Positions 1 through 57,228 of a DNA stretch of 57,228 nucleotides are shown piece by piece. Under the pieces are notes generated by a model. The model was not told the DNA's origin and ran no database searches. It was given only the letters and a program-made list of their open reading frames with translations. This DNA is from Chloroflexota bacterium (lineage in GTDB: Bacteria; Chloroflexota; Anaerolineae; Promineifilales; Promineifilaceae): positions 1 to 57,228 of the forward strand of contig JAACFF010000002.1 of NCBI GenBank assembly GCA_009937635.1, in the 5' to 3' direction. Position numbers and translations under genes: made by a program. Each line of letters begins with the position of its first letter. The stretch's first letter is position 1.

Positions 1-819
1 ATATTCTTCCGTTGTCTTAGCCAGTTCAAATTCCTCCATGATCATCCATGGCGGCAAATCAAGTGGGGAAGGCTCCGGGGTAGGCGGGGGGGCAACGTGA
101 CCAAATACAGCCATGTCGACTACGATCCAAATATCAGCCAGGGGATCAAGCTCGAATTCTTTAGCGATGAGCCGATTTCGCCGCGCCGTGCTTGGCCAGT
201 GGATGCGGCTGAAACTATCGCCTGGAGCATAATCACGCACGCCAGACGCATTTGTCGTAACATAATGGGTGCGGCGTCGTAGCGCATCACCGCCTGGTAA
301 AATCCCTATCGGTAGGGCAAAGCGGTGGATGTCAACCGTCAGTGGGTAAACAACGACATTCGTTGTTGGCGTCAAATCGCGCGACATTGGGAAAAAACCA
401 AAGGGATCGCTTGTGTTAAGGCGCAATGGACCAAGCTGGTAACGTCCCCGCTGGCGACAAGTAGTAGTGACACGCCACGTATAATTGCTGCGCGGTCCCA
501 GACTATTGATGACGCGGCTGGAGAAATGTCCCGGGAGGTTGGCGTAATCCCGCACTTCCAGCCACAGTTTAGGAATCACGCTGGTATTGCGCACAACAAA
601 TCGCTCTTCTAAGGGGCGTCCGACCTGCGTTCGGCGCGTGCGCGTCATTCGTGAGAGATGCAGCCAATTGATGTTTGTCCAGGACCAGGCGAAGGAAAGG
701 ATAAGCAACAAGCCAAGCAAATAGGTCAGGTTAAACCACAAATCGCGCCCTGTGATCAACCCGCCCAATAAAGAAACGAAAGCCATCAAGAAAACGGCCG
801 TGCTTCGACGGTGTAACAT
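1..819 (-). CDS. DUF58 domain protein, C-terminus cut by window edge
   Basis: The reading frame is open from an ATG at 819 to the window edge (273 codons, no stop). Two hydrophobic segments lie near the N-terminus (about residues 8-22 and 33-50). Next comes a beta-rich region with the DPFGFF motif (about residue 146), and then the DUF58 signature, seen as VRDYAPGD followed by RIHW and AR. The frame ends in a von Willebrand-A-like beginning (IWIVVDMA). DUF58 proteins usually pair with MoxR ATPases, and here the start lies only 5 bases after the MoxR stop, so the two are almost certainly co-transcribed. The role is inferred from the family: a membrane-anchored partner of a MoxR chaperone. The substrate is unknown. 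Confidence 0.9.
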   Translation of the reverse strand, partial: MLHRRSTAVFLMAFVSLLGGLITGRDLWFNLTYLLGLLLILSFAWSWTNINWLHLSRMTRTRRTQVGRPLEERFVVRNTSVIPKLWLEVRDYANLPGHFSSRVINSLGPRSNYTWRVTTTCRQRGRYQLGPLRLNTSDPFGFFPMSRDLTPTTNVVVYPLTVDIHRFALPIGILPGGDALRRRTHYVTTNASGVRDYAPGDSFSRIHWPSTARRNRLIAKEFELDPLADIWIVVDMAVFGHVAPPPTPEPSPLDLPPWMIMEEFELAKTTEEY

Positions 820-824
820 CGCTT

Positions 825-1778
825 CTATTTAAAGGCTACTTGTGCACCCGGCACAGGAACTTTGGCCAGGATATCCTCAACAATCACTTCTGGTTCGATA
901 TCTTTTATTCTTGCCGCCGGTCCAACGATGATGCGATGTCCCAATGCCGCTCCGGCCAGCACCTTAATATCATCAGGTAGCACATAATCACGGCCAAACA
1001 TGGCCGCCCGCGCTTGCCCCAAACGATAAAGGGCCAGGGCGCCTCGCGAACTTGAACCCAGGTAAACATCTGGATGAAGACGGGTTTCACGCACCAGTTC
1101 TACCATGTACGACTGAACCAATTCATCCACATAGATATCTTTGATCGCCTCTTGAGCCTCCAGCAATTCCTCAACCGAGACAACTTGCAATATTCCATCA
1201 ATCGGATGCACATGCCGTTGCCGGTTAAGCACTTCCATCTCTTCTTCCTTGGATGGATACCCCAAGCGAATGCGCAGCATGAAACGGTCCAGTTGCGCCT
1301 CTGGCAAGGGGAAAGTACCTTCGTATTCAATCGGATTCTGCGTGGCCAGGACCATAAATGGAGGTCCTAAGGGGAACGTCTGGCCATCTACGGTCACTTG
1401 CCTCTCTTCCATCGCCTCCAACAATGCAGACTGGGTTTTGGGTGTAGCCCGATTAATCTCGTCAACCAGGACAATTTGAGCATGGATAGGGCCCGGGCGA
1501 AACTGAAATTCGAATGTCTTCTGGTTGAAGACGGAGACCCCGGTTACATCACTTGGCAGCATATCAGGCGTGAACTGAATACGCTGGAATCGACAACCGA
1601 CCGATTTGGACAACGACTTGGCCAGGACCGTCTTTCCCACTCCGGGAACATCTTCAATCAGAATATGGCCCTGGCAAAGCAGACCAAGAACCGTCAACTG
1701 AACCGGCTGGCGTTTGCCAATAATGACACGTTCCACGTTCTCAACAATCTTGTTGGCGATTGCCTGTACATCAGTCAT
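825..1778 (-). CDS. MoxR family AAA+ ATPase
   Basis: This is an AAA+ ATPase of the MoxR group. Walker A reads GVGKT near residue 45 and Walker B reads LVDEINRA. It also has the sensor [11 protein letters not shown] stretch and the arginine-rich C-terminal lid (GSSSRG...DYVLPDDIK). I chose ATG 1778 (protein begins [10 protein letters not shown]) because AGGAGA lies about 10 bases upstream. A start 30 bases further upstream is possible but has no clear ribosome site. MoxR proteins are ATP-driven chaperones that mature or insert metal cofactors into partner complexes, and they are commonly encoded next to DUF58/vWA proteins, as here. Length is normal for the family. Confidence 0.93.
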
Positions 1779-1938
1779 AGAAAACAATCTCCTGCAAAAT
1801 AAGGGCACGGAAGTACACAGAAAAACGCATTTTTACTTTGTCCATGCCGTGATTATTAACTCGTTTGTGGCGAGCGTCAGTTCATGATCGCGTCACAAAC
1901 TGTGGTGGTGTTCAGTACTTCATTACTACAACGTGCAC

Positions 1939-1967
1939 AGTATACCAACTTTGCACCCAGAAGGTAA
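1939..1967 (-). promoter_or_regulatory. Candidate promoter for moxR-DUF58; intergenic region 1779-2127
   Basis: The 349-base gap between the divergent moxR and the membrane-protein gene holds no gene that I can support. On the minus strand TATACT (1939-1944) lies 17 bases from a weak -35 TTACCT (1962-1967), which would give moxR a leader of about 155 bases. On the plus strand TTGACA (2091-2096) and TAAAAT (2109-2114) lie just before the next gene, but the 12-base spacing is too short for a normal sigma-70 pair, so I do not call them a promoter. Confidence 0.3.
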
Positions 1968-2127
1968 TGTATGGTGGCAACTTGGTGTCATTCGTCATGA
2001 AGGCCTTAGTTTGTTGCGCTGCGCGAAGGCGTCTTGCAGTTTCCATAACATCCCATAAGCTTTGTTTGCATATGCCGGTTTTTGTTCGTTTTGACAGGGT
2101 AATTATGGTAAAATAGGTGGGTTCAAA

Positions 2128-3120
2128 ATGATGCGCGAACAAGAAAGAACTACTGCTTTACCGGGCGTTTTAGCGACCATAGCTGCCGGATTTGATCTGA
2201 CTGCCAGGCACCTCTGGTTGCTGTTGCTTCCAGTCATTCTGGACATCTTTTATTGGCTGGGTCCCCGCCTGCGTTTTCAAACATTGATTGAGCAGGTATT
2301 AGCCTTGTTGCCTGAGGAAGCAGAGGTGCTGGATCTTGCCGCACAACTAGGGGAAGTAGCTTCACAGACGAATCTGTTCACGACTATTACCGTTCAGTTG
2401 ATAGGTGTCCCGGCATTGATGGTGGGATTTTCACCTGAAAAAACACCTGTGGCATCACAGGTGATTGACATAGATAACTGGTTGAGCTGGTTTGTGTTGT
2501 TCGCAACCTTCACTTTGATCGGCCTCTTTCTGACGGCCGTGTATTACACATTGATCGCTTCTACCGTCAACAAGCGATCGAGCACAACAGATCCTCTGAA
2601 TCTCGGCCAATGGGGCAAACGCGCCTTTTCAAGCTGGCTGCGTCTGATAGGTTTATTGCTTTTATTCCTCTCGATTGTCATGATCCTTTACATACCCTTA
2701 ATCATGATAGGAACCATTCTCTTTCTGATAAACGGCACGCTAGGATCTATTGCCTTGCTTCTGGGTCCATTTCTCGTTATCTGGATCGTCGTTTATTTGA
2801 GCCTGGCACCACAAGGGATCGTTTTAAATGGTCGTCCGCTATTACGTGCTGTCAGAGAGAGTGTGCGAATAGTACAAGCCAATTTACCATCTCTTTTATT
2901 ATTACTGCTCACCGTTTTCTCCATTGGCGCAATCTTGGATTGGCTCTTATTTTCGGTTGAAAACGGATCCTGGTTAACCTTGGCGAATATCCTGGGCCAC
3001 GCCTTCGTCAGCACGGCACTGGTTGCAGCCATGTTTATCTTCTATCGCGATCGATATGAAGTTTTCCGTCGCCCTGACGCCGCCTTTGAAAGCCAAGCGG
3101 CAGGCGATAGCGAGCAATAA
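2128..3120 (+). CDS. Polytopic membrane protein, unknown function
   Basis: This 330-residue protein has about six membrane segments (roughly residues 26-46, 118-145, 170-200, 203-226, 254-276 and 286-308) and a soluble loop around 50-110. The start has AGGTGGG 8-9 bases upstream; a second Met follows immediately and could be used instead. I recognise no catalytic motif. The stretch RESVRIVQANLP before TM5 resembles the arrangement in the membrane protein at 54038-55027, so both may belong to one loose family of integral membrane proteins; that is inference. It precedes gyrB by 36 bases on the same strand and may share its transcript. Confidence 0.75.
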   Translation: MMREQERTTALPGVLATIAAGFDLTARHLWLLLLPVILDIFYWLGPRLRFQTLIEQVLALLPEEAEVLDLAAQLGEVASQTNLFTTITVQLIGVPALMVGFSPEKTPVASQVIDIDNWLSWFVLFATFTLIGLFLTAVYYTLIASTVNKRSSTTDPLNLGQWGKRAFSSWLRLIGLLLLFLSIVMILYIPLIMIGTILFLINGTLGSIALLLGPFLVIWIVVYLSLAPQGIVLNGRPLLRAVRESVRIVQANLPSLLLLLLTVFSIGAILDWLLFSVENGSWLTLANILGHAFVSTALVAAMFIFYRDRYEVFRRPDAAFESQAAGDSEQ

Positions 3121-3153
3121 GATAACCTGATCGGATTACTGAAACTGGACTAA

Positions 3154-5088
<1,935 letters not shown>

Positions 5089-5118
5089 ACGGGTGAATGG
5101 CAATCCTGACCACTCATC

Positions 5119-5994
5119 ATGAAGATCGTTGTTCTCTCAGACATCCATGGCAATTTGCCCGCTTTACGCGCTGTAACTGAGCACTTTCAATCATGGCAAC
5201 CCGATCAAGTTATCGTCAATGGTGACATTGTCAACCGCGGGCCTTGCTCTCACGCGGCATTGCATTTTGTATTGCAAAAGCAAGAAGTCGAAGGCTGGCG
5301 TCTGCTCCGTGGCAACCATGAAGATTACTTACTGCGCATCGGGCGGTCGGATTTTATTACCAGCGGGCCATCCTTTGAATTGAATCGTTTCGCCTATTTT
5401 GCCTACCAGCAACTTAATGGGGATGTAAAGACGTTGGCGAAAATGCCAGGGCGCTTGAGCTGGTTTGCTTCTGATGGAAGCGAATTTCGTGTGGTTCACG
5501 CCTCGATGCGCAACAATCGGGACGGCATCCACAAGAAATTGACAGATGGTGAGCTACGCTTGCGGATCGCCCCGGCGCCCTCAGTATTCGTGACAGGGCA
5601 CACGCACCAGCCGCTGATTCGCCAGGTAGACGAAACCTTGGTGGTCAACACTGGTGCAGTAGGGGCGCCTTTTGACCTGGATTGGCGGCCTGGCTATGGT
5701 AGATTTACCTGGGATGCGCGGCAAGGCTGGCAAGCGGAAATCGTGCGTGTCACCTATGATCGCTCCCTGGTCGAGCAAGACTACGTGCGATCAGGGTTTC
5801 TGCAAGATGGAGGTCCTTTGGCACAGCTATTGTTGGTTGAACTCCGTAGGGCTCGTGGCCTGATTTACCATTGGGCATACAAGTACCAGGCCGCCATAAC
5901 TGGTGGTGAGATCAGCATTGAAGAGAGTGTCAAGCGTGTCTTGCAAGAAGAGAATATCCGGCCCTATCTCGGTCCCCCTGGCTGGACCCTCTGA
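5119..5994 (+). CDS. Calcineurin-like metallophosphoesterase
   Basis: This 291-residue protein carries all the blocks of the binuclear metallophosphoesterase fold: SDIHGN (residues 7-12), NGDIVNRGP, RGNHED, the VTGHTHQP block and the terminal NTGAVGAP. These residues coordinate two divalent metals and hydrolyse phosphoesters. The arrangement is that of the YfcE/MJ0936-like and Ser/Thr-phosphatase-like branch, whose substrates range from cyclic nucleotides to diadenosine polyphosphates; nothing here fixes the substrate. The C-terminal 90 residues extend beyond the core and are not recognised. It starts 30 bases after gyrB and probably belongs to the same transcript. Confidence 0.85.
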   Translation: MKIVVLSDIHGNLPALRAVTEHFQSWQPDQVIVNGDIVNRGPCSHAALHFVLQKQEVEGWRLLRGNHEDYLLRIGRSDFITSGPSFELNRFAYFAYQQLNGDVKTLAKMPGRLSWFASDGSEFRVVHASMRNNRDGIHKKLTDGELRLRIAPAPSVFVTGHTHQPLIRQVDETLVVNTGAVGAPFDLDWRPGYGRFTWDARQGWQAEIVRVTYDRSLVEQDYVRSGFLQDGGPLAQLLLVELRRARGLIYHWAYKYQAAITGGEISIEESVKRVLQEENIRPYLGPPGWTL

Positions 5995-6121
5995 AATTCC
6001 GTAACCTCAATTGCTGAATTATTGTAACTATGATAAAACCCAACCACATGATTGGCACGTCACCTTAAACAAAAGAAGCATCATATACGCATCATCAGAG
6101 TCACAAAAGCGAGAGGATCCG

Positions 6122-7906
6122 ATGTCAGCAGATACTATCATTCACCGCTTACAGGAAAACGGCCGTATTCGCCCCAATGCCCCGGCTTATTTCGAAAAGC
6201 TTGGCACTGCTTGGGTACCTACACCTTGGCACGAATATGTTGGCCAGGTTCGCCAGGCGGCGCGAGCCCTCATAACGCTAGGTGTAGAACCTGGGGGCAC
6301 GGTCAGCATTCTGGGTTTTAACCGCCCTGAATGGTCTATCATGCTCTTGGCAGCTATGGCCGCAGGGGGTGCCGGCTCTGGCATCTACACTACAAACTCA
6401 CCGCAAGAAGTGCAATATATCGTAGAACATGCAGAAAGCAGCGTCGTTCTACTTGAAAATGAACACCAGTGGACCAAGATTGAACAGGTACGTGACCAGT
6501 TACCCAAACTGCGTCATGTGGTCATGATGCGCGGTACAAAGATCGATGATCCCCTTGTCCTCAGTTGGGAGGCGTTTCTGGCCAGAGGAGATGAAACGGA
6601 GGAATCAGTTCTAGATCAACGGATCGAAGCCATCAAACCCGAGCAACTGGCCAGTCTCATTTATACTTCAGGTACGACAGGTCCACCTAAAGGGGTCATG
6701 TTATCACATGATAACCTGGCCTTCACCGCTAAGACAGCTTTGGACATGTACGGTATGACAGCCAATGATCGCCTGCTTTCGTATCTCCCCCTTTCACATA
6801 TAGCGGAGCAAATGTTCACCGTTCATGGAGGCGCTACTGCTGGTTACAGCGCCTACTACGCCGAGTCTCTTGAGAAACTGCCTGATAATCTGCGTGAAGT
6901 ACAACCTTCAATCATCTTTGGCGTTCCCCGGATTTGGGAACGCTTCTACACGGCAGTTACTGATAATTTAGGGCAAACAACTGGCGCAAAGGCCAAAATC
7001 GCCGACTGGGCAATGGGAGTTGGCCGGCGCGTATCCGCGCTTAAAAATAAGGGGGAAGAACCAAGCGGCATGCTGGCGATACAGTACAGTCTGGCCGATC
7101 GCCTGGTTTATTCTAAGGTAAAACCGCTGCTCGGCTTAAGTAATATTCGTATGGCTGCTTCTGGCGCGGCACCCGTGAATCCCGAAATCCTGGAGTTCTT
7201 TAGCGGATTGGACATCATCATTTATGAAGTCTACGGGCAATCGGAAGGTTGTGGTCCTACTACTTGGAACAGGCCAGGTGCAACCGATTTTAATACCACG
7301 GGTCAGGCCTTTCCAGACACGCAGGTGAAACTAGGTTCGGATGGCGAAATCCTCGTCAAAGGCCGCAACGTCTTTAAGGGATACTATAAAGATCTAGCAG
7401 CCACTGGGGAAACATTGATTGACGGTTGGCTATATTCTGGTGACCTGGGCAAGTTCGACGAAGATGGCTTCTTAACTATCGTCGGTCGCAAGAAAGAGAT
7501 CATCATCACCTCCGGCGGCAAGAATATCGCTCCTAAGAATATCGAAGCCGCACTCAAATCGCTAGATATAGTGGCCGAGGCCGTGGTTATCGGCGAGCGA
7601 CGCAAGTTCCTATCCGCCTTGATCACGCTGGAACCGGAGACAGTCCAACAGTTTGCCGAAGCAAACAACCTGGAAGGTCAAGAATTACACAAAGATCCAC
7701 TTGTCATCGCCGAAGTTCAGCGCGGGATCGATGAGGTAGTGAATCCGCAGTTTGCTCGTGTGGAGAACATCCGCAAGTTCACTATTTTACCTCGTAACTT
7801 TACCGTTGAGGATGGTGAATTAACGCCAACGCTGAAAATCAAACGGCGTATTGTTAACGAGCATTTCACAGAGGAAATTGAAGGAATGTACGCAGGCCTA
7901 GACTAA
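6122..7906 (+). CDS. Long-chain fatty acid-CoA ligase (AMP-forming)
   Basis: This 594-residue member of the ANL adenylating family activates a fatty acid to acyl-AMP and then acyl-CoA. The P-loop reads [16 protein letters not shown] (about residues 183-198). Later motifs are [11 protein letters not shown] (A5), YSGDLG (A7) and a C-terminal [17 protein letters not shown] hinge and lid. The pattern matches the FadD15-like long-chain class found in actinobacteria, Chloroflexota and eukaryotes, not E. coli FadD. I chose ATG 6122 because GAGAGGA precedes it at good spacing. The frame is open further upstream, but that part is unlike the family. A perfect palindrome follows the stop by 23 bases. 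Confidence 0.9.
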
Positions 7907-7929
7907 ATCCACCAAGATACCAAGAACAG

Positions 7930-7973
7930 AAGCCACGCATGGGAATTGTGGCCACAATTCCCATGCGTGGCTT
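7930..7973. terminator. 44-base perfect palindrome between acyl-CoA ligase and proB
   Basis: From 7930 to 7973 the two arms are exact reverse complements with no spacer (centre GTGGCCAC at 7948-7955). In RNA this would fold into a very stable hairpin with a tiny loop, followed by TTTATT. It could therefore end the acyl-CoA ligase transcript on the plus strand. Its 3' edge is only 10 bases from the proB start codon, so it could alternatively control proB translation, or act as DNA as a cruciform or dimer-binding site. The sequence shows the symmetry; the function is inferred. Confidence 0.6.
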
Positions 7974-7983
7974 TATTGATATT

Positions 7984-9084
7984 ATGTATAAACGTATTGT
8001 CGTCAAATTTGGTACCAGTGTGCTCACCGGTGGAACACCGCGACTGGATCAGCCACATATGGTTGAACTCGTTCGCCAATGCGCGGCCGTCCAGAATCAA
8101 GGCAAAGATCTCATCATCTGTACATCGGGAGCTATCGCAGTCGGCCACGAACGTCTCGGTTTTCCGCAGTTATCACCAACCCTTAGCAATAAGCAGATGA
8201 TGGCCGCTGTTGGGCAAAGTCGTCTGATGCAGATGTGGGAACGTTTTTTCGACATTTATGGCACCCATGTAGGTCAGATCTTGCTCACGCGTGGTGACGT
8301 AGAACACCGTGGCCGCTTTCTCAACGCGAGAGATACGCTGAATGCATTGCTGGATCATAACATTGTGCCGGTAGTCAATGAGAACGATGCCGTAACGACC
8401 GCAGAGATTAAGGTGGGGGACAACGACAACCTCTCCGCCCTGGTTACCATCTTAGCCGAGGCGGATCTATTGTTGCTACTTACGGACCAGCCAGGCCTTT
8501 TCTCGGCCGATCCTCGCATGAATCCTGATGCACAACTCATTCCCGAGGTGAAAACCATCGACGAAACGCTGCGCAAGTTGGCCGGAGACAGCGTCAGCGG
8601 TCTAGGTGTTGGCGGCATGACCACCAAATTACAGGCGGCCGACGCCGCTCGTCGCGCTGGCGCAGATGTGATCATCGCTTCCGGCCACGCCACCAATGTG
8701 ATCACACGTGCCGTTAGGGGCGAAACAATTGGCACGCGCTTCCCTGCATTAGAGATTCCATTGGTAAACCGCAAGCGCTGGATCTTCGCTGCGCCCAAAG
8801 TGGCCGGCAGCTTGAAGGTGGATGAGGGAGCGGCGCAAGCATTGTGCACAAACGGCCGATCCCTGCTGCCAGCAGGTATACTATCAGTCGCAGGGAATTT
8901 CAGTCGCGGGGATACGATATCCATCCAAGACCAAGCAGGCCAGGATCTGGCTCGTGGTATCGTCCGCTATGGCAGCGATGACTTGCGCAAGATCTCTGGT
9001 TGTCGCTCTGATGAAATTGAATCCCTTTTAGGCTATGTCTACGGTCCCGTAGCCGTACATCGCAATGACCTCATTCTATTATGA
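7984..9084 (+). CDS. proB: Glutamate 5-kinase
   Basis: This enzyme phosphorylates L-glutamate to gamma-glutamyl phosphate, the first step of proline synthesis. The amino-acid-kinase domain starts at residue 3 ([11 protein letters not shown]) and contains TSGAIAVG, the glutamate and feedback site region NENDAV with GDNDNLSA, and [13 protein letters not shown]-terminal PUA domain follows (from about residue 268), as in full-length ProB. The 366-residue length is typical. I start at ATG 7984 because the protein then begins like other ProBs; the ATG 45 bases upstream lies inside the palindrome. The ribosome site is poor, so the hairpin may matter for initiation. proA follows after 200 bases. Confidence 0.95.
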
Positions 9085-9284
9085 AACCTTGAGAAAGTGC
9101 TCTTTAGAGCGGACGTGAACAGTAAAGTAGGTTATATAGTGTGCCCGCTGGCTCAGGATGAATGATCAAAGATAAACTGGCCAAATAAGAAGCTAACGAA
9201 GCAAAAAGTTCATGATTGAAAGTGTATGCAGCATCCAGTTTCTGCTGTGAAATTTAATAAAACATCTACGGAGAGGAGTGAAGT

Positions 9285-10550
9285 ATGACAGACTTAGCGG
9301 CAATGGGACAGGCGGCAAAAGCGGCAAGCTATCTCCTGGCGACGTTGACCACGGAGCAGAAAAATCTTGCATTGATGACAATTGCCGATGAATTAGAAGC
9401 ACAAGCGGGTGTTGTGCTGGCACAAAATGCCCTTGACATAGCTGATGCCCGTGACCGTGGGTTGAGTGATGCCCTGGTAGATCGTCTACTTCTAACGCCG
9501 GAACGTGTAACCGCTCTAGCTACGGACACGCGGCGTATTCTCGACCTGCCAGATCCGATTGGTTCAGAATTGGAAAGTCGCATGCTTCCCAATGGCATGC
9601 GCCTGAGCCGGCGCAGGATTCCGATTGGCGTGCTAGGCGTCATTTATGAGGCACGTCCCAACGTAACCATTGATATCGCCACATTGAGCCTCAAAACCGG
9701 CAATGCTGCCATTCTGCGCGGTGGCAGCGAAACGCTGCGCAGCAACCTGGCCCTGGTCAAGGTTATCCAGGCCGCATTGGAAAAAGCGGGCTTGCCGGAG
9801 ACGGCCGTCCAATATATCGACGATCCCGACCGTGATCTTGTCGCTCAAATGCTCAAGCTTGATGAATATATTGACATGATCATCCCTCGTGGCGGGCAAG
9901 GATTGCACCGCCTATGTAGAGAGCAGAGCACCATACCCGTGATTACAGGCGGCATTGGCATCTGTCACATTTATGTAGACGAAAGCGCAGATCTGGAAAG
10001 CGCGGTCGATATCGTCGAAAACGCCAAAGTACAGCGACCTAGCGTTTGCAACTCGCTGGACACGCTTTTAGTCCATCCTTCCATCGCCGCTGATTTTCTA
10101 CCGGACGTAGCAAATCGTCTGGCCGAAAGCGGCGTCGAGCTTCGTGCCTGTGGCAGCGCACTGGCCATTCTCCAGCGTAACGGTCACAAGGCAGAAGTCG
10201 TTCCCACCGGTCCAGATGATTTTGATCAAGAGTGGCTTTCGCTCATATTGGGCATCAAAGTAGTCAGTGGCATTGAAGAGGCCATAGATCATATCCATGC
10301 ACATAGCACAGAACATAGCGAAAGCATCTTGACTAACAACTGGCAAAATGCCACGCGCTTTGTTAACGCGATCAATTCATCGGCCGTATTCGTCAACGCC
10401 AGCACACGCTTTAACGATGGTGGCCAGTTTGGCTTGGGAGCAGAAGTAGCGGTCAGCACGCAGAAGCTGCATGCTCGCGGTCCTATGGGCCTAGAAGCAC
10501 TGACTACCTACAAGTGGGTCTGCTACGGTGAAGGCCATATTAGGCCATAG
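9285..10550 (+). CDS. proA: Glutamate-5-semialdehyde dehydrogenase (gamma-glutamyl phosphate reductase)
   Basis: This enzyme reduces gamma-glutamyl phosphate with NADPH to glutamate-5-semialdehyde, the step after ProB. It is an aldehyde-dehydrogenase fold protein of 421 residues, the usual ProA length. Visible are the family motifs [26 protein letters not shown] and the catalytic cysteine at about residue 255 in [11 protein letters not shown]. It has a strong ribosome site (GGAGAGGAG) before ATG 9285. The 200-base gap from proB has no gene and no clear terminator, so read-through from proB is possible. Confidence 0.96.
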
Positions 10551-10592
10551 AGAATCCACGCACCCAAAGGCATTTGTTTCATATTAAAGACG

Positions 10593-11021
10593 ATGAACTT
10601 GCTGGAAACAGCCATGGCGATCGCACTTGAGGCACATGAAGGAGCCGTAACTTTATCGGGACGGCCATACATTCTGCACCCATTGCACATCATGCTGCAA
10701 ATGGACAATGAGGAAGAAATGATTACGGCCGTTCTCCACGATGTCGTTGAGGACAGTTCAATTACTCTGGGCGAGCTTGCCGCACTAGGTTTTTCCGAAT
10801 CGGTCCTTAATGCTCTCGAATTGCTCACCCATGACAAGACGACCGAAGGTTACGAGGATTACATACTTGCGCTCAAGCCAAATCCCTTGGCGCGTCGTGT
10901 CAAGTTGGCAGACCTGACCCACAACATGGACATCCGCCGCCTTCCCTTTCCATTAAGCAAGCGCGACCTGCAACGCCTGGAAGTTTATCGCCATGCCTGG
11001 GAGATTCTGAACGAGCAATAG
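10593..11021 (+). CDS. Small HD-domain hydrolase, RelA/SpoT-like (MESH1/SAH type)
   Basis: This 142-residue protein consists almost entirely of an HD phosphohydrolase domain. It shows HPLHIM, then AVLHDVVEDS (the metal-binding HD pair with the ED of the Rel family) and VKLADLTHNMD. This order matches the (p)ppGpp hydrolase half of RelA/SpoT and the stand-alone MESH1 or small-alarmone-hydrolase proteins. No synthetase, TGS or ACT domain is present. Hydrolysis of alarmones or related nucleotides is a reasonable inference but not proved. It follows proA by 42 bases on the same strand. Confidence 0.8.
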   Translation: MNLLETAMAIALEAHEGAVTLSGRPYILHPLHIMLQMDNEEEMITAVLHDVVEDSSITLGELAALGFSESVLNALELLTHDKTTEGYEDYILALKPNPLARRVKLADLTHNMDIRRLPFPLSKRDLQRLEVYRHAWEILNEQ

Positions 11022-11042
11022 AGCCTCTGCTGGAGACAGATC

Positions 11043-13580
11043 TTACCCTTCGTATAAGAACCGGTAAATATCGAATCCGGCATATATGCGCTGCACGTAG
11101 GTGCGTGTCTCGGCGAAATCTACCACATCAACGAATTGATCAAGGTCGCTACCGGCCAATTCATACCAGCGAGCGGCATTACCAGGCCCCGCATTATAGG
11201 CAGCCAGGGCAGCATGCACGTTTCCTTCAAAGGCGTCAAGCTGTTGGTCAAGATAGTAGGCGCCAAAAGCCAATCCCACGTACGGTTTGTATAGATCCTC
11301 ATTCTCGTATTCGGGCCACTGCAAACGCTCCGCGATCCACGCCCCGGTGTCTGGAATGACCTGGCTCAACCCTTGAGCAGCCGCCCCAGATCGTGCAAAG
11401 CTCTCATAGAGGCTCTCCTGCCGCACTAGAGAGAACTGCAGACGGGGATCGTAGCCATACTCCTCAGCCAGAGGCAGGATTTGTTCTGCATAATAGGTAG
11501 GATACGCCAATCGGCCGATAAAGGGTGGAGTTTCAAGTACAGATTGTTCAGCCAGGTCCATGACCGTAGCCCCTGCGATAATCGATGAGCGGTAAAGGCC
11601 AAGATCACGAAAAAAGAGAGCAAGCTGGTAACTGGAAAGAAGGGACTCGGCCTGATCCTCTCGTAACGCTTCTAGCTCGCGTTTGGCGTCTTCATATAGG
11701 CGAAGGTCCCACAGCTTCTCCCCGACCAACAGCCGTTCATCCTCGCGCAGTTCAGGACTCAGTTCGCCAAGATTATCGTCGTTGGCTTCTGTTTCAAGTT
11801 CCAGTTGATCCAACAACCACGCTTCGGCTGTAGCTTTGTCTTGCAAGTCATTCTCGGCCAACGCAAAAGGCGTTACGGATTCGAAAGGCTCAATCCCCGC
11901 AGCCAGGTCTCTGGCCCGCAGAGCGGGATAACCGGCGCTGCGATTGTTTATGGCCAAATCCTGTAAGTCAGGCAGCAAATCGCTTTCTTCCTCTTGCTCT
12001 GCGCGCAGCAAACGCACTAGAGCCATGCTGCCAAAAGTACTTTCAGAGTAATCCTCGGCAGCTCGCTGCCAAAGAGAAAATGCAGTGTCAAGATCATCGT
12101 TATCATGCGCCAACAATCCGGCATAATAGAGCGCTTCAGGCACATCCTGGTATTCGGGAAAATCGTCGGCCAATCGGACATATTTTGCAATCGCAGATTC
12201 CGCGTCGCCCATCTGCTCAGTCAGTGCCGCTGCCCACCAGGCCGCGAACGGTGCCTCCTCATTGTCGGGAAAATCGTCGAGAAACTGCTGGTAGAGTTCA
12301 ACGGCCGTTTCCGTCTCACCAGTTCTCGCTCGCATGTTAGCTTGTTCTAGGTGAGCCTCAGCCGGTTCAAATTCTGCGTAACGATCTAGTTGAGTGTAAG
12401 CAGCCTCCAAATCTTCAAGCGCTTCATATGACCAGGCCTGATACAGGTGTGTTTCCGGTTTGTAATCCTCAGGATTTGCGGTGATATAACTCTCAAATGC
12501 CTCAATTCCGGGAGCGTAGGCGGCTGCATGGAAATCAACCAAGCCCCGCTGGAACTCATCGACCGGCACCTCCGCTTTGACCAACTCGACCAGACCAAGA
12601 TAACTCTCGTAAACCTCGGGATACTCGGACACGCCAACCAGAAAGCGCTCATAAGCGGCATCCGTATTGCCCGCCATCAGCTCTGCAGCGCCAGCCAGAT
12701 AGATCATTTGACCTTGGGTTTGCCCGGTCACTGCAAAATCTTGGATGGCCTCATAGTGGGCAATGGCCGCTTCATAATCGCCGTCGGCTAGATAATAGCT
12801 GGCAAGAATCTGCCTCGTTTCGTATTCTTTTATGCGGTGTGAAGATCCTGATAGAGATGCCTCATACGCTTCTAGGGCTGACTCGCTGTCACCTATAGCC
12901 AAATAGGTTTCGGCAATCAGCGGATAAATATATGCAGCCATGTCCGGGTTAGCGTCGACGTAAGTCCGATAGGCGTCAACGGCTGTTTCATAGTCGCCAA
13001 GAGAAGCGCTGGCTTCCGCGAGATGAAAATAAGCGGCGGAAGGGGCTTCATCACCAGGCAGACTGAAGAGTTGGTTGAACATTGTTGCCGCCTCGGCGAC
13101 CTGCCCGTCAGCAAGATAAGCTATGCCCAATTTAAAAAGCGTGTCAGCCTGCAGCTCCGGTTCCAAGTTTGGTTCTTGTTGCAGGGCTTTACTTAATTGC
13201 TCAATAGCAACCGAATAATCACCAATATCGAGCGAGTCAGCCCCTACTGCCAGCCGTTGAGTTATCTCCGGTGTGGCTGTTGGCGGACCTAGTTGAATAG
13301 TTGGCTCTGCTGCATCGTCCTCTGCACCCTGACTGCCGCTCGGCTCCACTGTTGGTGTTATTGGTGGTGTCGGCAGTGGGCGGGTTGGAACGCCCGGGGC
13401 CAATGTTGGCGTAGGTAAGAGCTCGTCGATCAGTGGTTCCAGGGGTGGCAGGCGATCCAGTTCGGCTGGTTCGGCCGTTTCAACCGCGCCCTCAGCACAG
13501 CCAGCCATGAGCAAGATCGCCAAAACCCCAAGTACAAAGCTCAGAAATCGTTGTTTATCAGTTACCAGGGCATACCTCAT
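11043..13580 (-). CDS. Lipoprotein soluble lytic murein transglycosylase with TPR array
   Basis: The 845-residue protein starts with a lipoprotein signal (hydrophobic stretch and lipobox LMAGC, Cys about residue 28). A proline/threonine-rich spacer follows (to about 105), then a long series of tetratricopeptide-like helical repeats (about 105-650; repeated YxLAexyLaigdyexAlxaYe patterns). The C-terminus is an SLT/GH23 catalytic domain (about 690-845) with the glutamate in SLVRQESLYES and the GLSQVIPDTG and AALAAYNAGPGNA blocks. The enzyme cleaves MurNAc-GlcNAc bonds, releasing 1,6-anhydro products. The layout resembles E. coli Slt70, with lipid anchoring added. It is convergent with the HD gene 21 bases away. 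Confidence 0.93.
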   Translation of the reverse strand: MRYALVTDKQRFLSFVLGVLAILLMAGCAEGAVETAEPAELDRLPPLEPLIDELLPTPTLAPGVPTRPLPTPPITPTVEPSGSQGAEDDAAEPTIQLGPPTATPEITQRLAVGADSLDIGDYSVAIEQLSKALQQEPNLEPELQADTLFKLGIAYLADGQVAEAATMFNQLFSLPGDEAPSAAYFHLAEASASLGDYETAVDAYRTYVDANPDMAAYIYPLIAETYLAIGDSESALEAYEASLSGSSHRIKEYETRQILASYYLADGDYEAAIAHYEAIQDFAVTGQTQGQMIYLAGAAELMAGNTDAAYERFLVGVSEYPEVYESYLGLVELVKAEVPVDEFQRGLVDFHAAAYAPGIEAFESYITANPEDYKPETHLYQAWSYEALEDLEAAYTQLDRYAEFEPAEAHLEQANMRARTGETETAVELYQQFLDDFPDNEEAPFAAWWAAALTEQMGDAESAIAKYVRLADDFPEYQDVPEALYYAGLLAHDNDDLDTAFSLWQRAAEDYSESTFGSMALVRLLRAEQEEESDLLPDLQDLAINNRSAGYPALRARDLAAGIEPFESVTPFALAENDLQDKATAEAWLLDQLELETEANDDNLGELSPELREDERLLVGEKLWDLRLYEDAKRELEALREDQAESLLSSYQLALFFRDLGLYRSSIIAGATVMDLAEQSVLETPPFIGRLAYPTYYAEQILPLAEEYGYDPRLQFSLVRQESLYESFARSGAAAQGLSQVIPDTGAWIAERLQWPEYENEDLYKPYVGLAFGAYYLDQQLDAFEGNVHAALAAYNAGPGNAARWYELAGSDLDQFVDVVDFAETRTYVQRIYAGFDIYRFLYEG

Positions 13581-13675
13581 ACACGTGGTTATCGCCTGGC
13601 TCTATTGCGCCGTTTGCGAGGCAATCACGTTACCTGGGCGAGTTCTTTCCGCTTTTTCCCATTTACGGGTAAAGA

Positions 13676-14773
13676 TCACGCCTGCGCCTCACTAGACTCT
13701 TCATCTGGCAGCAGTGGAGACGCGTCGACAATTGTCTCCTGTGAAGCTTCTCCTGGCGCGTCGACAACAGTTTCCGATGGAGCCTCTACCTTATCTTCAA
13801 TTACCGTCTCCCCAACAAGCTCTGGAGACTCCTTGACCACTGGAATTGGCTGCGCTGGCTCTTCTATCACTTTTTCTGGCGGAGACTGCGGGAGCCCTTC
13901 TACCACTTCCTTCTCTTCATCTTGTCCAGGTCGCTTTCCCGTAACCAGTTCCCAGCCGAGGTACAATGGGGCCAACTGCGTCAGCGACAGGAAAATGAAC
14001 AGAACCGTGAGGGCAGTCTTGATTATCTCCAATTGAGCCAGTAGTTGCCCGCGGGCTTGCATCATGGAGTCATTAATCTGCCCAACAATGCGCAAGTAAT
14101 CGTCCAGGATGGGGATAAACAGGGCAACTTGCTCGTTGATGGCCTCTATGTCACCAGATGCCGTCTCAATATTTTCAGTCAGCAGCTCGAGATCAGCCGA
14201 AAGCGTTTCCAGATCACCTTGCAATGAGCGCAGTTCTTCCGGCATTCCCTCCAAACTATCGCCCAACGCCGAAATTGTCTCGTCAAATGGCTCATCTGGA
14301 TTGTAATCGATGCCTAGGTCGAATTCCAACGTAATTGGGTTAAAAGGAATGGGAATAGTCTGCTCTATGCCAAAGTTACTTAGTCTCGTCAGAGTCGTAT
14401 CAATAACCCCGGCGACCTGTGTGATGTTGGGAATCGTCGCCTGAATCGCTTCGATATTATCAGGCACATCTTCTGCAACCACTTTCGTCATGCTTTCCAT
14501 CAAGGGTTGCGTATCAGACACCGTCTTGGCCAGATTAACGGTAGCCTCCGTGGCCGTATCCAACGCGTTGTTCGCCTCAGCAATCGTATCTTGGGTCTGT
14601 TCCAGCGTCGCCGATACAGTATCTAATGTGTCCACGGTAAGCGCTATTACGTTATCAAGACCATCACCTACCGTATCCACAGCCTGCCCTACAAAAAACG
14701 CACCGGCTAGTAGAATGGCAACCATGATCAAACTTACCAGCAAAATGATTACACCAAGAATTCGTCGAAACAT
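13676..14773 (-). CDS. Membrane-anchored coiled-coil protein, unknown function
   Basis: The 365-residue protein has an N-terminal membrane segment (about residues 5-30). A long extracytoplasmic region follows, full of heptad-like D/T/L repeats (VDTLDTVSATLEQTQDT and similar, about 32-115, and again 165-215). A second membrane segment lies near 250-275, and the tail is acidic and rich in proline, glutamate and valine. No enzymatic motif is visible. This helix-rich shape between two TM helices suggests a scaffold or spacer. It lies 95 bases upstream of the lytic transglycosylase on the same strand, so an envelope role is plausible but only from context. Confidence 0.65.
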   Translation of the reverse strand: MFRRILGVIILLVSLIMVAILLAGAFFVGQAVDTVGDGLDNVIALTVDTLDTVSATLEQTQDTIAEANNALDTATEATVNLAKTVSDTQPLMESMTKVVAEDVPDNIEAIQATIPNITQVAGVIDTTLTRLSNFGIEQTIPIPFNPITLEFDLGIDYNPDEPFDETISALGDSLEGMPEELRSLQGDLETLSADLELLTENIETASGDIEAINEQVALFIPILDDYLRIVGQINDSMMQARGQLLAQLEIIKTALTVLFIFLSLTQLAPLYLGWELVTGKRPGQDEEKEVVEGLPQSPPEKVIEEPAQPIPVVKESPELVGETVIEDKVEAPSETVVDAPGEASQETIVDASPLLPDEESSEAQA

Positions 14774-14847
14774 TGTCTATCCTCCTAAAATCAACCTGAA
14801 ACGATATGACAAATCTCGTTCTACACCTCTTTTCTCGTCGCCTCCCC

Positions 14848-15933
14848 CTATTTGTACAGCAGTTGCAGCTTTTTGTGTAGCTCAGAATAGGATCGTAAAT
14901 CTGTACTGTGACTGAATTGGTCAATACTGCCAATGTTCGTTCTGATTTCTCTCACCGTCTCGTCGGTTAGCGCCTTCCTAAGGGCGCTTACGAATCTATC
15001 TGCGCCAATAACGCGAAACAGCCGGCCGTGGAAGTAACGTACATCAGTCGCCAGAGGTTCTGTTATTTGCAAGCCATTATGCAATTTGGCCACTGTTTCA
15101 TAGGCTTGGCATAGATGATCCTCGCGCGCGCGCCAATCCTGGGCATCCAGGATCTGTGATAGGGTTGGCATAAGGGTTGAGGCGCATGTTAACCTGGAAA
15201 AAGCGACGCCGAACCATTTCGGGTACGGTGCATAAGTCTTCTCCATCAGGAAACATAGCTGCATCAGATCGTGTACAAGCCGTGCTGCCAGGATTCTTGA
15301 TCCCAACTCGTCGCCAATATCACCGGTACGGCCCACAAAAGCCTCTTCCTGGCCAATACGGCTCCATTGGGCAGCCAGCAAGTATAGCCACACGTCATGG
15401 GGATAGTACAATAGCTTGTGCCGGATCATTGCCAAGTCGCCAAGATCATCGGCGTACACTTGCCCGGCGGTGACTCCTAGAAGATGCTGTTGTGGCCAGG
15501 TTAACCAATCATAAATAGTTGGCTCCTGATATGGATCGCAAGCCATATACTCCTCGAAGAAACCGCGCACCGTCCACACTTCCACACGATGATTGCGCGG
15601 CCCGTCCGTTTGCGCCAGCAGACGCGTACCTTCATCATCTGGTTCGCCGAAATGGGTTGAGTAGCCGAGAAAATTATACGGTAATTCATGGCGCAGTTTT
15701 TCGGTCACTTCCGCTCCATACTTGTCGAAATCTTCCTGGCTGAAAAATAGTTGCAAGCGTAGTCCCCAATCATGGTCGGCAGACATCGGCGTATCGTATC
15801 CCAGAACTTCAGATCCAGTACCAAGGCGGGCGGCCGAATAGTGGAGATGCGTGAACTCCCTGGATAAGATCGGGTAGATCACTTCAAGGTAAAAACGTCG
15901 GTTCAGCTCAAGACCTGGGATGAATTGTGGCAA
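14848..15933 (-). CDS. DUF4037 domain protein (nucleotidyltransferase-like)
   Basis: This 361-residue protein has the DUF4037 signature GTGSEVLGYDTPMSADHDWG near residues 38-57. It is reminiscent of the GS...D pattern of minimal nucleotidyltransferases, and a large helical C-terminal region follows. The family is common in Chloroflexota, Firmicutes and actinobacteria and has no settled function. The start is a TTG at 15933 with AGGAG six bases upstream; that ribosome site overlaps the stop of the preceding gene, so translational coupling is likely. Confidence 0.8.
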   Translation of the reverse strand: MPQFIPGLELNRRFYLEVIYPILSREFTHLHYSAARLGTGSEVLGYDTPMSADHDWGLRLQLFFSQEDFDKYGAEVTEKLRHELPYNFLGYSTHFGEPDDEGTRLLAQTDGPRNHRVEVWTVRGFFEEYMACDPYQEPTIYDWLTWPQQHLLGVTAGQVYADDLGDLAMIRHKLLYYPHDVWLYLLAAQWSRIGQEEAFVGRTGDIGDELGSRILAARLVHDLMQLCFLMEKTYAPYPKWFGVAFSRLTCASTLMPTLSQILDAQDWRAREDHLCQAYETVAKLHNGLQITEPLATDVRYFHGRLFRVIGADRFVSALRKALTDETVREIRTNIGSIDQFSHSTDLRSYSELHKKLQLLYK

Positions 15934-15942
15934 TGTTTGCTC

Positions 15943-16584
15943 CTATTCTAAACTCATGAGCGCGGTCTGCACGGAGGAACGATCGATGACGCCGTATTCC
16001 TCTTGAGCGACAGCAAAGGCTTGAAAAAGCAGCTGGAAAGCATCATACGCAGGCGCCGCGTAAGGGCCAGGCATTTCATCGAAGGGAGTAACCGCAGCAT
16101 AGGCATTGACAAATCCGGCCGGTAGATGCGCGGGATTAGTGGCAGCGAATGGTTCGCTGCCTCCCAGTAAGAACGGCAGGTTATTCTGTGCATAGATAGG
16201 CGCAGATACGCCTGAGGTTTCCGGCAACCAATGCCCAACCACAGCAACAACTGCAGGATCGATCACCATGGAGTTTGCTGTAGCCTGCGCAAACTCAGGG
16301 TTGCCATTGTCATCCAAAGCCACCAATGCAACGCGTGTCCCACCAATTCCGCCAGCTTCGTTTATTTCTCGAACCGCCAATCGGGCGCTGTAGATGACAT
16401 CATAGCCTATATCGCGGTAACGGCCTTCAAAAGGCGCAACAAGACCTACTTTGACGACAGGCGCCACGCTCTGGCAGCCTGACAGGGCAAGCAAAGATCC
16501 CACCAGCAAAAAGGCACACAGGAGCAATGGCATAACCCGGCCACCGCATCCTTTATAGCACGTTTCACCTGCAATTCTGTACAT
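15943..16584 (-). CDS. Short lipoprotein related to branched-chain amino acid-type binding proteins
   Basis: This roughly 213-residue protein has a signal peptide with lipobox ALSGC. The first lobe of a Peripla_BP_6 (LivJ-like) binding protein follows: VGLVAPFEGRYRDIGYD, ARLAVREINEAGG and VVAVVGHW. After PFLLGGSEPFAA the sequence jumps to a short region resembling the end of the second lobe (YDAFQLLFQAF). Normal family members have 350-400 residues, so most of lobe two is missing, either an internal deletion or a genuine mini-form. ATG 16584 gives a positively charged signal N-region and overlaps mltG by 20 bases; ATG 16533 is an alternative. No permease or ATPase gene is adjacent. Confidence 0.6.
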   Translation of the reverse strand: MYRIAGETCYKGCGGRVMPLLLCAFLLVGSLLALSGCQSVAPVVKVGLVAPFEGRYRDIGYDVIYSARLAVREINEAGGIGGTRVALVALDDNGNPEFAQATANSMVIDPAVVAVVGHWLPETSGVSAPIYAQNNLPFLLGGSEPFAATNPAHLPAGFVNAYAAVTPFDEMPGPYAAPAYDAFQLLFQAFAVAQEEYGVIDRSSVQTALMSLE

Positions 16585-17776
16585 GAACCAGGTGTTCCTC
16601 GTATGTTCGGCTGAAAACATGGCGACTTGCCGGGTTTGACAAGCAGTCTAGAACAAAAAATAAATAGTCACTCTGTGCCGGTTCGGCAATGGCCTGCAAA
16701 GATCCCAAGGCTGGGTTGGCAATAGGTCCTGGTGGCAAACCGGGGATAGTATAAGTGTTGAAAGGATGTTCAAATTCCAGATCGGCCAAGCTTAAAGGAA
16801 CCTTCCACCAGCTGCTTTTGTCCTCTTGAAATCCGACCGCGTATTGCACGGTCGGATCTGCCTGGAGAGGCATGCCGGCCTGCACACGATTTAAGAATAC
16901 GCTGGCGATTAATGGCCTTTCTTCCTCTGTCATCGTTTCTCTTTCGACAATCGAGGCCAGGATTACCGCCTCCGACAACGACAATCCTTGCGCTCCAAAG
17001 GCCTGACGCATGGCTGGGGTAACTTGCCGGTCGAAGTTCTGAAGCATTTGGTCCAGCAAATAAATGGCATTAGCGTTAGGAGGCACGATATATGTATCCG
17101 GATAAAGAAATCCTTCCAGGGATGCCTGGGCCGGCAAGGAATTGAGGAATGGGTACCGGTCCAGGTCAAACCGTCTCTGTCTTCGGGCGAGAGCCAGGAA
17201 TTCTGCCGGATCAATGTCAGCAGGCCTGGTCACCGTGAGATATTGAGCGATTTCTTCCAAGCGCATTCCCGGCAAGAAATTGAGTACAATATCACGAGCC
17301 GATCCTTCTGTAATCATTGCCGCCAACTGTGGCACCGTTAGCCGCCCATTCAACGTAAATTGTCCCGTTTGCAATGCGGAATCCAGGCCATAGAAGCGGA
17401 GATAGTTGAGGAAAAGCTCAGGTTCATTCAATAGATCGGATTCAACCAGGTTATTGACGACCACATCGGCCGTTGCCCCTGCTGAAATCACGAAACTTAT
17501 ATCGTCCGCGTCACCAGCCGGTTGGCGCAACTCATCACCCCGGTTCGCCAGATAGTTTTGTAAATAGAGGCGCTGGGCAAAATTTAAGTCCGGATCAGCG
17601 CCTAGAGTACTGATGCCACTGTTACGCAGCGCAGCTTGCCAACGAACCGCCGATACAGCTAAAACCGTTGCCGTCAAGCAGGCTAAAACAAGCAACAGCA
17701 ACAAGGAGGTGCGGCAACTTCTACGTCGCCGCCTTGTCACTTCAGGTCGTGCTTGTTCAAGATCATTGCCACTCAT
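16565..17776 (-). CDS. mltG: Endolytic murein transglycosylase
   Basis: This 403-residue YceG/MltG protein has an N-terminal membrane anchor (about residues 25-45). A LysM-like segment follows (ISAGATADVVVNNLVESDLL), then the catalytic domain with GFLYPDTY, ILASIVERETMTEEER (catalytic Glu) and MPLQADPTVQYA. It cleaves nascent glycan strands inside the chain and so sets glycan length. Its ATG overlaps the ruvX stop by four bases (ATGA), a coupling arrangement. The ruvX-mltG pairing is common in bacteria, which supports both calls. Confidence 0.93.
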   Translation of the reverse strand: MSGNDLEQARPEVTRRRRRSCRTSLLLLLVLACLTATVLAVSAVRWQAALRNSGISTLGADPDLNFAQRLYLQNYLANRGDELRQPAGDADDISFVISAGATADVVVNNLVESDLLNEPELFLNYLRFYGLDSALQTGQFTLNGRLTVPQLAAMITEGSARDIVLNFLPGMRLEEIAQYLTVTRPADIDPAEFLALARRQRRFDLDRYPFLNSLPAQASLEGFLYPDTYIVPPNANAIYLLDQMLQNFDRQVTPAMRQAFGAQGLSLSEAVILASIVERETMTEEERPLIASVFLNRVQAGMPLQADPTVQYAVGFQEDKSSWWKVPLSLADLEFEHPFNTYTIPGLPPGPIANPALGSLQAIAEPAQSDYLFFVLDCLSNPASRHVFSRTYEEHLVHVQNCR

Positions 17777-18210
17777 AATTGGCCAGGCACCGACGATTGA
17801 TTAAATGTTGGTGCATGAGCATCTAGATAATCCTGCAAGATGAAGGCAGCAGCCACTGCGTCGACGCGCTCCTTCACTTGCTTCCCCCTCTTGCCTCGAG
17901 CGCGTAAACTGGCCTCAGCCTGTTTGGTAGAAAAACTTTCGTCCCAGAATTCAATGGGTGTGTCGATATGGTCGCCAAGATCGGCCGTATAGTTTCGCAC
18001 CCAGGCAGCCCGCTGCCCTTCCACGCCACTGAGCGGAATGGGAAGGCCCATCACAAGCAGGGTGACATGCTGCTCGGCGATGATAGCCGCATAACGCCGG
18101 AAATCCTCTTGACGCGACTTACGAGTCAGAATGCCGTACGCCTTGGCAATCGTTCGCGTGGCATCGCTCACGGCCAGGCCAATACGTTTTTCGCCCAGGT
18201 CAATAGCCAT
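17773..18210 (-). CDS. ruvX: Putative pre-16S rRNA nuclease / Holliday junction resolvase-like
   Basis: This is a YqgF-family RNase H-fold protein. The conserved blocks are AIDLGEKRIGLAVSD (first metal-binding Asp), LVMGLPIPLSG, WDESFSTKQAE and KERVDAVAAAFILQDYL (last Asp). Family members process 16S rRNA precursors or cut branched DNA. I start at ATG 18210 because AAAAGG precedes it by seven bases; ATG 18231 would add seven residues but has no ribosome site. A terminator for the upstream alaS transcript lies just before it. A separate promoter must lie very close or some read-through occurs. Confidence 0.9.
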   Translation of the reverse strand: MAIDLGEKRIGLAVSDATRTIAKAYGILTRKSRQEDFRRYAAIIAEQHVTLLVMGLPIPLSGVEGQRAAWVRNYTADLGDHIDTPIEFWDESFSTKQAEASLRARGKRGKQVKERVDAVAAAFILQDYLDAHAPTFNQSSVPGQL

Positions 18211-18248
18211 GACCTTACCTTTTGTATCCATATCGACATAAGAATAGC

Positions 18249-18271
18249 AAAAAAGGGTCGATATGACCCTT
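18249..18271 (-). terminator. Intrinsic terminator after alaS and its GNAT remnant
   Basis: Reading the minus strand, AGGGTC and GACCCT form a six-pair stem (18254-18270) around a five-base loop, followed at once by six T residues. It lies 37 bases after the last codon of the decayed GNAT gene and about 40 bases before the ruvX start, so it probably ends the alaS transcript. Confidence 0.75.
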
Positions 18272-18307
18272 CAATTGCCTGACGCCTTTCTTGTCTTTTA
18301 GCTGAAA

Positions 18308-18598
18308 CTAACCTGGCTTCCAATTTTCCCGGTACACATGGTAAATATAGTGATGGACCGGGGTTGGTTATCCTCGTCGAGACTCTGGAACTTGGAATGT
18401 CGCTTCTCCCACACACACACCGCCGACCGCCTCCTGCATCTTGATCGATGCCTTATTCTCCACGTTAGGGGTCGCTTCAACGGCCGAACAATCTGTGTGT
18501 GTAAAAAGATAGTCTACCAAAGCCTGCTTAATTTCAACGCCATAGGCGCTCTGTTTCAAATACAAGATGCCGCCTCCCAGAATCGTATTCCCCTTGGC
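18308..18598 (-). pseudogene. Decayed GNAT acetyltransferase (C-terminal half only)
   Basis: In one frame directly after the alaS stop, translation gives the C-terminal half of a RimJ/RimL-type GNAT acetyltransferase: ILGGGILYLKQSAYG, then KQALVDYLFTHTDC, VEATPNVENKASIKMQEA and GEATFQVPESRRG. An in-frame TAA follows at 18368-18370. The same frame then continues recognisably (PTPVHHYIYHVYRENW) to TAG at 18308. The acetyl-CoA-binding Motif A and all of the N-terminal half are absent, and no start codon or ribosome site fits. I read it as a 5'-truncated remnant with one nonsense mutation. The break lies exactly at the alaS stop codon. Confidence 0.8.
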
Positions 18599-21301
18599 TC
18601 ACGATTTGATCTTTTCGCTCAGCGCTTTTGCAACCAGTCCAGGAACCTCTTCCAAGGCCTGAGGTAATTTGCCTGCATCCCGTCCGCCAGCTTGAGCCAT
18701 GGTCGGTCGCCCACCACCACCGCCGCCAACAATCTTGGCCACATCACGCACCAGATCCCCAGCCTTCAGACCGCGTCTAACCAAATCATCGGTGACTGTA
18801 GCAATAAGCACCGGCTTGCCATTGCTGATAGTAGCTAGAACCGCTGTACCGGAGCCCACATTGTCCCGGTACCAATCTGCCATCTCACGCAGATTGTCAA
18901 CAGTGGCCACGTCGACTTGCGCCGCGAGCACATTCACCCCATCTACCTGTTGTACCTGGGCCAACAACCCGTCAAACTGGGACCGGGCAAGCTGCCGCTG
19001 CAAATGCGTCAATTCTTTTTGCACTATCTTGTGGTCCGCCAGCATGGTTTCCAGGCGCGTTTCGACGTCATGAACTGGCGTATTTAGTAACTGTGCCACA
19101 CGATCCAATATGTCCAGACGATCTGCGATAAGACGCTGTGCAGCACGCCCGGTCACCGCCTCCACACGCCTCACTCCGGCCGCCACTGCTTCTTCACCGG
19201 TGAAGCGAAACAGTCCAATATCATTTGTTTCCGAAACGTGCAAGCCACCACACAGCTCAAAGCTGTATGCATCTGCGCCTGGCTCTGTGCCGATGCTTAT
19301 GGTACGCACAATGTCACCATATTTTTCACCGAACAGGGCCATCGCCCCCTGGCCAATGGCCTCTTTTTGATCCATATAATTGACTCGGACCGGCCGGTTA
19401 GCCAGGATTGCCCTGTTGATATCGACCTCGATCTCCGCCAACGTATCTTTGTCTACAGCCTCACTGTGAGAAAAGTCAAAGCGCAAACGATCCGGCGCGA
19501 CCAGCGAACCCGACTGCGTCACGTGTGCGCCTAAATGCGAACGCAATTCTTTATGCAAAATATGTGTAGCCGTATGATTACGGCGTATGTCACTGCGCCG
19601 CCGGTCATCAACTTGCAGTGAAACCTCTGCGCCTAGGGTCAATGCTCCTTGTATTACCCGGCCAACATGGATGACAAGCCCTGCTACCGGCTTCTGCATC
19701 TCCTCGACTAGAAACTCTGCTCCGGTCTCTGGCAGCAAGATACGTCCAGTGTCGCTTACTTCACCACCCGCCTCGACATAGAATGGGGTGGCTGCAGTGA
19801 CGAGTTCCGCCTGTTCACCTGTGCTGACCTCACGTACGGACTGACCGTCGCGCAATATGGCTACAATCTCTGAGGTCATTTGAGCACCGTAATAAGGATC
19901 GTACTCCACGCCACTTTCTAGCTTTCCCGAATCCAACAAATCGGCCAGAAGATCACCGTAAACGCTATGATCCGTTTTGTACTCGCCAAACGCACCAGTA
20001 CCACTGGCAAACACATGCGCCTGGCGTGCATGGTTATAACCAGCTTCATCGATAGTGAAGCCCCGTCCGATGACCAAATCTCGCGTTATTTCCAACGGCA
20101 GACCATACGTAGCATACAAGTTGAAGGCGGTCTCGCCGGAGATTTGCTGTTTTCCTTGATGACGCAGATCATCCATAATTTCCAATAGGCGAACCAGCGC
20201 TGTATCCAATGTGCGCGCGAATCGCTCTTCTTCTTGCGTCAATGTGTGCAAGATATGGTCGCGACGATGTTTTAGCTCAGGGTATGCTTCGCCCATCTCT
20301 GCCATATAAACCTTGGCTATTTCCGCCAAGAACGGTTCTTGGAAACCAATTTCTCTTCCAAATCGGGCTGCGCGACGAATTAGCATTCTCAATACATACC
20401 CGGCGCCACTGCTTCCTGGGCGAACACCATCGCCGATAAGGAAAGTCGCAGCACGGCCGTGATCGGCAATGACGCGATAACCGACATATTTCTCATCCCG
20501 CTGTGCGTCCGAATCTCCAAGTAGCTCTTGAACACGATCCATAGCTGGCGTGAACAGATCCGTATCATAATTGTTATCCGTCTTTTGCATGATGCGTGCC
20601 AACCGCTCTAGCCCTAGACCAGTGTCCACGGAAGGTTTGGGCAAAGGCGTCAGGCTGCCATCCTTTTCACGATTGAATTGCATGAAGACCAGATTCCAGA
20701 ACTCCAAGAATTCTTCATCGTCGTCAGCATTGAGCTGCGTCGGATCGCAACTCTCCATATCGCCCACGTAATAGAAGACCTCGGAATTGGGGCCGCAAGG
20801 GCCAACGTCGCCCATTTCCCAGAAATTGTCTTTCTTGCCAAAACGTAAGATCTTCTCCGGCGGCAGGTATGCCTGCCACAGCTCAAAGGATTCATCGTCG
20901 TCTTTATATATGGTTGCCCAAAGCCGTTCCGGCTCCAATCCCATCACTGCCGTCACAAAATCCCAGGCAAAGCGGATGGCGTCCTTCTTGAAGTAATCTC
21001 CGAAGGAGAAGTTGCCTAGCATCTCGAAGAAGGTATGGTGGCGAGGGGAAGGTCCTACATTTTCCAGGTCATTATGCTTGCCGGTTACGCGCATACATTT
21101 CTGCGACGAAACGGCGCGATTGTACGGCCGTTTCTCTTGGCCCAGGAAAACCTCCGCAAACTGGTTCATACCCGCGTTGGTAAAAAGCAGCGTCGGATTA
21201 TCATGCAAAGGCAACGGCGAACTAGGGACTACCTGGTGGTTAAATTCGGCAAAGAAGTCCAGATACGCCTGCCTGATTTCATTACTGGTTGTTGGTCTCA
21301 T
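18599..21301 (-). CDS. alaS: Alanine-tRNA ligase
   Basis: This 900-residue class II synthetase charges tRNA-Ala. In order, the catalytic core (LFTNAGMNQFAEVFLG, RHHTFFEMLGNFSFGDYFK), the tRNA-recognition helices, and the editing domain with its zinc-site pattern NHTATHILH ... CGGLHV, which hydrolyses mischarged Ser/Gly. The C-terminal C-Ala domain ends with the GGGGGGRPTMAQAGG glycine-rich loop. Length is normal. AGAGGA precedes ATG 21301. Expression appears to be controlled by an upstream attenuator that senses charged tRNA-Ala, described at 21369-21572. Confidence 0.97.
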   Translation of the reverse strand: MRPTTSNEIRQAYLDFFAEFNHQVVPSSPLPLHDNPTLLFTNAGMNQFAEVFLGQEKRPYNRAVSSQKCMRVTGKHNDLENVGPSPRHHTFFEMLGNFSFGDYFKKDAIRFAWDFVTAVMGLEPERLWATIYKDDDESFELWQAYLPPEKILRFGKKDNFWEMGDVGPCGPNSEVFYYVGDMESCDPTQLNADDDEEFLEFWNLVFMQFNREKDGSLTPLPKPSVDTGLGLERLARIMQKTDNNYDTDLFTPAMDRVQELLGDSDAQRDEKYVGYRVIADHGRAATFLIGDGVRPGSSGAGYVLRMLIRRAARFGREIGFQEPFLAEIAKVYMAEMGEAYPELKHRRDHILHTLTQEEERFARTLDTALVRLLEIMDDLRHQGKQQISGETAFNLYATYGLPLEITRDLVIGRGFTIDEAGYNHARQAHVFASGTGAFGEYKTDHSVYGDLLADLLDSGKLESGVEYDPYYGAQMTSEIVAILRDGQSVREVSTGEQAELVTAATPFYVEAGGEVSDTGRILLPETGAEFLVEEMQKPVAGLVIHVGRVIQGALTLGAEVSLQVDDRRRSDIRRNHTATHILHKELRSHLGAHVTQSGSLVAPDRLRFDFSHSEAVDKDTLAEIEVDINRAILANRPVRVNYMDQKEAIGQGAMALFGEKYGDIVRTISIGTEPGADAYSFELCGGLHVSETNDIGLFRFTGEEAVAAGVRRVEAVTGRAAQRLIADRLDILDRVAQLLNTPVHDVETRLETMLADHKIVQKELTHLQRQLARSQFDGLLAQVQQVDGVNVLAAQVDVATVDNLREMADWYRDNVGSGTAVLATISNGKPVLIATVTDDLVRRGLKAGDLVRDVAKIVGGGGGGRPTMAQAGGRDAGKLPQALEEVPGLVAKALSEKIKS

Positions 21302-21368
21302 TTAATCCTCTAAACTGTTGTTGAACATGCAGCTAGCTTGTCCGTCCGCTGAATTTTATCTTAGCAAC

Positions 21369-21406
21369 AAAAAACCGCCAGACCGGTCAATCCCAATCTG
21401 GCGGTT
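21369..21406 (-). terminator. Attenuator terminator in the alaS leader
   Basis: On the minus strand a ten-pair stem (AACCGCCAGA with TCTGGCGGTT; arms 21397-21406 and 21373-21382, 14-base loop) runs into a T stretch, an intrinsic terminator about 70 bases before the alaS start. It lies downstream of the alaS promoter, so transcription reaches alaS only if this hairpin fails to form. Its 5' arm overlaps the sequence that can pair with the upstream antiterminator segment. Confidence 0.85.
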
Positions 21407-21465
21407 GTTGGAGCCGATTTAGCGGCGTGAATCAGGCAACACAACAATCCAGACCGGGGGTCTGG
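21393..21465 (-). promoter_or_regulatory. Competing RNA hairpins of the alaS attenuator
   Basis: Segment 1:2 is a seven-pair hairpin, CCAGACC (21459-21465) with GGTCTGG (21449-21455), lying directly after the five Ala codons. Segment 2, as CCGGTCTGG (21449-21457), can instead pair over nine positions (two of them G-U) with segment 3, CCAGATTGG (21393-21401). That pairing takes away the 5' arm of the terminator (3:4). A ribosome waiting at the Ala codons would cover segment 1 and favour 2:3 (read-through). One that reaches the UGA at 21432 would cover segment 2 and favour termination. Pairings are read directly; the regulatory logic follows the trp/his attenuation model. Confidence 0.75.
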
Positions 21466-21536
21466 CCCGCAGCAGCGGCAGCGTCCTGCTCCACTGTGCT
21501 ATTAAATAGGGTCCTGATACGCCTTTCGTACATCAT
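21432..21536 (-). CDS. Alanine-rich leader peptide of alaS (34 residues)
   Basis: The frame runs from ATG-ATG (21536 and 21533) to TGA at 21432-21434. It encodes MMYERRIRTL, then FNSTVEQD, five consecutive alanines (codons GCT GCC GCT GCT GCG, 21468-21482), then GQTPGLDCCVA. Five tandem Ala codons immediately upstream of an alanyl-tRNA synthetase gene, followed by alternative hairpins and a terminator, are the hallmark of a regulatory leader peptide. The -10 box ends 7 bases before the first ATG, so the transcript probably begins at or next to this codon and the peptide may be translated as a leaderless mRNA. The peptide itself probably has no other role. Confidence 0.75.
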   Translation of the reverse strand: MMYERRIRTLFNSTVEQDAAAAAGQTPGLDCCVA

Positions 21537-21543
21537 GCTCCGC

Positions 21544-21572
21544 ATGGTAGCAGACAGCATTTAACCTGTCAA
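21544..21572 (-). promoter_or_regulatory. Sigma-70-type promoter of the alaS leader
   Basis: On the minus strand a perfect -35 TTGACA (21567-21572) is followed after exactly 17 bases by TACCAT (21544-21549), four of six matches to the -10 consensus. The expected start is near 21537, coinciding with the first codon of the leader peptide. No other good promoter lies between here and alaS. Confidence 0.8.
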
Positions 21573-21604
21573 CTTTCCAGGGTTTTTCCGCTCGAATAAA
21601 GTGG

Positions 21605-21610
21605 TATAAT
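21605..21610 (+). promoter_or_regulatory. Candidate -10 element for the P-type ATPase gene
   Basis: A perfect TATAAT lies on the plus strand about 210 bases before the ATPase start. No convincing -35 lies 16-18 bases upstream. The leader 21617-21818 shows no riboswitch that I can identify; in particular I see no GC-rich yybP-ykoY pattern. Confidence 0.35.
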
Positions 21611-21818
21611 TCTACGGCTTATCGACCAGTTTGAGGAATAATTCATCCTGAGCTCAAACAAACATACATGCCAAAAGCGATGATTCCTATTCTTATCTTT
21701 GAACAGAATGTGATAAACTTTGCTTTCGATCCGATCAATCCGTCAAACCACACCAACAGCATCATCTCCATCGTAAATTGCTACGGATTTGGTCACCAGA
21801 TAATAAAGAGGTCACTAC

Positions 21819-24557
21819 ATGAGTGAGTGGTATCAGTTCGAAACCAGCGAGGTTATCGAAAACTTGCAGACAGATCCCCGGGATGGCTTATCCGATGAGG
21901 AAGCCCGGCTACGTTTAGAAAAATATGGCCCCAATGAACTGATTGAGAAAGGTTCAAAGAGCCCTTGGCTCATCATCTGGGATCAAATGAAGGAGTTAAT
22001 GGTCGTTGTCCTGCTGGTAGCGGCTATCGTTTCCTTACTTCTGGGTGAATACAGTGATGCGGTCATCATTTTGGCCATCGTCGTCCTCAACGCCGCTATT
22101 GGATTTTCACAGGAATACCGCGCAGAACAAGCAATTGCCGCGTTGAAGAAGTTGTCAGTGCCTAACGTCCATGTACGGCGCAGCGGCCGAACGGAGGAGA
22201 TCTCAGCACTGCAGCTTGTGCCCGGTGATGTGGTCAGATTGGAAACAGGCGGATATGTGCCTGCCGACGGCCGTATTCTTGAAGAAGTCAACCTGAAAGT
22301 GGAAGAAGCGGCGCTGACCGGCGAATCAGAAGCAGTAGAAAAAAACACGGCGGCCATTTCGGAGGATGACGTCGCCATTGGCGATCGTCACAACATGGTG
22401 TTCATGGGCACAGTCGTCACCTACGGTCGTGGCACGATTGCAATCACCGATACCGGTATGAACACCGAACTGGGCAATATCGCCGATTTGATCCAGGGCG
22501 TCGAAGAAGAGCAAACACCTTTACAGCGTCGTCTGGATTACCTGGGAAAAATCTTAGCCGCCGCTGCCTTGGTGATCATCGCTCTAGTCGTCGTGCTTGG
22601 CCTCCTGCGCGGCGAGGCGCTCGAAGACTTATTCCTGGTCGGTATTAGCATGGCCGTGGCTGCTGTGCCAGAAGGTCTCCCCGCTGTCGTGGCCATCACT
22701 TTGGCTCTAGGAGCCCAACGAATGCTCAAACGCAACGCGCTGATCCGCCGTCTGCCGGCAGTGGAAACGCTGGGTTCCGTCACTGTCATTTGTTCCGACA
22801 AAACAGGTACACTTACCCAGAATCGTATGACCGTCAAGCTTCTGGATGTCATCGGCCGATCACAAGACATCGAAACCCTGGTCAACAGTAAAGGGATTGT
22901 TTTCGACGCCGAATTAGATGCCGAACAGCCGCCTGAAGAACGCACTTTAAGTCTGCTGGTTAAAGCCGGGGCGCTGTGCAACGATGCCGTCTTGGAAACC
23001 GACGAAGATGGGACGGAGCGGGTCATTGGCGATCCTACTGAGGGCGCTCTTATCGTCGCCGCTGCGGAGTTAGGCTATACAAAAGAGCTGCTGGAAAATC
23101 AAATGCCACGGATCGGTGAAGTACCATTTACCTCTGAACGGAAACGAATGACAACCATCCACAAGGCAGACGTTGAACGGCCGTTTATAGAGGAAGCGTG
23201 GCGAGAAATACCATACATAGCCTTTTGCAAGGGAGCGACAGACAGCCTACTTGACGTCTGCGATCATATATGGACCGGACAAGAGATCCTTCCCATTAAT
23301 GGAGAAATGTCCGAACGTGTTTTAGCCGCCAACGCCCGCCAGGCTCAATTAGGCCAGCGCGTACTGGGTGTAGCCTTCCGCACCATGGAAGATCTTCCGG
23401 CCAAACCCAGTAAAGAGCTTGTGGAAAAGGAGCTGATCTTCGTCGGCCTGATCAGTATGATTGATCCACCCCGCCCAGAAGTAAAAAATGCCGTTGGCAC
23501 CGCACGCAAAGCAGGCGTCCGTCCGGTAATGATAACAGGCGATCATCCGCTCACTGCCCAGTATATCGCTCAGGATTTAACCATCGCCGATAATGAACAT
23601 AATTTAACCGGACGTGATCTAACACAGATGACAGTCACCGATCTTGAGCGGGTCGTGGACGACGTTTCAGTCTATGCACGCGTCTCTCCAGAACACAAAC
23701 TCAATATAGTCGAAGCGCTGCAGGACAAGGGCCAGGTCGTTGCCATGACTGGTGACGGTGTAAACGACGCCCCTGCACTTAAGAAAGCTGATATTGGCGT
23801 TGCCATGGGCATCACGGGCACAGATGTCTCCAAAGAAGCAGCCGACATGGTCCTACTCGACGATAACTTCGCTACCATCGTGTCTGCTATTGAAGAAGGG
23901 CGTACCATCTTCGATAACATCCGCAAATTCATTAAATACACGCTGTCCAGCAACACTGGCGAACTCTTTGTGATGTTGATAGCCCCTTTCCTCGGCATGC
24001 CATTGCCAATGACAGCCGCCCAGATCCTATGGATCAACCTCGTCACAGATGGCTTGCCTGGTCTTGCCTTGGCCGTAGAAGAGTCTGAAAAGGGCATCAT
24101 GCAACGGCCGCCCTGGAATCCAAAAGAAAGCATCTTCAGTCGCGGCATGGGCTGGCGCGTCATCTGGATTGGAATGCTGATGGGCTTGATATCGCTTGGA
24201 ATCGGCTACATTTACTGGCTCGAAGATCCGCAGGGTGTCTGGCAGACTATGATTTTCACTACCCTGGTGCTGGCTCAGATGGGAAACGCCATGGCCATTC
24301 GCTCCAACACAGAATCTGTGTTCAAGATTGGCCTATTTTCCAACAGGCTGATGAACATTGCCATCGCCGTGACTTTTTTGCTGCAACTAGTGCTTATCTA
24401 CGTACCGTTCTTTCAGCGCTTCTTCAATACAAAGCCGTTGACGCTGCGCGATCTGGTGATCGCTTTGGTGATCAGTTTGGTCGTATTTATTGCCGTAGAA
24501 ATCGAGAAATGGATCCGGCGCGTGCGCGTCCGTCGCCGGAGCAAACAGTCGCTTTGA
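21819..24557 (+). CDS. Cation-transporting P-type ATPase, Ca2+ (P2A, SERCA/PacL) type
   Basis: This 912-residue pump has an N-terminal cation-ATPase domain, the actuator TGES (residues 167-170), the phosphorylated Asp327 in CSDKTGTLT, and MTGDGVNDAPALKKADIG in the P domain. It has about ten membrane helices. The ion-binding helices match calcium pumps: PEGLP in TM4 (284-288), SSNTGE in TM5 (N and E) and NLVTDGLP in TM6 (N, T, D). ATP-driven export of Ca2+ from the cytoplasm is therefore the best call; Mn2+ is possible for some relatives. AGAGG precedes the start. It is transcribed divergently from alaS. Confidence 0.92.
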   Translation: MSEWYQFETSEVIENLQTDPRDGLSDEEARLRLEKYGPNELIEKGSKSPWLIIWDQMKELMVVVLLVAAIVSLLLGEYSDAVIILAIVVLNAAIGFSQEYRAEQAIAALKKLSVPNVHVRRSGRTEEISALQLVPGDVVRLETGGYVPADGRILEEVNLKVEEAALTGESEAVEKNTAAISEDDVAIGDRHNMVFMGTVVTYGRGTIAITDTGMNTELGNIADLIQGVEEEQTPLQRRLDYLGKILAAAALVIIALVVVLGLLRGEALEDLFLVGISMAVAAVPEGLPAVVAITLALGAQRMLKRNALIRRLPAVETLGSVTVICSDKTGTLTQNRMTVKLLDVIGRSQDIETLVNSKGIVFDAELDAEQPPEERTLSLLVKAGALCNDAVLETDEDGTERVIGDPTEGALIVAAAELGYTKELLENQMPRIGEVPFTSERKRMTTIHKADVERPFIEEAWREIPYIAFCKGATDSLLDVCDHIWTGQEILPINGEMSERVLAANARQAQLGQRVLGVAFRTMEDLPAKPSKELVEKELIFVGLISMIDPPRPEVKNAVGTARKAGVRPVMITGDHPLTAQYIAQDLTIADNEHNLTGRDLTQMTVTDLERVVDDVSVYARVSPEHKLNIVEALQDKGQVVAMTGDGVNDAPALKKADIGVAMGITGTDVSKEAADMVLLDDNFATIVSAIEEGRTIFDNIRKFIKYTLSSNTGELFVMLIAPFLGMPLPMTAAQILWINLVTDGLPGLALAVEESEKGIMQRPPWNPKESIFSRGMGWRVIWIGMLMGLISLGIGYIYWLEDPQGVWQTMIFTTLVLAQMGNAMAIRSNTESVFKIGLFSNRLMNIAIAVTFLLQLVLIYVPFFQRFFNTKPLTLRDLVIALVISLVVFIAVEIEKWIRRVRVRRRSKQSL

Positions 24558-24574
24558 CGAATCAGCGTCCGGTG

Positions 24575-25429
24575 TTAATCAAGGCCAGACTCAACTTGTT
24601 TGAAGAGTGTGTGGTCAAATTCGCTGATTCGCTCCGGTCCTAATGCCGCCAGCGCTTCTTGTACGGCCGCGGCATCTTTGCGCAACTTTGCCACATTTAC
24701 CCCGCGGCATACGCCAGGCAGGGGTTCCAACCACTGGCGTAAGCGCAGGAGCATCTTCATCGCCCCGCGATAGTTCCCTCGCTCAATCTGAAAGTAGGCG
24801 ATGGCGACCTGCAATATTCCACGGTACAGATCGCGCCCGGCGCTGTCGTCTTGTCGCCACGCCTCTTCCAGGTCATCATGACATGCGTAATACGCTCCTG
24901 AGTTGAATTGTTCTATGCCGCTAATGACGAGAGGCGGCAGACGGCCCTGGCAAGCTGTAATGATCGCCTCATAATCTGGAATCCGCGCGTGATCTTGCAG
25001 CAGCTGCGGCATGCCGGCCACAAAACGAGAGCGTGCAAAAACAAAGTCAGCGCCAACTTGTTTCGCCGTTTGCATTGTATCGACATCCATATGAGAGCCA
25101 AAAGTCATGACTGGAATCTGCCGCGTAGCCGCCGAAGATTTAAGCATTGGAATCCATCGTCGCCAGGGAATGGCTTGATTGGAAAGATCAAACAGCAACA
25201 GGGCCGGCTGCCATGCTGTCACTTTCTCAAATAGTTGGCCCTCCCGGCCATGCAGCATTTCGCCCAACGGCTCCTGTTGGTCATCCTGGTATCCATCGCC
25301 AATATCGGCCGCACGTTCGATCCATTGCACCCGATAATCCAGATGGCGAATTACGTTTTCGATTTTGCTGGTGAACATCATGTCTGCCACAAAGGCGACG
25401 ATTAGGGGTTTGGTAATAGTTGATTCCAT
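24575..25429 (-). CDS. REC-like domain fused to DUF309
   Basis: The first 130 or so residues resemble a response-regulator receiver fold (beta strands PLIVAFVAD, PALLLFDLS and IPVMTFGSH, the last followed by a helix and GADFVFARS). The Asp in LLFDLS occupies the position of the phosphoacceptor, but the paired acidic residues at the start are not clear. From about 175 to 240 comes a DUF309 helical bundle (YYACHDDLEEAWR, YRGILQVAIAYFQIERGNYRGA), a family of unknown function. ATG 25429 is chosen; a GTG two codons earlier is possible. The gene is convergent with the ATPase, 17 bases away. The fusion suggests sensing through DUF309, which is inference. Confidence 0.75.
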   Translation of the reverse strand: MESTITKPLIVAFVADMMFTSKIENVIRHLDYRVQWIERAADIGDGYQDDQQEPLGEMLHGREGQLFEKVTAWQPALLLFDLSNQAIPWRRWIPMLKSSAATRQIPVMTFGSHMDVDTMQTAKQVGADFVFARSRFVAGMPQLLQDHARIPDYEAIITACQGRLPPLVISGIEQFNSGAYYACHDDLEEAWRQDDSAGRDLYRGILQVAIAYFQIERGNYRGAMKMLLRLRQWLEPLPGVCRGVNVAKLRKDAAAVQEALAALGPERISEFDHTLFKQVESGLD

Positions 25430-25595
25430 ACCCACATTTTATCAGACCTTACGCGGAGTTTCGAGACGCGCCATTTTTTTACACCTGGAGACCGCCCACT
25501 AATTGGAAATTGCTGAGTTTATGCGCATCGTAAGCGGGGTTTCTTTTGATATACTTGAGCGCAAGTGAACTACCTGATCTTGTCCTGGAAAGCAA

Positions 25596-27497
25596 ATGAG
25601 CATATTGTCGAAAACCCATCTTGCCTTGGCTATGTTTGCGGTCACGATATTCCTTCTGGCCTATCTATCTCCAGTCTCCTATACGTCCAGCGATCCAACC
25701 TATACACTTCTTACCTCCCAAGCCCTGGTCGAATACGGCACGATCAAAATAGACGATTACAAGCCTGATCTTGGATCTGTATTGGACAGTGATGCTCGTC
25801 TTAAGACCGTAAACAACCACACCTATTACTTCTTTCCAATCGGAACCTCCCTTTTCGTCACACCGATCGTTTGGGTTGCCAATTGGTTTGGCCTCGACAT
25901 GCGCAACGTCGAAGACGATGCCTGGTTGCAGAACCTGATATCCGCCCTCATATCCGTCGCCCTATTCTTCATAATTTATCGCATTTGCATCTATTACCTT
26001 TCTCCAGAGAATAGCGTCCTGCTGGCGGCGATCGTTGTGCTTGGCACTGCCTTGATCAGCACCATCGGCACAGCCCTCTGGAACCTGGGCTCGGAGACAC
26101 TTTTTATTCTGCTAGGTCTCTGGCTTCTGATTCGCCTGGAACATAACGGCGCCAACCGAGCGGATCCTTACATCCTCGGCATCCTGCTTTTCGCGGCCTT
26201 TCTCAGCCGCCCTACGGCCGTAATATTTATTATCATGGCTCTCCTCTTCATCGCATTCCGGCAACGATCCTATTTCATCAAAACGGCCGTTACTGCCCTC
26301 ATCTTATTGTCCCTGTTTGTCGTCTTCTCAAAGGGTGAATATGGAACCTGGTTACCGCCATACTACATACCAGGGCGTCTTGGCACCGGCGATACTCCCT
26401 TCATATTGACGCTTTACGGTCTGCTTTTCAGCCCATCCCGAGGGATTTTTGTATTCAGCCCCATGTTCCTGGTGGTTGCCACCCTCCTTATAATCCTCGC
26501 TTTCAAAATGCGCTTCAGATTGCCCTTGCTCCTCTGGTTTGGTGTCGTCTGGTTTTTTTGCGCTGTGCTGTCCGTCTCACGCTTCGGACATTGGTGGGGT
26601 GGGCACAGCTACGGTCCCCGCTTGCTCACCGATGTTGTACCGGCTCTGATTCTAATCACAATAGCATCCTGGCACCTAATGCGCACAAAGCTTTCAGAAA
26701 GGACCTCACATTGGTTGACAGCCTTGTTTCTGATCCTGGCGACAGTAAGCGTTGCCATTAATAGCTTCGCTGGCCTCTTCAATTCACAAACGATTCGCTG
26801 GAACGGCGATATGCTGTCCCCCAATATTGATCGCGCGCCACAATACCTCTTTAGCTGGCATTATCCACAGTTCTTAGCCAATGAAGAACTGATTTGCAGC
26901 CGCAACAAAGACTACTTTAAGACATCCCTCGCAGCACAGCGCATTGTGCTATCCCCTTACCAACTTGGCCAACCTGTCGCACCTCAAGAGGCACAGCTTG
27001 CCATGCATCTCGCCCCAGGTCCCAACTGGTTCCTCCCCACAAACTGGAAAACACAAGATCAAAACGAACGCAAGCATATAGCCTCTGGAAACAAGATCTA
27101 TTTGCCTGCTATCTTCAGCAGATGGCCTATCTCCACTATCTTTGTCGGTTTTGCCTATCAAAAAGGAGAGTCAATAGATACCCTTTGCAATCCGGCCAAC
27201 ATCATCGTAGGCCCCGCGGCATTCGCAGGCAAAGATCGGGATCTTTTGCTTAAGTTAACAATGGGTACAAATACTCCCGAAAATATTTACGCAAGCCTAA
27301 ATGGCACACCCCCGGAAGCACTGAGCGTAGACAAGCAGTCAATGGTCGCAGAATTGGCTATCAGCGCACTGGACTTGCTGCCAGATCAACCAAACTGGAT
27401 CACCTTGACCTTCTCAGACCAAGAAATCTCAGGGCAGGAATTTAATGGAACCATCCTTCCCGCTATTAAAGCACTCTCTATCGAGGACCCAAACTGA
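25596..27497 (+). CDS. Large polytopic membrane protein, GT-C-like
   Basis: This 633-residue protein has about 10-12 hydrophobic helices in its first 430 residues and a soluble C-terminal domain of about 200. After TM1 a loop carries SSDPTYTLLTSQALVEYGTIKIDDYK, in the place where GT-C glycosyltransferases have their acidic catalytic loop. FSPSRGIFVFSPMF and GHWWGGHSYGPRLLTDVVPA also recur in uncharacterised bacterial GT-C-like membrane proteins. Transfer of sugar from a lipid carrier is a reasonable guess but not established. GGAAAGCAA precedes the ATG, and TATACT near 25550 could be its -10. It is convergent with the GH13 gene. Confidence 0.65.
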   Translation: MSILSKTHLALAMFAVTIFLLAYLSPVSYTSSDPTYTLLTSQALVEYGTIKIDDYKPDLGSVLDSDARLKTVNNHTYYFFPIGTSLFVTPIVWVANWFGLDMRNVEDDAWLQNLISALISVALFFIIYRICIYYLSPENSVLLAAIVVLGTALISTIGTALWNLGSETLFILLGLWLLIRLEHNGANRADPYILGILLFAAFLSRPTAVIFIIMALLFIAFRQRSYFIKTAVTALILLSLFVVFSKGEYGTWLPPYYIPGRLGTGDTPFILTLYGLLFSPSRGIFVFSPMFLVVATLLIILAFKMRFRLPLLLWFGVVWFFCAVLSVSRFGHWWGGHSYGPRLLTDVVPALILITIASWHLMRTKLSERTSHWLTALFLILATVSVAINSFAGLFNSQTIRWNGDMLSPNIDRAPQYLFSWHYPQFLANEELICSRNKDYFKTSLAAQRIVLSPYQLGQPVAPQEAQLAMHLAPGPNWFLPTNWKTQDQNERKHIASGNKIYLPAIFSRWPISTIFVGFAYQKGESIDTLCNPANIIVGPAAFAGKDRDLLLKLTMGTNTPENIYASLNGTPPEALSVDKQSMVAELAISALDLLPDQPNWITLTFSDQEISGQEFNGTILPAIKALSIEDPN

Positions 27498-27516
27498 TTG
27501 AAAAAAGGTCGCTTTC

Positions 27517-29229
27517 TCAAGCACTGTGACGCAACCATAGCACCTCATAGGGACGCACGCGGAGATCGTCACTTCTATGCGTTTTGCCGCCTACTAGTTC
27601 CTTCAGGGCGCTGTTTCTCACCGGTAATCGGATATGCAGTGACTCTGCGGACACATTTTGCACACAGAATACCGTGGAAAGAGCGTCAGGCGAAGTTCTC
27701 TGTACTGCAAATATCGCTGGATTCAAATCTAGAACGATTTGATCGCCATTGGGATGAAATGCCGGATCGGCGGCCCTCGCTTTAAGCAGGCGACAATAGG
27801 AGGAGAACACACGCTGGCGCAAGGAACCGCTATTTGCCAACTCAGCCTCCAGCCTATTCCGCTGTAGTCTCTGGCGATTGATGCTTCGCTTTCGGCCCGT
27901 CTGCTTGACACCTTCGAGCCAATTATGGGACCCAAATAAGCTGTGGAAGTAAATACCTGGCACACCGCGTAAGGCCAACATTATCGCTTGTGATGCAATG
28001 AAGCGCATGGCCACTATTTCCGGATCTTGCCCTGTCTGATCTGCATCTCCCAAAGCATCCAGATAGTTGATATTCAATTCATAAGCACGCTTCGAACCGT
28101 CCAGGGCAGTCCGGTAAGAAACGTAACCACCTAAGGCCTCAACTCGCCGCGCCATGTTTGCGATCTCAATGTCGGATAGTAGATCCCGGGCCGGCGTTAC
28201 ACCTATGCCATCATGGGAAGCAAGGAAATTGAAAAAGGTCGTTGCCTCTGAGGGTTGTGATAGGGTAGCCGCCCAGCGGGAAAGGGTCTGCGCATTGCCC
28301 GTGTGGAACGCATGCAGTGTCAGAGGCGGGAGCGAAAAATTGTACACCATCTGCGCTTCGTTTATGCCATCGCCAAAATAAGAAATATTGTCCTTGTGGG
28401 GCACGTTCGTCTCTGTGATAAGCACAACATCCGGGGCGACCTCATCCAACACGGACCTTAGCAGTTGGATAATCCGGTGCGCCTGTGGTAGATGGATGCA
28501 CGAAGTGTCAATTTCCTTCCATATGAAAGCTATGGCGTCGAGACGGATGAATCTGGCGCCATGGGAAACATAAAAAAGTAAAATCTCAACAACTTCTAGC
28601 AATAGCTCAGGATTGGCATAGTTTAAGTCAATTTGATCCGCGCTGAACGTCGTCCAGACTTGCCGCTGTCCGGTGACCGTTTCCACTTCAGTCAATAGCG
28701 GCAACTCCCGGGGGCGAAATACTTGCGACAGATCTGTCCCTGCTTGGACGACGGTGAAATAATCTTTGTAAGGCGATTCATCACGTAGGAAACCTTGAAA
28801 CCAGTGACTCTCTGATGAGATATGATTCACAACAGCGTCAAACATCAGCTCGAAGGATCGGCCGAATCGCGCCACATTCTCCCAACTGCCTAAGTTCGGA
28901 TCAACTTGTTTGTAATCTATTACCGAAAATCCATCATCCGACGAGTAGGGATAAAATGGTAACAAGTGGACTGTATTGATCACTCCTTTGACGGTCTGTT
29001 CCAGAAAGTTGGCCAAGGTGTCCAGGGGAGGAGTACCCGCTTCTTGTACCATGTCACCATAAGTGATCAACACACAATCTTGCTCGTCGAAGTAGGTGAC
29101 TGGTTTCACTGGCGCGACTTTCAGCTTTTGACGGTATCTGGCCATCAACTCCACCAGGCGCGGATAGATCTTGGTTGCTAGCTCTTCACCATATAGAAAA
29201 AGAAGATGATCCGTGAGCTGTTGCGTCAT
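27517..29229 (-). CDS. GH13_18 glycoside phosphorylase (sucrose phosphorylase / glucosylglycerate phosphorylase type)
   Basis: This 570-residue alpha-amylase-fold enzyme has the sucrose-phosphorylase layout. Family blocks are HLLPFYPYSSDDGFSVIDY (about 88-106) and FDAVVNHIS, the nucleophile Asp231 in RFIRLDAIAF, the acid/base Glu273 in LITETNVPH, and HD (339-340) in NFLASHDGIG. Such enzymes cleave a glucoside with phosphate to give glucose-1-phosphate. In this group the donors include sucrose, sucrose-6-phosphate and 2-O-glucosylglycerate. The length and the broken glycosyltransferase next door make glucosylglycerate my preferred guess. It is the last gene of the LacI-controlled uptake operon. 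Confidence 0.85.
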   Translation of the reverse strand: MTQQLTDHLLFLYGEELATKIYPRLVELMARYRQKLKVAPVKPVTYFDEQDCVLITYGDMVQEAGTPPLDTLANFLEQTVKGVINTVHLLPFYPYSSDDGFSVIDYKQVDPNLGSWENVARFGRSFELMFDAVVNHISSESHWFQGFLRDESPYKDYFTVVQAGTDLSQVFRPRELPLLTEVETVTGQRQVWTTFSADQIDLNYANPELLLEVVEILLFYVSHGARFIRLDAIAFIWKEIDTSCIHLPQAHRIIQLLRSVLDEVAPDVVLITETNVPHKDNISYFGDGINEAQMVYNFSLPPLTLHAFHTGNAQTLSRWAATLSQPSEATTFFNFLASHDGIGVTPARDLLSDIEIANMARRVEALGGYVSYRTALDGSKRAYELNINYLDALGDADQTGQDPEIVAMRFIASQAIMLALRGVPGIYFHSLFGSHNWLEGVKQTGRKRSINRQRLQRNRLEAELANSGSLRQRVFSSYCRLLKARAADPAFHPNGDQIVLDLNPAIFAVQRTSPDALSTVFCVQNVSAESLHIRLPVRNSALKELVGGKTHRSDDLRVRPYEVLWLRHSA

Positions 29230-29307
29230 GGTCTTGACCCTGTTTTTACGTTAGATACAGTTTCAATCTGCTTGAAGAACAAATCTTCATTGATCTTGCT
29301 CTCTTGT

Positions 29308-30242
29308 TCAACCCACCAACTGTTCCAAATACCCGCGCAGAGCTGTTAAGGGATAATACTTGCGAGCCGTTTGAAAATTGTGTTGCACCGTCTCGCGACG
29401 TATGCCGCCGTCGACGAGTAACTCCACTGCCTCCTCTGCAGCCGCCTCCATCACTTCAGGCGCCACTTGTACGAGACCTTGCTCATCCCGGCTATCGATT
29501 TTCACCCCCAACGAGACAGTGTGAAAACCCTTGTCTTTAATGTCAACTTTGTAGACAGGATATTCAAAGAGCATAAATGGCAGCCGTGCACGCAATGTTT
29601 CCATTAGTTGGTTGCCCCACCCTTCCCATAAGCTCGGATAGGTGACAAAGTCAGCGAACACATACGTGTCCCATAGCGAATAGACCTTCTGACTCGCTCT
29701 CAACTGCCTCCTCCGTTCTACAAACTCTTCAATAAAATGGGCATCAATGCAAGTCTGCTCTATTTTTTGCTTTAATTGACGCAGATATCGCCCGGTAGGT
29801 TCATCTTGTGCATACCCGGCCAGAACCAGGACAATGCAATCTTCGCTGCTGAAGGATCGGCCGTACCACAGGTCAGCGTTGCGCCATCGACGCGCTCCCA
29901 ATAGAAGTCATGGTTATGTGCCACTGTTGGCAAACTAAGATCGCGCATCACCCGCGCCAGGGCGGGAGCCACGGCCGGATTGACAGCCACGGACCACACA
30001 TTCTCCGCGATCAGGAAGTTAATATGCTTCTCGGCGACGAATTCACGCAGCTTAATCTCTATCGTTGCTGACAATTTCTCCAACTCCGCCGTATACGCCG
30101 TTTCATCATAATCCTCAAGAGCGATAAAACTGTTGCGATAAAGCCGCTGCGCATCAGGTCGGTGATGGTACATCTCTTCAACCAGACGCAATCGCCGAGC
30201 AAGTTTCTGCGACGTCCAACGCATGTCGTGGACCAACGTCAC
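29308..30242 (-). pseudogene. Broken glycosyltransferase (retaining, GT4-like)
   Basis: Two frames together resemble one glycosyltransferase. The upstream part (30242 down to about 29870) gives LVHDMRWTSQKLARRL ... AENVWSVAVNPAVAPALARV and HNHDFYWERVDGA. The downstream part (about 29865 to 29308) gives VLVLAGYAQDEPTGRYLRQL ... YVFADFVTYPSLWEGWGNQLMET, the E-x7-type nucleotide-sugar end. The first frame runs past the junction and ends at 29772, while the second has no start of its own. The N-terminal Rossmann start is missing (in-frame TAA just upstream), and some 100-150 residues between WERVDG and the VLVLAGYA strand are lost. So it has a 5' truncation, an internal deletion and a frame change; no active enzyme is expected. 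Relatives make glycosylated glycerate-type solutes. Confidence 0.75.
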
Positions 30243-30342
30243 CAGATTATCCTCTTATTCTCTTCGCAACAAGTAGGGCAAAGCGACCCCAAAACGGGTT
30301 ACAGCAGATTCCCAGCGTTAGATCGTCAACATCGAGCACATC

Positions 30343-31260
30343 CTATCCCTTCACTCCGCCCGCCGATAAGCCCTCTGCCAAATAACGTTCCATGGCTAGA
30401 AAAAGGAACATTACCGGCAACGTCATAATCGTCGAAGCAGCCATCACCACGTGGGGACGTGGGCTGGGATCATTAAAAATCGTATTGACCGCGATCGGCA
30501 TAGTAAACATATTGCTATCGTTCAAAAATATGAACGCATACAAGAACTCATTCCAGGCGATCATAAAAGTGTAGATAGCCACGGAAATGACGGCAGGAAT
30601 CGCCAACGGTAAGGTAATACGCCAAATGACTCCGGGTCTACTGCAGCCGTCTATCAACCCAGCCTGTTCAATTTCTGAAGGAATTGTACGGAAATAGTTA
30701 ACCAGCATGTAGAGAGCAACGGGGAGCGTTTGCGCCAGATATGTGAATACCAATACAGATAAATTGTCTTGGACATCAAATCCTAACGCCGTACCCATCC
30801 GGGCTAACATGGCAAAGAGGGGTATGATGATCAGCACCCCGGGAAATAAATATATCATCAATATGCCATTCAACATTATGTTCTTGCCCCGGAAGGCTAG
30901 GCGAGCGATTGCATATGCACCTAATACAGATAGAACGACGGCAATTAACGAAGTAGGAATGGAAACAAGCAGACTGTTGATAATTGCCCGGCCGAACTCT
31001 TGGAAACTGGGGTGGCTGGGATCGAACAGTTCTCGATACGCATCCAGGTTTAAGGATTCAGGAACATAAACTGGTTCACGCGCACCGATTTCAGCCCTTG
31101 TTTTAAAAGAGGAGCTTATCATCCAGTAAAAAGGAAAAACGATCACTGCCAGAAACATGAACAGCGCAGTTAGGAAGATAAATCGCTTCCATGTCAGCGA
31201 TCGGGCCATGCGGTCCAGCGGACTCATTCTTTCATCAGAAGCAACTGTATGGCTACTCAT
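30343..31260 (-). CDS. Sugar ABC transporter permease, MalG type
   Basis: This inner-membrane permease has about 305 residues and six membrane helices (first at about 25-50). The EAA loop that contacts the ATPase reads EIEQAGLIDGCSRPGVIWRITLPLAIP. The C-terminus AMERYLAEGLSAGGVKG is typical of CUT1 MalG proteins. The ATG at 31260 overlaps the upstream permease stop (TGATG), with GGAGGA in front, so the two subunits are translationally coupled. No ABC ATPase gene is present in the operon, so a shared MsmK/MalK-type ATPase encoded elsewhere is expected. Confidence 0.93.
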   Translation of the reverse strand: MSSHTVASDERMSPLDRMARSLTWKRFIFLTALFMFLAVIVFPFYWMISSSFKTRAEIGAREPVYVPESLNLDAYRELFDPSHPSFQEFGRAIINSLLVSIPTSLIAVVLSVLGAYAIARLAFRGKNIMLNGILMIYLFPGVLIIIPLFAMLARMGTALGFDVQDNLSVLVFTYLAQTLPVALYMLVNYFRTIPSEIEQAGLIDGCSRPGVIWRITLPLAIPAVISVAIYTFMIAWNEFLYAFIFLNDSNMFTMPIAVNTIFNDPSPRPHVVMAASTIMTLPVMFLFLAMERYLAEGLSAGGVKG

Positions 31261-32300
31261 CACGAGTCCTCCACATTTCTCATCACAAATCTCGTATACA
31301 AGAGCAGAAAGATCACCAGCATAACCAGCAAGATCATCCCTGTTGCTGCACCCTTGCCAAAGTCTCGCAAGCGAAAACTGAACTCCACAGTCAGAATTGG
31401 TAACACTTTCGTGCCAAAACCACCGCCGGTTAGGAGGAAAATATCGTCGAACTTATTGAAGGTCCACATGAGCCGCAATAAGAATATGGCACCAAGTACA
31501 TAGCGAAGTTCAGGTAATGTTACATACCAAAATTGCTGCCATGTACTCGCCCCATCCACCCGGGCTGCTTCATACATCGTCTTGTCGATAGCCTGCAGAC
31601 GAGCCAGGATCATTAACATGGCAAAAGGAAAATAGCGCCAACCTGTGAAGAGAATAACCAACAACAGAGCAAGACCTCGCTGTGCCAAATAGGCTACCGG
31701 CAGATCAATTACACCCAGATTCAATAACACATCGTTTAGAACACCTGATGGTCGCGGATCAAGTATCCAGCGCCAAACAAAGGCCACCCCAACGATGGGG
31801 GCAATATAAGGAACTAGAAATATCGCTCTCGTTGCCCCGCGACCTCGAAACGGATGGTTCAACAAAAGAGACGCGCCCAAGCCCAACAATAACGTCCACG
31901 CCGTAGAAACAAAGGAGAAAACGATCGTTGTGATGGCTGCACCCCAATTCCATTTTGTTAATGCCAGCCAGATCTTTTGGAGGATGTTTGCCTCTGCCCA
32001 TTCTTGAGGTAAGGGACCTGGCTTAAAGGCAAAGTCATTAATAACCGATCTGAAATTGTCCAAACCAACAAATGGCGTTTGAAACACATTGTTAAGATCG
32101 CCGAGACCCACCTTATGAAAACTTATCCATATGCTGAAAATTGCGGGGAATACAACCAATCCAAAAACAATAACGGCTGTGGGCAAGATAAGAACCCAGG
32201 CCAGGCGCGCCTCTTGCGCATTTTGCGATTTCCATCGTCTACGCCAACTTAGGGAGCGAGATGGCCTTGAAGCTTCTGTAGACTCAGTAAGCGAAGTCAT
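31260..32300 (-). CDS. Sugar ABC transporter permease, MalF type
   Basis: This 346-residue membrane protein partners the MalG-type permease. It has a basic N-terminal tail, a first helix at about 35-60 (WVLILPTAVIVFGLVVFPAIF) and five more helices. The EAA loop reads YEAARVDGASTWQQFWYVTLPEL. I start at ATG 32300, where AGAAGGGG lies 7 bases upstream; the frame is open for 37 more codons, but that part is not protein-like. CUT1 permeases of this kind import di- and oligosaccharides or glycosides with a lipoprotein binding protein, which is the next gene upstream. Confidence 0.93.
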   Translation of the reverse strand: MTSLTESTEASRPSRSLSWRRRWKSQNAQEARLAWVLILPTAVIVFGLVVFPAIFSIWISFHKVGLGDLNNVFQTPFVGLDNFRSVINDFAFKPGPLPQEWAEANILQKIWLALTKWNWGAAITTIVFSFVSTAWTLLLGLGASLLLNHPFRGRGATRAIFLVPYIAPIVGVAFVWRWILDPRPSGVLNDVLLNLGVIDLPVAYLAQRGLALLLVILFTGWRYFPFAMLMILARLQAIDKTMYEAARVDGASTWQQFWYVTLPELRYVLGAIFLLRLMWTFNKFDDIFLLTGGGFGTKVLPILTVEFSFRLRDFGKGAATGMILLVMLVIFLLLYTRFVMRNVEDS

Positions 32301-32318
32301 GGCATACCCCTTCTGGAT

Positions 32319-32348
32319 GTAAGGGACAGAGTTGCCTCTGCCCCTTAC
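32319..32348 (-). promoter_or_regulatory. Intercistronic hairpin between binding protein and permease genes
   Basis: The minus-strand RNA folds into a 13-pair stem (one G-U) capped by the tetraloop GCAA, a GNRA loop. It lies 22 bases after the binding-protein stop and about 18 bases before the permease start, with no T run after it. Stem-loops at this place in sugar ABC operons (as between malE and malF) shield the binding-protein mRNA and lower permease expression; that role is inferred here. Confidence 0.7.
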
Positions 32349-32370
32349 GACTCGTCTGATCCGGCTATTA

Positions 32371-33873
32371 CTATTCGGCTTCAGCCTGACGCTCAGCCAA
32401 CATTGCTTCAACTTCTGTTTGCAAGAACTCGGCCGCCGATTCCGGTGTCATTATGCCCTCAAGGGCAATATTGCTAACGACCTCGGGAATCAACAGGCGA
32501 CCCTCGATGTCGCCGATGACCGCACGTTGTGCCGCATCGTAATCGGGACGGAATAGCCAACGTTGCATTGTCTCAAATCCGTTGGCAATTTGATCCAAAG
32601 TTTCGGGAGAGTAGTTGGCGAAATAGTCGCTGCTACCCTTCCACCCTTCTACAGCACTCTCAAGAACGGGGACCTTGCCAAATGGCGCCAGGGCCAAAAC
32701 ATCTTGGTAGCCTTCAGTCAGGAAATATTCAGCCACAGCTTGCGCTTCGGGGCTTGCACCCTGCATTAGGCCTAAAGTAACCAATTGGCCGTATGAAGCC
32801 GCACCATTAGGACCTACCATTTCCGACGCAAATCCGGTGTTTCCTGGCAAGTCTTCGATGGCGATCTCTACATTACCGCCGTCTTCCAGACCAGACCCAT
32901 CCACCAGGTCATCCATGATATAGGTGCTGTAGAACAACATGCCCGACTGATCATACTGGTAGTTTTCACGGGCGCCTCGCCAATACTGCGGTCCTGGAGC
33001 CGCGCAAGTCTGCAGATCCGTGTAAAACTGTAGCGCTTCAATCATCTCTGGCGTGTTCATTGTCACATTGCCAGCTTCGTCAAAGGGCCAGGCGTTGTTA
33101 GACATCGCCACTTGTTCGAAAACCTGATGGCCGTAATTCTGACCAGGATCGGTCCCCAATGTCACAGCGTACAACAAGTTGCCGGTACCTGGCAAATTTT
33201 CACAGGCGGCTTGGATGGCCTCCCACGAAGTTGGAGAATCCAAACCTGCTTCATCAAACACATCTTGACGATACCAGATCGCCTGGATCCACCCATCATA
33301 AGGAATCGCTGCATAATTGCCGGTAGCCGGATTGGTTACCATGGCCAATGGACCGGTACGGAAATCATCCTCGCCGATGCTGGAAATAACAGCTTGAGCC
33401 GCTTCTTCATCCAAAATGCCATCGGCAGCAAAGGCAGCGACACGTTCGATACCCATGCGTACGATATCGGGTAAACGGTTGGCTGCTTGAGCCGTGGCGA
33501 TTCGCTGGGTGATACCGCCCTCTTCAATAGGAACGATACGTACCTCAATCCCCGGGTTCTCAGCCATGAAGTTTGCCGCGACGGCCTCGTACGTATCCAC
33601 GCGATCTTCTTCATTGTCCGTGGTCCAAAATTCAACGACTGTCATGTCAGTGGGTTCTGCTTCCATCTCGACAACCCGGGTAACTTCGACCTCTTCGGTG
33701 ACCGTCTCCGTTTCCGTGACAGTCTCGGTCACAACCCGGGTAACTTCGACCTCTTCAGTCACCATCTCCGTTTCTGTAACAACACGCGTTACTTCTACAG
33801 TTTGGGGCTGGCATGCTACCAATACCAAAGCTAGACTCAAAACTACTAGACCAATTAAAACTATTTTCTTCAT
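32371..33873 (-). CDS. Sugar ABC transporter substrate-binding lipoprotein
   Basis: This 500-residue CUT1 solute-binding protein has a signal peptide with lipobox LVLVAC (Cys about residue 20). A 55-residue spacer follows made of repeated VEVTRVV and TETVTEE units, then the binding fold (VVEFWTTDNEEDRVDTYEAVAANFMAENPGIEV, LPDIVRMG, GNYAAIPYDGWIQAIWYRQDVFDEAG). Start ATG 33873 is set by a strong GGAGGTG eight bases upstream. The ligand is unknown; the GH13_18 phosphorylase in the same operon points to a glucoside such as glucosylglycerate or sucrose. The spacer probably lifts the domain off the membrane. Confidence 0.93.
   Translation of the reverse strand: MKKIVLIGLVVLSLALVLVACQPQTVEVTRVVTETEMVTEEVEVTRVVTETVTETETVTEEVEVTRVVEMEAEPTDMTVVEFWTTDNEEDRVDTYEAVAANFMAENPGIEVRIVPIEEGGITQRIATAQAANRLPDIVRMGIERVAAFAADGILDEEAAQAVISSIGEDDFRTGPLAMVTNPATGNYAAIPYDGWIQAIWYRQDVFDEAGLDSPTSWEAIQAACENLPGTGNLLYAVTLGTDPGQNYGHQVFEQVAMSNNAWPFDEAGNVTMNTPEMIEALQFYTDLQTCAAPGPQYWRGARENYQYDQSGMLFYSTYIMDDLVDGSGLEDGGNVEIAIEDLPGNTGFASEMVGPNGAASYGQLVTLGLMQGASPEAQAVAEYFLTEGYQDVLALAPFGKVPVLESAVEGWKGSSDYFANYSPETLDQIANGFETMQRWLFRPDYDAAQRAVIGDIEGRLLIPEVVSNIALEGIMTPESAAEFLQTEVEAMLAERQAEAE
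33671..33803. repeat. 60-base tandem repeat coding the lipoprotein spacer
   Basis: Two near-identical 60-base units begin at 33671 and 33731 (each starting acaacccgggtaacttcgac) and a third, diverged copy at about 33779. They keep the reading frame and encode 20-residue blocks containing VEVTRVV. Differences are mostly synonymous, which suggests duplication followed by selection for the peptide. Confidence 0.8.
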
Positions 33874-33966
33874 CTTCTTAGCACCTCCATTGTGCTTCAA
33901 GAAACTAAAAACCTAATAAGACTTCGACTTGACCTAATCCAACAGTTTCTACCTTCTCCTATCTGG

Positions 33967-34998
33967 TCACCTCCTTTCATAAAGCATTGGCCCGCTAGAT
34001 TCGCGCACAACTAAGGATGGTGTGAGCAGAATGTGCTCATTCTGCGGGACTCGACCGTTCAAGATATTGATCAACATCGCGCAGGAGCGACGACCGATCT
34101 CGTAAATAGGTTGGTGCAAAGTTGTTAAGGGCGGGGTTACAAATGCGGCAAGCGGAATATCATCAAACCCCCCAAGGGCTATATCTTTACCAACCATCAA
34201 ACCCTGCTGCTGAATCCGATTTGCGGCACCAATCGCCATCAGATCATTGCTGCAAATAACGGCCGTCGGCCGTGGATCGAGGGTGAGCAAATCTTTCACA
34301 ACATGGGCGCCTCCATGCTGAGTCATATCCCCTTCCATCACCCATTCTGGAAGAACAGTCAAATTATTCTTAGCCATGGTTTGATAATAACCACGTAAAC
34401 GATAACGACCAAACATCAACCCTTGCGGAGGAGCAATAAATCCAATGTGCCGGTGACCTAGGTCAATGAAATGTTGAACTAACATCTCCATACCTGCTTC
34501 ACTATCTTCGTCTACGTAAGGAAAGTCCAATTCATCGTCTGTGCGGCCAAAGGCAACAAATGGGAAATTCTTTTCACACAACAGCCTTAAGCGTAAATCA
34601 TCTTCTCTCGTCCGTACGACGATCAACCCGTCAGCCCAGCCACCTCTTGCCGCTCGTCGATAAGCATTGGCCTCTCCTTCACTGTCTGGAGCGTGCGTCG
34701 AAACCAACAAATCATATTCATGATCAGCAGCCTCAGTACCAATACCAGCAATAAATTCACTAAAGAAGGGATCTGAGAAACGCGCGCCAAAAGTGGGCAT
34801 AATAAAGCCCAAAGTATCTGTACGTTGTTTGCGCAGTCTCTGCGCGGTAATGTTGGGGAAATAGCCTAATTCAGTGGCAGCAGCCTTGATACGCTCCCGT
34901 GTTGTTGGCGACACATCGCTATATCCGGCCAGGGCACGCGAAACAGTAGTCACCGAGACACCTACTTTATTTGCGATATCCTTTAGTGTGACGGCCAT
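33967..34998 (-). CDS. LacI family transcriptional regulator
   Basis: This 343-residue repressor has an N-terminal helix-turn-helix and hinge (VTLKDIANKVGVSVTTVSRALAGYSDVSPTTRERI ... LGYFPN). A periplasmic-binding-protein-like effector domain follows (VVRTREDDLRL, FGRTDDELDFPYVDEDSEAGM, HRHIGFIAPP, PTAVICSNDLMAIGA). It is the first gene of the sugar operon. Two identical palindromes of the LacI-family type lie directly upstream of it, one of them inside the promoter, so it most likely represses itself and the downstream transport genes until a sugar ligand binds. Confidence 0.95.
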   Translation of the reverse strand: MAVTLKDIANKVGVSVTTVSRALAGYSDVSPTTRERIKAAATELGYFPNITAQRLRKQRTDTLGFIMPTFGARFSDPFFSEFIAGIGTEAADHEYDLLVSTHAPDSEGEANAYRRAARGGWADGLIVVRTREDDLRLRLLCEKNFPFVAFGRTDDELDFPYVDEDSEAGMEMLVQHFIDLGHRHIGFIAPPQGLMFGRYRLRGYYQTMAKNNLTVLPEWVMEGDMTQHGGAHVVKDLLTLDPRPTAVICSNDLMAIGAANRIQQQGLMVGKDIALGGFDDIPLAAFVTPPLTTLHQPIYEIGRRSCAMLINILNGRVPQNEHILLTPSLVVRESSGPMLYERR

Positions 34999-35059
34999 TT
35001 TCCCTCGCTTGCTTAACCCTGGTGGCCGTTAGGTCATTGTTAACGGTGTGGACCGGTTC

Positions 35060-35077
35060 ATCCAAAACGTTTTGGAT
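35060..35077. promoter_or_regulatory. LacI-family operator O1
   Basis: This is a perfect 18-base palindrome with core TCCAAAACGTTTTGGA, having the central CG typical of LacI-family operators. It falls about 10-27 bases downstream of the predicted -10 of the operon promoter, so a bound repressor would block initiation or early elongation. Its centre is 33 bases from that of O2, close to three helical turns, so two dimers would sit on the same face of the DNA. Confidence 0.85.
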
Positions 35078-35086
35078 AATGTTTTC

Positions 35087-35115
35087 AGTATAATCCAAAA
35101 CGTTTTGGAAGTCAA
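35087..35115 (-). promoter_or_regulatory. Promoter of the sugar operon with operator O2 in its spacer
   Basis: On the minus strand -35 TTGACT (35110-35115) and -10 TATACT (35087-35092) are separated by exactly 17 bases. Those 17 bases contain the second copy of the 16-base palindrome TCCAAAACGTTTTGGA (35094-35109). A repressor bound here would directly exclude RNA polymerase. The promoter serves lacI and, by read-through, the binding protein, the permeases and the GH13 gene; no better promoter was seen between lacI and those genes. Confidence 0.85.
35094..35109. promoter_or_regulatory. LacI-family operator O2
   Basis: This perfect 16-base palindrome, identical in core to O1, fills the spacer of the minus-strand operon promoter. 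It also lies about 20 bases upstream of the -35 of the divergent plus-strand promoter, so repressor binding might touch that promoter as well. Confidence 0.85.
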
Positions 35116-35127
35116 TCCTCAGCCGGT

Positions 35128-35155
35128 TTGACAATTCCCCCCTCTTTTCTATAAT
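35128..35155 (+). promoter_or_regulatory. Strong sigma-70 promoter for the CNNM/CorC genes
   Basis: A perfect -35 TTGACA (35128-35133) and a perfect -10 TATAAT (35150-35155) lie 16 bases apart on the plus strand. They point towards the two CorC-like genes and back-to-back with the LacI-controlled promoter. The predicted leader to the first start codon is about 355 bases. Confidence 0.75.
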
Positions 35156-35516
35156 CCAATCAGATTTAGACCAACTTCCGTGAGTTCGTTTTCAGACGCG
35201 ATAAATGATCGATTAAGTACAAACTGTTGACGACTAGCTCGGCGAAACCATTAAGTAGGTGTTTTTTTACCTTTCATGTCAACCAGCAAACCAATAATGG
35301 CAGAAACATTGTCCGGACACTGGGGAGTGCGTACGTAGTGTCCGAACCAGCATCAGAACCTCCTGACTCGCGCCCCAAATCTCTTTTTATTACTGATAGG
35401 CTCCCATCCGCTGAGCGCCAATTAACGACGCCCCAGACTGGCATTACTCAACACCTCGTCCTTTACCTGACAAGTCAAATTAGCATGTTTGTCGCTAATC
35501 GCCCTAGAAAACAAAT
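35156..35516 (+). other. Long untranslated leader upstream of the CNNM/CorC genes
   Basis: I see no convincing gene here. A TTG-initiated frame (35227-35520) spans most of it but has no ribosome site and no protein-like composition. One perfect eight-pair stem (CGGACACT 35314-35321 with AGTGTCCG 35337-35344, 15-base loop) stands out. The transporters downstream are of a class linked to Mg2+, so a structured regulatory leader is possible, but I do not recognise a known riboswitch. Confidence 0.35.
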
Positions 35517-36905
35517 ATGAATGTGATTATCATCATCGCCACCGTCGCCTTGATGGTTTTTTTTAATGGCTTCTACGTGGCTGCCGAGTTTGCGACCGTA
35601 TCAGCCCGCCGAACGAAGATCAGCCAAATGGCCGGCCGAGGCAATCGTTTGGCGCAAGCCTTGCTGCCTTTCCTGGAAAACAACAAGGCCCTCGACCGTT
35701 ACGTAGCCGGCTGCCAGATCGGCATCACGATTACCTCACTCGTGTTGGGTGCCTATGGACAAAATGTGATCTCCCGCAGCCTTGTTGAGCCAGTTGCTGC
35801 AATGCTAGAAAATTGGCCTTCCATCGTCGATCTACTAGGCGGAGACTCCGACACGGCAACACTGGTGCTGGCCAATACCATATCCGTGACCCTCGTATTG
35901 TTGAGCATTACAACCTTGCAGGTCATCATGGGCGAGCTGTTTCCCAAGTCCGTCGCTATCCAATATCCCGAAAGAATGGCCATGAGCGTCGTCTGGCCCA
36001 TGAAGATCTCCTTGAAATTATTCGCGCCGCTTATTTGGCTGTTCAATGGCAGCGGGGTCCTCGTCCTGCGTCTGCTGGGGCATCGTCCATCGGAAAAACC
36101 TCCCAATGTGCATTCTGCGGAAGAGATCGAATTACTCGTTTCAGAAAGCCACGAAGGCGGCCTGCTAGACGATGTGGAACGGCAAATGCTGCGCAACGCT
36201 TTCCGCATGCGCGAGCTAACCGCCAAACAGGTCATGCTGCATCGTACAAAAATGATCGCCGCACCGACAAACAGCAGCGTTTTGGATGTGTTAGAACTAG
36301 CCATTGAGGAAGGCTTTTCGCGCATACCCATCTATGGCGAATCGCTTGATGACATCAATGGTTTTGTTCATGTCAAAGATCTATTCCGACTACATGTTCG
36401 CGATGAGCAAAATCTACAAAGCGTCCTTCGCGAAGTGGTTTACGTGCCTGATACCATGCCTGTCACTGACGTATGGCAAAAATTAAATACCCGTCGCAAA
36501 TATCTAGCAGTCGTATTCGATGAGTTCGGTGGAACCGCAGGACTCATCACCTTTGAGGATCTGATCGAGGAGATCTTCGGTGAGTTGCAAGACGAATTTG
36601 ATGATGAAATGGCGCTTATTGCTCGGGACAAAGAAGGGCGGGTCTACTTACGCGGCGATCTACTGGTGACGGATGTTAATGAGTACCTGGAATTGGATTT
36701 GCCCGTCGAATCAGATACCTTAAGCGGCCTCGTCTTCAGCCTACTGGGGCGTCCCCCTGCCCAAGGTGATGAAGTTACGGCAGGCAAAACGGCGATTCGT
36801 GTAGAAGCGATGGAAGATTTGAGCGTGCAAGAAGTATCACTACAGTTGCCCCCCTCTGAATCGGCCACAAGCTTTACTGAATGGGAAGTGGTGGATCATG
36901 AGTAA
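35517..36905 (+). CDS. CNNM/CorC-type transporter with DUF21 and CBS domains (copy 1)
   Basis: This 462-residue protein has an N-terminal DUF21 membrane domain (about residues 1-190; FFNGFYVAAEFATVSARRTKI, DRYVAGCQIGITITSLVLG, ELFPKSVAIQYPE). A pair of CBS domains follows (about 205-330; VMLHRTKMIAAP, GFSRIPIYGESLDDINGFVHVKDL), and a C-terminal CorC_HlyC domain (about 350-440; LITFEDLIEEIFGELQDEFD). The family exports Mg2+ or related ions, with the CBS pair sensing nucleotide. The old name hemolysin C is misleading. Its last eight bases overlap the next gene. Confidence 0.92.
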   Translation: MNVIIIIATVALMVFFNGFYVAAEFATVSARRTKISQMAGRGNRLAQALLPFLENNKALDRYVAGCQIGITITSLVLGAYGQNVISRSLVEPVAAMLENWPSIVDLLGGDSDTATLVLANTISVTLVLLSITTLQVIMGELFPKSVAIQYPERMAMSVVWPMKISLKLFAPLIWLFNGSGVLVLRLLGHRPSEKPPNVHSAEEIELLVSESHEGGLLDDVERQMLRNAFRMRELTAKQVMLHRTKMIAAPTNSSVLDVLELAIEEGFSRIPIYGESLDDINGFVHVKDLFRLHVRDEQNLQSVLREVVYVPDTMPVTDVWQKLNTRRKYLAVVFDEFGGTAGLITFEDLIEEIFGELQDEFDDEMALIARDKEGRVYLRGDLLVTDVNEYLELDLPVESDTLSGLVFSLLGRPPAQGDEVTAGKTAIRVEAMEDLSVQEVSLQLPPSESATSFTEWEVVDHE

Positions 36906-38352
36906 GCTCTTTCTCCTATCCCTGGGCATTCCAGGAATGAGCTTCTTACTCCTCATCTTCGAGGCTGCTGAGGGCGAATTGCCTTCGATTACGGTGCTCG
37001 CCATACCTATGGTTATTATCCTGCTCCTGATTTTGCTTAATGGCCTATACGTGGCTTCCGAATTCGCCATCATCGGCGTTCGGCCGACACAGATGGAAGA
37101 ATTGGTCAATGAGGGCAACAACAAGGCGCAGAAAGTCCTGGACGTAGTAGAATCCCGCTCGCGACAGGACCAATATATCGCCACGGCTCAGTTGGGGATC
37201 ACCATCGCATCTCTTGGCCTGGCCATGTATGGCGAGCCCAGAATATCACACTTTATCGAAGCCTACTTAGTAGGTTGGCTCGACATGAGTGAATCGCTCG
37301 CCCGCGGCGTGGGTTATTTCGTTGCCTTGGGTCTGCTAACCTATCTACACGTCGTACTCGGCGAAATGGTGCCCAAAACCCTGGCCCTGATTGATGCCTC
37401 TGGAGCCGCATTGCAACTCACCCGTCCCATGCAGGTTTCACAAACCATTCTCAATATTCCCGTGCGCGTCCTCAATGGGATTGGTAATCTTTTGCTTAAA
37501 CTGTTCCGTGTTCCACCGGCCCATGGACAATCGCGGCTCCTGGCTCCTGAGGAACTGGAACTAATCGTCGTAGAGAGCGCTGAAGGTGGCTTAATTGAAG
37601 AAGATGCCGAAGAGATGATCCGCAACATCTTCGACTTCAGCGATCGTACTGTCGGCCAGATCATGTCTCCGCGCATTAAAGTCCAGGCCATCCCCTTAGA
37701 TATACCGCGCGACCAACTGCTCGCCTTAGTAACTGAGAGCCGTCATAGTCGATTCCCCGTTTACGACACAGATCTAGACCACATCATCGGCATATTACAC
37801 CTCAAGGATTTGATTCGTCAGAGTATCAAACCCTCCACTGCTTTTGATCTGCGCCTCGTTCTGCGCACTGCCCCGGCCGTCCCGGAAGATCAGTTTGTCG
37901 AAACTTTGTTGGCCGTATTCAAACAACAAAGATTGCACATGGCTGTCGTCCTGGACGAATTTGGGGGAATGGCGGGCATCGTCACCCTGGAAGACCTCGT
38001 GGAAGAGGTCGTGGGCGAGGTGCGCGATGAATTCGACCTGGAAAAAGAGCCTTATGTTGAAATCGCCCCTGGCGTCTTGGAGGTTGCCGGTGATTACCTG
38101 GTAGATGACTTAATCGAAGAAGTTTATATAGGCGACGAATCATCATTGCCGGACGTTGAAACAGTAGGGGGCTTAGTGATCACCCAATTAGGCCGGCCTC
38201 CATTGATTAATGATGAAGTAGTTTACAATGAGCAGGTGCACATCAAGGTTTTAGACGTGGACCGGCGCGCTGTCGCTCGTGTGCGGATTGAGTTTCCTGT
38301 GCCGGAAACAGACGAAAATGTAGAATCAGGCGCCGCCGCAAATAATCGTTGA
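36898..38352 (+). CDS. CNNM/CorC-type transporter with DUF21 and CBS domains (copy 2)
   Basis: This 484-residue paralogue of the preceding gene has the same domain order: DUF21 (LLNGLYVASEFAIIGVRPTQM, DQYIATAQLGITIASLGLAMYG, VLGEMVPKTLALI), a CBS pair (IMSPRIKVQAIP, SRFPVYDTDLDHIIGILHLKDL) and CorC_HlyC (IVTLEDLVEEVVGEVRDEFD). It carries one additional N-terminal hydrophobic segment. The ATG lies inside the end of copy 1 with GGTGG before it, so the two are translationally coupled and may form a heteromeric transporter. The sequences have diverged substantially, so the duplication is old. Confidence 0.92.
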   Translation: MSKLFLLSLGIPGMSFLLLIFEAAEGELPSITVLAIPMVIILLLILLNGLYVASEFAIIGVRPTQMEELVNEGNNKAQKVLDVVESRSRQDQYIATAQLGITIASLGLAMYGEPRISHFIEAYLVGWLDMSESLARGVGYFVALGLLTYLHVVLGEMVPKTLALIDASGAALQLTRPMQVSQTILNIPVRVLNGIGNLLLKLFRVPPAHGQSRLLAPEELELIVVESAEGGLIEEDAEEMIRNIFDFSDRTVGQIMSPRIKVQAIPLDIPRDQLLALVTESRHSRFPVYDTDLDHIIGILHLKDLIRQSIKPSTAFDLRLVLRTAPAVPEDQFVETLLAVFKQQRLHMAVVLDEFGGMAGIVTLEDLVEEVVGEVRDEFDLEKEPYVEIAPGVLEVAGDYLVDDLIEEVYIGDESSLPDVETVGGLVITQLGRPPLINDEVVYNEQVHIKVLDVDRRAVARVRIEFPVPETDENVESGAAANNR

Positions 38353-38446
38353 CATTCATTTGGGGGAACTGCTCCATCCCCAATCCGTGCTGTTCCTTGG
38401 GGCTGCTAAATAGGGAAGAGCATCCAAAGAAAAAGGGAACTCAACA

Positions 38447-38839
38447 ATGGATTTAATATTGACGTTGCACGGTCTATTGCGTTGGCTTGTGGCCATAGCA
38501 GGCATCATCGCTATCATCAAGTTTGCCATCGGCTGGCTAACCAAAGCCGAATACCAGCCCATTGACAAACGGATTATGAGCCTGTTCACCATCTCATTGG
38601 ACATCAACTTGCTGCTCGGCCTGATCCTGCTCTTTGGACTAGGCGGCGGATTCCTACCTGATCGCCTGGAACATGCGACGACGATGATCCTCGCCGTAAT
38701 AGTCGCGCATCTATCAATTATCTGGCGCAATTCGTCGAATTCGGCCGTAAAGTTCCGCAACAACTTGATCGTCGTCGTCATCGCCCTGCTGCTTGTTTTC
38801 ATGGGCGTCATGCGTCTCCGTGGGGATTGGCTATTCTAG
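38447..38839 (+). CDS. Small four-helix membrane protein
   Basis: This 130-residue protein has four predicted membrane helices (about 5-30, 43-65, 77-95 and 106-124). Histidines lie near the membrane ends (H8, H76, H87), which could in principle ligate haem, but I do not recognise the family and call no function. GGGAACTC precedes the ATG. A terminator follows after 22 bases, so it closes the plus-strand transcription unit that begins with the CNNM genes. Confidence 0.7.
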   Translation: MDLILTLHGLLRWLVAIAGIIAIIKFAIGWLTKAEYQPIDKRIMSLFTISLDINLLLGLILLFGLGGGFLPDRLEHATTMILAVIVAHLSIIWRNSSNSAVKFRNNLIVVVIALLLVFMGVMRLRGDWLF

Positions 38840-38861
38840 GCGAGTTGAAAATATATTAAAC

Positions 38862-38895
38862 AAAAGGGCAGTTCTTAATTGAGAGCTGCCCTTTT
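38862..38895. terminator. Bidirectional intrinsic terminator
   Basis: A 15-pair stem (two G-U) around loop AATT (AAAAGGGCAG paired with CTGCCCTTTT, extended inward) begins with four A and ends with four T, so it can terminate on both strands. It separates the plus-strand 38447 gene from the convergent minus-strand carboxypeptidase. Confidence 0.85.
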
Positions 38896-38992
38896 GCTAT
38901 TGAGTAGCAACAATGTTGGTTACACTGAGTCTGATTTTTCCTGCATTTCTGCTGCGACCTGGCCACATTTATGTGGCCGGTTCCCTTCTTCT

Positions 38993-40498
38993 CTACAATT
39001 CGTATATTTCGCTGAATTTGGCCGTGGCATAACGCACAAAAGCCTCATACCCTAACGGCCGTCCCGTCACACGCTGCACCAGTTCACGCGGCGTAAATTT
39101 ACGGCCGTGTTGGTGAATATGCTCTCGCAGCCACACCAGCAAAGTCTCCGTCTTCCCACCAGCCATTTCCTCGCCAATATCCGGCTCCTGTGCCACGGCC
39201 GTCTCATAAAACTGCGCCGCATAGAGATTCCCAAGGGCATAAGTTGGGAAATAGCCAAACATAGGCTTGCTCCAGTGCACATCTTGCAAGCAACCTTCGC
39301 TGTCCGTCGGCGGCACGACTCCCAACAACGTCTCCATCTTTTCATTCCATGCCTCTGGCACATCCTTGACCAGTAATTGGCCATTCATCAGCGCCTGTTC
39401 CAACTCAAAGCGCAAGATAATGTGAAAATTGTAAGATAGTTCATCCGCCTCAACACGGATGAACGCCGGTTGTACCTTGTTGATCGCCCTATAAAAACCC
39501 TCCACCTTGTGTTCCCCTAACTGCTCTGGGAACAAACTTTGCAAGTGCGGAAAATGTGCCCGCCAGAACCCCAGACTACGCCCAACGATATTCTCCATCA
39601 TCCTCGACTGAGACTCATGAACTCCCAGCGAAGTGCCGCGCGCCAGGGGCGTACGTGCTAGATCAGGATGCGTACCCTGTTCATAGATAGCATGACCCGA
39701 TTCATGCAGCGTACCAAAAAGAGAAGGGCTTAGGAAATCGGGGTACCAACGCGTCGTAATACGCGAATCATCGCGGCTGAAACTGGAAGCGAAGGGATGC
39801 ACGACCGTACCAATATGTCCGCGAGAGAGATCATAACCTACTTTGGGCGCAATATAGCGAGCGAATTCCTTCTGTTTGCCCACGTCAAAGGATTGGTAGA
39901 GCAGGCTGTCGTCGACCTCCACACCCCGCCCCTGAATCGCCTGCCGCAACGGCACCAACCTATCCTTCAGTGCAGCAAAAATCGCACGCACCTCGGCCGT
40001 TTTCATGCCATGTTCGTATTGGTCCAGCAAGGCATCATACTTTTCATCCTCATAACCATAAAGTTCCGCCTTTTCCTGTCCAAGTTCGACGATCTGTTCC
40101 AACCACGGCTGGTAACTGGCGAAATCATTTTCTTCACGGGCCTGGACCCATGCTTTATGCGCATGACCGCTTATCCGGCTTACACGGGCCACAAAATCAG
40201 GCGGTAATTTGCGCGCATCGGCGTAGTTGCGGCGTAAGAGGCGAATGAGGCTGGCATCATTACTTTCAAAATCCGCCCCAACCACTTCATCCGCCCCAGC
40301 TTCAATCAATTCCCCCATTTCATCTGAAGTGAACATCATATGCGTGAGCCTGCTGAGCGTTGTCATTTGCTGCACGCGCACGGCCGTTCCAGCCACAGGC
40401 ATATTTGCTTCTCGGTCCCAACTAAGCAATGCCAGTGCTTTATTCAGGTCATCAATCTCATGAACTTTCGCCAACAAGCTTTCAAAATTCGTCGTCAT
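38993..40498 (-). CDS. M32 family metallocarboxypeptidase (thermostable carboxypeptidase 1-like)
   Basis: This 501-residue largely helical zinc peptidase has the HEXXH motif as HESGH at residues 265-269. The third ligand glutamate lies 26 residues later in GVHESQSRMMEN (E295). Further family blocks are DYEHGM-like (YEHGMKTAEV), HPFASSFSRDDSRITTR and SEGCLQDVHWSKPMFGYFPTYALGN. The enzyme removes C-terminal residues broadly, usually in the cytoplasm. Start ATG 40498 follows GGAG at seven bases; 19 further upstream codons are open but atypical. It is not clearly part of the ubiquitin-like operon that ends 110 bases upstream. Confidence 0.93.
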   Translation of the reverse strand: MTTNFESLLAKVHEIDDLNKALALLSWDREANMPVAGTAVRVQQMTTLSRLTHMMFTSDEMGELIEAGADEVVGADFESNDASLIRLLRRNYADARKLPPDFVARVSRISGHAHKAWVQAREENDFASYQPWLEQIVELGQEKAELYGYEDEKYDALLDQYEHGMKTAEVRAIFAALKDRLVPLRQAIQGRGVEVDDSLLYQSFDVGKQKEFARYIAPKVGYDLSRGHIGTVVHPFASSFSRDDSRITTRWYPDFLSPSLFGTLHESGHAIYEQGTHPDLARTPLARGTSLGVHESQSRMMENIVGRSLGFWRAHFPHLQSLFPEQLGEHKVEGFYRAINKVQPAFIRVEADELSYNFHIILRFELEQALMNGQLLVKDVPEAWNEKMETLLGVVPPTDSEGCLQDVHWSKPMFGYFPTYALGNLYAAQFYETAVAQEPDIGEEMAGGKTETLLVWLREHIHQHGRKFTPRELVQRVTGRPLGYEAFVRYATAKFSEIYEL

Positions 40499-40609
40499 AT
40501 CTGCACTCCAAATTTCCCGGAAAATGAAACGCCATTTCTCCAGTGCAAGACGCAACGAAGTTTCCAGGAAAATCGTGCATTTAGTTAAAGGGACACTCTG
40601 GTGAATGGC

Positions 40610-41140
40610 TTAATATTGTAAAAACAGGAGAATCGCTTGTGAGTCCTGGACAGTGGACCAGATTGTAGCAGGTAAAATGGCGCCTGCGAATGGCGACCGG
40701 TATTGCCAGCCCAATACGTCAATCAGGACGTAGTCCGCTATTGCCCACAAGCCAAAACAGCCGGCAGCAATCAGCACGATGGCAATAGCGATGCTGATGA
40801 TCAGGCACGCTTGCGCGCAGCCCATGCTACTACTTGGCATCGTACGCACCTTAGACCGCGGGGGCGATTCCGCAGCTCGATGCGCTACTACCCGCGCTCT
40901 CGCTCGAGAGCGCGGTCGTGTCCGTCGAGGCAGAACTTCACCAAAACCGTTGCAACCATAAGCCGTACACTTGCTTCCATTGGCCCGCCAGCAATGGGCA
41001 TGGTGTCGGCTGCCGTCATCCGGGCATATTACAATTTCGTCGCCAGAGGTAAAAGTTTCTTTGCAGAGGGCACAATCCTCCCCACGAAATGGGGACTCTT
41101 TATCTACAAGAACAGGTCTGATGAATGAACGTGGCGGCAT
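40610..41140 (-). CDS. RING-like zinc-binding membrane protein (ubiquitin-like operon)
   Basis: Residues 23-63 form a RING or treble-clef zinc pattern: C23-x2-C26, C39, H46/H47/H49, C50, C58 and C63 (CALCKETFTSGDEIVICPDD, then CW, GSKC, YGC). A basic Arg/Ser stretch follows, then a hydrophobic region of about 30 residues (108-138) that anchors the protein in the membrane. It shares the CW-x3-G-x-KC-x3-GC block with the neighbouring gene, so the two are paralogues. Prokaryotic RING fingers are known beside E1/E2/Ubl genes, where a ligase (E3) role has been suggested; that role is inferred here. Confidence 0.75.
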   Translation of the reverse strand: MPPRSFIRPVLVDKESPFRGEDCALCKETFTSGDEIVICPDDGSRHHAHCWRANGSKCTAYGCNGFGEVLPRRTRPRSRARARVVAHRAAESPPRSKVRTMPSSSMGCAQACLIISIAIAIVLIAAGCFGLWAIADYVLIDVLGWQYRSPFAGAILPATIWSTVQDSQAILLFLQY

Positions 41141-41214
41141 TCTGTTTCTATCACTTCAGCTTCTTGCTTATGCACAGCACTCTTGCTGCAAATGGGGCAG
41201 GTCCCCACAACCGG

Positions 41215-41643
41215 TCACTCAATCTTGATCTGGTCAAGCAACCATTGCCAAAATCGCTGCAATAAGCTGGGACGGCGCAACTGCTCCACCTGGCGTCTCT
41301 GCTCGTCCTTTAGACGTCTAGTACGGCGACTGGGGCCGCGGCCGTTGGGCGATGCCTGCTGTAAATCCCGGTAGTCAACCTTCAAGGCCGGTCCAAGATC
41401 GTGCCCATGGACATAATACGTATCATGCTCACATCCCAGAACAGCGCACTTCCCACCGCTCTGCTCCCAACAGGTCTTGTGGTATAGCGTACCGCACTTA
41501 GCGCAGACAACCGGCCTCAACACATCGCCATCTACATTGTTCTCCACCGCACCGGCGCAGATTGGGCAATGCAAACTTAATCGATTGGCTTCGGTGATAT
41601 CATCTTCCGTTATACGGAGTGACGGTAATTCTTGCTCATCCAT
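41215..41643 (-). CDS. RING-like zinc-binding protein (ubiquitin-like operon)
   Basis: This 142-residue protein has two zinc-binding pairs in RING order: C26-x2-C29 (CPIC), C47-x2-C50 (CAKC), H55, C58 (YHKTCW), C66 and C71 (GGKCAVLGC). The tail is basic and ends in a possible amphipathic helix (LLQRFWQWLLDQI). The N-terminus carries LRITEDDI, a motif also found twice in the CAP protein of the same operon. I chose ATG 41643; a GTG ten codons upstream is possible. Likely role: an E3-like adaptor binding the E2 at 44186-44719. Confidence 0.75.
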   Translation of the reverse strand: MDEQELPSLRITEDDITEANRLSLHCPICAGAVENNVDGDVLRPVVCAKCGTLYHKTCWEQSGGKCAVLGCEHDTYYVHGHDLGPALKVDYRDLQQASPNGRGPSRRTRRLKDEQRRQVEQLRRPSLLQRFWQWLLDQIKIE

Positions 41644-41761
41644 CTTGGCTAAAGCGTAAAACGTAACACACAAAAGGTCAAGGAACTGCTGGCGTATCTT
41701 ATGTTTCTAATACTCCAGCGAATGCGTAATAAATTCCTTTTTCCTACTTGTATCCATCCAA

Positions 41762-42898
41762 TTACCAGGAACCAGCCGCCCAGGAAGGCCAGGCGAAATC
41801 AAAGCGACTTACACGCGACTTTGGACGGTCCCAACAGAAAAACCCACTTGTACGCGCTCTTGGATCCAATACCAACGCCACGTGCCAGATCTGCGTGAAA
41901 AAATTTTGGTGAATAAAAAGGTCCATCCCCGACAAAAAAATGCCAAACCCAGGATGGGTGTGGTACCAACCTACCATGACCGCCGTATCATCCGGATAAC
42001 GTTGCGCCAAAGTATCATTTAAATAACGCCAGCTCTCCGGCGTGTAGGTAACGCTGGCGCCTTGCATAACTGTATGTCGCGCCACGATCATGTCGATAAT
42101 ATGGACCAGGTAACGGCCGTCAGGCTGTTTTTCCGGACGTGGGCCAACCAACACACCGGCCACCTCGCGCTCCATACTGCTCAAAGCGTGCGCCTGGGTT
42201 GCACGCAGCGCCGGTTCATCGACAAGAATATCAACTGCCGCCCAAGTCGGATGGCCAAGAGGCAACTGCTTCCCTGCCACCCGCACGCGCGCCTTGCTGG
42301 GAATGATCTCCGGAATGCGTACCCTGGGTTTGGGAACAGCTTCCGCTTTCTCCGCAACCTGCTCTTCGATTTCCGGAAAAACCAGCTCCGTTTCAGCCAC
42401 AGCTACATCTGGGGATTCAAACTCCGGCGCGCCATGCATCATCCCATCCGCATCTATTTCATCCGCTTCAGGAGGGGTCAATTCATCTGGCAAAAATGCG
42501 GGATCTTCTTCCGTACTCACGAGCGGTGGCGCTTCTTTCACCCCGGCTTCGGCGCCAATTTCGTCCTGCTCCACTGCCGGAAAAAGGAGAGCTTGGTCGC
42601 CCCACGCCTCGACAATTGCGCTTGGATCCCCATCCAAAGCAACCTCAACCTCAACATGCTCATCTTCATCCAACGCCGGTAATGTGATCGCCTCGTAGGT
42701 ATCCCAAACATCTTTCTCCAGCTCAGCCGCATAAGCTTGCAGATCAGCCAGTGTACAGTCGCGCAGGAGTTTAGTCTGCCCATCTGTGGGTACAGCATCA
42801 GCCGGGGATAATTTAACGGTAACGCTAATTGATTCTTCGCAACCCGGCATTGTAATTGTAATCAAGGCTGCGTAGGTAAGATCGCTCGTTTCAGACAT
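41762..42898 (-). CDS. JAMM/MPN+ isopeptidase-like protein 1
   Basis: This is a 378-residue protein. Residues 1-100 are an unrecognised N-terminal domain, 100-200 a long acidic, proline-rich linker, and 210-378 a JAB1/MPN domain. The full JAMM zinc site is present: E245 in SMEREVAGVLVG, then H313-T-H315, S323 and D326 in GWYHTHPGFGIFLSGMD. These match active deubiquitinases of the RPN11/AMSH type and bacterial relatives, so it should cleave isopeptide or C-terminal bonds of the ubiquitin-like protein. It is a close paralogue of the next upstream gene. TTTGGAAATTAG precedes the ATG. Confidence 0.88.
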   Translation of the reverse strand: MSETSDLTYAALITITMPGCEESISVTVKLSPADAVPTDGQTKLLRDCTLADLQAYAAELEKDVWDTYEAITLPALDEDEHVEVEVALDGDPSAIVEAWGDQALLFPAVEQDEIGAEAGVKEAPPLVSTEEDPAFLPDELTPPEADEIDADGMMHGAPEFESPDVAVAETELVFPEIEEQVAEKAEAVPKPRVRIPEIIPSKARVRVAGKQLPLGHPTWAAVDILVDEPALRATQAHALSSMEREVAGVLVGPRPEKQPDGRYLVHIIDMIVARHTVMQGASVTYTPESWRYLNDTLAQRYPDDTAVMVGWYHTHPGFGIFLSGMDLFIHQNFFTQIWHVALVLDPRARTSGFFCWDRPKSRVSRFDFAWPSWAAGSW

Positions 42899-42972
42899 CT
42901 AATTTCCAAATAGAGAATGGTCAGCTTACCGATAAAGTTCCCCTGAGAGAGCTTGTTGGAAGCGACCCCCAA

Positions 42973-44211
42973 TTACGGGACAAGTCTAATAGCTATCGCA
43001 CAAGGTGGGGAACCGGAAAGGCGAATATTATTACTATCCACGGCCGTCAAGCGCATCTCGTAATCCCCCACAGGCGCCGACGCCGTGTCCCAGGCCGCCA
43101 ATTGGCCTAACTTTGTGCCCTTGCGACGGGTATCTACTAAAGTCCAGCGTGCGCTTTCTGCCGGACGTACATTGATCTGGTAACGCGCCGCATTGGCGAT
43201 CATGGCCGTCCCTGTCACCTCAATCGTACTCCCTACCAGCGTACGCCCGCCACTCAGCGGTGCAAGAATACGTAGTTGCGGATCAGGACACAACGCCGCA
43301 TTGCTGTCGGCCAGAGCGGTATCAGCCAGGACGATCACCATATTCTGTAAGCGGTCCACCTCACGCGTCAAGGGTAGAACCCAGGCCACAAGCAGAAAAA
43401 GGCTTAGCAGCAAACCAATCGCCGCCAGGGCAAATCCCATGTAAGGCTTCAAAGCCGGCAACGCCATTCTATTGCTTGGTGGCAGGTAAACCGTGTTCGA
43501 GGAAGGACCCTGCGCTTCGTGATAATCGTAAGCGTGATCCCAAATCTGCGAATGCACCACTTGCCACTCCAATAAGGAGTAAGGTTGCAAGTCGCGCATC
43601 TCATAGAAACCACTGTATGGCACCAGTTCCCCAGCGTTCCAACCAAAGAAACTTGTCTCTTTCCGTATCGGATCCAGGACCAAGCCTACGTGCCACGGTA
43701 GCGTAAAAGCGGCCGAATGCACAACTACATCGTCACTTGAATAGAATACCCCTAAGTCAGGGTGGGTGTGAAACCAACCGACGATAGCCAGATCGGGAAA
43801 ATACTCAGTTCGATCCTGGTGCAGCCGCGACCATGCATCGGCCGTAAAGGTGAAATGTACGGGACCTTGATCCTCCGTCACCGCCGGGAGCGCAGCATGC
43901 ACCTCCAGATACACACGGCCGTTATTTCGATAGGCATGGCCCAGCAAAGCTCCCCCAACCTCACACTCTAAATTGCTGTAGCTATGAGCTGCAACGTGTT
44001 TCAGTGCCACTTGGGAAAGAATGATGGTTACTTCACCCGCTTCTACCGCCTGCCCATGCAGCAAACAATCTTCGGCTAAAACCGGCGGAGTCTGCACAGG
44101 CAGGCGATCCCATGCTAATTGGGGTTGAGCATCGGCTTGATATCCTGCTGGTGCGTCGGGCTCTTGATCGGTCGATTGCCCGCTCTCAGAGTAAGTTGAT
44201 GCCGAAGTCAT
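42973..44211 (-). CDS. JAMM/MPN+ isopeptidase-like protein 2, membrane-anchored
   Basis: This 412-residue protein has a JAB1/MPN domain at about 55-225 with all zinc ligands (E84 in LECEVGGALLG; H148, H150, S158 and D161 in GWFHTHPDLGVFYSSDD). A single membrane helix lies at about 256-280, and a C-terminal beta-rich domain follows (about 300-412; LRILAPLSGGRTLVGSTIEVTGTA). The MPN domain would face the cytoplasm and the C-terminal domain the outside. ATG 44211 has GAGGAA four bases upstream and overlaps the E2 gene by 26 bases, so the two are coupled. Six codons upstream (44229) is an alternative start. Confidence 0.88.
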   Translation of the reverse strand: MTSASTYSESGQSTDQEPDAPAGYQADAQPQLAWDRLPVQTPPVLAEDCLLHGQAVEAGEVTIILSQVALKHVAAHSYSNLECEVGGALLGHAYRNNGRVYLEVHAALPAVTEDQGPVHFTFTADAWSRLHQDRTEYFPDLAIVGWFHTHPDLGVFYSSDDVVVHSAAFTLPWHVGLVLDPIRKETSFFGWNAGELVPYSGFYEMRDLQPYSLLEWQVVHSQIWDHAYDYHEAQGPSSNTVYLPPSNRMALPALKPYMGFALAAIGLLLSLFLLVAWVLPLTREVDRLQNMVIVLADTALADSNAALCPDPQLRILAPLSGGRTLVGSTIEVTGTAMIANAARYQINVRPAESARWTLVDTRRKGTKLGQLAAWDTASAPVGDYEMRLTAVDSNNIRLSGSPPCAIAIRLVP

Positions 44212-44719
44212 CAGATTCCTCTTCCCCAAGCACGATCAAGTCCGAAATGGATTGCCCTTTGAGACTGCGTTGGTCTATCGGGAACAAACTCTTGTTTCGC
44301 AAAGCCCAAGTCGCTGCCCGCGAATTCATTGGGTCCTTAGGATCAAAATTCTTGTACTGGACCATTTCTCCCAGCGTCAAAAGCAGCTCATCCAAAGTCT
44401 TAGCAGGCCACCACGCGCCAATGCACACAGCACCCGTCACGTGAATGTTGGGATGGAAAATCGGAGTTACCCATTTAAGCTGCGGCTGTTTCAACGGGTA
44501 CTCGGCATGCAAGTACACTCTTACCTCATGTGACTCGCGGTAAACGGGCCTGCCGGAAGGCGTCACCTTTTCCACGCCCTTGCAAGTGAAGCGGATCAAA
44601 TACTTCTCCGGCGGGTTGCCTTCCGTCGCCCGTACATGAATCAGATCACTACGATCTACCAGACTACGAATACTGATGTAATCGTTGCGCAATCGAGTCT
44701 CACGAATATCAAAGGACAT
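44186..44719 (-). CDS. E2 ubiquitin-conjugating enzyme-like (UBC fold)
   Basis: This 177-residue protein matches the eukaryotic E2 core closely. It has YPLKQPQLKWVTPIFHPNI, with the HPN triad at residues 89-91, followed at the canonical distance by the catalytic cysteine C99 in TGAVCIGAWWP. Next come TLDELLLTLGEM and DPKDPMN, matching the helix and DP-x-DP region after the E2 active site. It should accept the ubiquitin-like protein from the E1 as a thioester on C99. An extension of 30-40 residues ends in an acidic tail. The stop overlaps the JAMM 2 start; the Ubl gene lies 92 bases upstream. Confidence 0.9.
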   Translation of the reverse strand: MSFDIRETRLRNDYISIRSLVDRSDLIHVRATEGNPPEKYLIRFTCKGVEKVTPSGRPVYRESHEVRVYLHAEYPLKQPQLKWVTPIFHPNIHVTGAVCIGAWWPAKTLDELLLTLGEMVQYKNFDPKDPMNSRAATWALRNKSLFPIDQRSLKGQSISDLIVLGEEESDDFGINLL

Positions 44720-44811
44720 AATTATTTCTCCAGGAACAGAGTCAGGAAGGGTGATGGCGATTAATCAAGCACCTTCACCCTTCCCTGAGATACCTGGTAA
44801 CTGAGATAGTC

Positions 44812-45078
44812 TTAGCCGGCCGTTACTTCCGGGAACAGGCTTAAGATATCATCTTCCTTTACGCCGGCATCGCCCAACGATTCTTCGTCCCCAAGGCGCT
44901 TGCCTGAAGAGCGGTGATCGAGCCGGTAGGTGATAGGATTAGCGCCCTGACTCGTCGGTAAACCCATTTTGCTCACCAAGGCCGGGATCAGGCGACGCAT
45001 GGGTACGTCATCGGGTAATTCTACCGGGGTTTTCTTTGATCCTGTGGGATCATAGATGATTACTTTTGTGCTTGCCAT
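44812..45078 (-). CDS. Ubiquitin-like beta-grasp protein
   Basis: This 88-residue protein has the ubiquitin/YukD pattern: first strand TKVIIYD, turn, second strand TPVELP, a helix PMRRLIPALVSKMG, ITYRLDH, and a final strand with DDILSLFPEV. It ends in TAG, a single terminal glycine rather than Gly-Gly, with no residues after it, so no processing would be needed to expose the glycine. A very strong ribosome site (GGAGGT, 9 bases before the ATG) suggests that it is made in excess, as expected of a modifier. Its place between the E1 and E2 genes supports a conjugated modifier. YukD proteins of ESX systems are the alternative, but no ESX gene is present. Confidence 0.82.
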   Translation of the reverse strand: MASTKVIIYDPTGSKKTPVELPDDVPMRRLIPALVSKMGLPTSQGANPITYRLDHRSSGKRLGDEESLGDAGVKEDDILSLFPEVTAG

Positions 45079-45225
45079 TTGAAAAAACCTCCATGGTTTA
45101 TTGTCATAATATCTACATTAATCAGTACGCACATTGATAATTTTAGTTGCGTTTAACACACCGTTCAGCAACTTCTCAAATAAAATGCAGTGGCCGTTTC
45201 GTTCTCTTTCAACTGAGCATACGAT

Positions 45226-46401
45226 CTACGAAAACTTTAAGAATGTCTCCTTGTCACCTGTCAATTCATAGTATACGCGTTCTTCCCCATTACGCGCACG
45301 AACAATATCCAGGGGCGGGATATCAACCTCGGCCAGGGTACGTTCTAAAAACGCCTCGTCACCTGTAATGCGATGGGTTAGGACCATGTCTCGGCGGCTC
45401 CCGCACGTCGGGCAAGTTGCACTGCTCTCAAACAATCTTGCCATCTTTTTGAAAACCGGTTCCTCTTCTTCACACTGAGCGCATCTCATCGCTACAACCA
45501 GTTCGCCACTGAATTCTAGCATAGCTTCAGGTCCAAGTCGCCCCCGAGCAATAGCTAGCAATTCAGCCAGAGTCGTCTTGTCCGAGCGCACCTGCGGCAA
45601 CTCGATGATGGGCTCCAGCCTGGAGTGGCTCATACACATCTCTTTTACCGGATATTCGGTTGTATAAACATCATTAGTCAGACCATTGATCATCATCGCT
45701 TTGCCCGACTGAACTTCCATATCATGAATCAGTTTAAGCGCTTCCTGGGTCTGAAAAGCAGCTACAATAGAGGCGCTGGTAGGCGTGGTTGCCACTTTAC
45801 CCATGAGCAGATTTTCACGTGCCAGGAGTGGGCATGAATAACGCAATCCAATCATCTGATAATCATGGTCTGTCAACGTGCATTCATAGCATGCTCCCTC
45901 ACCCGGCCAAAATACGCGCACAATACCCATCAGTTCCTGAATCGCGCCATCCACCCAGGGACGGCTGACCGCCCAGCTAAAACGATTGATAGATAGTCGA
46001 GCTTCGCGATTATCAAGGCAGCCGACGATCGCATCGATATGGCGGAAAACGCCCATTCCCATCTCGAAGTTGATATCACCATGCCACGCTTTTACATTGA
46101 CATCTGGATTCAAATCCTTGACGCCCGCGGCAGCTGCATCCACTTTGCGCTGGCCGTTGTTCTTCTCTCTGAACAACACAGAGCGGCTCAGATTGCTGTC
46201 TTCAATCGTATCAAAATCGGCAATCAGCAGGTTGCCAATGCCCATCAGGGCCAGGTTCTTGATAACTTCATTCCCTAACGCACCCGCGCCTACCACCAGG
46301 ACGGTCGCATCTCGTACGATATCCTGCCGCCACCAACTTATGTAGCCAAAGGTATGGTAACGATCTTTGTCGGGATCGGTTATTACAATCGTTTCAGTCA
46401 T
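45226..46401 (-). CDS. E1-like activating enzyme (ThiF/MoeB fold with zinc ribbon)
   Basis: This 391-residue protein has an adenylation domain with the nucleotide loop VVGAGALGN (38-43), the ADFDTIEDSNLSRS block (D62, N70, R73), K86 and CLDN (D130). It also has CYEC (171-174), SCPLL (C190, candidate thioester Cys) and PTSASIVAAFQTQEALKLI. The extra C-terminus carries a zinc ribbon (C307, C310, C330, C333) absent from plain ThiF/MoeB. It should adenylate the C-terminal Gly of the ubiquitin-like protein and pass it to the E2. GGAAG precedes the ATG. No thiamine or molybdopterin gene is near, which argues against a cofactor role. Confidence 0.88.
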   Translation of the reverse strand: MTETIVITDPDKDRYHTFGYISWWRQDIVRDATVLVVGAGALGNEVIKNLALMGIGNLLIADFDTIEDSNLSRSVLFREKNNGQRKVDAAAAGVKDLNPDVNVKAWHGDINFEMGMGVFRHIDAIVGCLDNREARLSINRFSWAVSRPWVDGAIQELMGIVRVFWPGEGACYECTLTDHDYQMIGLRYSCPLLARENLLMGKVATTPTSASIVAAFQTQEALKLIHDMEVQSGKAMMINGLTNDVYTTEYPVKEMCMSHSRLEPIIELPQVRSDKTTLAELLAIARGRLGPEAMLEFSGELVVAMRCAQCEEEEPVFKKMARLFESSATCPTCGSRRDMVLTHRITGDEAFLERTLAEVDIPPLDIVRARNGEERVYYELTGDKETFLKFS

Positions 46402-46519
46402 AATCTTCCAGTCTAAGTAAATCCTATTCAGTGTCGTTCACATCTTCAGACGCAAGCGGCCTAGGTCGTCGGCATCTATGGATGCCTGGCTACACACGCA
46501 GATTTCCAATCTACTGAGC

Positions 46520-47170
46520 CTAGCCAAACTTTGCAATAAAATTCTGCGTTACTACCAATGAGCCACTGGTATTATATGCGGCCCCAATTCCAACGTGCGA
46601 CCAAATCGGATTAAGCAAATTGCCACGATGGTTTGATATTCGGCGCGGCTGGTTCATGAATGCCCTATGGATCTCATAAATACCCTGGTCGCTGTGACTG
46701 GCCGGACCATAGACAATGCCTATATTTTCACCACAGGCAACGTAGCGAATACCTTGACCATCGATACGCTGTGCCACCTTAACACCCTCAGGAGATGTAT
46801 GCTCCACATATTGCCGTTTGAGCATGTCCGCCGAATGACCCCGCGCCACGGCTGCCAGTCCATCGTGCCATCGCAGATTCGGCCCGCCTAGCCAACGCGG
46901 TAAATGAACCTGACGGGCACTGTTGACCAAACCAAACATGAGCGTTTCCAACTCCGTCAGGTTAGGTTCTCCAGCTGGCTGTGGTGGCACAGGAGCAAGA
47001 TCCGCTTCAGTCACCTTTAACACAGATGAAGAACTTGGTGGCCTTGCAGGCGCGTCTGACGGCATATCCTCTATGCTAATCTGAATGACCGCTGGGGTTG
47101 GGGGTACTTCTTGCACTTCCTGCAAGACACGCTCAATATCTTCTTCGGTCAACTTCAGCCGATCACTCAT
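46520..47170 (-). CDS. CAP/SCP-domain protein without signal peptide (ubiquitin-like operon)
   Basis: The C-terminal part (about 70-216) is a CAP (SCP/PR-1) domain: LVNSARQ, VARGHSADMLKR (H112), VACGENIG (E148) and ISNHRGNLLNPIWSHVGIG (H181). CAP proteins are nearly always secreted, yet no signal peptide or TM helix is present here. The N-terminus instead has LKLTEEDI and later LKVTEADL, variants of the LRITEDDI motif in the RING-like protein, separated by a proline-rich linker. The role is unknown. Cytoplasmic location and the shared motif suggest that it docks to the same partner as the RING protein. Confidence 0.75.
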   Translation of the reverse strand: MSDRLKLTEEDIERVLQEVQEVPPTPAVIQISIEDMPSDAPARPPSSSSVLKVTEADLAPVPPQPAGEPNLTELETLMFGLVNSARQVHLPRWLGGPNLRWHDGLAAVARGHSADMLKRQYVEHTSPEGVKVAQRIDGQGIRYVACGENIGIVYGPASHSDQGIYEIHRAFMNQPRRISNHRGNLLNPIWSHVGIGAAYNTSGSLVVTQNFIAKFG

Positions 47171-47231
47171 AACGACGCGGGTTGGAAGGGTACCGGACCA
47201 GAGGACCCTTATCTTCTATCCTTCGTTGGAT

Positions 47232-48440
47232 TCAAACCGGCTTTAAGCTCCGGTAAAAAGGCAAGGAAAACTCCGTCCTGTCTGCATTGAGGGTGATAGA
47301 CTTACGTTCGATCTCGCCGTCTAGGTCGCGAGGCCAGGTGACATCCACGTCGTAAGTCAAGCCTGAATGTTCGGGGACGGGCAATTCGCAAACAAAGGTC
47401 CCTTCACGCGTCGTGGTACCGGCAACATGGCTCTTGATACCCTTGCAAGTCACTCGAACTTGCAGCCCATACAGTCCGGGGCCATCCGGGTATTCCTGCA
47501 CCTTAATTCGCAGTTTCGTGATCTTCATCGATTCGCGGCTGCGGGCGAATTTTTTGCGCACCGAATCCGCGAATGTAGATGCAGGGGCAACGGTTGCATT
47601 GGGTGTGACCACCCTCGTGGGTGTGACTTGCTGCCCAGCCTGATCGGCTGTTATTTGGATTGGCGCGCGGTGCCCAGAGCTTTGCTCCTCCGGAGTCAAA
47701 TCATCAAATGTTATGGTAATTGGATCACCGCGCGTGACGCCCGTCCAATCAACGCTTTCTTCTTCATCGATTTGCAGCGTGTCCTGCGCCACCTCCGGAT
47801 AGTTGACCGGTATCGGTGGTCTGTAGTGTGGAGGCAAAGGAGCTTCTGGATCTGAAGCCGCCATATCATCGAGCGAAGGCACCCTGTCGCTGCTCGTACC
47901 CGCCGCATACGCCAATTGCTTTCCCATCTTATCCCTTTCCGTGGCGCTGCGCTGAACCTGGTGGCGAATAAACGTGGCCGCACGTTTGAGCACCTGCCCA
48001 GCCGGACTATAAGCGTTCGGTGGCGCTGCGGGATCAAGCTGGTACAAAGGGTACCCGCTCTTCCAGGCAAATGCAGCCGTTGCCAAAGATTGCCATTGCA
48101 CACCCTCAGGAGGCTCATGCAGGTCACTAACGGCCGATGTGGCAGCCAAGGCAGCTACCTCTTCGCTATCGACCAATTCGCTTTCTTGCAACAAATCATA
48201 CAAGGCGATGCGCACCGCAATATCCTTCTCCATAAGCCTTTCAAAACTGTGTCGCGTAGGATCGTCCAGGAGATCAGAAGCGCGTAACAACGCCCTTGCC
48301 CGCGACTCAGTAAAGCTCGGCACGGGTTCGTCACTGCGATTGAGATCAGTCACCAGCCAACCAAGCAACTGGTTGGCAAAGAAATAAACATGAATCTGAT
48401 CAGGTAAAGATTGAATGAGTTCTAAAGCTGCATTCCGCAT
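47232..48440 (-). CDS. Unknown protein with helical N-terminus and C-terminal beta-sandwich
   Basis: In this 402-residue protein residues 1-170 are mostly helical (ELIQSLPDQIHVYFFANQLLGWLV, RIALYDLLQESELVDSEEVAAL). Residues 175-305 form a disordered, proline- and acid-rich linker. The last 95 residues look like an Ig/Cna-B-like beta-sandwich (TKLRIKVQEYPDGPGLYGLQVRVTCKG ... GLTYDVDVTWPRDLDGEIERKSI). I do not recognise a family or a catalytic motif. A good ribosome site (AGAGGT) precedes the ATG. Its place between the GTPase and the E1 cluster makes it a candidate adaptor or substrate of the conjugation system. Confidence 0.65.
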   Translation of the reverse strand: MRNAALELIQSLPDQIHVYFFANQLLGWLVTDLNRSDEPVPSFTESRARALLRASDLLDDPTRHSFERLMEKDIAVRIALYDLLQESELVDSEEVAALAATSAVSDLHEPPEGVQWQSLATAAFAWKSGYPLYQLDPAAPPNAYSPAGQVLKRAATFIRHQVQRSATERDKMGKQLAYAAGTSSDRVPSLDDMAASDPEAPLPPHYRPPIPVNYPEVAQDTLQIDEEESVDWTGVTRGDPITITFDDLTPEEQSSGHRAPIQITADQAGQQVTPTRVVTPNATVAPASTFADSVRKKFARSRESMKITKLRIKVQEYPDGPGLYGLQVRVTCKGIKSHVAGTTTREGTFVCELPVPEHSGLTYDVDVTWPRDLDGEIERKSITLNADRTEFSLPFYRSLKPV

Positions 48441-48503
48441 ACCGTGTACCTCTCATAGAGTGGTTGCCATCTGAACGATGGCAGCCACTCCCACATGACG
48501 AGC

Positions 48504-51158
48504 CTAGATGGCCAAGCTGATCTCTAGCTTGTGCAGCCCTTCCCAGGTACGCATTAGCTCTTCCAGGTCAGAGACGGACTCCAGATCGATCTCCATTGCC
48601 TTGCGCAATTCTTCGTCGTGCAAGTTGCGATCATGCTGTTTGAGCATCGGCTTCACCAGATAATTGATGAAATCTCGCTCCGCCTTCGTTGCTTCCAGCC
48701 AGAATAGACGGCGCAAGCGTGGCAGCAATTCATCGTCGCTGAACAGATCTTGCACAATATTGCCGAATATGCGATTTACCTTAACGGCTACTTCATCCAA
48801 CCGATCAGCATAGCTCGCTTCCAGGTCAGCCGGAGCTGATGCGGCTGCCTGTTCGCTCAAGAAGCTGATATCGAAGTCTGGCTGAGCCGGCTCGTCGAGA
48901 ATACTAATGTTGATCTCCTCTTCCGGCTCAAGGGCCGTTTCTTCCGCCGCCTGTGAATTGTTTGCTGGCGCAGGCATCATCGCTGCGATTTCTTCGCGAA
49001 CCGCTTCGGGACCATGCAAGGCCACGTCAAGCAACCGCTCGTTGGACGGCAAAGCTAGCTCTCGTTCTCCCGCCTCAAGACGTGCGTGGACAGAACGATC
49101 CGGTTTCATCAACTCGTACATCGTTGCTTGTTGGCACACGTGGCGGAAATTGCGCCCAATCCGTCCAATCAAGCTCTGGAAACCACCTGCCAGATCGAAG
49201 GGCTCATCAGCAATCTCCCCGGGAATCGTATAGCTATATTGCTGGTCATAGCTTGCCCGTTCCAGTCGCGAGTATATCTCATGCGCCTCAAGCGTCCGTT
49301 CCAGTTCGGCCGTCATGACCTCCGCCACCTCTGGCATGAACTTGGAAACCGATTCCTGCATAATCAACTCAACCTGGAACAAAATGCGTTTGATAGGAAT
49401 TTCAATCCCGCTCGTCCCCCAGATAAGGTTGTCATAGGTGACATCTCGATCATCCCAATATTCGGTGCCATAGCTCTCCAGAAGCGTTTCAACTTCGCGC
49501 TGGATAGAATCTTGCACCAGGCCCTGAACGCCGTTGAGCGTGGGGCGTAAGATGTCACGAAAACGTTCGTCGCTATTTGTGCGTGCGCTGAGTTCCAGCA
49601 GAGAATTGTGGAAAGCGCGCGGTAGATCCTTTTGCTGCCGGATCAACACATTTTCATAGCGCCGTTCCTGCAACTGTTCCCAATTATTGGCAAAAGGTGG
49701 CTGGACGCCGCGAGCTGCTAGCTGCTTTTCATAGTAATAACGCAGGGCTTGCAATGCGTTGCGAATACGGGTCGAAGCTTCGCGCAGTTGGCTGCGCACC
49801 CGCTGAGTCTTGATAAAATCCACCAACCGCTCACGCAGCAGCGGCACTTCGCTTAAGTTTAATAACGCCTGCTTTGTCTCTGGCGCAAAGGGGTCGCCCA
49901 GATCCACTGGTCCCAACTGATCCTTGAAAACTTTCAGCACGCGTTCCGTCTCGCTGGCAAATTCCGCAGGTGCGTTTTCCGGATCCTGCAAGTAAAGAGC
50001 GGGCGGTGCCATGATCAGGAAGTATGGCCTGTTGTGCCCGCGATCTTGATAACGCTCCCAATAGTTAGGGGCCACGTAACGGGTGACTTCCTTCACCTCC
50101 AGTTCCGCTTCCGGCAATCCGGAATTCAGACGATCGAAGGCCTGGCGGACATTGCCGCCATTCACAGCCAGGAATATCTTGGCTGCGGCCTCGTCCAGAT
50201 CGCCCCCTTGCAGTCCAAAGAGACGATTTTCCTTGATCCAGTTTACGGCCGAAAGCGACTTCATCTCATCTACACGCTGCCGTCCCGCATCCGTCACCAG
50301 GACGATCATCGCATCCTCACGCTTCATCTCTTCCAACGTGATCTCTTCGTGCAGCCGCATCCCGGCTCCAAGTCCCGGTACGTCGACAATACGCAAGAAA
50401 CCATTCATCAACAGATTAGGCACGCCGGTGCGCGGTTGGATGCGGAAAGTCGCCGCTTTGATTAACCGGATCTGGCGCTGGTTGCTGCCTTTAAAACCAT
50501 CCTCGCGCAGATGCTTTAGAGAACTTTCATCCTCCAGGGGAAGATTGAGCGGAGGTGGCGTTCCCGCCTTAAATAACTCCTTATTGTTCTCATATGAATG
50601 GATGCAATCGAGCAAGATCTCCAGATACTCGTCACGTTCCGTTTTAGCGGATTCCTTACTATCCTCAATCACAGCCTTGATATCTTCTTCAGCTTGCTCA
50701 CGCTCACCGCTGTTGGTGATATCAAAACCTTCCAGCTCCGCCAGTTGGCAAAGTCTTCGCACACGCTCGGCGAATTCATCTTTGCTCCAATAATCCAGAA
50801 CAAGAGATTCTGTCTCGCCTTCATTCGCCTCTTCAATATAGACGATAGTTCCCGTAACGGCCGTAACCGCGCCCGTCGGCAACAGGTTTCGACCCAGGAG
50901 ACCATTAATTAGCGTGCTCTTACCGACACCTGTGCCGCCAAAGAACACGAGGGTATACGTACGCTGACCCAATATCTTCTGCGCTTCATCAATGCTGAAC
51001 TGCGCATCCGGTACGGCGCGTATGAGGTAATCACGAGTACTATCAATCGATTGCTGCAACTCAACCCAGGTTTCCACCTGAGCTGGGCTAACATGGGGCA
51101 AGGTTTCTAACGATGCTTGCAGCTCTTCGTACTTGTCAACTTTCTTAGGGCTCATCAT
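48504..51158 (-). CDS. Dynamin-like large GTPase (first gene of ubiquitin-like operon)
   Basis: In this 884-residue protein the P-loop GGTGVGKSTLIN (74-85), a G2-like VTGT (101-104) and G3 DVPGLG (259-264) mark a dynamin-superfamily GTPase. The usual G4 N/TKxD is not clear (FLAVNGGN occupies that region). A large insert separates G2 and G3 (about 110-250). Long helices resembling a dynamin stalk follow (about 440-700), then an acidic linker near 740-775 and a helical end. No membrane helix is seen, so any membrane contact would be peripheral. AAAGGAAG precedes ATG 51158. A link between such GTPases and Ubl conjugation is unusual and rests here on gene order and direction. Confidence 0.8.
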   Translation of the reverse strand: MMSPKKVDKYEELQASLETLPHVSPAQVETWVELQQSIDSTRDYLIRAVPDAQFSIDEAQKILGQRTYTLVFFGGTGVGKSTLINGLLGRNLLPTGAVTAVTGTIVYIEEANEGETESLVLDYWSKDEFAERVRRLCQLAELEGFDITNSGEREQAEEDIKAVIEDSKESAKTERDEYLEILLDCIHSYENNKELFKAGTPPPLNLPLEDESSLKHLREDGFKGSNQRQIRLIKAATFRIQPRTGVPNLLMNGFLRIVDVPGLGAGMRLHEEITLEEMKREDAMIVLVTDAGRQRVDEMKSLSAVNWIKENRLFGLQGGDLDEAAAKIFLAVNGGNVRQAFDRLNSGLPEAELEVKEVTRYVAPNYWERYQDRGHNRPYFLIMAPPALYLQDPENAPAEFASETERVLKVFKDQLGPVDLGDPFAPETKQALLNLSEVPLLRERLVDFIKTQRVRSQLREASTRIRNALQALRYYYEKQLAARGVQPPFANNWEQLQERRYENVLIRQQKDLPRAFHNSLLELSARTNSDERFRDILRPTLNGVQGLVQDSIQREVETLLESYGTEYWDDRDVTYDNLIWGTSGIEIPIKRILFQVELIMQESVSKFMPEVAEVMTAELERTLEAHEIYSRLERASYDQQYSYTIPGEIADEPFDLAGGFQSLIGRIGRNFRHVCQQATMYELMKPDRSVHARLEAGERELALPSNERLLDVALHGPEAVREEIAAMMPAPANNSQAAEETALEPEEEINISILDEPAQPDFDISFLSEQAAASAPADLEASYADRLDEVAVKVNRIFGNIVQDLFSDDELLPRLRRLFWLEATKAERDFINYLVKPMLKQHDRNLHDEELRKAMEIDLESVSDLEELMRTWEGLHKLEISLAI

Positions 51159-51216
51159 GAACTTCCTTTAGTTTTATTAATTAAGTATTGCTTCTTATTG
51201 ATTTTACAGATCGTTT

Positions 51217-51246
51217 TCCATAGGCATATGATAGCAAATGTGTCAA
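51217..51246 (-). promoter_or_regulatory. Candidate promoter of the ubiquitin-like operon
   Basis: On the minus strand a perfect -35 TTGACA (51241-51246) is followed after 18 bases by TATGGA (51217-51222). It lies about 60 bases before the GTPase start. The -10 is weak, so regulated or low expression is possible. The rest of 51159-51371 is A/T-rich and has no gene. Confidence 0.45.
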
Positions 51247-51371
51247 TCCTCCTACACATACATCACTACGCAGGCATTAGAAAAAGGTTGCAAAAAAATT
51301 CTACGCTTGATTTAACGTTGCAAATATGATACGCTTCCCCGTGACGCAGTGCGTCATAGACGGGTATAGGT

Positions 51372-51941
51372 ATGATATATCAACAGCAAGACACGACATT
51401 TCACTCCGCTGCAGGCCACTTGATTCACGTTCGCCGCCTGCAATTTGACGACGCACCCCTGTTGGTAGATATCTTTGAACACATGACCTCCGACAGCCGT
51501 TACCGGCGTTTTCACCAAACCCTAGATCATGTAAGCGCCAGCCGTATGCAACAGGAAGCATTACAAATAGCCCACGCTGATCCGGAGAAAAATCGCTGCC
51601 TCATCGCTTTTACTGATTTGCCCGGACGCTCTGGTATGCCCATCGGCGCGGTACGCTTCGTATATACTGGGCCGCAAGAGGCTGAGGTAGCCATCTCAAT
51701 TCGTGATGATTTTCAGAATATGGGCATTGGCACTCAACTGATGCAACTATTAGCCGAAGAAGCCCGCATGATGGGCTTCAGCCGTCTGACTGCCGACATC
51801 CAGAATGATAACCTAGCCATCTGGCATGTATTCAAAAGTCTTCCATATCCTGTGCATCGATCTCCCGATGGCAGTTTCTCCACTATAGTTATAACGCTTA
51901 CCCCGCAGAACGCGGGATCTAGCTCAAATTCGACAGGATAA
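51372..51941 (+). CDS. GNAT family N-acetyltransferase
   Basis: This 189-residue protein has the GNAT fold with acetyl-CoA-binding motif A as DDFQNMGIGTQLMQLLAEEARMMGF (about 112-137), preceded by the AEVAISI strand. Motif B residues follow (LTADIQNDN). The N-terminal IHVRRLQFDDAPLLVDIFEHMTSDSRYRRFH resembles the GNAT domain found in larger acyl-CoA synthetase-linked protein acetyltransferases, but no such domain is attached. The substrate is unknown. Its 3' end overlaps the convergent hydantoinase gene by 23 bases. Confidence 0.85.
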   Translation: MIYQQQDTTFHSAAGHLIHVRRLQFDDAPLLVDIFEHMTSDSRYRRFHQTLDHVSASRMQQEALQIAHADPEKNRCLIAFTDLPGRSGMPIGAVRFVYTGPQEAEVAISIRDDFQNMGIGTQLMQLLAEEARMMGFSRLTADIQNDNLAIWHVFKSLPYPVHRSPDGSFSTIVITLTPQNAGSSSNSTG

Positions 51942-53988
51942 GGTTTCCGTAGTCGTCCACCTCGCTCAACCAGCCGGGCGAGATAACGGTGGTTGTATCG
52001 TACTGAAACACCACTGCCGGACCGCTAAACACATGGCCTGGACGTAGTTTACCCCGCTCATACAATGTCGCCACTGTTTGCTCATCGCCAAACCAGACTG
52101 GTTTTTCTCCAACCACGGCTGCTCTGGCATCGGTCGTTTCCCGCGTCTCCTTGTAAAGGCTAGGCGGCGTCACCGGCGCGACAGCAGACAGCCGTAAAGT
52201 CACGATTTCCACCCGGGCATGTGCGCGTTGGTAACCATAACGCCTGGCGTGGGCTGCATGGAAAGCGCTGCCCACATCATTTTCTTGAAAGGGCACTATC
52301 AACTCGTGCGACTGTCCCACGTAACGCATATCCAGGCTGCGCTGTAAAACGATTGACGCCGGATCATGTCCTTCGTCCGCCATCTCAATCAGCGCACGCT
52401 CTACCAGCGGTCGAAAATTCTCAAGCAACCACTGCACCAACGTCGCTCCTGTTTCGTCGACTTGCCGCATAACTGTCTGTGAATAATCCTTAGTTGGCGC
52501 CGCCGCCAGCATCCCCAATGCCGACAGCACACCAGGAATCGTCGGAACCAATACCCGCGGAATTTGCAAGTTCCGGGCCAATTCACACGCATGAAGAGGT
52601 CCGGCGCCGCCAAAAGCAACCAGCGTGAAACGACGTGGATCGAAACCTCTCTCCACCGAGATGCGGCGGATCGCACGTTCCATATTAGCGTTGGCCACCT
52701 GGACAACCCCCCAGGCTGTCTCGGTTATTGATCCGGATCCCATCGCCCGCGCCAGTTTCGCCAGCGCCGATTTTGCCGCCCTCAGATCTAGATACTTTTC
52801 ACCGCCCAGGAAGTTCGCTGCATCCAAACGGCCCAGTATCAAATTTGCATCGGTAGTAGTCGCCCCAAAGAACAGATCTCTACCTTGTTCTACCTGCTGT
52901 CGCTCGGCAACCCTTTGCCCATAACAGGCCGGTCCCGGATCGGCGCCGGCGCTCTGAGGACCCACGTGCAATGCACCGCCCGCATCCACAAAGGCCAGAC
53001 TTCCACCTCCTGCCCCCACGGTGTGAATATCTATGATCGGCAGGCGCAAAGGAAGGCCGGCGATCTCGCCCCTGGCTGTACTGGGCAACCGTCCAGGGCA
53101 AAGAGCCACATCCGTACTGGTACCGCCCATATCAAACGTTATAAGCGCTTCATAACCGGCCTTACCCGCCACATAACGCGCACCCACCACCCCACCGGCC
53201 GGCCCGGAGAGGACAGTCCGAGCGGCAATTCGGCCGGCCGTCTCCGCGTTAATGATTCCCCCATTACTTTGCATCACCGTCAGACGCCGCTGCTGCAAAC
53301 CGCTCGCCAGCCGGGACAGGTAACGGCTCATCAGCGGCGCTACATACGCATTGATGACCGTCGTGGCCGTACGTTCATACTCGCGATATTCGGGCAAGAT
53401 TTCGCTAGAAAGTGAAACATGCACGTCTGCGCTCGCGGACCGGCCTTCCGCGGCTGCAGTATCAAACCACTTCTGTATTTCTTGGAGGATGAGGCGTTCG
53501 TGCTGCGGAACAAGGAAGGAGAAGAATAAGCACACGGCGATCGATTCGATTTCATCCACAGCCATTTGTTTCAGGACCGGTTGCAAACTTTCCGCTCGTA
53601 GCGGTACCAGGACCTCGCCCTGAGCTGAAACGCGCTCGTCGACCTCGAAACGCCACTGGCGCGGAACGAGGGGCGCCGGTTTCGTTGGCACCAACGCATA
53701 CAGATCCGGCCGGTTCTGCCGTCCGATAGCCAGTACGTCCGCGAAGCCCTTTGTCGTAATCAGCGCCGTGCGCGCCCCGCGTCGTTCCAGCAGCGCATTG
53801 GTAGCCACCGTGCTGCCGTGCACCACCTCGGCATTCTGCGGCACTTTCAAGGCATCAATGCCACTCAAGATAGATTGTGAGGGATCGTGTGGGGTGCTGA
53901 GCCGCTTGTGTAATCGTAAACGGCCGTGCACATCCAGCCACACATAGTCTGTGAATGTTCCGCCTGTGTCTACACCTAGCCGGAGCAT
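51919..53988 (-). CDS. Hydantoinase/oxoprolinase subunit A (HyuA-like)
   Basis: This 689-residue member of the HyuA/5-oxoprolinase family has an N-terminal actin-like nucleotide region (LGVDTGGTFTDYVWLD), VVHGSTVATNALLERRGA, and the central block VLSGPAGGVVGARYVA with TFDMGGTSTDVALC. The C-terminal third contains VAFGGAGPLHACELA. Family members hydrolyse hydantoins or 5-oxoproline in an ATP-dependent way, or form part of acetone/acetophenone carboxylases, normally with a HyuB partner. No hyuB gene is adjacent. The substrate cannot be decided from sequence. The ATG at 53988 is preceded by a hairpin and has a poor ribosome site. Confidence 0.88.
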   Translation of the reverse strand: MLRLGVDTGGTFTDYVWLDVHGRLRLHKRLSTPHDPSQSILSGIDALKVPQNAEVVHGSTVATNALLERRGARTALITTKGFADVLAIGRQNRPDLYALVPTKPAPLVPRQWRFEVDERVSAQGEVLVPLRAESLQPVLKQMAVDEIESIAVCLFFSFLVPQHERLILQEIQKWFDTAAAEGRSASADVHVSLSSEILPEYREYERTATTVINAYVAPLMSRYLSRLASGLQQRRLTVMQSNGGIINAETAGRIAARTVLSGPAGGVVGARYVAGKAGYEALITFDMGGTSTDVALCPGRLPSTARGEIAGLPLRLPIIDIHTVGAGGGSLAFVDAGGALHVGPQSAGADPGPACYGQRVAERQQVEQGRDLFFGATTTDANLILGRLDAANFLGGEKYLDLRAAKSALAKLARAMGSGSITETAWGVVQVANANMERAIRRISVERGFDPRRFTLVAFGGAGPLHACELARNLQIPRVLVPTIPGVLSALGMLAAAPTKDYSQTVMRQVDETGATLVQWLLENFRPLVERALIEMADEGHDPASIVLQRSLDMRYVGQSHELIVPFQENDVGSAFHAAHARRYGYQRAHARVEIVTLRLSAVAPVTPPSLYKETRETTDARAAVVGEKPVWFGDEQTVATLYERGKLRPGHVFSGPAVVFQYDTTTVISPGWLSEVDDYGNLILSNLS

Positions 53989-53997
53989 AAACAAGGT

Positions 53998-54026
53998 GCC
54001 GGGCAGATTGATCTAACCTGCCCGGC
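53998..54026 (-). terminator. Hairpin between membrane protein gene and hyuA-like gene
   Basis: A perfect nine-pair G/C-rich stem (GCCGGGCAG with CTGCCCGGC, 11-base loop) lies 11 bases after the stop of the 54038 gene. It is followed on the minus strand by only a short, interrupted T stretch (ACCTTGTTT). It may terminate partially, or restrict translation of the hyuA-like gene whose start is 10 bases on. Confidence 0.55.
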
Positions 54027-54037
54027 GGTATATTAAT

Positions 54038-55027
54038 TTACTCAGCGACTCCGGTCACAGGTTTCTTACTGGTGAATTCCCCATAAGCCAGCGTGACGGC
54101 CGTCGAGCGGAAAGCCACATAAATAGCATTGATCGCCGCGCCTACCAAGATCATGCATAATAAGCCGCCAGATGCTAAAACGACATCCATCACCTCAATC
54201 GTCTCGCTGCCAAAAAACCTCAGAGCAATAGGTGCAAAAGCCAACGCTGCTACCGGGATGAATATAGCCAGCGTCACCGCCCCAACTACGAAGCCAAGCA
54301 GCAAGAACAGCAGGATGAGAATGATGACCTCGCCCAGGTTATCTTTGATGACTTGCCAGCCGCGGCCGATACTTTCAATGACACCCATGTCTTCCAGGAC
54401 GGCTGCCCGTTGAGCAAATGGGTACAAAACTGTGACGACGATGCCTAGCAAGAGGAACAGGCACATCAAGCAGCAGATGAGGCCGATAAGCCCCGCGCCT
54501 AATCCACCAAGTACGGCACCGAAGTCACCCTGGCTTGCTGCCGCGCCGGCAGCCGTTGCTCCCGCTCCCATAACCAACACCATCACGCCTACAATCGCGG
54601 CCAGGATGAATATACCAAACAGGACGAGGTTCAGCCCGACCATGCGCCCCAACTTGTGCCAGCCGGCTGAAATCGCCTCGCCAAACGAGACCTTCTCACC
54701 TGCATCCAGCCGTGCTGCCGCGTCAATCATACCCGCCTGCGCGGTCAAGCGTACCAGCCATAGAACGATGGCCAGAATGAAGAAAAAACAAACCAGGCCC
54801 AGGATGATCGCGCTCGCCGCAGCGATGATAGCACCCAGATTTTCGGCGATCTCCGGCATGGCTTCGAATTCACTTCCGTCAAATGTGTATCCCGTGTCGC
54901 CGCCGCCACCGCCGCCACCACCGCCACTGGCACCACTTCCCAGAGCTGCCAGAAAACCCAGAACCAACATAAACTTGTGGTTCCAAATAACATCCCAAGA
55001 ACGTCGAAGAATATTCCCGTAATCCAT
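54038..55027 (-). CDS. Polytopic membrane protein with polyglycine tract
   Basis: This 329-residue protein has about six hydrophobic helices and a soluble pocket between TM1 and TM2 containing nine consecutive glycines (about residues 35-43). The N-terminus MDYGNILRRSWDVIWNHKFMLVLGF, and the paired loops with KVSFGEAISAGWHKLGRMVG and ESIGRGWQVIKDNLGEV, form a duplicated pattern: a G-W amphipathic helix followed by a long hydrophobic segment. This is seen in several uncharacterised bacterial membrane families. Function unknown. A strong GGAGGG site precedes the ATG. The glycine run is encoded by a GGN-type simple repeat that could slip. Confidence 0.75.
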   Translation of the reverse strand: MDYGNILRRSWDVIWNHKFMLVLGFLAALGSGASGGGGGGGGGDTGYTFDGSEFEAMPEIAENLGAIIAAASAIILGLVCFFFILAIVLWLVRLTAQAGMIDAAARLDAGEKVSFGEAISAGWHKLGRMVGLNLVLFGIFILAAIVGVMVLVMGAGATAAGAAASQGDFGAVLGGLGAGLIGLICCLMCLFLLLGIVVTVLYPFAQRAAVLEDMGVIESIGRGWQVIKDNLGEVIILILLFLLLGFVVGAVTLAIFIPVAALAFAPIALRFFGSETIEVMDVVLASGGLLCMILVGAAINAIYVAFRSTAVTLAYGEFTSKKPVTGVAE

Positions 55028-55126
55028 TTTTACCCTCCAAAAAGTAAAAACAACAAGCTAAGCAATCCACTAGCTGCCTTTGCATTCCCCGTGTCTTCAT
55101 CGTGCGCTTTGTTTCCTTTGCGGGAA

Positions 55127-55154
55127 AACATAGAGCACAGGGATCTTACAGCAA
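55127..55154 (-). promoter_or_regulatory. Candidate promoter upstream of the polyglycine membrane protein
   Basis: On the minus strand TTGCTG (55149-55154) and TATGTT (55127-55132) lie 16 bases apart, about 100 bases before the start codon at 55027. Both boxes are imperfect. The whole gap 55028-55310 shows no gene and no clear terminator for guaA. Confidence 0.3.
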
Positions 55155-55310
55155 ACGCTCAGCACTTCAGTTGAAAAATCGCCTAAGGACCACTGAGCTG
55201 TAAATCAATAAATTGATCTACAAAGTCGTCACAAAAAATTTACCTAGAAAGCTATACGCACTTCACCGTACCTTAGTTGTACAATTTGCTTCTCTGGCCT
55301 CTCTACCTCC

Positions 55311-56873
55311 TTACTCCCATTCGATAGTGCCCGGAGGCTTTGAGGTGATATCAAGTACAACACGGTTCACCCCATCCACCTCATTCACGATGCGACGGCT
55401 GACATAAGCCAGAAAATCATAAGGCAGTCGAGCCCAGTCGGCCGTCATAAAATCTTCACTTGTCACCGCGCGCAGAGCCACAACCTCCTGGTAAGTACGG
55501 CCGTCTCCCATAACGCCTACGCTCTTTACCGGCAGCAGCACTGCAAAAGCTTGTTGTGTTCCCTGCCGCAGCATACCCGCCTGCCCTAATGCTTCCACAA
55601 AAATAGCATCCGCCTTTCGTAATCGCTCCAGTCGTTCCCAGCTGATCTCCCCCAGGCAACGGATGGCCAGCCCCGGACCTGGGAAAGGTTGCCGCCAGAC
55701 GAGCTCATCCGGCAAGCCCAATGCCGTGCCGGTGCGCCGCACTTCATCTTTGAAGAGGGAACGCAGGGGCTCCACCAGCTCAAACTGCATATTTTCGGGC
55801 AAACCACCCACATTATGATGCGACTTGATCAAGTGCGCATCCTTCTTATCCTTGCCCGCGCTCTCGATCACATCAGGGTATATCGTCCCCTGGGCCAGGA
55901 AATTAATCTGGCCCAACTTATTCGCCTCGCGCTCGAAAATTCGCACGAACTTCTCGCCGATGATGCGCCGTTTCTGCTCCGGATCCGAAACCCCTTCCAA
56001 CGCTTCCAGATACTCCTCAATGGCGTTGACCGCCACCAACTGCATACCCATCTCTCGCTTAAAGGTTTCCACCACCTGCAGCGCCTCATCCTGGCGTAAC
56101 AAACCATGGTCGACAAAGATACAAGTTAGCTGGTTGGCTAAAGCGCGATGGATCAACGTTGCGGCCACGGCCGAATCCACACCACCGCTTAAACCGAGCA
56201 CAACACGGCCGTCTCCTACCTGGGCCCTGATCGCCGCAACCTGTTCATCAATAAAATTTGTTGGCGTCCAATCTGCGCCGCAGCCGCAAACATGATGCAC
56301 AAAATTACTCAGCAGCCTCTGCCCTTGCGCCGTATGCACTACCTCTGGGTGGAACTGCAAAGCGTAATAACTCTGTTCCAAATGGGCCGCCGCCGCCAAT
56401 GGCGAGTTATCTGTATGGGCCAGAGCTTCAAAACCAGCAGGTAAACTTTCCACCTTGTCACCATGGCTCATCCACACCTGTTGCGGATAGCCGGTTCCCT
56501 CGAACTTCCAACCTTCAAAAAGCGGATTTTCTAGTGCATCTACTCGCAATATCGCCGGCCCATACTCCCTTTTTTTGCTGCCTGCCACGCGGCCCCCAAG
56601 ACGATGGGCCAACAACTGCATGCCATAACAAATGCCCAACACGGGCACACCGTTGGACAAAATATAGTCTGGAAGCGTTGGCGCGCCTTGCTCAGTAACG
56701 CTGTTTGGGCCACCGCTGAGAATAAATCCCTTCGGCTCATGAGCCAGTATCACGTCCGCCGCCGTACGCCACGAATAAAGCTCGCAATAGACATTCGCCT
56801 CGCGCACCCGCCGCGCGATCAACTGCGAATACTGCGAGCCATAATCGAGAATAATTATGGTATCGTGTTGCAT
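55311..56873 (-). CDS. guaA: GMP synthase (glutamine-hydrolysing)
   Basis: This 520-residue enzyme converts XMP to GMP using glutamine and ATP. The N-terminal class I amidotransferase has catalytic C82 (GICYGMQ), H175 and E177 (QFHPEV). The ATP pyrophosphatase domain has the PP-loop SGGVDS (229-234). The C-terminal dimerisation domain contains [15 protein letters not shown] and ends [13 protein letters not shown], the standard GuaA terminus. The ribosome site before ATG 56873 is poor. The stop of a 33-codon ORF with a strong ribosome site lies 8 bases upstream, suggesting translational coupling. Confidence 0.97.
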
Positions 56874-56881
56874 AGGTCAAT

Positions 56882-56983
56882 TCACAAAATAATACTAATA
56901 CCCAGAAAAACAAAGCCGGCGATAATAGTTTTCTTGTAAGAGAATCTTTTCAAGCCATTTATGGACGGTGCGGTAGCTGCCAT
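56882..56983 (-). CDS. Small single-TM protein (33 residues) upstream of guaA
   Basis: An ATG at 56983 with a strong GGAGGG site opens a 33-codon frame: MAATAPSINGLKRF, then SYKKTIIAGFVFLGISIIL, and TGA at 56882-56884. The basic middle followed by an uninterrupted hydrophobic C-terminus looks like a small membrane peptide. Its stop is 8 bases before guaA, whose own ribosome site is weak. It could be a real small protein or a coupling leader that brings ribosomes to guaA. There are no repeated amino-acid codons that would suggest attenuation. Confidence 0.55.
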   Translation of the reverse strand: MAATAPSINGLKRFSYKKTIIAGFVFLGISIIL

Positions 56984-57042
56984 CTGTCCCTCCGGCCCTT
57001 TTGCGAGGCATCTATTGAACCATGCAAAAAACAGCACACTTG

Positions 57043-57048
57043 ATTATA
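57043..57048 (-). promoter_or_regulatory. Candidate -10 for the small ORF-guaA unit; region 56984-57228
   Basis: A perfect TATAAT on the minus strand lies about 60 bases before the small ORF. The sequence 16-18 bases upstream (ATGCCT and nearby) is not a good -35. I see no purine-riboswitch core, tRNA or gene in the remaining bases to the window edge. Confidence 0.4.
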
Positions 57049-57228
57049 ACCAACTCTGGCATGAAAGGCATTGGCTAGCTAGAGGGCTATGGGTGATTCC
57101 AAAGTCGCCCAAGGCGTGTCACGCCTGTACAGGTATCCATTCCCATTAATGTTCAGAAACGCACATGCTCGATATAAAAGCAACGGCAGCGCAAGCAAGC
57201 ACCTTGCCGACTGTATTTGTGTGGTCTT

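Follow-up and report, generated by a model that had tools for sequence, protein, structure and literature searches.

A putative ubiquitin-like conjugation pathway encoded beside a dynamin-like GTPase in a bacterial family of Chloroflexota

Prokaryotic RING/E2/E1/JAB systems with YukD-like ubiquitin-like proteins (Ubls) were reportedly described by Burroughs, Iyer and Aravind in 2011 (doi 10.1039/c1mb05061c; cited in PMC7159879). Related domains are found in the FtsH-ternary conflict systems, which have EAD1-Ubl-E2 fusions, vWA-MoxR, FtsH and caspase-like effectors (PMC7159879), and in the ubiquitylation operon of Caldiarchaeum subterraneum, whose cascade has been shown biochemically (PMC5654768). 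The Bil, Bub and type II CBASS systems have E1, E2, JAMM and a Ubl or target; their distribution is that of defence systems, and CBASS has an E1-E2 fusion. None of the three is known to include a RING. To my knowledge, all bacterial ubiquitin-like pathways examined to date act in phage defence, and no conjugation of a YukD-type Ubl has been demonstrated.

The window analysed here is the whole stretch of 57,228 nucleotides. It was confirmed that ten genes on its minus strand, from 40610 to 51158, are real. Their transcription order is GTPase, transthyretin (TTR)-like protein, CAP, E1, Ubl, E2, JAMM1, JAMM2, RING1, and RING2, with intergenic gaps of 61-147 nt and a single overlap between E2 and JAMM1, which is also found in homologous loci. 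The first-pass annotation had described ten same-strand genes with short gaps or overlaps, and this held, except that the first ORF starts at 51158 and not at 51246. Rfam gave no match anywhere in the window, and the counts from promoter and terminator scans were not above those of shuffles. E1 (ThiF), E2 (UQ_con), JAB, and a YukD-like Ubl are encoded together, as in the Prok-RING_1-associated Ubl systems, and the locus is a variant of these known but largely uncharacterised systems, conjugation being inferred. As in the systems of 2011, the genes for E1, E2, Prok-RING_1, JAB and a YukD-like Ubl lie close together. The locus differs from them in having JAMM and RING proteins in pairs, together with a dynamin-like GTPase, TTR-like and CAP proteins and a shared motif, and its E2 and Ubl are unfused. 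E1, RING E3, JAB and Ubl/E2 domains are common to this locus and the FtsH-ternary systems (PMC7159879), but no EAD-fused Ubl-E2, MoxR-vWA, FtsH or caspase-like effector was found among the ten proteins with Pfam. E1, E2, a small RING and JAMM are shared with the C. subterraneum operon, for which dynamin, TTR-like and CAP genes are not reported, and whose Ubl matures to a di-glycine tail, whereas the Ubl here ends in TAG (PMC5654768).

The gene content and the conservation of the catalytic residues are established. Judged over 20-30 sequences, the catalytic and zinc residues do not vary over about 20 genera, with the exception of the fourth zinc ligand of RING2. E1 (45226..46401; Pfam ThiF, 6e-51) consists of a ThiF adenylation domain followed by a C-terminal tail with a zinc ribbon, whose Pfam score is sub-threshold. 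C190 occupies the ThiF/MoeB-type catalytic-Cys position and is invariant, as are the nucleotide-site residues (20-30 sequences). The best PDB profile matches of E1 are UBA7, UBA1 and the SUMO E1. The YukD-type Ubl (44812..45078, 88 aa; Pfam YukD, 1e-10) is the best conserved gene of the operon, with a mean identity of 0.84, and has the C-terminus EVTAG with an invariant terminal G88. Every complete Ubl of the family that was examined ends in TAG without the di-glycine of archaeal and eukaryotic ubiquitin, and four family Ubls carry C-terminal extensions, so that processing is implied. E2 (44186..44719; Pfam UQ_con, 2e-14) carries the HPN motif and C99, of which H89 and C99 are invariant, and can be aligned with E2s of eukaryotes, among them yeast Ubc1 (1fxt).

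The coding start of JAMM1 (42973..44229; Pfam JAB, 2e-8), with a conserved start MTSAST at 44211, overlaps the E2 stop. JAMM1 has the invariant set E90/H154/H156/S164/D167, and its JAMM domain is followed by one hydrophobic segment near residue 262 and a C-terminal region predicted to be extracytoplasmic. JAMM2 (41762..42898; Pfam JAB, 4e-8) has the invariant set E245/H313/H315/S323/D326 in a C-terminal JAMM domain, preceded by about 100 aa that form an unknown N-terminal domain and by a variable linker; its AF2 model was set aside (pLDDT 38). RING1 (41215..41673; Pfam Prok-RING_1, 1e-8; conserved start MDEQE at 41643) is soluble and of the C4HC3 type, and all eight of its zinc ligands are invariant. 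RING2 (40610..41140; Prok-RING_1, 4e-10) has one transmembrane helix past the RING, near residues 105-125; its fourth zinc ligand is replaced by Asp in the majority of members. The PF14446 (Prok-RING_1) scores in the operon are 35.2 and 39.9 bits against a cut-off of 29.1. At least one PF14446 match (E<=0.001) per genome was found in 48 of 52 family genomes, while the second RING is missing from about six genera. One conserved hydrophobic segment each supports a membrane linkage of JAMM1 and RING2, although their role at the membrane is inferred.

The dynamin-like GTPase (48504..51158, 884 aa; Pfam Dynamin_N, 1.1e-11) has SynDLP Slr0869 (7zw6, 3e-9) as its best PDB profile match and a bacterial dynamin-like protein (2j68) as the next. 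SynDLP and BDLP are its nearest counterparts among dynamin-like proteins. No conserved hydrophobic membrane segment was seen in it. The TTR-like protein (47232..48440, 402 aa) matches no Pfam family. It has a helical N-terminal region (low confidence), a disordered linker and a C-terminal transthyretin-like beta-sandwich, the strands of which have an AF2 pLDDT of about 60-78. The best Foldseek matches of this C-terminal domain are all of the transthyretin/HIUase fold, with E about 1e-4. Naming the fold of the N-terminal region was dropped, because the AF2 confidence was too low; the AF2 input came only from the window and related loci, resulting in shallow alignments. The CAP-domain protein (46520..47170, 216 aa; Pfam CAP, 3e-11) is without a visible N-terminal hydrophobic segment and, from sequence alone, is likely to be cytoplasmic.

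Most of the domain claims of the first-pass annotation were therefore upheld: the HPN motif and Cys of E2, the terminal Gly of the Ubl, the ligand sets of both JAMMs, the two RING-like proteins, and the ThiF part of E1. The zinc ribbon of E1 remains below the Pfam threshold, and the protein called a beta-sandwich is one only in its C-terminal domain, as modelled. Membrane linkage had been suggested for one JAMM, one RING and perhaps the GTPase; it held as an inference for JAMM1 and RING2 but finds no hydrophobic segment in the GTPase.

In 52 genomes of the source organism's bacterial family, whose members are uncultured, E1 was found in 49, E2 in 47, the GTPase in 48, and the TTR-like protein in 46. 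Several apparent gene absences fall at contig ends. None of 397 other Chloroflexota sampled has the GTPase and TTR-like genes. In 17 of the 22 family genera, these two genes are contiguous with E1, and in 8 genera CAP adjoins E1 or sits between the TTR-like gene and E1. The operon is flanked by housekeeping genes. Since the commonest flanking gene family was present in only 6 of 18 loci, while the operon genes were present in all or most, the adjacency exceeds the background of neighbouring-gene turnover, and co-inheritance is shown. On the other hand, the GTPase-TTR pair lies apart from the other genes in g226, g231, g235, g245 and a single genome of g227, and three g245 MAGs (completeness 77-82%) retain E1 and E2 but have neither gene of the pair. 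The ten genes are thus not an indivisible operon: the pair is detachable, CAP is optional and RING2 is dispensable. It had been proposed that the locus is a distinct pathway with a GTPase, CAP and beta-sandwich set, a view to be refuted if homologues of these three were never found near E1/E2 genes in other genomes. This was not the case, and the proposal is supported, short of indivisibility. The absence of a proteasome is also shown: no proteasome/HslV (PF00227) was detected in 56 of 56 genomes of the order, with positive controls, unlike the archaeal and eukaryotic ubiquitin-proteasome systems. Proteasomal degradation of tagged proteins is therefore unlikely.

A short motif, [IL]-x-I-T-x-[DE]-D-[IL], is common to RING1, CAP and the TTR-like protein. 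It is present as LRITEDDI at the RING1 N-terminus (41596..41619), three times in the CAP N-terminal region (LKLTEEDI, IQISIEDM, and LKVTEADL; 46997..47158), and as ITITFDDL in the TTR-like linker (residues 241-248; 47697..47720), all on the minus strand. The motif was found in 24/24 RING1 sequences (28 sites, against an expectation of 0.21 from shuffling), 10/12 CAP sequences (24 sites vs 0.18), and 22/29 TTR-like sequences (24 sites vs 0.77). For the genomic background, 400 kb from a close relative were sampled, and the 346 ORFs there gave 13 sites. Matches in JAMM2 were discounted, as they lie inside the folded JAMM core (GIFLSGMDLF). Motif sharing thus ties the three proteins together independently of synteny. 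RING1 keeps its motif in a g245 genome without the GTPase and TTR-like genes; therefore, neither of them can be the sole receptor. An FHA domain may be the receptor, but this would be unspecific, given the 7-18 FHA domains per genome.

On balance, I slightly favour the reading that the locus encodes a reversible pathway of Ubl conjugation, core to the cell and inherited with the chromosome, in which catalysis, conjugation and substrates are inferred. E1 would adenylate the terminal Gly of the Ubl and load it on C190, from which it would move to C99 of E2. The soluble RING1 and the membrane-anchored RING2 may then steer it onto target amines. This would probably take place at the cytoplasmic membrane, on its inner face or close by, a site that is inferred. 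JAMM1 (membrane-anchored) and JAMM2 would remove the tag and also trim the few Ubls with residues after TAG. The tag would not be a proteasome signal; its likely output would be the regulation of a membrane module, for which the GTPase and its TTR-like partner are the best candidate, this coupling also being inferred. RING1, the TTR-like protein and CAP may dock on a common partner via the motif. The most economical, though inferred, partner would be the Ubl itself; the motif would then be SUMO-interaction-like, and its tandem copies in CAP would read several tags. Alternatively, with a phosphorylated Thr, the motif may bind an FHA domain. It is possible, as a bolder reading, that this is a housekeeping, non-degradative Ubl code, in which a YukD-type Ubl is conjugated at the membrane and recognised through a SUMO-interaction-like motif that an E3, a CAP protein and a TTR-like adaptor have in common, so as to control a dynamin-like membrane-remodelling GTPase. 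A family-wide pathway without a proteasome would suggest housekeeping, non-destructive ubiquitin-type tagging at the cell membrane. Such a near-universal pathway, travelling with a dynamin, would allow testing whether ubiquitin-type signalling first served non-degradative membrane control, and the operon would supply a complete minimal set for reconstitution.

Could it instead be an anti-phage or other conflict system, in which conjugating the Ubl knocks out parts of an invader or switches on a dynamin effector that acts on membranes? Bil, Bub and type II CBASS, the bacterial systems of this E1/E2/Ubl/JAMM kind known to have been examined, act in phage defence. RING plus Ubl-E2 fusions are known in EAD/FtsH/MoxR conflict systems (PMC7159879), and the dynamin-like LeoA/LeoBC models of PADLOC match weakly. 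However, PADLOC (2023 library) gave weak partial matches only, and no model matches any entire operon protein well. The operon is without an effector nuclease, protease, EAD or mobile gene. The pathway was absent from phages, from viral contigs and from all plasmids but one. Unlike the patchy, mobile, defence-island pattern of Bil, Bub and CBASS, it is near-universal in one family, with housekeeping flanks. Therefore, the core cellular role that the first-pass annotation preferred over defence is favoured, and the defence reading is unlikely.

It remains possible that two functionally separate neighbours merely share a locus: one a Ubl pathway of 6-7 genes, the other a membrane module made of the GTPase-TTR pair (plus CAP). 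In several genera the two genes of the pair sit elsewhere as one unit, and E1/E2 can persist without them. Against this, the pair stays contiguous with E1 in most genera though the flanks turn over, the shared motif connects the TTR-like protein and CAP to RING1, and the GTPase and TTR-like protein are confined to the same bacterial family. That the Ubl acts as sulfur carrier or as a YukD accessory to a secretion system, the E2 and RING homologues having other roles, might be argued from the ThiF/MoeB superfamily membership of E1 and from the YukD Ubls best known from ESX/T7SS loci (PMC1779556). This is very unlikely, as the E2 HPN/Cys is intact, two RINGs and two JAMMs are present and all are conserved, the operon has no ESX or cofactor-synthesis genes, and E1 best matches eukaryotic Ub/SUMO E1s.

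I found a sister form of the operon elsewhere in Chloroflexota (loci L072-L080 and L082). It is without the GTPase, TTR-like and CAP genes and without the motif. It has a GntR-HTH fused to E1, a RING with N-terminal transmembrane segments, a Ubl-E2 fusion plus a free Ubl, and only one JAMM, followed by two more proteins, one an FHA membrane protein and the other with vWA. In contrast, the TAG tail of the Ubl, Prok-RING_1 and JAMM are common to both forms, and in one representative pair the identities are 55% for E1, 42% for E2, and 38% for the Ubl.

All ten ORFs that the first-pass annotation had assigned to a single ubiquitin-like (Ubl) conjugation operon were found on the minus strand, running from 51158 down to 40610 with spacings of 61-147 nt and a single overlap, and the identities it had proposed were supported by Pfam for nine of the ten proteins. 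The upper boundary it had placed at 51246 failed, as it lies 88 nt upstream of the start of the dynamin-like GTPase. The interpretation held with two corrections: the ten genes form two linked modules, and RING2 and CAP are optional. The operon is a variant of a kind already known, yet almost without experimental study. An intergenic region of about 210 nt (51159-51371), between the GTPase gene and a divergent GNAT gene, likely holds the operon promoter; a promoter-region search there gave no site above chance.

No Pfam family was matched by the tenth protein, which the first-pass annotation had called a beta-sandwich and which is here termed transthyretin-like (TTR-like). Its AF2 model is low overall (pLDDT 53) and consists of a poorly modelled helical N-terminus, a disordered stretch at about 184-290, and a C-terminal domain of seven strands (pLDDT about 60-78), which, at E about 1e-4 and a target TM of about 0.6, is grouped by Foldseek with transthyretin and 5-hydroxyisourate hydrolase. 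The closest PDB entries are eukaryotic E2s for E2, UBA7, UBA1 and the SUMO E1 for E1, and SynDLP and BDLP for the GTPase. The Ubl ends in EVTAG, with one Gly only.

Active-site conservation was assessed on 20-30 sequences from about 20 genera. Invariant there are C190 and the nucleotide-site residues of E1, H89 and C99 of E2, E90/H154/H156/S164/D167 of JAMM1, E245/H313/H315/S323/D326 of JAMM2, all eight zinc ligands of RING1, and G88 of the Ubl. RING2 keeps seven ligands, the fourth being Asp in most members and Cys in locus L060. The zinc ribbon of E1 is dispensable, because it is degenerate in some genera (loci L052, L053, L060, and L069).

The backbone order is E1-Ubl-E2-JAMM1-JAMM2-RING1; the part from Ubl-E2 onwards is separated from E1 in genera g242 and g243 and in one g227 genome. 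The GTPase and TTR-like genes lie immediately upstream of E1 in 17 of 22 genera, and CAP lies at E1 in 8. These adjacencies were counted by hand from locus maps, and the 17 include loci where a contig end leaves only the TTR-like gene visible beside E1. As background, the most conserved flanking families, an M32 carboxypeptidase and a CNNM/CBS transporter, occur at 6 of 18 loci, and GNAT at 5 of 18. The pair is intact but about 9-13 kb off or on a different contig in g226, g231, and g235, and is split or missing in g245. The second RING is missing in at least g227, g232, g240, g241, and g245. In one genome (G421), an in-frame TAG breaks the GTPase ORF (L101:7425-10196), either an assembly error or a pseudogene. 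At another locus (L005:5068-5851), the CAP/E1 interval holds two additional genes, for a 120-aa unknown protein and a C39-like cysteine peptidase.

Is the operon a defence island or a core trait? The window is part of a 6.56-Mb MAG (contig C578), and its seven named relatives are Chloroflexi/Anaerolineae MAGs. Of the 56 genomes in the order, 52 belong to the window's family, and of these 49 have E1, 48 the GTPase, 47 E2, and 46 the TTR-like gene; several absences fall at contig ends (two contigs, in G411 and G419, end inside the Ubl). Another family of the order (f91) adds one genome to the order-wide total for E1 and one for E2. Across an even sample of 400 genomes of the phylum, 13 carried E2, and the GTPase and TTR-like genes were confined to the 3 sampled members of the window's family. 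Phages and viral contigs yielded no E2 match; the only one on a plasmid (34% identity) belongs to an E1-Ubl-Ubl-E2-JAMM cluster of Crinalium. Such a distribution is that of a vertically kept trait, not a defence island. The Crinalium cluster (L130:7254-10731, plasmid pCRI9333.03) has two small Ubl-like ORFs, one ending in EGGY, lacks a RING, and adjoins a conjugative DNA transfer gene.

A short motif, [IL]-[TRK]-I-T-x-[DE]-D-[IL], is common to RING1 (N-terminus), the TTR-like protein (disordered linker), and CAP (N-terminal region, two or three copies). There are 28 sites in 24/24 RING1 sequences (0.21 in shuffles), 24 in 22/29 TTR-like sequences (0.77), and 24 in 10/12 CAP sequences (0.18). 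These counts are not independent events, since the sequences are related; despite the kinship within each set, one consensus was reached by three unrelated proteins, and its acidic position arose without being demanded by the search pattern. In one family member, 346 other ORFs contain 13 sites, 2 of them in the strict form. Genome G445 retains the RING1 motif and lacks the GTPase and TTR-like genes; as probable partners this leaves the Ubl, E2, E1, a JAMM, or some protein from outside. The motif may be a SUMO-interaction-like site for the Ubl or else a TxxD-type FHA site, both being inferences; FHA domains are plentiful.

The motif is absent from a sister system, found at ten loci (L072-L080 and L082) in other families and orders. 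Its E1 is longer, its RING has TM segments at the N-terminus, a Ubl is fused to E2 (ITAGG at the junction), a free Ubl ends in TAG, and a JAMM is present. The next genes at the inspected loci encode an FHA membrane protein and one with vWA. For one pair, identity to the window is 55% for E1, 42% for E2, and 38% for the Ubl. The sole sister E1 scanned (L073:6997-8661) carries an N-terminal GntR HTH; from this fusion, a role in transcriptional regulation could be inferred as a possibility. A YukD-Ubl/E2/RING link was reportedly predicted in 2011, and FtsH-ternary conflict systems have Ubl-E2 fusions with JAB, E1, and RING (PMC7159879). In one family member, a second E2 is joined to EAD7, an effector-associated domain (L083:8665-10323, G427:C2), and a conflict-type Ubl system seems to exist there alongside the core operon. 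A divergent E1-E2 pair with an unidentified small ORF in the gap was found in another Chloroflexota family (L081:145-2693, G220).

Gene content, active-site conservation, co-inheritance, motif sharing, and, from hydropathy, the membrane segments of JAMM1 and RING2 are shown; the mechanism is inferred. The Ubl would be passed to targets at the membrane via E1-E2-RING, a JAMM would remove it, making the tagging reversible, and the output would be non-proteasomal, through the GTPase/TTR-like pair. No PF00227 protein was found in any of the 56 genomes of the order, with positive controls. Four Ubls have 1-5 residues beyond TAG (QGRRA in L057, A in L065, RS in L066, and LF in L067); these tails suggest precursors, and trimming would be needed, like that of the Caldiarchaeum pro-ubiquitin by Rpn11 (PMC5654768).
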